The position numbers were made by a program, and so were the translations under genes. This document shows positions 1 to 22,618 of a stretch of DNA of 22,618 nt, piece by piece. Below the pieces are notes generated by a model that did not search any database, was not told where the DNA came from, and was given only the letters and a program-made list of their open reading frames with translations. This DNA is from a virus. Position 1 is the stretch's first letter. Each line of letters begins with the position of its first letter. The stretch is from positions 1 to 22,618 of the IMG/VR virus record IMGVR_UViG_3300008110_000457. The stretch is one strand, 5' to 3'.

Positions 1-269
1 TCCAAACAATTCTTTACATTGTAATCACTCTACTTGTTACAACATGCATAAAGCCAAATAGAACGATTGTTTGAAATGCTTATGGCATAAGGGTTTAGCG
101 AGATAGCCACGCATCTTGGCGATTGTTCCACGGGAAAGCATGGTTTAAACGGTCGTTCGATGGTCATTTGAGCAGTGTTCATGCGAGTAGGTGGGGGGAG
201 GCGGTGCGGCCTGCTGCTGCTGGTGAATCTAGATCGGTCAACTAGCCCGATAAAAAATGTTCTAAAGGG

Positions 270-294
270 GCTTGTAGTTTGTCACGATTTGGCA
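270..294 (+). repeat. Intergenic repeat element, copy A
   Basis: Reads GCTTGTAGTTTGT followed by four bases and ATTTGGCA. It matches copy B at 315 after removing CA from GCTTGCATAG and allowing a one-base length change in the middle. Both copies keep the order GCTTG, TAGTTTGT, ATTTGGYA. It sits in non-coding DNA upstream of the first gene. Confidence 0.5.
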
Positions 295-311
295 TTGTGA
301 TTTGTGACAAA
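278..311. promoter_or_regulatory. Inverted repeat, operator-like
   Basis: TTTGTCAC (278-285) and GTGACAAA (304-311) are perfect 8-bp inverted copies separated by 18 bases. There is no T-run after the right arm, so a terminator is unlikely. Its location between two repeat elements just upstream of the first gene fits a protein-binding site or a leader hairpin. The function is inferred only from position and symmetry. Confidence 0.4.
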
Positions 312-314
312 TGA

Positions 315-340
315 GCTTGCATAGTTTGTGGTATTTGGTA
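315..340 (+). repeat. Intergenic repeat element, copy B
   Basis: GCTTGCATAGTTT, then a variable five-base stretch, then AT-TGGTA. It matches copy C at 631-656 at 20 of 26 positions without gaps, including 13 identical leading bases. The TAG inside the element is in frame with a CTT-GCA-TAG (Leu-Ala-stop), exactly the gene end found in copy C, so this copy resembles a relic of a gene end. Confidence 0.6.
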
Positions 341-364
341 AGTAGAGTGATTGGAAGACAAGTT

Positions 365-640
365 ATGAAACCGTATAGAACAGAGCAAGAGGTGTTGAGT
401 ATGTTGCAGGGTGAGGCTAATTACCTTGATTACAATGAGGTATTGGAATGTATCCCGAATGAAGAGGTAAGGAGATTGATTGATTTGAGGTTGGATAGGA
501 GGTATAAGAAGTTAAGGTTTAAGAATGAGTTTGATGTGATTAGGCATATTGATTGGGTTGAAACGCCAGAGGGAGGATCTTTCTGGGTTAAGGTATTTGG
601 ATGGACGATTGGTTTGAATGATTTGCCTAAGCTTGCATAG
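365..640 (+). CDS. Hypothetical early-region protein (91 aa)
   Basis: Unrecognised 91-aa soluble protein, mixed charge, rich in Arg/Lys/Asp/Glu (for example LIDLRLDRRYKKLRFK near the middle), with an aromatic C-terminal part (GGSFWVKVFGWTIG). An in-frame ATG at 311 would add 18 residues, but 365 is preferred because GGAAG lies 7 bases upstream. The 311 start has no ribosome-binding site and lies on a repeat element. The gene is bracketed by repeat copies B and C, and copy C contains its own last two codons and stop. The coding strand is extremely G-rich relative to C, unlike the virion genes. It is probably a small accessory gene transcribed with the methyltransferase. No function can be assigned. 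Confidence 0.6.
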   Translation: MKPYRTEQEVLSMLQGEANYLDYNEVLECIPNEEVRRLIDLRLDRRYKKLRFKNEFDVIRHIDWVETPEGGSFWVKVFGWTIGLNDLPKLA

Positions 641-656
641 TTTTGTTGATCTGGTA
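631..656 (+). repeat. Intergenic repeat element, copy C
   Basis: Starts in the last codons of the 365-640 gene (CTT-GCA-TAG, Leu-Ala-stop) and runs into the leader of the methyltransferase gene at 668. It is identical to copy B for the first 13 bases and matches it at 20 of 26 positions overall. With copy B it forms a direct repeat bracketing the 365-640 gene. Confidence 0.6.
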
Positions 657-667
657 GGGATATTGCT

Positions 668-1420
668 ATGCGTTTAATCAAAGGCGATTGTTTGGAGGAG
701 ATGAAGGGTATAGCTGACGGCAGCGTTGATATGGTGTTGTGCGATTTGCCGTATGGGACTACGCAGAACAAGTGGGACTCGGTAATTCCATTAAAACCGA
801 TGTGGAAAGAATATTGGAGACTATTAAAGCCCAATGGGATTGTTGTGCTTACAGCCCAGACCATGTTCACTGCCTCGTTAATGGTTTCCAGCCCCAATGA
901 ACACCGATACAATTTGATTTGGGAAAAGACAAAAGCTGGAGGTTTTCTGAATGCAAGGAGGATGCCTTTGCAGTCGCACGAGGATATTGTTGTGTTCTAT
1001 AAGTCACTTCCCACCTACAACCCACAAATGGAACCAGGCAAACCTTACACCAAAAAGGCCGCGTCAAATGGCGATGGAAAGAACTATGGGAAGTTTGAGC
1101 GACAAGGCAAAACTGCTGTTAACATAGGGAAGCGTTTTCCGCGTAGCATTTTAAAAATACCAAATGACAATCATGGGTCTGTTCACCCGACCCAAAAGCC
1201 AGTAGCTCTGATGGAATACCTTATCCGCACCTACACCAATAAAGGAGAGACGGTTTTGGATAACACAATGGGTAGCGGAACAACAGGTGTAGCTTGCGTA
1301 AATACTGGTAGAAACTTTATTGGCATCGAGCGTGATGAAAAGTATTTTGAGATAGCTAAAGAGCGTATAGAAAAAGCTAAGATGGACAAGCTGGAGGAAT
1401 TAGATATAAAGGATGTATGA
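668..1420 (+). CDS. Site-specific DNA methyltransferase (N6-adenine/N4-cytosine, beta class)
   Basis: This enzyme transfers a methyl group from S-adenosylmethionine to the exocyclic amino group of adenine or cytosine in DNA. It belongs to the N6_N4_Mtase family (Pfam PF01555 type). The catalytic motif IV is DLPY at residues 26-29. The conserved HPTQKP is at 173-178, and the SAM-binding motif I region VLDNTMGSGTTG is at 196-207, followed by the acidic GIERDEKYFEIAKERI segment. Catalytic motif before SAM motif is the beta-class order. The length of 250 aa is normal and the domain looks complete. No restriction endonuclease is nearby, so it is probably an orphan used for evading host restriction or regulating phage DNA. 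It may act on A or C; the target site cannot be read from the sequence. Its stop overlaps the next start by 4 bases (ATGA). Confidence 0.93.
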   Translation: MRLIKGDCLEEMKGIADGSVDMVLCDLPYGTTQNKWDSVIPLKPMWKEYWRLLKPNGIVVLTAQTMFTASLMVSSPNEHRYNLIWEKTKAGGFLNARRMPLQSHEDIVVFYKSLPTYNPQMEPGKPYTKKAASNGDGKNYGKFERQGKTAVNIGKRFPRSILKIPNDNHGSVHPTQKPVALMEYLIRTYTNKGETVLDNTMGSGTTGVACVNTGRNFIGIERDEKYFEIAKERIEKAKMDKLEELDIKDV

Positions 1421-1590
1421 CTGAGCGAGAACAAGTAGATGCGTTTGCGGATGATCTGGGTAAGTTGATTGATCGTTATAGGTCGGAGTTTGATTTGACC
1501 ATTGCTGGGGTATTGGGCGTATTGGAGTGTGCCAAGCTGGAGATATGGGAGGATAGCCGTGGTGATGATTTCGAGATTGAATTTGAGTGA
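1417..1590 (+). CDS. Small acidic hypothetical protein (57 aa)
   Basis: A short gene easily missed because of its size. ATG at 1417 overlaps the methyltransferase stop (ATGA) and AAAGGA lies just upstream, a reasonable ribosome-binding site. The product begins MTEREQVDAFADDLGKLIDR and ends in an acidic tail (DDFEIEFE). It is strongly acidic and predicted helical, with one Cys. The reading frame fills the gap between its neighbours exactly, and the following gene starts 1 base after the stop. It shares the G-rich codon style of the block (TTG Leu, GAG Glu). Function is unknown; a small regulator or accessory factor translated with the methyltransferase is possible. Confidence 0.7.
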   Translation: MTEREQVDAFADDLGKLIDRYRSEFDLTIAGVLGVLECAKLEIWEDSRGDDFEIEFE

Positions 1591-1591
1591 T

Positions 1592-1819
1592 ATGAGTAAG
1601 GAGCGTAAAGCGTGTAAGTTTTGTTCGATGTTGGTAATGGAGGGTGAGGATGTTTGCCCTACGCATAACGTGGTGGAGTGCTGTGCCTGTGGGCGAGGAG
1701 CATTGTGGACAAGGCGGGTAAGTAAGTATATCTGTATGAATTTGGATTGTGAATGGAGCAGTGATAGCTTGCCTAAGTATGGGGAATTGGATATAGATAA
1801 GAATTATGAAACTATTTAA
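1592..1819 (+). CDS. Small cysteine-rich putative zinc-binding protein (75 aa)
   Basis: The protein begins MSKERKACKFC. Putative metal ligands are C8-x2-C11 with C22-x2-H25, then C30-x2-C33 with C48-x4-C53, which would give two zinc knuckles. The C-terminal 20 residues are acidic and free of Cys. A longer frame opens at 1502, but those extra 30 residues lie over the 57-aa gene in another frame and have no ribosome-binding site, so 1592 is chosen. It starts 1 base after the previous stop and its last 14 bases overlap the next gene. Zinc-ribbon proteins of this size in phages often bind DNA, RNA or host transcription factors, but no specific family is recognised. Confidence 0.7.
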   Translation: MSKERKACKFCSMLVMEGEDVCPTHNVVECCACGRGALWTRRVSKYICMNLDCEWSSDSLPKYGELDIDKNYETI

Positions 1820-2069
1820 ATCAAAGAAGTATAGCTGTGTGGACTGCGGTGAAGAGAGCTGCAAGGCAAATGGTTACTGTGTATCATGTGCTAGGTATAA
1901 GGCTTACCAAGAGTATATTCAGCCGAGTAGTGTATTGCCTGGTGAATTATCGCCGTATAAATCTTTGCTTGTTAAGTATGATGATTTGGTTGAGGAGAAC
2001 AAAGAGTTGAAGGATTTGGTGGCAGACTTGCAAAGTGAGCTTAACGAGAACAAAGAACTATCAGTATGA
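1806..2069 (+). CDS. Putative zinc-knuckle plus coiled-coil protein (87 aa)
   Basis: The N-terminal 30 residues carry C11-x2-C14 and C25-x2-C28, with an extra C19, in a basic context (MKLFKSKKYSCVDCG), a likely zinc ribbon. Residues from about 56 to the end form a heptad-like acidic coiled coil (DDLVEENKELKDLVADLQSE). This would suit a dimeric nucleic-acid-binding or adaptor protein. The start lies inside the 3' end of the preceding Cys-rich gene (14-base overlap) and its stop overlaps the next ATG (ATGA), so the four small genes are probably translationally coupled. The zinc-binding inference rests only on Cys spacing; no family is recognised. Confidence 0.7.
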   Translation: MKLFKSKKYSCVDCGEESCKANGYCVSCARYKAYQEYIQPSSVLPGELSPYKSLLVKYDDLVEENKELKDLVADLQSELNENKELSV

Positions 2070-2266
2070 AGATAACAATAAAGCCAACAGACAAACAGCT
2101 AGGTAGTCCATTTTGCACCCATCCGACTGTGACGGTTGAGATACCGCAGGATGATTTGACTATGGAGCAAGTAATTGATAATTTAATTATCCCAGCTTTA
2201 TTGGGAATGGGTTTCCAGCAAGAGACTATTGAGACATATTTTAATGGTGATTGTGCCAATGGTTGA
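2066..2266 (+). CDS. Small hypothetical protein (66 aa)
   Basis: Acidic 66-aa protein, MKITIKPTDKQLGSPF at the start, with a beta-like N-terminal half (TVTVEIPQDDLTMEQ) and an amphipathic helix (VIDNLIIPALLGMGF). No membrane segment is convincing. The start overlaps the preceding stop by 4 bases, placing it last in the chain of small genes after the methyltransferase. A -35-like TTGACA overlaps its stop codon, marking the end of this block. The sequence is not recognised and no function is assigned. Confidence 0.65.
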   Translation: MKITIKPTDKQLGSPFCTHPTVTVEIPQDDLTMEQVIDNLIIPALLGMGFQQETIETYFNGDCANG

Positions 2267-2291
2267 CAAGTTAGTGGTGATAGGTTAATAA
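2263..2291 (+). promoter_or_regulatory. Candidate sigma70-type promoter for virion genes
   Basis: TTGACA (2263-2268), a perfect consensus -35 box, is followed after 17 bases by TAATAA (2286-2291), a weak -10 box (3 of 6). It lies in the only gap (2267-2302) between the small-gene block and the first virion gene, where base composition also changes. The -10 overlaps a short palindrome GGTTAATAACC. Plausible by position, but the -10 match is poor. Confidence 0.35.
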
Positions 2292-2302
2292 CCAACTTAC
2301 TT

Positions 2303-2554
2303 ATGAGTTCTACAAGCTTTCATTTACAAGGTGGAAACGGCGGCCATGTTCTTAATTCGGGTGAAGGCGCACAGACGGGCAAGACCTATCGGTGGATTCA
2401 GATCGTTGAGGACACCGTGTTTAGCAACCTTGCTGGCAACCTTACAAACATTGCTGACCTGCAATCAATTACGCACCTGGCGGGAACTGGGCTTGGAGGC
2501 AACTTCACAGCAGTTACTGTATCGAGTGGCACTTGCATTGCATACGACCAATAA
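2303..2554 (+). CDS. Small virion-associated protein candidate (83 aa)
   Basis: 83-aa protein, Gly/Thr/Ser-rich and probably all beta (HLQGGNGGHVLNSGEGAQTG, then VSSGTCIAYDQ at the end). It has no charge clusters and no membrane segment. It starts the virion operon and ends 3 bases before the GTG start of the 840-aa nozzle candidate, so it is probably a small structural or neck/tail component made with it. No Shine-Dalgarno precedes the ATG, as with most virion genes here. Composition (balanced C and G) matches the downstream block and not the preceding genes. Not recognised at family level. Confidence 0.7.
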   Translation: MSSTSFHLQGGNGGHVLNSGEGAQTGKTYRWIQIVEDTVFSNLAGNLTNIADLQSITHLAGTGLGGNFTAVTVSSGTCIAYDQ

Positions 2555-2557
2555 ACC

Positions 2558-5080
2558 GTGGCATCCTATCGTTCATTTGGTGGTTTAGACGATCGGCCAT
2601 TGATTGATGGGGACACAGGCTTTGTTGGTATTAACCAGCGTGAGCGTCCTAGTCAGTTAAAAGGTGGTCAAGTTGTGCTTAGTAAGAATGGGCGTATTGA
2701 TGGTTACTGGCAGCCTAGGAAAGGCATTGATTTAAAGAGTGGGCAATTAGCTAATAGTGCTAACCCATTGGCATTGCCGTTTATTGTTTTAGATTCTGTT
2801 CAGACCATAAGCACGGCATCGAGGACAAGTAATGTTGTTACGATTAACCTATCTGCTGCCCATGGTATTGCGAGCTTAGACTTGCCAGCTTATATTACCT
2901 TGGGAACACCAAGCGTTGCTACGCAGCCAATCACAGGGATTGATGCGGGTTCATACTTAATGAGTTACGTTGATGCTGACAGCTTGAGCTTTGCTAATGT
3001 TGGGACGGACAGTGGTAGCTTAACGGTTAATGGCACGTATGGTAAGATAGCAACTATCATAGATAACAATGCGGTAAGTGCTATTTACGGTTCGTGTTTG
3101 TTTAGTAACCCTGCTTCCAACTTAGATGAAAGCATTATTGTAGCTACGAACAATGAGGCTAAGAGCATTAACCTTTTTAATTACAGCATTACAGATTTGC
3201 CATATCCAACTGGTGAAAATGTTTCTACAAGCGTAGAGATGCTACAAGCTTTTGATCGCATCTACTTATTCCGTGAAGGAGCTAGGGCATTTGAGTATAT
3301 TCCGCAAGGACGTAACATCTTAGCATCTGGTTACACAAGTGCAACAGGCATAGTTAATATTAGCCTTAAAGATCACGGCTTAAAAGCTGGTGATAGCATT
3401 ACTATTTCTGGTATTACTTTTTCTGGAACGCCGCCAACAGCAGACCCAAATGGAACGCATATAGTAACAACTAACGTTGATGCTGATAACTTTCAGTATG
3501 TAATTGCCACAGGAAGCGGAGATGAAACCTACACCGTAGCAACTGGGTTAATGGTAGCTGCTGGATTTACCCTTGTCCCCGCTGGTGCATATACCCAACC
3601 GCAATTCTTTAACATAGGCGGCAATAAATATGGTGTTACAAACGGTTTAGTTCGATTTGAAGTTGCAGGTAATACTACTATTGTAGCTGGTGATACCATA
3701 AGAATTACTGATACTGATGTTACTATATTGGCTAACGTTATTGGGCAGCAATATACTGTAACATCTGCTACCGCTACTGATATTTACTTTGAAGCTCCTC
3801 TTCCTAACGTCACATTTGGCAGTGGAACTGGTTCTGACTTCATTGAGTTCGGTAGTCGCTTCAGTATAGGCCTTGGATTTACCCACATGCCAGCTCCTAA
3901 GTATGGCGTTTACTTCCAGCGTAGGCTTTGGTGTCCGTATTTCTACGAGCCAGCAGGAACTTCCGCTTCACCTACCTATACAGATAGAAAATTGCGTGAT
4001 GAAATCTGTGCTAGTGACATTCTTGATTCAAGCACCTTTGATTCTATTGCATCGCAGTTCCGAGTTACGGCTGGAATAGCCGATTACTTAGTTGCAATGC
4101 ACCCATTCTATGAGGACAATATGCTTGTTTTCAACAGAAACAGTATTCACATGATTACTGGGACGCAAGGAACGCTAAGTGATACGGTTCTGCGTGAGAT
4201 GACCCGCGAAGTTGGCTGTGTTGCACGTAAATCTATTGCAACTAAAGGCAATATGATTATGTTTTTGAGTGATGATGGGGTTTATGCCCTTGATTTCGTT
4301 GACCAATACAACTTGCGTGGGACTGAAGAGCCACTTAGTAAGGCAATTCAACCATTTATTGACAGAATTAACAAAGGTTTAGCGGCAAACTCCGTAGCAA
4401 TCTACTTTGATAACCGTTATTTCCTAGCTGTTCCATTGGATAGCGCACTTGGAGCTAACGATGCCCAAGGAAACAACGCCATACTTGTATTCAACATGAA
4501 AAATAAGGCGTGGGAAAGTATTGATACCTTTGGTAACAACGATTTTAACATTACTAACCTACTTAAAGGACAAGCCGAGGAAAGAAACGAGTTATATATC
4601 GTAAACTCAAACGGCGGGGTTCACTTAGCTGACGCTAACGAAACTGCCCAAGACAATTACTCGATTAGCACCACTGGTTCTGAATTACAGGCAGCTATTG
4701 ACTACGAACTTCAGACTAGGGGTTACACTTTTGACGATTACGGAAGGAAAAAATTTAAAAAAGCTACGATCCAAATGCAATCTGGCGACTTTAACGCATC
4801 AGATGTGGACTTTCTTTTTTCAACCGAAGATCCAGACAGTGCAAACGGTTTTGTTACCGATATTGCAACCATGCTAGATGTAAACATTGGATTACCTGGG
4901 CAGCTTGATGGTGGCGAGAACGCAGACTTTAGTTTTAGACTTGGAAACCCACGTGGAGTCTATGGTGTATTGACAATCAAGCGAAAAATTGTAGGATCGA
5001 CTGCGATAGGTCGCCCTAAAGTTACATCCATTGCTATTGAATCTACAAAAACCAATGGGCAAACTATTACCCAATACTAA
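2558..5080 (+). CDS. Large tail nozzle/hub protein candidate (840 aa)
   Basis: Large all-beta virion protein. The N-terminus (RSFGGLDDRPLIDGDTGFVG) leads into two related inserted beta modules at about 85-150 and 255-320. Each has an S/T-x-x-V-x-I strand, an HG turn and a VDAD-[SN]-[LF]-x-[FY] end. A third, more diverged segment lies at about 350-420. Residues from about 430 to 760 contain repeated aromatic/Gly strands (YEDNMLVFNRNSIHMITG, NMIMFLSDDGVYAL, DNRYFLAVPLDS) like the propeller of P22 gp10-type nozzle/stabilisation proteins. Start is GTG at 2558; no Shine-Dalgarno is present. It lies next to a fibre gene, which fits a role in sealing the neck and carrying fibres. The nozzle assignment is inferred from size, position and pattern; an alternative is another tail hub protein. 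Confidence 0.6.
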   Translation: MASYRSFGGLDDRPLIDGDTGFVGINQRERPSQLKGGQVVLSKNGRIDGYWQPRKGIDLKSGQLANSANPLALPFIVLDSVQTISTASRTSNVVTINLSAAHGIASLDLPAYITLGTPSVATQPITGIDAGSYLMSYVDADSLSFANVGTDSGSLTVNGTYGKIATIIDNNAVSAIYGSCLFSNPASNLDESIIVATNNEAKSINLFNYSITDLPYPTGENVSTSVEMLQAFDRIYLFREGARAFEYIPQGRNILASGYTSATGIVNISLKDHGLKAGDSITISGITFSGTPPTADPNGTHIVTTNVDADNFQYVIATGSGDETYTVATGLMVAAGFTLVPAGAYTQPQFFNIGGNKYGVTNGLVRFEVAGNTTIVAGDTIRITDTDVTILANVIGQQYTVTSATATDIYFEAPLPNVTFGSGTGSDFIEFGSRFSIGLGFTHMPAPKYGVYFQRRLWCPYFYEPAGTSASPTYTDRKLRDEICASDILDSSTFDSIASQFRVTAGIADYLVAMHPFYEDNMLVFNRNSIHMITGTQGTLSDTVLREMTREVGCVARKSIATKGNMIMFLSDDGVYALDFVDQYNLRGTEEPLSKAIQPFIDRINKGLAANSVAIYFDNRYFLAVPLDSALGANDAQGNNAILVFNMKNKAWESIDTFGNNDFNITNLLKGQAEERNELYIVNSNGGVHLADANETAQDNYSISTTGSELQAAIDYELQTRGYTFDDYGRKKFKKATIQMQSGDFNASDVDFLFSTEDPDSANGFVTDIATMLDVNIGLPGQLDGGENADFSFRLGNPRGVYGVLTIKRKIVGSTAIGRPKVTSIAIESTKTNGQTITQY

Positions 5081-5083
5081 TTT

Positions 5084-5962
5084 ATGGCTATTCTTACAAA
5101 AGGGCAAACATTTGCCAACGCTGATTCGGTTACAAGCACAAAGTTAAACAACCTTGTTGATGCGGCTGCCTTTGTTGCGGGTGCAAGTGGAACTACTGAC
5201 AACACTTCGCTTGAGGTAAACGGCAGTGGTCGCTTGCAGGTTAAAGACCTTGGTATTACTTCGGCTAAGATTGCCGCAAGTGCAATTACTACTTCTAAAT
5301 TGCCAGATTCAACCTTAGCTACTGACGGAGTTACCTATGCCAAAGTGCAAAGGGTAGCCAACATGAAAGCATTGGGTAATGTTTCTGGTTCATTAGGAGT
5401 TGTAGCAGAAGTTTCTATCCTCGATGAGGATAATATGGCAAGCGATAGTGCAACTTCATTAGCTACACAGCAAAGCATTAAAGCTTATACCGATACCAAA
5501 GTAGCAGCAGTAATTACAAGAGGAACAGCGGTAGCTACAACCAGCGGAACAAGTGTTGATTTTACATCTATACCGTCCACAGTTAAACGCATTACAGTAA
5601 TGTTTGATGCGGTCAGCAATAGCGGTGGGGATGAATATATTATTCAAATCGGAGATGCTGGAGGTGTTGAAACTACTGCATACGTTTCCCAATCAAGTGA
5701 TCGTGGTGGAGATCAAACAGCTACCAACGGATTTATCATATCAAGAGGAAATTTATCATCTTCAGTTAACTATGGAACGATTATAATAAATAATTTTTCT
5801 GGTAATATATGGTCTTCATTTGGAAATTTATCAAGAGGAAGCACTGTTGCGTCATCTACTGGCTCTAAAACACTTTCTGCAACACTAGATCGCATACGCA
5901 TTACTACTACTGGTGGCGTTAATACCTTTGATGCAGGATCAGTAAACATCATGTATGAGTAA
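5084..5962 (+). CDS. Tail fibre/spike-type protein (292 aa)
   Basis: Ser/Thr/Gly/Ala-rich elongated protein. The N-terminal 110 residues contain fibre-shaft type repeats (SAKIAASAITTSKLPDSTL, ADSVTSTKLNNL), seen in many trimeric phage fibres. The middle (residues about 120-150) is helical with LATQQSIKAYTDTKV, a motif commonly found before fibre tip domains. The C-terminal domain (about 150-292) is beta-rich and ends in DRIRITTTGGVNTFDAGSV, resembling a small receptor-binding tip. It probably recognises the host surface. It follows the nozzle candidate by 3 bases and overlaps the next gene by 8. No S74 chaperone is attached to it; that domain occurs instead on the protein encoded from 6296. 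Confidence 0.75.
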   Translation: MAILTKGQTFANADSVTSTKLNNLVDAAAFVAGASGTTDNTSLEVNGSGRLQVKDLGITSAKIAASAITTSKLPDSTLATDGVTYAKVQRVANMKALGNVSGSLGVVAEVSILDEDNMASDSATSLATQQSIKAYTDTKVAAVITRGTAVATTSGTSVDFTSIPSTVKRITVMFDAVSNSGGDEYIIQIGDAGGVETTAYVSQSSDRGGDQTATNGFIISRGNLSSSVNYGTIIINNFSGNIWSSFGNLSRGSTVASSTGSKTLSATLDRIRITTTGGVNTFDAGSVNIMYE

Positions 5963-6296
5963 TACATTCCTTACAATGATTGATAAAGCAAAAAACATAT
6001 ATGCACTTGCTGGTGGAGATTTCCATAAGCAACTTGGGTGGCATCTTGTTCATGGCATTGTTATATCTATTCCAGTAGCTTTTTGCATGGGTTACTGGTG
6101 CGTAAAAGGAAAAGAACAAGTAGCCGTTCCTTTAGAAGAAGCTAATTGCTTGTGCATGACTTACCTTTGCGGATCAATGAAAGAAGGGCTTACATTGCTT
6201 GTAGATCATGTTCCGTATGTAACTTTCCAAAGAGAAATAAAAGGCGATCCTCGCTTTAGAACATACAATTTTAAACAACTATACTCAAAAATATAA
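5955..6296 (+). CDS. Hypothetical protein with one membrane segment (113 aa)
   Basis: Unrecognised 113-aa protein. Residues about 27-48 (GWHLVHGIVISIPVAFCMGYW) form one probable transmembrane helix, preceded by a short amphipathic N-terminus and followed by a Lys/Glu segment and a Cys-containing region (EANCLCMTYLCGSMKEG). The C-terminal 40 residues are soluble and basic. The start overlaps the fibre gene by 8 bases, and its stop TAA shares a base with the next ATG (TAATG), so it is part of the virion operon. Position between fibre and virion proteins permits a membrane-associated ejection factor. A lysis role (pinholin or spanin) is possible, but no lipobox or second helix supports it. Confidence 0.6.
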   Translation: MSNTFLTMIDKAKNIYALAGGDFHKQLGWHLVHGIVISIPVAFCMGYWCVKGKEQVAVPLEEANCLCMTYLCGSMKEGLTLLVDHVPYVTFQREIKGDPRFRTYNFKQLYSKI

Positions 6297-7336
6297 TGGG
6301 CGGATTAAAATCACTTATATCAGGGCCAGATAAGGTTAAAGCACCTAAGATGGATATTGCTGGTGACATAAATAAATATGTTACTGGCTATCAACAAGCA
6401 TTGCCTGGAGTGCTATCTGCTGAACGGCAATATCGTCCAGAGTTCTTGGGATTAAACCTTGGAGACGTAAATACGTTTTTGCAAGGAACTCAAGGCCAAC
6501 AAGGGCTATACGATATTGGTAGAACAGCACAGCAACAAACTGGACAAAGCATTGCAGACGCTAGAGCTGCTGAGTTAGCTTCCATGACTGGGCAAACTGG
6601 TGCGTTCCGTGGATTTGCACAAGCACTATCGCCAGAGGCACAAGCACAAGTAGATGCTTCTACCCAAGCAGCCGCCGCAGCTACCCAAGCAGCACGGCAA
6701 CTTACCCCAGAAGAGCAGCGTATGAGTGACCAAGCAGCACGTGAGGCATTTGCTTCCCGTGGTATGTTAAATAGCCGAGGTTCTATCGCAAGCGAGGTTC
6801 TAGGGCGTTCTGGAGTAATGGCAGCCAAACGACAAGAAGCTGACGCAGCTCGCACTGGAGCGTTTAATATGGCTCAGAACTTCTACACAGCACCTGGACT
6901 ACAAGCCCTTGGCAATACACCGTTGTCTTATCAACTTGGCCAAGACCAACTTAAACTTGGTTTGGGTGCTATTGGTAGTGCTACCCCACAACTTATCAAC
7001 CCAGATACTGGCGTTAATCTTGGTATGCAGAACAGAGCTAACCAAGTTGCTGCCGCTGGAGCAAACGCCCAAGCACAATCAAATTACGCATCTGGACTAT
7101 TCCAAGGAATTGGAAGTGCAGTTGGTGGAATTGCAATGGCTTCTGATATTCGCATTAAAGAAAACATTCGTAAAGTTGGATCAACCGATGGTGGTTTACC
7201 AGTCTATACTTATAACTATATTGGAAGCGATATTACCCAAATGGGTGTTATGGCACAAGATGTAGAGAAAGTTAATCCAGATGCGGTTACAGAATCAAAC
7301 GGTATCAAAGCTGTTTATTACTCACTAATTAAATAA
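6296..7336 (+). CDS. Ala/Gln-rich virion protein with C-terminal S74 chaperone/protease domain
   Basis: Residues 1-280 are helical and very rich in Ala, Gln and Gly (for example 115-135), like internal/ejection proteins of podoviruses. A Gly-rich hinge (FQGIGSAVGGIAMA, 269-282) precedes a short S74-type intramolecular chaperone: SDIRIKENI at 283-291 and MGVMAQDVEKVNPDAV at 316-331. In the family the Ser-Asp pair at the start is the self-cleavage dyad (S283, D284), so cleavage before S283 would free a fragment of about 64 residues. S74 domains normally assist trimeric fibre or spike folding, and the domain here is attached to a non-fibre body. The gene follows the one-TM gene with a TAATG junction and precedes two other large virion proteins. 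The S74 call is confident; the ejection role is inferred. Confidence 0.8.
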   Translation: MGGLKSLISGPDKVKAPKMDIAGDINKYVTGYQQALPGVLSAERQYRPEFLGLNLGDVNTFLQGTQGQQGLYDIGRTAQQQTGQSIADARAAELASMTGQTGAFRGFAQALSPEAQAQVDASTQAAAAATQAARQLTPEEQRMSDQAAREAFASRGMLNSRGSIASEVLGRSGVMAAKRQEADAARTGAFNMAQNFYTAPGLQALGNTPLSYQLGQDQLKLGLGAIGSATPQLINPDTGVNLGMQNRANQVAAAGANAQAQSNYASGLFQGIGSAVGGIAMASDIRIKENIRKVGSTDGGLPVYTYNYIGSDITQMGVMAQDVEKVNPDAVTESNGIKAVYYSLIK

Positions 7337-7337
7337 T

Positions 7338-8873
7338 ATGCCATACGGAAGCGGACAGAGACTAGGCGAGACGATTGACCCAAGGTTCATGCAAGCCGAT
7401 TATAGCGGCTTTACTAATGCTGCTGCGATTACAGGAAACGCTCTTGCTAACATTGGGCAGCAAATTGGTGCTGGAATTAAGCAGTATGGCGATGATGAAA
7501 AGACCATTAAAAAGTCTGCACAGATGGCTAAGTCTATCCGTGATGCTATTCCAGAGCTTGCTGGCATGGCTGATAATGCTCTTGCTGAACTTTCTAACCC
7601 AGACCTTTCGCAACGTGACCGCCTAGCTATTGCTGAAGGTATCCAAGACTCGCTTAAAATCGGAGTAATGGGACTTGAGAACAACAGGTCTAATGCAATG
7701 CTTAAGCTTGAAGCTGATAAAATAGCCGCCGCTGCAAATGCTCCTAAGAAAGTAAGCAAAACAACAATCGGTTTAGGTGATGGGAGCGAAATGGATGTTT
7801 TGATTGATGATTTTGGAAACATGACAGATGTTTTAGGTAATCCAATAGGAGGACAAGGAACACAAGGTGCAGGTGCTTCAGTTCAAAACGCTTTACCGCA
7901 AGCACAAGGTGGTAATTTTCCAGATGGTATTCCAACTGCGGCTGATACTCCAATGCCAGGAGTTGATAATTACCCTAACTACGGTTCTTTTGACCAAGCA
8001 ACTCGAGGAGTGGCTATTGATGGTGCGCCAGGATTATTGCCACCTATAAAACCAGTCGCAAACCAACCACAATACGGCGTAAGAAGCCCTAAATCCAAAG
8101 AAAAATTTCGTTTAGCTACAAAAGAAGAATTAGCAGCTTATGGAGCGATAGCAGGGCAAGTTGAAGAAAGCTCTGGAAAGTTTTATCCAATCAACCCACC
8201 ATCTGGAATGGAAATAAAATCAGATGGTGAAGGAGGATTCACGTTAATTCAAGGATCTGGTGCTGGACAAAAAGCACAAGGTGCTACTGAAGCGCGTAAA
8301 CGAATAGGCGAACAAGGTCTTGGAGTTGTTCTTGAAAACCTTGGATCAGTATATGACCAAATAAACAAAGTATCTGATTCAGCTATTGGGGCAGCAGCAC
8401 AATCACAAATAGCCAAATTACTTCCAGCAACTGAGATAGGTGCAATTAAGGATCAAATCGAAACGGTTAATAACAACATATCATTTGATACTGTAAATCA
8501 ACTAAGAGCATCCTCTACTACGGGAAGTGCTGGCGGTAACATTACTGAAAAAGAATGGCCTAGATTTGAAGGACGACTTGGTAAGATATACGTGGGACAA
8601 AACAAAGACCTATTTACTAAAAATGTTAAGTCCATTGCTTATACTATGTATGATGCGGTTAATGGAACACCAGAAGAAGTTGATAAGCTTCTTGATGAAA
8701 ACAAAATTACACAGCAAGATTACAATAATTATCTTTCCGAAAGAAGCTCATTAAGAATGAAATTCGGTTCTGTGAATTCAACCAATCCAATCGAAGAAGC
8801 AAAAATCCCAAAAGCAACAGATAACCCATTAAACCTTAGCCCTGAAGCAGAAGCAATACTTAAAGGATTATAA
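7338..8873 (+). CDS. Virion/ejection-type protein candidate (511 aa)
   Basis: 511-aa protein with no recognised enzyme motif. Residues 1-140 are helical with a conserved-looking start (GSGQRLGETIDPRFMQADYSG) typical of podoviral internal proteins. Residues about 145-270 are low in helix, rich in Gly/Pro/Asn, and look like a linker. Residues about 275-511 return to helices (GATEARKRIGEQGLGVVLEN and onward). The gene lies between the S74 virion protein and the 961-aa virion protein, 1 and 2 bases from each, which is the usual place for DNA ejection components. No signal peptide or membrane helix is seen. Function is inferred from size, composition and neighbours. Confidence 0.6.
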   Translation: MPYGSGQRLGETIDPRFMQADYSGFTNAAAITGNALANIGQQIGAGIKQYGDDEKTIKKSAQMAKSIRDAIPELAGMADNALAELSNPDLSQRDRLAIAEGIQDSLKIGVMGLENNRSNAMLKLEADKIAAAANAPKKVSKTTIGLGDGSEMDVLIDDFGNMTDVLGNPIGGQGTQGAGASVQNALPQAQGGNFPDGIPTAADTPMPGVDNYPNYGSFDQATRGVAIDGAPGLLPPIKPVANQPQYGVRSPKSKEKFRLATKEELAAYGAIAGQVEESSGKFYPINPPSGMEIKSDGEGGFTLIQGSGAGQKAQGATEARKRIGEQGLGVVLENLGSVYDQINKVSDSAIGAAAQSQIAKLLPATEIGAIKDQIETVNNNISFDTVNQLRASSTTGSAGGNITEKEWPRFEGRLGKIYVGQNKDLFTKNVKSIAYTMYDAVNGTPEEVDKLLDENKITQQDYNNYLSERSSLRMKFGSVNSTNPIEEAKIPKATDNPLNLSPEAEAILKGL

Positions 8874-8875
8874 TA

Positions 8876-11761
8876 ATGAGTTCCCCATTTACGCAACAAT
8901 TCAAAGAAGTAGAATCCCGTCTTACCAATGCTAAAAATAAACTAGAAGAAAAACTCTTACAGTTTAAAGAAGCTGGTGATGAGCAAGGGATGAGGCAAAT
9001 CGGAGCTAACTTGCGTTCAATCCAAGGTGAGTATGCACGTATAGCAGATAGCTATCAGCAAGAGCAAGCGGTTCGCAAAGAAAGCCTTTTAAGCGGCATT
9101 TCTAGTGGAGAACTTATTTCTGATAAGCAAAAACCCATTAAAAGTTTTGTTCAGTTTCCAGATCCATCTGGAGCAAGGAATTATGGTGAGGAATTTAACT
9201 ATTCACCACTAATATACAATCCAAACAAAGCTAGGAAAGCATTTGCAGAGTTAGTTGAAACTGACCCTAAAAAAGTAGATGTTACAACTGGAGTAGGACT
9301 GAAAGAAACTACTATGTTGGCTGGATTGCAAGATGATGAAGCACGTAAGGCTTATCTTCAGCAGAATTACGAAGAAGTATTACCGATTAATACTGTTGGA
9401 AGTTCAAACTTTTTGGTTAAAAACAAAGAAGGTAATTATATCTTGGCTTTGCCAAAAGGTATAAACATGAAAGATGTTGGTGCTGCTGTCGCCACTGAAA
9501 CTCTTCCGCTTGCTGCTGGAATTACTGCTGGAATTTCGTCAGTTGGAACAGGCCCAGCCGCTCCGTTTGTTGCATCTGGAGCATCTAACCTTGCTTATTC
9601 TGGAGTTGGAGCAGCACAAGATGTTGCTTTTCGTAAAATGGCTGGATTACCTGCTAGTGTTGGTCAAGTAGCGGCTGAGCGAGGAAAAGAAGCAGTTGTT
9701 GGTGGCTTAATAGACCTAGCAACTTATGGTGTTTCAAGACCATTTACTAAACGAGTTGGAACAGCTATTGAAAACAACGTAGCTAGAGAGCTTCGTGAAT
9801 CTACTGAATTGCTTCAGAAAAAGGGAATGGATGTAGATTTTCCAGTTGGAGCAGAAGGTGGAACAATGGGATTAAAATTCCAACGAGAGTTAGCAGGTAA
9901 GTTTCCTAAAATGGCAGTAGCTAAAACCATGGAAAAAACACGTGGTGTAATGGCTAGTTATCAAAAAGCTATTGAAGATAAAGTAATTGGAGTTCCTAGA
10001 GTTGATATTACAAATAGAGTAAAGGCAGAAGCAGATCAACTTGCTGCAATGATAGAGAAGCAAAACGTAAGGCTTCAAGGACAAGCTAAAGGCTGGGTTA
10101 ATAATAGGTTGAAACAAATAATGCCAGAAAATACAAATCAAGTTGATCTTGGTAATACTATTTCTGGCTTAATGGAAGATGCTGCTACAAAAGGACAAGC
10201 TATTAAGGATCAAGCATATAGGTCTTTTTATGATGAAACAACACAAAGAGGTGTAAATGTTCCTAAACAAGAAGTATTAAATACTATTGAAGGAGTATTA
10301 GCTGGAACTAGAAACGATTTTAAAAGAAACCCTTCTATTGAAAGGCTATACAGGGATATTGCAAGCTCAGAAGAAAGCAATTTCAGTGCAGAACAATTAA
10401 GAAACATTGTTCAAGTTGCACGTGATAGTGTTCCATTAAACGCTAGTAAAACAGCAGATCAAGTTGCAGTTGGAGTATCTAAGGCATTAGATGATAAGTT
10501 TAATGAAGTTGTAAGTAGAAACGGATTAGGTGATCTATGGAGTCAAACTAATAAGACTTATGATGAAACAAGTTTAGCATTTAGACGTAGTTCGCCAGGT
10601 AAGATTTTATCTGAGCAATTCGGAAACCAAAAGTTATCGCCTAGTCAAATGGTTGATGCGACCTTGGCCAATGAAAAAACAGTGGCTGATGTTCTTTCTG
10701 CTCTTAAAAATACAGGCGATGAAGCAGGTGCGGATGCGTTGCAAACTCAGTTAAAAAATGCTTACCTTGAAAAAATAGGAATCACATCTGGATATAAAGG
10801 AACTAATTCTAAGTATAAGCCAGAAATGGTTGATGCACTGTGGGGTAATCCACTTGCTGCGAAACGTGTAAATTCAACTATTGAAGAGCTTAATAATTCA
10901 TTGAAAGCTAGTAAGGTAGATGTAGTTGATATATCACCAGAAGATGCAAATAGATTGCTTGATATTATTCCTGTTAATGAAAGACAAAAACTTATTGATG
11001 ATATTGTTAAAAAAGGTAAAATACAAGCTAGAGAAGATCGCTTGATGAGCAATGAAGTGGTTAAACAAGCAAAACGTGGTAACTGGACTTATCTTGATAA
11101 TGATATTTTTGCAGATATAATGCTTAATAAAGCATCTACTTCAGATGTTCTAGAAATAACTAAAAGACTACCACTAGCTGAAAAACAAAAAGTAGGGGCA
11201 GATATGTTTGCTCGCTTGCTTTCTGATTACTCAACAGCAGGAACGGGTGCAAACCAAGCCAGATTTGGATTTGATCTTTGGGATGCTGAAAAAGTAATTA
11301 AAGACTTAGGAGGCTGGAATAGAGTTAAAGGAACTGGTGCGCCACAATGGGTTAAGAATATGGATGCAGTTGTCGGAAAAGACACTGTTGATGAGTTCAT
11401 CGCAGCATCTAGGGTTCAAGCAGCTAACCGTCCTATTGGTAAGGCTGAAAGTCTTGAACTACGTGGACTTACATCAGCAACTGGAGTTAAAGTATATGCA
11501 GCTCCATTCCAATATATCGGCAATAAAATGCTAGCTACTGCATACGGAAGTAACAACTTGCGTCCATTCCTAAGAGGATTATCAAAAGATATTGGTGATG
11601 AGGCTTACCAAAAAAATGCAAACCGTATGCTAAAAGGCATTATTGGAACACGCATGGGACTTCAAGCAGCAGCAATCCAAGGTAGAAATGACCCAGATTT
11701 CCAAGAGCAAATGCAAATTATATTAGCTGAAGCACAGGCAGAAGCTGAACAGCAGCGTTAA
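8876..11761 (+). CDS. Large internal virion/DNA ejection protein candidate (961 aa)
   Basis: Longest gene in the window. Residues 1-70 form a charged coiled coil (VESRLTNAKNKLEEKLLQF). Residues about 145-200 hold a pattern shared by many podoviral internal proteins: LAGLQDDEARKAYLQQNY, then a strand region and an N-x-x-DVGAAVA turn. This is followed by a Gly/Ala-rich apolar stretch at about 201-250 (LPLAAGITAGISSVGTGPAA) that could insert in a membrane. The remaining 700 residues are almost all helix, Lys/Glu/Asn-rich. No lysozyme or transglycosylase motif is visible. Such proteins are packed in or below the portal and leave with the DNA to form a trans-envelope channel. It follows the 511-aa gene by 2 bases and ends the tail/ejection block. 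Confidence 0.7.
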   Translation: MSSPFTQQFKEVESRLTNAKNKLEEKLLQFKEAGDEQGMRQIGANLRSIQGEYARIADSYQQEQAVRKESLLSGISSGELISDKQKPIKSFVQFPDPSGARNYGEEFNYSPLIYNPNKARKAFAELVETDPKKVDVTTGVGLKETTMLAGLQDDEARKAYLQQNYEEVLPINTVGSSNFLVKNKEGNYILALPKGINMKDVGAAVATETLPLAAGITAGISSVGTGPAAPFVASGASNLAYSGVGAAQDVAFRKMAGLPASVGQVAAERGKEAVVGGLIDLATYGVSRPFTKRVGTAIENNVARELRESTELLQKKGMDVDFPVGAEGGTMGLKFQRELAGKFPKMAVAKTMEKTRGVMASYQKAIEDKVIGVPRVDITNRVKAEADQLAAMIEKQNVRLQGQAKGWVNNRLKQIMPENTNQVDLGNTISGLMEDAATKGQAIKDQAYRSFYDETTQRGVNVPKQEVLNTIEGVLAGTRNDFKRNPSIERLYRDIASSEESNFSAEQLRNIVQVARDSVPLNASKTADQVAVGVSKALDDKFNEVVSRNGLGDLWSQTNKTYDETSLAFRRSSPGKILSEQFGNQKLSPSQMVDATLANEKTVADVLSALKNTGDEAGADALQTQLKNAYLEKIGITSGYKGTNSKYKPEMVDALWGNPLAAKRVNSTIEELNNSLKASKVDVVDISPEDANRLLDIIPVNERQKLIDDIVKKGKIQAREDRLMSNEVVKQAKRGNWTYLDNDIFADIMLNKASTSDVLEITKRLPLAEKQKVGADMFARLLSDYSTAGTGANQARFGFDLWDAEKVIKDLGGWNRVKGTGAPQWVKNMDAVVGKDTVDEFIAASRVQAANRPIGKAESLELRGLTSATGVKVYAAPFQYIGNKMLATAYGSNNLRPFLRGLSKDIGDEAYQKNANRMLKGIIGTRMGLQAAAIQGRNDPDFQEQMQIILAEAQAEAEQQR

Positions 11762-11802
11762 TTAGCTTGCTAAAGGCAGCATTATAGATACATTCCAGCT
11801 TT

Positions 11803-12348
11803 ATGGATGAAGGTAAAGACAACTCACTAATCGACAACAAGGCAGCTATGATTAAGTTCATGGATGCCATTAAGGATCGCGCTAAGGACTTGCCGTCTAA
11901 TAGTATTGAGAATACCAAGCCAGACGTTGCGGTTAAAGCATTGTGGTTGTTGTCCCAAGGCGCACCATACACGGAGATTCGCCGTATTACTAGGTTGTCG
12001 CATGAGACGATTAGGCGTTTGGAGTGGGATCACAACACCACGCTGGAGAAGAAACGTAAGGAGTTCTCTACCCGCTATGCTATGGCAGCAATGGAATACA
12101 CTGACCTGCTATTTATGAAGGCAGAGCGTATCCACGATAACCCAGACTTGCTTGACGACATTTCGCCAGAGAAGTTGGCTACTACGGTTGGTATCATGCA
12201 GGACAAATCATCTTCGCTTGCTGGCATTACTGATGCTGGAGTTGGACAAAAAGCTGGACTGTCTATCGAGGACGCATTAGTGCTGATTGAAGCATCCAAG
12301 CAAAAACGCGCACAAAAGGTTATTGATGCGGAGGTTATAGATGCTTAA
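11803..12348 (+). CDS. Terminase small subunit
   Basis: 181-aa protein directly upstream of, and overlapping by 8 bases, the large terminase gene. Residues 43-75 (VAVKALWLLSQGAPYTEIRR and the following RLSHETIRRLEW) form a helix-turn-helix that should recognise the packaging site. Residues 80-140 are helical for oligomerisation, and the C-terminal 30 residues (SIEDALVLIEASKQKRAQK) probably contact TerL. The size is normal for TerS. The 41-base gap before it contains a small palindrome (TTAGC-TT-GCTAA at 11762-11773). No Shine-Dalgarno is seen. TerS sequences diverge strongly, so the assignment rests on the HTH and the neighbour; confidence is fairly high. Confidence 0.85.
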   Translation: MDEGKDNSLIDNKAAMIKFMDAIKDRAKDLPSNSIENTKPDVAVKALWLLSQGAPYTEIRRITRLSHETIRRLEWDHNTTLEKKRKEFSTRYAMAAMEYTDLLFMKAERIHDNPDLLDDISPEKLATTVGIMQDKSSSLAGITDAGVGQKAGLSIEDALVLIEASKQKRAQKVIDAEVIDA

Positions 12349-13942
12349 CTGGACACCCCACGAAATACTAAGCATCCCGTCTGACGATGAGATTGCTGAG
12401 ATGGAAGCTAGTGAGCTTGTTGAGCTATACGCTGCACGGGAAGAAGCTATCCGTAACTCTAATAAAGACCCATTTAGGTATGGGTTCAAGTTTAACCATT
12501 GGAATAAAGTATGGAATGAGCTTACGGAGCGGGATGAAGCGTTGGTGCTTGGAGGAAATCGCTCAAGCAAAACTCAGTTTGGTGCGTATAGTGTAGTAAA
12601 AGCAGCAATGGAAAACCCTGCGTCTATCATCATGTGCTTTGCCCAAAGCTCTGAGGTTAGCATCCGTCAGCAACAAAGCGCGGTATATAACTGGCTACCA
12701 CCAGAGTATCGCATGAAGCAGACTAGCAGTAATGCTTACATTAGCTATACGCTAAAAAACGGATTTACGGATAACAGCTTAATCCTGCCAAACAAAAGCC
12801 AGATTCTATTTAAGACCTACTCCCAGTATCAGAATAATCCTACGTTTATCGAAGGTGCAGAGCTTGGTTCTAAAAGTGCTACATGGCACAATATTGGTGT
12901 TTGGCTAGACGAGTATCTGCTTGGTGAGGATTTGATTAGCACGATGCGTTTCCGTCTTGCTACCCGCAACAGTAAGATGCTTGTGACGTTCACGCCGATT
13001 GATGGCTGGACTGAGGTTATTAAGGACTACTTAGACAAAGCTAAAACCATTGAAACACGCGAGGCTGAACTGCTTAACGGTGAGATACTACCATACATCC
13101 AGCATAGCCATAAACGTAACGCTTCCATCCACTACTTTCATACCATAGACAACCCGTTCTCTGGTTACGAAAGGCTTGCAAACGATCTTAGGAACGAGAG
13201 CCGCGAGAAGATACTTATCCGTGCTTATGGCGTTCCAGTAAAGTCACAAGCTACCAAGTTCCCTAAGTTTAACAAGGAAGTCAACGTAGTGCCGCATGAG
13301 ACTATTCCGACCAAAGGCATTACTCGTTATCACATTATCGACCCTGCTGGTAGTAAGAACTGGTTCATGTCATGGATCGCGGTTGACGGTAGCGGAACGT
13401 ATTACGTTTATCGTGAATGGCCAGACACAACTATTGGCGAATGGGCAGAATGGAAGAATGGCAAGTGGGCATCTGGTGAAGGAGCTAAAGGGCTAGGCTA
13501 TGGTATGAAAGACTACGTTGATCTTATCCATGAGCTTGAGGGTGACGAGGAAATCTACGGTAGGATTATCGACCCACGCCTTGGAGCTGCAAAATATCAA
13601 GCACAGGATGGCAGTAGTTCTATTATTGAGGACTTAGCTGAGAACGACATTATCTGCATCCCAGCACCTGGTTTGGATATTGAGGACGGTTTACAAGCAC
13701 TTATCTCCAAGATGAGTTGGGATACCAGCAAACCAATGGATAGTTTAAATCGTCCGAAGTTCTACGTTAGCGAAGAATGTGGCAATGTCATATCGGCATT
13801 ATCGGAATACACAGGTGAGCATGGCTTAAAAGAAGCATGGAAAGACCCGTTGGATACCTTGCGTTACGCTGCTATTTATGGTATTGACCACGTAGAGGCA
13901 GGATCATTTGAGGTTACAATGCAAGGTTCGGGAGGATATTAA
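12341..13942 (+). CDS. terL: Terminase large subunit (packaging ATPase/nuclease)
   Basis: Motor that pumps DNA into the prohead and cuts it. The Walker A motif is GGNRSSKT at 71-78, Walker B is IGVWLDE at 185-191 with catalytic E191, and the coupling motif follows at LVTFTPI (214-220). The C-terminal RNase H-like nuclease has candidate metal ligands D334 (YHIIDPAG), D411 (RIIDPRLG) and D505 (DTLRYA). Length (533 aa) and domain order are complete. One of the few genes here with a strong ribosome-binding site: GGAGG at 12330-12334, 6 bases before ATG. The start overlaps the TerS end. The packaging mode (headful, cos or pac) cannot be told from motifs alone. Confidence 0.95.
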   Translation: MLNWTPHEILSIPSDDEIAEMEASELVELYAAREEAIRNSNKDPFRYGFKFNHWNKVWNELTERDEALVLGGNRSSKTQFGAYSVVKAAMENPASIIMCFAQSSEVSIRQQQSAVYNWLPPEYRMKQTSSNAYISYTLKNGFTDNSLILPNKSQILFKTYSQYQNNPTFIEGAELGSKSATWHNIGVWLDEYLLGEDLISTMRFRLATRNSKMLVTFTPIDGWTEVIKDYLDKAKTIETREAELLNGEILPYIQHSHKRNASIHYFHTIDNPFSGYERLANDLRNESREKILIRAYGVPVKSQATKFPKFNKEVNVVPHETIPTKGITRYHIIDPAGSKNWFMSWIAVDGSGTYYVYREWPDTTIGEWAEWKNGKWASGEGAKGLGYGMKDYVDLIHELEGDEEIYGRIIDPRLGAAKYQAQDGSSSIIEDLAENDIICIPAPGLDIEDGLQALISKMSWDTSKPMDSLNRPKFYVSEECGNVISALSEYTGEHGLKEAWKDPLDTLRYAAIYGIDHVEAGSFEVTMQGSGGY

Positions 13943-13946
13943 ATTT

Positions 13947-14195
13947 ATGAAAAAACAAATTAAAAAGAGCATAGAAAAGGCTAAACTTATCGAGAAACAA
14001 ATTGAAGAGGCAGTAGATGTGTACGCCATTGGCGTATGTCCTAACCCAGTCTGGATGCGTGGCATGACAAGAGATTCTAATAAGTGTTCTATCCAAGTTC
14101 CAAAGGCATCTATGCGTGACTCGTTAGTCGGTAAATGGATGAAAGCAACTAGGATTGACGGCGGCGAAGAAAACCATTACAAGTTCCTAGCATGA
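13947..14195 (+). CDS. Small hypothetical protein between terminase and portal (82 aa)
   Basis: Basic N-terminal helix (MKKQIKKSIEKAKLIEKQ) followed by a compact region (VDVYAIGVCPNPVWMRGMTR) and a polar C-terminus. An upstream in-frame ATG at 13908 is rejected because it lies inside terL, while GGAGG at 13931-13935 sits 11 bases before 13947. The last four bases overlap the portal start (ATGA). It lies in the packaging operon, so a role in packaging or portal assembly is possible. No family is recognised. Confidence 0.7.
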   Translation: MKKQIKKSIEKAKLIEKQIEEAVDVYAIGVCPNPVWMRGMTRDSNKCSIQVPKASMRDSLVGKWMKATRIDGGEENHYKFLA

Positions 14196-16249
14196 GTTAC
14201 GAAGAGGAAGTGGAAGAATCAATGGTCTATACCGAGGGCGAGCCTAATATCTCGATCCTACAAAACGTGTATGACAGAGCAAAGCTAGACCAAGAGTGGT
14301 ATATTGAATCTTGTGAACGTGCTTATAATGACCGCCGTAACATCTGGCCTGGCAAAGGTGACGATCTAAGGAAACATGGTTCTAATGCTTTCCCTTGGGA
14401 AGGTGCTTCCGACATGGAGGTTAATATCATTGGTGAGCGTATTGATACCTACGTTGCTTTGCTTTCACAGGCACTAGACCGCAGTAACATCAAAGCGTTC
14501 CCAACATCCCATGCTTCCGTAGCAAAAGCTTCTGTGGCATCACTATTCCTTAAATGGATGTGTAAGAGCTACATTCCAGACTTTAAACGGCAGATGGAAC
14601 TAGGTGCTAACCACTTGCTTGAGAAAGGCATCATGGTATCCTACGTTGGCTGGAAGCGTGAGAAGCGCACGTTCTTGCAGACGGTTACTCTTGAAGAACT
14701 GCAAGTTCAAATGCCAGCACTTGTTGAAGCTATTCTAGGTGAAAATACCCAAGAAGCTGAGGACTTTATTGCGAACGCTTACCCAGACATGAAACGTTCT
14801 AGGGTTCGTAAAGCAATTAAAGACCTACGCTTTAAAGGTGTAGCTGAAGTGAGCATCCCACGTATATCCGTTGACTGCCCGATTGTGCATAGCTGTGAGC
14901 CAGATGGTGAGATCATCTTTCCATCCTACGTTACCGATCCACAACGCGCACCATACGTTTTCTGGAGAACATTCTACACTGCCCAAGAGCTTGAGAAAAA
15001 AGTAGCTACCGAAGGCTGGGATAGGAAATGGGTTGATAACGCAATCGAAAACCTACGTGGCGTTGATTCCAATGAAATGGATACCGCTAGTGACCGTGGC
15101 AAACAAAACGATTTAAGTGACGATAACGACCTTATCCTAGTTGTATATGCTTACCAGCGTTTGATTGACGAAGAAGATGGCAGCGAAGGTATTTATTGCA
15201 CCGCTTTTCATCCAACCACCGAAGGATATGCTAAACACGAATTGCTTAACGGCTACGATGATTATCCCTTTATTGTAACTAGGCTGAATGACAACCAGAA
15301 ACGGATGTATGAAACTACATCGTTTGCTGACATTCTGCGTGGGCCACAATACCAAGTTAAGACAGAACGTGATAGTCGTATCGACCGAGCAAGCATAGCG
15401 ACATTGCCACCGCTTCTGCATCCTGCTGGGCATCCACCGAAAGATTGGGGGCCTGGAAGACGTATTCCGTATCGCCGCATGGGGGAAGTTGCATTTGCAC
15501 CTATTCCACAGTTTGATCCTGGTAGTGAGCGTATTGAAGCTCAAATGATTAGCCAAGCTGACAAGGCTGTTGGTCTGGACATGGAGAACCCATTAGCTTC
15601 TGTAAGGCAGCAATTCATCGTTAATAAGTTCCTTGACCACGTTAAAGATATTCTTTCGTTGGCGTTTAAATTGTTTCAACGCATGGGGCAAGATGAAGTG
15701 TTTTTCCAAGTTACAGGTAATCCAGAAAACCAAGTGATGACCAAAGGTGATGCTGACGATAACTTCAGCATTATGGTATCGTTTGACTCACGTGAGACAG
15801 ATCCAAACACTATTGAGACGCAGATGAAGAACATGGCTACACTGATGCAGATCGACCGTAATGGACGCATTGACGTTAATAAACTACTTGAACTTCTTGC
15901 AGCACAGATTAACCCGTTCATGGCAGACTATATCTTGCAGCCACAACAAGAGGCACAAGACAAGATGCTTAAAGATGTTTCGAACGATCTTACCCAAATC
16001 TATGCAGGTATCGAAATGCCAGCACGTCCGAACGGTGCGGAATTTGCTATGCAGCTTATCCAATCCTATGCGTCACAACCAGACATTGCCCAACGCTTGC
16101 AACAAGACGAGACGTTTGCGGCACGTATGCAGAAATACGCAGGGCAGTATCAGATGATGATAATGCAAGCACAGAACGCTGTGACGGGACGTATCGGAAC
16201 GCAGGAAGCTAATATGGGTGGAGTATCTACCCAGAACATGGGTGAGTAA
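14192..16249 (+). CDS. Portal protein
   Basis: 685-aa ring protein at the unique capsid vertex through which DNA enters and leaves. N-terminal signatures include RRNIWPGKGDD (49-58) and FPWEGASD (67-74), followed by the helix VNIIGERIDTYVALLSQAL. Patterns like these occur in large podoviral portals. The middle holds DILRGPQYQVKTERDSRIDR-type wing/stem segments and a basic stretch (GPGRRIPYRRMG). The C-terminal 120 residues are helical and Gln/Met-rich (QYQMMIMQAQNAVTGR), as in the barrel or crown of long portals. Placement directly after the terminase genes supports the call. No Shine-Dalgarno is present; the start overlaps the preceding stop, so translational coupling is likely. Confidence 0.9.
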   Translation: MSYEEEVEESMVYTEGEPNISILQNVYDRAKLDQEWYIESCERAYNDRRNIWPGKGDDLRKHGSNAFPWEGASDMEVNIIGERIDTYVALLSQALDRSNIKAFPTSHASVAKASVASLFLKWMCKSYIPDFKRQMELGANHLLEKGIMVSYVGWKREKRTFLQTVTLEELQVQMPALVEAILGENTQEAEDFIANAYPDMKRSRVRKAIKDLRFKGVAEVSIPRISVDCPIVHSCEPDGEIIFPSYVTDPQRAPYVFWRTFYTAQELEKKVATEGWDRKWVDNAIENLRGVDSNEMDTASDRGKQNDLSDDNDLILVVYAYQRLIDEEDGSEGIYCTAFHPTTEGYAKHELLNGYDDYPFIVTRLNDNQKRMYETTSFADILRGPQYQVKTERDSRIDRASIATLPPLLHPAGHPPKDWGPGRRIPYRRMGEVAFAPIPQFDPGSERIEAQMISQADKAVGLDMENPLASVRQQFIVNKFLDHVKDILSLAFKLFQRMGQDEVFFQVTGNPENQVMTKGDADDNFSIMVSFDSRETDPNTIETQMKNMATLMQIDRNGRIDVNKLLELLAAQINPFMADYILQPQQEAQDKMLKDVSNDLTQIYAGIEMPARPNGAEFAMQLIQSYASQPDIAQRLQQDETFAARMQKYAGQYQMMIMQAQNAVTGRIGTQEANMGGVSTQNMGE

Positions 16250-16261
16250 AATAACAATAAT

Positions 16262-16408
16262 ATGAAACAAGGACTGTATAGTAATATCAATGCTAAACGC
16301 AAACGCATTGCAGCAGGTAGTGGCGAGAAGATGAACAAAGTTGGCAGCAAAAAAGCACCGACTGCAAAAGACTTCCGCGACTCAGCTAAGACTGCTCGTA
16401 AACGTTAA
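16262..16408 (+). CDS. Small basic phage protein (48 aa), conserved type
   Basis: The 48-aa product starts MKQGLYSNINAKRKRIAAGS and ends in SAKTARKR. The pattern 'GLYxNIxAKRKRIAAGSGEKM...APTAKDF' is a recurrent small protein in the packaging/capsid region of cyanophages and other aquatic phages (recognised from memory, function unknown). It is Lys/Arg-rich with no acidic cluster. It starts 12 bases after the portal stop behind an A/T-rich leader ending AATATG. First of a run of tiny basic genes. It could be a virion or DNA-associated protein, but this is unproven. Confidence 0.8.
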   Translation: MKQGLYSNINAKRKRIAAGSGEKMNKVGSKKAPTAKDFRDSAKTARKR

Positions 16409-16458
16409 TCGTAATTATACACTAAAACGTATATAAACGTATATAGATAGATATAAAC
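16409..16458. promoter_or_regulatory. AT-rich spacer with 10-bp tandem repeat
   Basis: This 50-base gap contains two exact head-to-tail copies of AAACGTATAT (16425-16444), followed by AGATAGATATAAAC and the ATG at 16459. The 10-bp period is close to one helix turn, so it could present two identical faces to a protein or bend the DNA. TATATA/TATAAA segments could serve as a -10 box, but no good -35 is seen. A regulatory role is inferred from the repeat and position only. Confidence 0.45.
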
Positions 16459-16701
16459 ATGAAGAAGCGGTTTAAGAAGGTAGTTACCAACCCAGAAACG
16501 GGAAGGAAGAACACGATTCGCTATGGCTTGGCAGGAATGGCGAGCGATGGCAAAGACCGCATTAGACCAGGCACTAAAAAAGCTGATGCGTACTGCGCTC
16601 GTAGTGCTAAGATAAAAGGTGATTGGAAAAATGATGAGAACAGCCCCAACCAACTTTCCAGAAAAAAATGGAAGTGCAAAGGAAGCAAATCAATAAAGTA
16701 G
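16459..16701 (+). CDS. Small basic Cys-containing phage protein (80 aa)
   Basis: 80-aa protein starting MKKRFKKVVTNPETGRKNTI, with about one third Lys/Arg/Asp/Glu. The segment DAYCARSAKIKGDW and the ending NQLSRKKWKCKGSKSIK match a pattern (xCARS ... NxLSRKxWKCxG) seen in small phage proteins located near portal and capsid genes (recognised from memory). Two Cys, 30 or so residues apart, could bind metal or form a disulfide. The last codons (ATA-AAG-TAG) lie in the first copy of a 26-bp tandem repeat that continues to the next gene. No Shine-Dalgarno. Function unknown; capsid-associated or nucleic-acid-binding roles are possible. Confidence 0.8.
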   Translation: MKKRFKKVVTNPETGRKNTIRYGLAGMASDGKDRIRPGTKKADAYCARSAKIKGDWKNDENSPNQLSRKKWKCKGSKSIK

Positions 16702-16743
16702 GCGAACACCAACAATTAATAAAGTATCCGAACGACAACAATT
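16692..16743 (+). repeat. 26-bp tandem duplication spanning a stop codon
   Basis: Two abutting 26-base units (16692-16717 and 16718-16743) match at 22 of 26 positions: AATAAAGTA-nn-CGAAC-nn-CAACAATT. The first unit contains the last codons and TAG stop of the 80-aa gene. The second ends one base before the ATG of the 42-aa gene. A duplication of a gene end plus leader is the simplest reading. Confidence 0.8.
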
Positions 16744-16744
16744 T

Positions 16745-16873
16745 ATGAAAAATAAAACAAATGGCTGCGGCCACGAAAGCAAGGAATACGGCAAGGGCAA
16801 AAAAGGTAAAGGCTATGTCGAGATTGAAATCAAGATGGGTAAAATGCCTAAAAAGAAAACTAAACGCAAATAA
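16745..16873 (+). CDS. Tiny Lys/Gly-rich protein (42 aa)
   Basis: Short gene starting MKNKTNGCGHESKEYGKGKK and ending MPKKKTKRK. It is strongly basic, with a Gly/Lys-rich centre, a single Cys-x-His pair (CGH) and a polybasic tail. The reading frame exactly fits between the 26-bp repeat and the next gene, which starts 2 bases after its stop. Coding is supported by neighbours of similar character and the tight fit, not by a known family. The leader (CAACAATTTATG) is provided by the second repeat copy. Could be a DNA-binding virion peptide; unproven. Confidence 0.6.
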   Translation: MKNKTNGCGHESKEYGKGKKGKGYVEIEIKMGKMPKKKTKRK

Positions 16874-16875
16874 CC

Positions 16876-17061
16876 ATGAGAAGTCCTAAAACAAAAAAAG
16901 CCAAGCAAGAAAAAATTGCAAAGGTTATGGGCGAATACAAAGCTGGAACTCTTCATGCTGGCATTAATCCTAAAGGGCCAAAGAAAGCTCCACTAGCAAA
17001 GAGTCGCAAACAAGCTGTGGCAATCGCTCTTAGCCAAGCAGGAATGACTAGACGTAAATAA
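16876..17061 (+). CDS. Small basic protein, DUF6496-like (61 aa)
   Basis: 61-aa protein starting MRSPKTKKAKQEKIAKVMGE. The pattern KVMGEYKAGTLHAG ... SRKQAVAIALSQAGMTRRK matches the small DUF6496-type family (KVMxEFKxGxLxSG ... RKQAIAIALSEAG) common in phages and bacteria; function unknown. The N-terminus is polybasic and the C-terminal half is a predicted helix. It follows the 42-aa gene by 2 bases with no Shine-Dalgarno. The family match is from memory and the motif is clear. Confidence 0.85.
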   Translation: MRSPKTKKAKQEKIAKVMGEYKAGTLHAGINPKGPKKAPLAKSRKQAVAIALSQAGMTRRK

Positions 17062-17082
17062 ATAATCCTTACTAAAAGACTA

Positions 17083-17283
17083 ATGATTCCAAGACCAACA
17101 CTAGAACAATCTGTCCAAGCCCTATCTGAGCGCGACGAATACAAGGTAATTGTTCAGTTTATTAAAGACGAACGTGACCGTTTCTTTGGCGATTTACGCC
17201 AAGCAGAGGGTTCAAACGATGTGATGAAGATCGCAGGTAGTATAGCATCTATGGATGAGCTATTGGGATTACTTGACAAATAA
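17083..17283 (+). CDS. Small helical protein (66 aa)
   Basis: 66-aa mostly helical protein (LEQSVQALSERDEYKVIVQF, then DRFFGDLRQAEGS and MKIAGSIASMDELLGLL). Balanced charge, unlike the four very basic proteins before it. It resembles small phage proteins that sit between portal and scaffold genes, but no family is named. It starts 21 bases after the DUF6496-like gene and is followed by the terminator region, so it ends this transcription unit. Confidence 0.75.
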   Translation: MIPRPTLEQSVQALSERDEYKVIVQFIKDERDRFFGDLRQAEGSNDVMKIAGSIASMDELLGLLDK

Positions 17284-17309
17284 TCGGTAATACATTATTT
17301 CATCCAGCA

Positions 17310-17339
17310 GTATGTGAGTTTTTTGTCTTTCCCACATAC
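17310..17339. other. Short inverted repeat after small-gene cluster
   Basis: GTATGTG (17310-17316) and CACATAC (17333-17339) are perfect 7-bp inverted copies with a 16-base T-rich loop. It lies 26 bases after the 66-aa gene and just before the stronger terminator hairpin at 17348. It may add to termination or stabilise the 3' end; the T-run is in the loop and not after the stem, so it is not a terminator alone. Confidence 0.4.
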
Positions 17340-17347
17340 GGTTTGTG

Positions 17348-17390
17348 CAAAGGGTTAATCGGGTAAAACTGGTTAACCCTTTGTTTTGTC
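17348..17390 (+). terminator. Rho-independent terminator
   Basis: CAAAGGGTTAA (17348-17358) and TTAACCCTTTG (17373-17383) form a perfect 11-bp stem with a 14-base loop, followed immediately by TTTTGTC. It sits in the 211-base gap after the small basic cluster and before the scaffold/capsid genes, the largest internal gap in the window. Stem, loop and T-tract are as expected for intrinsic termination. Confidence 0.8.
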
Positions 17391-17412
17391 TATTCATCAA
17401 ACGCTCGTTTTA

Positions 17413-17437
17413 CATTAGTGCTTTACTAATGATTAGT
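17413..17437. promoter_or_regulatory. Operator-like overlapping palindromes upstream of capsid genes
   Basis: Three hexamers alternate in orientation: ATTAGT (17414-17419), ACTAAT (17425-17430), ATTAGT (17432-17437). The first two form CATTAGT-GCTTT-ACTAATG, and the last two form the perfect palindrome ACTAAT-G-ATTAGT, so the middle box can pair with either side. TTTACT (17422-17427) is a weak -35-like box with TATGTA 18 bases downstream. This could be a regulated promoter or an mRNA leader switch for the scaffold/capsid unit. The function is inferred. Confidence 0.4.
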
Positions 17438-17494
17438 AATCTGCTTATGTATAGCCATTCGCCACCGCCAAGGCGTAAACTGGTGTAACAAAAT

Positions 17495-18523
17495 ATGAAA
17501 GCAAACCAAGACTCCATCGCTGGGGAGGAATCCAGTGTTAATGACAACCTTAGTATGGAGGCCTTAATCAGCCAACTTACCCAAGGAGAACCACAAGAGG
17601 TAGAAGCTGAAGAAGCAGAAACTGAAGTAGAAGAAGAAGAGCAAGAAGAAGGGTTTGAAGAAACCGAAACTGAAGAGCTTTCTGATGATACTGAGGAAGA
17701 AGCAACCGAAGAAGAAACCGCTGACGAAATAGACCTACTTAGTCTTGAGCCAGAGCAATTCCAAGCATTAGCTAAAAAGCATAAGAGCCGCCTACTTGAG
17801 CGTGTCGGGGAACTGACAGCGAAAAACAAAGCACTCCAGGCACAAGCTGAAGAAGCTGGGATGAAGCAATCGAGCGTAAGGACTATACCGACAGAACAGA
17901 ATCCATTTGGACAACTTAAAACCGCTGAGGAAATCAAGGCTAAGTTTGAAGCGTTTGAATCGACTTTGGAAACTACGGATAGGCTGCTTGAAGAATATGA
18001 TGATTACAGCAACGATGATATTATCGAGGTTGGCGATCAGCAGTTCACCAAGAAGCAGGTCAAACTAGCCAATCGAAACGCAAGGGATGCGGTAGCTAAA
18101 TACTTACCAGCCCAAGCAGCTCACCTCCAAACACTGCAAAACTACGTTGTAGCAAACCAGCAATGGCAGGAGATGGCGAAACAAGAAGTGCCAGAGATTT
18201 CTGACGAAAAAACGGAAATCGGTAAAGCATACGGTCAGCTTGTGAATGATCCTTTAGTAATTGAACTGAAAGAGAAGCTCCCACAACTAGGGGTTCAGAT
18301 AGAATACTTACTCGCTCACGCCGCAAGGTCTAAGTTTGGAAGTGCCAAGAAAGTAATGCAAGGCGCAGGACAGAAGTTGAAGGTGAAACCACCCGCTTCC
18401 CCTGTTGGAGCTGGAGCATCACGGCAAGGGCAGGGACAAACCAGCAAATATGCTGATGCCATGAAGCGTTTTGAAAGTAGTGGTTCTGCTGAAGATTGGG
18501 TTGCTGCACAAAAATACAAGTAA
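17495..18523 (+). CDS. Scaffolding protein candidate (342 aa)
   Basis: The N-terminal third is extremely acidic: residues about 31-80 are mostly Glu/Asp/Thr with a short EEEE run. A helical coiled-coil region follows (LLERVGELTAKNKALQAQAE near 100-120), then a mixed middle and a basic C-terminus rich in Gly/Pro/Lys (KLKVKPPASPVGAGASRQGQ), which in known scaffolds binds capsid. It lies immediately upstream of the major capsid gene, the usual scaffold position, and the size is typical. No protease motif is visible, so it is likely a non-cleaving scaffold. In-frame TAA 12 bases before the ATG fixes this start; no Shine-Dalgarno is present. Assigned by composition and position. Confidence 0.75.
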   Translation: MKANQDSIAGEESSVNDNLSMEALISQLTQGEPQEVEAEEAETEVEEEEQEEGFEETETEELSDDTEEEATEEETADEIDLLSLEPEQFQALAKKHKSRLLERVGELTAKNKALQAQAEEAGMKQSSVRTIPTEQNPFGQLKTAEEIKAKFEAFESTLETTDRLLEEYDDYSNDDIIEVGDQQFTKKQVKLANRNARDAVAKYLPAQAAHLQTLQNYVVANQQWQEMAKQEVPEISDEKTEIGKAYGQLVNDPLVIELKEKLPQLGVQIEYLLAHAARSKFGSAKKVMQGAGQKLKVKPPASPVGAGASRQGQGQTSKYADAMKRFESSGSAEDWVAAQKYK

Positions 18524-18542
18524 ATTCTAAACACCTAATAAT

Positions 18543-19529
18543 ATGCCTATTTCAAATACATATAGCCCTAGTGTTCCTAGCACTAGTTCATCCGTTGGAT
18601 CAAACAAAGGTAACCGCGAAGACCTCTCCGCGATGCTTACCATGCTTGAGCCAGAACAAACCCCTATCACTTCCCTTTGCGCTAAAGCAAAAGCTTCTGG
18701 AGTTCTCCATGAGTGGGTAATTGATGGTCTTGAAGCTCCTAACGCAGATGGTATCGGTGAGACTTCTGATGTTACTTCGTTCAGCAACAAGTTTGCTTCG
18801 CGTGGTCGCCTTGGTAACTACACCCAAATCTTCCGTAAGGATTACCTTGTTTCCGACTTGCAGAACGCAGTTGCAAGCGTAGGCCCTGCTGACGTTGCCC
18901 AGGCAAAAGCTAAAGCATTGCGTGAAATCAAACGCGACATTGAGTTCGCAGTTGCTTCCAACAATGACCGCCAAGCTGAAGATGGTACGAATCCTTACAA
19001 GCTCCGTGGACTCGGTGATTGGCTTGATTCTGCTGGCCCTGCTGACGTTCCTGCTGCTTATCGTACGCCTTCCGCTTCGATCCTTGGCGCAACCGTAACT
19101 GAGGCTACTCTTAACAACTTGCTTGGCAGTATCTTCAGTGAGACTGGCGAGATGGGTAATCTTACCCTTGTTGCTAACGTAGCACTTCGTAAAGTTATTG
19201 CTAACTTCACCCGTGCTGAAGGAACGACAACCGCTAGAGCATACAACGTAAACGAAGATGCTGTTTCACGTAGAATCACCCTTAGCGTATCGCTCTTCGA
19301 TACTGACTTTGGTGTTATCAAACTTGTAAACGGCAACCCAGCTTGTATGCCAACCGCAACCACAAACGTTGGTTACGTCCTTGATCCTAAGTATCTTGGT
19401 ATTGGTAACTTGCTTCCACTTGAGTCTGTTGTCCTTGAGAACCAAGGTGCAGGTGAGCGTGGATACGTCAAGACGGCTTGCACCCTTGTTTGCAAATCGC
19501 CACAAGCACACGGTAAAATCGCTTACTAA
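18543..19529 (+). CDS. Major capsid protein, SU10/DUF5309-like
   Basis: 328-aa main shell protein, HK97 fold expected. Family-type signatures: LEPEQTPITSLCAKAKASGV with HEWVIDGL (about 35-63), RGRLGNYTQIFRKDYLVSDLQNAV (88-110, read as two parts), and ALREIKRDIEFAVASNN (125-141). All are typical of the DUF5309 family that includes the SU10 podovirus capsid. Position after the scaffold candidate and before a decoration-like gene supports this. Codon use here is C-rich with many preferred codons (GAC, ATC, AAC), as expected for the most highly expressed gene. A perfect 15-bp repeat (18882-18896 and 19035-19049) encodes GPADV twice. The start has no Shine-Dalgarno, with TAATAATATG as leader. Confidence 0.9.
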   Translation: MPISNTYSPSVPSTSSSVGSNKGNREDLSAMLTMLEPEQTPITSLCAKAKASGVLHEWVIDGLEAPNADGIGETSDVTSFSNKFASRGRLGNYTQIFRKDYLVSDLQNAVASVGPADVAQAKAKALREIKRDIEFAVASNNDRQAEDGTNPYKLRGLGDWLDSAGPADVPAAYRTPSASILGATVTEATLNNLLGSIFSETGEMGNLTLVANVALRKVIANFTRAEGTTTARAYNVNEDAVSRRITLSVSLFDTDFGVIKLVNGNPACMPTATTNVGYVLDPKYLGIGNLLPLESVVLENQGAGERGYVKTACTLVCKSPQAHGKIAY

Positions 19530-19558
19530 TTATAACTAAATACTAAATAAATAAAATT

Positions 19559-20017
19559 ATGGCTAAACTTGCAAATAACGAGCGTTCCCCTTACACGGAC
19601 GCAATCACACTTAACGCAGCAGACCTCATTGCTATCGGCAACGGTGGAACTAAAGTAATTGGTTCTATCCCCGCTGGTGGTGCTGTTGAACTGGTAGCTG
19701 TTATCAACACCGTTGACATCGTAGGTTCATCCTCGCTTGTCATTGATGTTGGCACTACCCTCGCTGACCCAGATGAGTTCATCAACGCACTTGACGTAGA
19801 TAATATGACCGTTGGTCTGCCTACGTTCAACACTGGTGACACAATGCTTCAGTCTGCTGGAACGACAACTGTTCTTGCTGGCGTAAGCCCTGCAAAACCT
19901 GTGTCTGCTGATACCCCAATCTACATCAACGTAACTGATTCTTCTGTTGCAAGTATCACTGCTGGGCAGATTGTTATCGGGATGCGTATCCTTAATCTTG
20001 CTCAGTTCGCTGAGTAA
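19559..20017 (+). CDS. Capsid decoration/minor head protein candidate (152 aa)
   Basis: All-beta 152-aa protein with no charged clusters and no Cys. The pattern IPAGGAVELVAVINTVDIVG, VIDVGTTLADPDEFINALDV and the later ITAGQIVIGMRIL resembles small beta-sandwich proteins found next to DUF5309-type capsid genes in many phages. It shares the C-rich, high-expression codon style of the capsid gene and lies 29 bases downstream, behind an AT-rich leader (TAAATAAATAAAATTATG). It is followed by a strong hairpin, so it closes the capsid unit. A decoration or capsid-stabilising role is likely; the exact family is uncertain. Confidence 0.7.
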   Translation: MAKLANNERSPYTDAITLNAADLIAIGNGGTKVIGSIPAGGAVELVAVINTVDIVGSSSLVIDVGTTLADPDEFINALDVDNMTVGLPTFNTGDTMLQSAGTTTVLAGVSPAKPVSADTPIYINVTDSSVASITAGQIVIGMRILNLAQFAE

Positions 20018-20026
20018 AACTAAATT

Positions 20027-20059
20027 GGGCGGTGTAGGGTTCTATCCCCTATGCCGTCC
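20027..20059 (+). terminator. Strong hairpin after capsid genes, probable terminator
   Basis: GGGCGGTGTAGGG (20027-20039) pairs with CCCTATGCCGTCC (20047-20059) in a 13-bp stem with three G-T wobbles and a 7-base loop. TTATCCTTTTCC follows, an interrupted pyrimidine tract. It lies directly after the capsid and decoration genes, where phages often place a terminator or an mRNA-stabilising hairpin. The wobble pairs mean it works only for plus-strand RNA. The broken T-tract leaves termination strength uncertain. Confidence 0.65.
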
Positions 20060-20079
20060 TTATCCTTTTCCACAAACCA

Positions 20080-20394
20080 ATGATTTTAAAAGCAAGCGAA
20101 GATGCAATGACAGATGCTCTAATTAAAGAGCTATGTTCTGGTAGGCAGTTCTTAGACTCGTTGCAGAAGCGGCGTGAGATTGAAGCTGCCAAGGTTGCGA
20201 AAGACTACCGTAATATCGGACGGCGCAAAGGCGCAAAAATGATCCACCTAGCGGAAATCCCGCAGCGTGAGTATCTACAAATGGCACAAAAGTATGGAAC
20301 TGAGTGCTGGGACGACAGGGAGTTTGTCCGTGATTTCCAGAAGAATGAGCCAACAATGGCAAGTAATAAGATTTCGATGGCACGTGAGATTTAA
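20080..20394 (+). CDS. Hypothetical protein between capsid and connector genes (104 aa)
   Basis: 104-aa helical, basic protein (RRKGAKMIHLAEIPQREYLQ in the middle, then WDDREFVRDFQKNEP). Neither possible start has a clear ribosome-binding site: ATG at 20080 is used here, and an in-frame ATG at 20107 would give a 95-aa product. It lies between the post-capsid hairpin and the connector candidate, 5 bases upstream of the latter, so it is probably a minor head or assembly factor. Similar small genes occur at this place in other phages with this capsid type, but no family is named. Confidence 0.65.
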   Translation: MILKASEDAMTDALIKELCSGRQFLDSLQKRREIEAAKVAKDYRNIGRRKGAKMIHLAEIPQREYLQMAQKYGTECWDDREFVRDFQKNEPTMASNKISMAREI

Positions 20395-20399
20395 TATCT

Positions 20400-21026
20400 A
20401 TGCAAACTAAAAACTACACAACTGACCTTTTGCCGTTAATCAAGTCACTTTGCGGGGCTGAATTTGCAGCTATCGAGTTACCACGGATCAAGGCAATGAT
20501 TAACAGTCGTGCCAAACGTGCGTTTAGAATGAGTGACTTCTGGCCTCGGTTCTTGGTTGTAGCAGAAGAAAGAAATATAACAAATGGATATGTTCCTTGG
20601 GATCAGACTTCTCTTAGCTCGATTGATACTTATATTCGTATTCATCGTACCGCCCCTTATGAAATCGCTAGTTCACAGGATTTGGACTTCTACGTGGATA
20701 ACACGGGTGCTAAACTACTTGACGGTGGTTTGAATAGCACTAGCACATTTGTTACCTACAAGAAGCAATTAACAAGCACGTATGGGGATGGCACAAGCGG
20801 CACTGAAGTTCTTGTTCCAGACGAGTGGTTTGAGTATCTAGCTCATGGCACGTATTCCGATTACCTACGTGCTGAAGGGCAGATGGAGAAAGCACAAATA
20901 GCTGACGCAGAGGCTATCGACAAGGTAACTGATGAGTTGCTTAGGATTGACGAGATGCGCACCAGTGGACTAATCTCGCCCCGCATATCTACAAACGCAA
21001 GTATGCAATCACGTTGGAGTTACTAA
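20400..21026 (+). CDS. Head-tail connector/adaptor candidate (208 aa)
   Basis: 208-aa protein with helical N-terminus (LLPLIKSLCGAEFAAIELPR, then INSRAKRAFRMSDFWPRFLV), a beta middle (YIRIHRTAPYEI, DLDFYVDNTGAKLL) and a helical C-terminus. The stretch VPDEWFEYLAHGTYSDYLRA followed by EGQMEKAQIADAEA is the kind seen in podoviral adaptor proteins, where the C-terminal helix reaches into the portal. Position after head genes and before a fibre gene agrees. The function would be to extend the portal and dock the nozzle (candidate at 2558). The call is by pattern and context. Confidence 0.6.
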   Translation: MQTKNYTTDLLPLIKSLCGAEFAAIELPRIKAMINSRAKRAFRMSDFWPRFLVVAEERNITNGYVPWDQTSLSSIDTYIRIHRTAPYEIASSQDLDFYVDNTGAKLLDGGLNSTSTFVTYKKQLTSTYGDGTSGTEVLVPDEWFEYLAHGTYSDYLRAEGQMEKAQIADAEAIDKVTDELLRIDEMRTSGLISPRISTNASMQSRWSY

Positions 21027-21027
21027 T

Positions 21028-22299
21028 ATGAATTATTCTTTAGGAAATATGCTTGGTGGTAGCAACGGCAGTCTTAACCCAGACAAGCTTTCCCTTAACC
21101 TCCAGTTCGCCACCGACAAGACCCTTACGGCTCGCAAAGGTCCTACCCCTACGTTCACGCGAGCATCTACGGCTACCTTTGTTGGGAGTGATGGGCTAAT
21201 CCAATCTGCTGCTATTAACGCTGCACGCTTCGACCACGATCCTGTTACTCTTGCTTGCCGTGGTTTGCTCATTGAGGAGTCACGGACTAACCTTTGGACT
21301 GACTCAGCAAATCTTGGAGTTATACCTTGGACGCTAACAAATACAACAACTCTAAATTCTAATAATACTACTTCGCCTGATGGGTTGACCACTGCTGAGA
21401 AATTTACAGTTGGTAGTACGATGCAGGAATATGGATTCTTTAGAAATACTTTCTCATTTGTAAGCGGCACAGCATACACTACAAGCTGCTTCTTTAAAGC
21501 CAACCAAATAACAAGAGTAAGCATCTCGGCGGCGAACGTTGCACTTCTCCCAATAAACGCCATTTTTGATCTTACTGGATCTGGATCTATTGTTGGCACT
21601 CCAATTGGAACAGCATCTATTCAGCAACTTTCTAATGGTTGGTATCGTTGTTCTGTGTCAGCTACTGCGTTACTTAACGGTATTACTTCCGTTCGCTTCA
21701 ATGCTGTTTCGGGAACTTCTACAAGCTATGCTGGTAACAGTGTTGATTCATTTTTTGCATGGGGTGCGCAACTAGAAGCCGCAGCCTTCCCCACGTCCTA
21801 CATCCCGACCACCACAGCGTCCGTGGTTCGCAGTGCGGATCTTTGCTCGATTACTGGGAGTGCCTTTACGGAATTTTATAACCAAAGTGAAGGGACGTTT
21901 TTTGTAGAAGCAGATCCAAGAGCTACTACTGCTAACGCTACTTATTTAATGGCAAACAGTGGAGCGAATACAAACCAAGTTTCTATCTTTAGAACTACAA
22001 CAGTTAGCACTTTTGGAGTCGCGAGTGGTGGGGTATTTACTGCACAGATAACAACAGCATCTGCAAACGGGTCATTTAATAAAATCGCTGGTTCTTATTT
22101 TACCAATGACGCACGCGCTGCATTTAATGGTGTATTAGGCACAGCAGACACATCTGTGAATGTGCCAACAAATCTTACTAGATTGAACCTAGGATCTGGC
22201 GGCACTGGAAGCACGGAAATCGTTAATGGCTGCATCTCATCTATCCGCTACTTTAAGAAACGCCTAGCCAACGCAAAGCTCCAATCAATCACAGCATGA
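21028..22299 (+). CDS. Second fibre/glycan-binding structural protein (423 aa)
   Basis: 423-aa beta-rich protein. Residues 43-60 (FTRASTATFVGSDGLIQS) and 78-89 (RGLLIEESRTNL) are motifs found near the start of many phage tail or head-surface proteins. They are followed by a jelly-roll-like region (about 90-260) ending in the QLEAAAFPTSYIPTT segment, which typically closes a carbohydrate-binding module. The C-terminal 140 residues (GTFFVEADPRATTANATYLM ... INGC-like ending IRYFKKRL) look like a LamG/concanavalin-type lectin domain. It is unrelated in sequence to the fibre at 5084. It begins 1 base after the connector candidate and overlaps the next gene by 4. Host or environmental glycan binding is likely; whether it sits on tail or head is unknown. 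Confidence 0.75.
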   Translation: MNYSLGNMLGGSNGSLNPDKLSLNLQFATDKTLTARKGPTPTFTRASTATFVGSDGLIQSAAINAARFDHDPVTLACRGLLIEESRTNLWTDSANLGVIPWTLTNTTTLNSNNTTSPDGLTTAEKFTVGSTMQEYGFFRNTFSFVSGTAYTTSCFFKANQITRVSISAANVALLPINAIFDLTGSGSIVGTPIGTASIQQLSNGWYRCSVSATALLNGITSVRFNAVSGTSTSYAGNSVDSFFAWGAQLEAAAFPTSYIPTTTASVVRSADLCSITGSAFTEFYNQSEGTFFVEADPRATTANATYLMANSGANTNQVSIFRTTTVSTFGVASGGVFTAQITTASANGSFNKIAGSYFTNDARAAFNGVLGTADTSVNVPTNLTRLNLGSGGTGSTEIVNGCISSIRYFKKRLANAKLQSITA

Positions 22300-22616
22300 T
22301 CGACTACATCTTAAAGTTTGAATCCAAAGCCATCGCAGAACAGTTCGGCATCGCCAGCGGTTACGCAGTGGACAATGAGGGTGTCATCGAGACAACCCTA
22401 GCAACCCACGAATACGCCTTGCACGAGATCGGTGAGCATAACGGCAAGGACTTCTGGGTGCTATTCCGTGACCTTGTGGGACTCCCAGTTCCCGAAGGTG
22501 CTGACCAGTTCATCTTTTGGTCGTCCACTTGGACTGTAACCGATGAGGATGGTAACGAGATACCTATTCCTAGACCAGAAGATCAACCCGATGTTCCAAA
22601 CATCTTCTGGGCATGA
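22296..22616 (+). CDS. Hypothetical fibre-linked protein (106 aa)
   Basis: 106-aa acidic protein starting MIDYILKFESKAIAEQFGIA, with a Trp-rich C-terminal half (FWSSTWTVTDEDGNEIPIPR, ending NIFWA). The start overlaps the glycan-binding gene by 4 bases (ATGA), so the two are probably translationally coupled. Small proteins of this style often follow tail fibre genes and may be fibre chaperones or minor tail parts. The gene is complete, ending 2 bases before the window edge. No family is recognised. Confidence 0.7.
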   Translation: MIDYILKFESKAIAEQFGIASGYAVDNEGVIETTLATHEYALHEIGEHNGKDFWVLFRDLVGLPVPEGADQFIFWSSTWTVTDEDGNEIPIPRPEDQPDVPNIFWA

Positions 22617-22618
22617 CT

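Follow-up and report, generated by a model that had tools for sequence, protein, structure and literature searches.

A promoter-like repeat brackets a probably exchangeable gene unit at the head of a phage late operon

Results

Genes of the Locus and Their Relatives

The window, by which we mean the whole stretch of 22,618 bases analysed here (an IMG/VR virus record), comes from a tailed phage. Its genes from 365 to 2554 run into the late (structural) block. The first of them, at 365-640 (+ strand, 91 amino acids), belongs to no known family and has relatives in L002 and L003 only. It is followed at 668-1420 (+ strand) by a gene for a DNA methyltransferase (PF01555, N6_N4_Mtase) that is missing in L003 and whose stop codon overlaps the start of gene 1417 (1417-1590, + strand, 57 amino acids). 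Gene 1417 is the first gene past the variable slot that the closer relatives of the window have in common. Gene g2303 (2303-2554, + strand, 83 amino acids) is the gene nearest the leader, on its downstream side, in many distant relatives whose slot is empty; ahead of it, at 2263-2303, the window has a good sigma70-like promoter (TTGACA-17-TAATAA), which L003 has too. Farther along are a tail/head-closure-like protein (2558-5080; it matches proteins named head closure or phage stabilization protein in annotated phages), the large terminase (12341-13942) and the major head protein (18543-19529; phrog_1328).

The relatives, gathered both by gene and by leader pattern, are metagenome contigs throughout with the exception of Phage C75C1, which is also the one full-length relative of the window terminase among annotated phages (42%). 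L002 and L003 have one cassette sequence in common and are counted as one case. A search of the genome contigs set found no related terminase, and the leader pattern, searched in the same set for a host, had no match.

The Leader

Positions 1-360 hold no convincing gene, and the L003 genes to the left of the leader are apparently oppositely oriented (judged by eye), so that this region looks like a divergent control region. Within it lies a conserved leader core (193-271, + strand) made up of GGGGGGAGGCGGT, about 47 nt, ATAAAAAATG and AAAGGGGC, and aligned in 12 phages. The core pattern, GGGGGG(A/C)GG(C/G)GGT, about 47 nt, AAAAAT, 6-13 nt and GGG, occurs in at least 120 viral contigs; examples are the window (193-274), L145, which is C75C1 (19057-19145), and L167-L241. 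A few matches (L168, L215, L220, L223, L227), in which the core is spaced more tightly and the genes do not correspond, may represent something different. Downstream of the core, phages of the window type have the variable slot, g2303 and the tail gene, and phages of the C75C1 type have the small and large terminase. The gap from leader to g2303 spans about 116 to more than 2000 nt. Since the distance from core to promoter varies, the core may have a role of its own, in packaging, as an origin or in late control. Single-strand folding of the core was not better than that of shuffles, an Rfam search with four relatives returned no credible match, and a search of the literature for the core motif no relevant one.

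The L073 contig starts exactly at the G tract of the core (L073 1-12), and the starts of several others lie no more than about 200 nt upstream of it, which could reflect a genome end or the behaviour of the G tract in assembly. In L130 and L132 (L132 2180-2240) the core has its GCCC-n-ATAAAAAATG...GGGC unit twice in tandem, in L133 once. A block of about 85 bp with the near-palindromes TTACATTGTAA and CTTATGGCATAAG is found in the window (9-103), L071 (152-223), L131 (4724-4805) and L079 (171-213). Its orientation to the leader is alike in the window, L003, L076, L126, L080 and L130/L132/L133, and opposite in L071, L131 and L079. A perfect 13-nt inverted repeat, AATCACTCTACTT / AAGTAGAGTGATT, at 23-35 and 340-352, brackets the window leader; chance may account for it, as L003 has a different left arm.

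Copies of the Repeat

A short repeat begins at 270 (copy A), 315 (copy B) and 631 (copy C). Counted from 315 and 631, copies B and C are identical at 20 of 26 positions, including the 13 leading bases that an earlier note on this DNA had pointed out, and they have 14 exact bases in common once the preceding A (314 and 630) is included. This is the longest exact direct repeat in window 1-667. Dinucleotide shuffles of the same region gave an exact repeat of at least 13 nt in 7 of 1000 cases and of at least 14 nt in 4 of 1000, and a pair of 26-mers matching at 20 of 26 positions or better in 5 of 300, so few shuffles reach the B/C repeat. The earlier note had described a three-copy element, and the three positions hold, but copy A aligns with B or C solely through gaps, with a score that was equalled in 5 of 500 shuffles against B and in 59 of 500 against C. 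Copy A (270-294, + strand) closes the conserved leader, GGGGCTTG, directly after AAAGGG, where the intact element stands in relatives; it has no TA box at the expected distance. We regard it as a degenerate or decayed leader copy and not as a third equal one.

Copy B (315-344, + strand) consists of TTGCAT (317-322), a 16-nt spacer and TAAGTA (339-344), and copy C (631-660, + strand) of TTGCAT (633-638), a 16-nt spacer and TAGGGA (655-660). Both are promoter-like, the start of the -35-like box being 48 nt from the ATG at 365 in copy B and 35 nt from the ATG at 668 in copy C. Copy C overlaps the stop codon (638-640) of the upstream 365-640 gene. The reading CTT-GCA-TAG, correctly reported earlier for both copies (316-324 and 632-640), had been taken as a possible duplicated gene end. 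This explanation of the stop falls away: the TAG overlaps the last base of TTGCAT, and any ORF entering the element in the TAG frame stops there, which is why copy B shows Leu-Ala-stop with no gene in front of it. The stop codon inside the repeat is incidental.

A search of the whole window with GCTTGCATAGTTT, allowing up to two mismatches, recovered copies B and C and one two-mismatch site on the opposite strand, and the examined stretches of close relatives contained the element nowhere else; within this scope, the motif search that the earlier note had proposed adds no copy at other sites except that one poor match. Most viral-contig matches to the element pattern are unrelated to the window and were treated as chance. 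The spacer between copies A and B (278-311, + strand) carries an inverted repeat, TTTGTCAC/GTGACAAA. This spacer is present in L003, L076 and L126 and absent from L073 and L071. Because the arms are incompletely kept in L003, L076 and L126, we do not claim an operator role for it.

Promoter-Like Geometry of the Element

From the conserved arrangement of its boxes we infer that the element is a host-type sigma70-like promoter, in which TTGCAT (TTGACA in distant relatives) is followed after 16-18 nt by TA. At the same position the distant relatives carry TTGACA (C75C1), TTGACG (L005) or TTGACT (L080). TA is found 16-18 nt past the TTG hexamer in 9 of 11 representatives and is absent at this distance from L092/L093, L229 and L240. 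The start of the -35 box lies 33-35 nt from the ATG in 17 of the 18 leaders listed, the exception being copy B with 48 nt; C75C1 also departs from the ATG distance. The first genes behind this spacing are unrelated to one another and include methyltransferases, gene X, g1417, an HNH gene, g2303 and others. The spacers are 30% alike, near the level of unrelated DNA, compared with 75% among the -35 hexamers. With a promoter-like element 33-35 nt from the start codon, transcripts are predicted to begin at or beside that codon and the mRNAs to be near-leaderless. TA stands 11-13 nt ahead of the ATG in 10 of 14 leaders, much as in leaderless (TA-led) bacterial genes, where a TA box lies about 10-12 bp before the start (PMC3160421). 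Unlike those genes, the element also has a TTGAC-type -35 box and stands ahead of exchangeable phage cargo.

In a separate test, viral contigs were searched by the leader core alone, which gave 67 new distinct leaders among the matches listed. Among these matches, TTGAC occurs within 75 nt in 26 of the 67 leaders, and the first ORF starts 28-30 nt after the hexamer in 11 of 18-20 rows, which is the ATG spacing of the leaders listed above, with none at 20-27 or 31-43. L177 and L204 were scored otherwise, an earlier GTG having been taken, and each also has an ATG, at 29 and 28, respectively. A rough binomial probability for this clustering, 3e-12 for 18 rows with kinship thinned by eye, is a guide only. 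TTGAC is missing at that place in 41 of the 67 new leaders (again among the matches listed), so the promoter form is not universal.

The -10-like boxes TAGGGA and TAAGTA match sigma70 poorly, and a standard sigma70 scan of window 1-2600 listed neither copy B nor copy C. The same interval has 0 terminator-like sites. A Shine-Dalgarno match of at least 5 nt is present within the last 20 nt in 8 of 18 leaders, which is compatible with leadered translation. TTGAC(A/T) with TA at 16-18 nt is found at 16 sites in other intergenic regions of related phages, where the enrichment is suggestive only. The repeat had originally been proposed to represent phage promoters or operators; the conserved box geometry argues for the promoter part, whose activity we predict from it, and the operator part has no direct support.

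Gain, Loss and Exchange in the Slot

Where the slot is filled in relatives, it contains differing methyltransferases, an HNH gene or small genes; in others nothing occupies it. The distance from leader to gene 1417 is 1145 nt in the window, with two genes between, and 395 nt in L003, with the 365-640 gene only. It is 301 nt in L073 and 347 nt in L076, both with a different small gene (83 amino acids), 931 nt in L080, with the HNH gene, and 1466 nt in L131, with the remains of a methyltransferase. In L126 (78 nt) and L130/L132/L133 (34 nt) the slot is empty. Methyltransferases lie directly behind the leader in L071 and L005/L006, and recur near it (L005, L071, L171, L178, L205). A function search with the two small cargo genes was without result.

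L003 without its 316-nt B-to-C unit is the arrangement of L126, with 221 of 241 positions identical across the junction, and the window without its 361-nt A-to-C interval is that of L073, which matches up to the end of copy C. This is the precise loss in relatives that the earlier note had named as a check, and these exact empty arrangements bear out its suggestion that the 365-640 gene is a cassette gained between repeats. In L003, copy C is kept and gene 1417 follows immediately, with no methyltransferase. The methyltransferase behind copy C is thus cargo too, separate from the 365-640 gene, which corrects the earlier picture of small genes added in front of it.

Over 315-656, from copy B through the gene to copy C, the window and L003 are 98.5% identical (5 of 342 positions differ), with zero differences from 306 to 515; the 365-640 gene has one non-synonymous and three synonymous codon changes. 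Elsewhere the two are less alike, with about 84% identity in the leader, about 90% in gene 1417 and about 91% in the tail gene. If the background is taken as 8-10%, the probability of so few differences from B through C is 1e-7 to 1e-10; the contrast with the gene at 1592-1819, which is 95% identical, is weaker, about 1e-4. An identity of 98.5% against 84-91% in the surroundings suggests that the promoter-gene-promoter unit has probably been exchanged recently at the repeats between the window and L003. The L126 and L073 joints and this identity block all place the exchange joints within the shared short sequence.

Discussion

At this locus a repeat, exact gain and loss, a repeat-bounded identity block, a recurrent slot and a -35-like box that keeps its distance from the ATG are found together. 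We consider it rather probable, on the comparison of these sequences, that the repeat reproduces the promoter with which the late operon begins and that promoter+ORF units are gained, lost and exchanged at its copies. Past the conserved leader and ahead of the first core gene, accessory genes would be arranged as promoter+ORF units, and units would enter and leave by exchanges that fall inside the promoter copies; a gained gene would end up between two copies, and loss would leave one. The window would stack two cargo genes, copy B driving the 365-640 gene and copy C the methyltransferase, with transcription continuing into gene 1417; the transcript from copy B would carry a short leader. Exchange may take place by homologous or annealing recombination at the copies, which we can only infer since 14 nt of repeat is little for homologous recombination. 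Repeated promoters and a gained cassette had been put forward as alternatives, and the evidence fits both together.

It is tempting to go further, although we lean against it for now, and to hypothesize that the conserved core and a start-codon promoter together form a docking site, common to the whole of a large, uncultured phage clade and placed where the late operon begins, with the copies as homology for swapping. The core (G6-A/C-GGSGGT, about 47 bp, A-tract, GGGG) would then be followed by the promoter, and the swapped promoter-ORF units would be mostly methyltransferases and small genes. As no 5' leader would be needed, any ORF joined to the promoter would be expressed at once.

The element could instead be a shared 5' leader or ribosome-binding region, the real promoter being upstream (e.g., TGTTCTAAA / TGCTATAAA) and the copies arising from leader duplication at insertions. 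Purine-rich stretches do precede the ATG in several copies (TAAGG in L071, AGGAGG in L005), and TGCTATAAA in L126 looks like an extended -10. However, many leaders have no 5-nt Shine-Dalgarno match and yet keep TTGAC at a constant 33-35 nt from the ATG, the element lies at varying distances from AAAGGGG, and it is the two boxes that are conserved rather than the region next to the ATG; we find this reading unlikely. A chance resemblance combined with ordinary illegitimate recombination, the repeats being uninvolved in gene gain, would suit a repeat as short as this one (14 exact bases, 20 of 26), and such sequences are missing at most phage mosaic joints (PMC3029335). The rarity of the repeat in shuffles, and the coincidence of the exact L126 and L073 joints and of the window/L003 identity block with it, disfavour this explanation and make it quite improbable.

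Two further readings concern what the copies do. Instead of promoters they might be operators or belong to a site for packaging (cos) or replication, as could be suspected from the conserved core that they adjoin, which in C75C1-type phages is beside terminase genes, and from the inverted repeat in the A-B spacer. But the core is conserved even without copies B and C, that inverted repeat is incompletely kept in relatives, and the spacing of the element tracks the ATG and not the core, so we hold this to be very unlikely. We give hardly any credence to promoters for a phage-encoded single-subunit (T7-like) RNA polymerase, which would also appear as short conserved sequences ahead of genes: the element is limited to the slot, and its distant versions carry TTGACA. 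PF00940 had no match in 11 related and possibly incomplete records, a weak argument as the control search was silent too.

The arrangement resembles the PeSLs of T4 and the morons. The PeSLs (promoter early stem-loops) of T4-type phages reportedly go back to Arbiol et al. 2010 and Comeau et al. 2014. They are promoter-bearing short sequences beside genes, proposed to shuffle gene modules between related phages (PMC4503421). The exchanged gene here adjoins a short sequence that is promoter-like by its conserved box geometry. Unlike in the PeSLs, no terminator stem-loop was found (0 sites in 1-2600), the copies occupy a single slot, both in the window and in the close-relative stretches examined, and are not genome-wide, and the phages are unrelated to the T4 type, with transcripts that are probably leaderless. 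As in morons (defined in PMC3029335), an extra ORF with its own promoter-like sequence lies between genes that are adjacent in relatives (the empty sites of L126 and L073; L003 without the methyltransferase); unlike them, the unit has no terminator that we could find and carries the same promoter-like sequence on either side.

Gene 68 of Island3, compared with Brujita, is a small gene between short direct repeats, at which recombination explains exact gain and loss (PMC3029335). The small gene studied here is likewise flanked by short direct repeats and exactly gained and lost, but the Island3/Brujita repeat, of about 50 bp, consists of coding sequence from a 3' end, whereas ours is promoter-like and recurs with different cargo. 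The start-associated sequences (SASs) of Cluster K mycobacteriophages are short repeats just before start codons (PMC3203893), and our element also lies directly upstream of phage start codons; SASs precede many genes per genome, whereas the element is found at the slot only.

If the promoter-copy reading is correct, small genes could be added without disturbing the late operon, one sequence serving as both driver and exchange point. The fixed spacing of 33-35 nt before unrelated genes renders the promoter idea testable. In a poorly known phage clade the core shows where the late operon begins and could guide searches for cargo genes, and the methyltransferases of the slot could guard against restriction.

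The slot methyltransferases themselves look mosaic. Between the window gene (668-1420) and that of L071 (367-1170), the DNA is alike at both ends, with 44 of the first 50 bases identical and much of the last 150 shared, and the middle is unlike. In L131 (about 4930 to 6345) all that is left of a methyltransferase is its two ends, separated by about 1 kb of other sequence.
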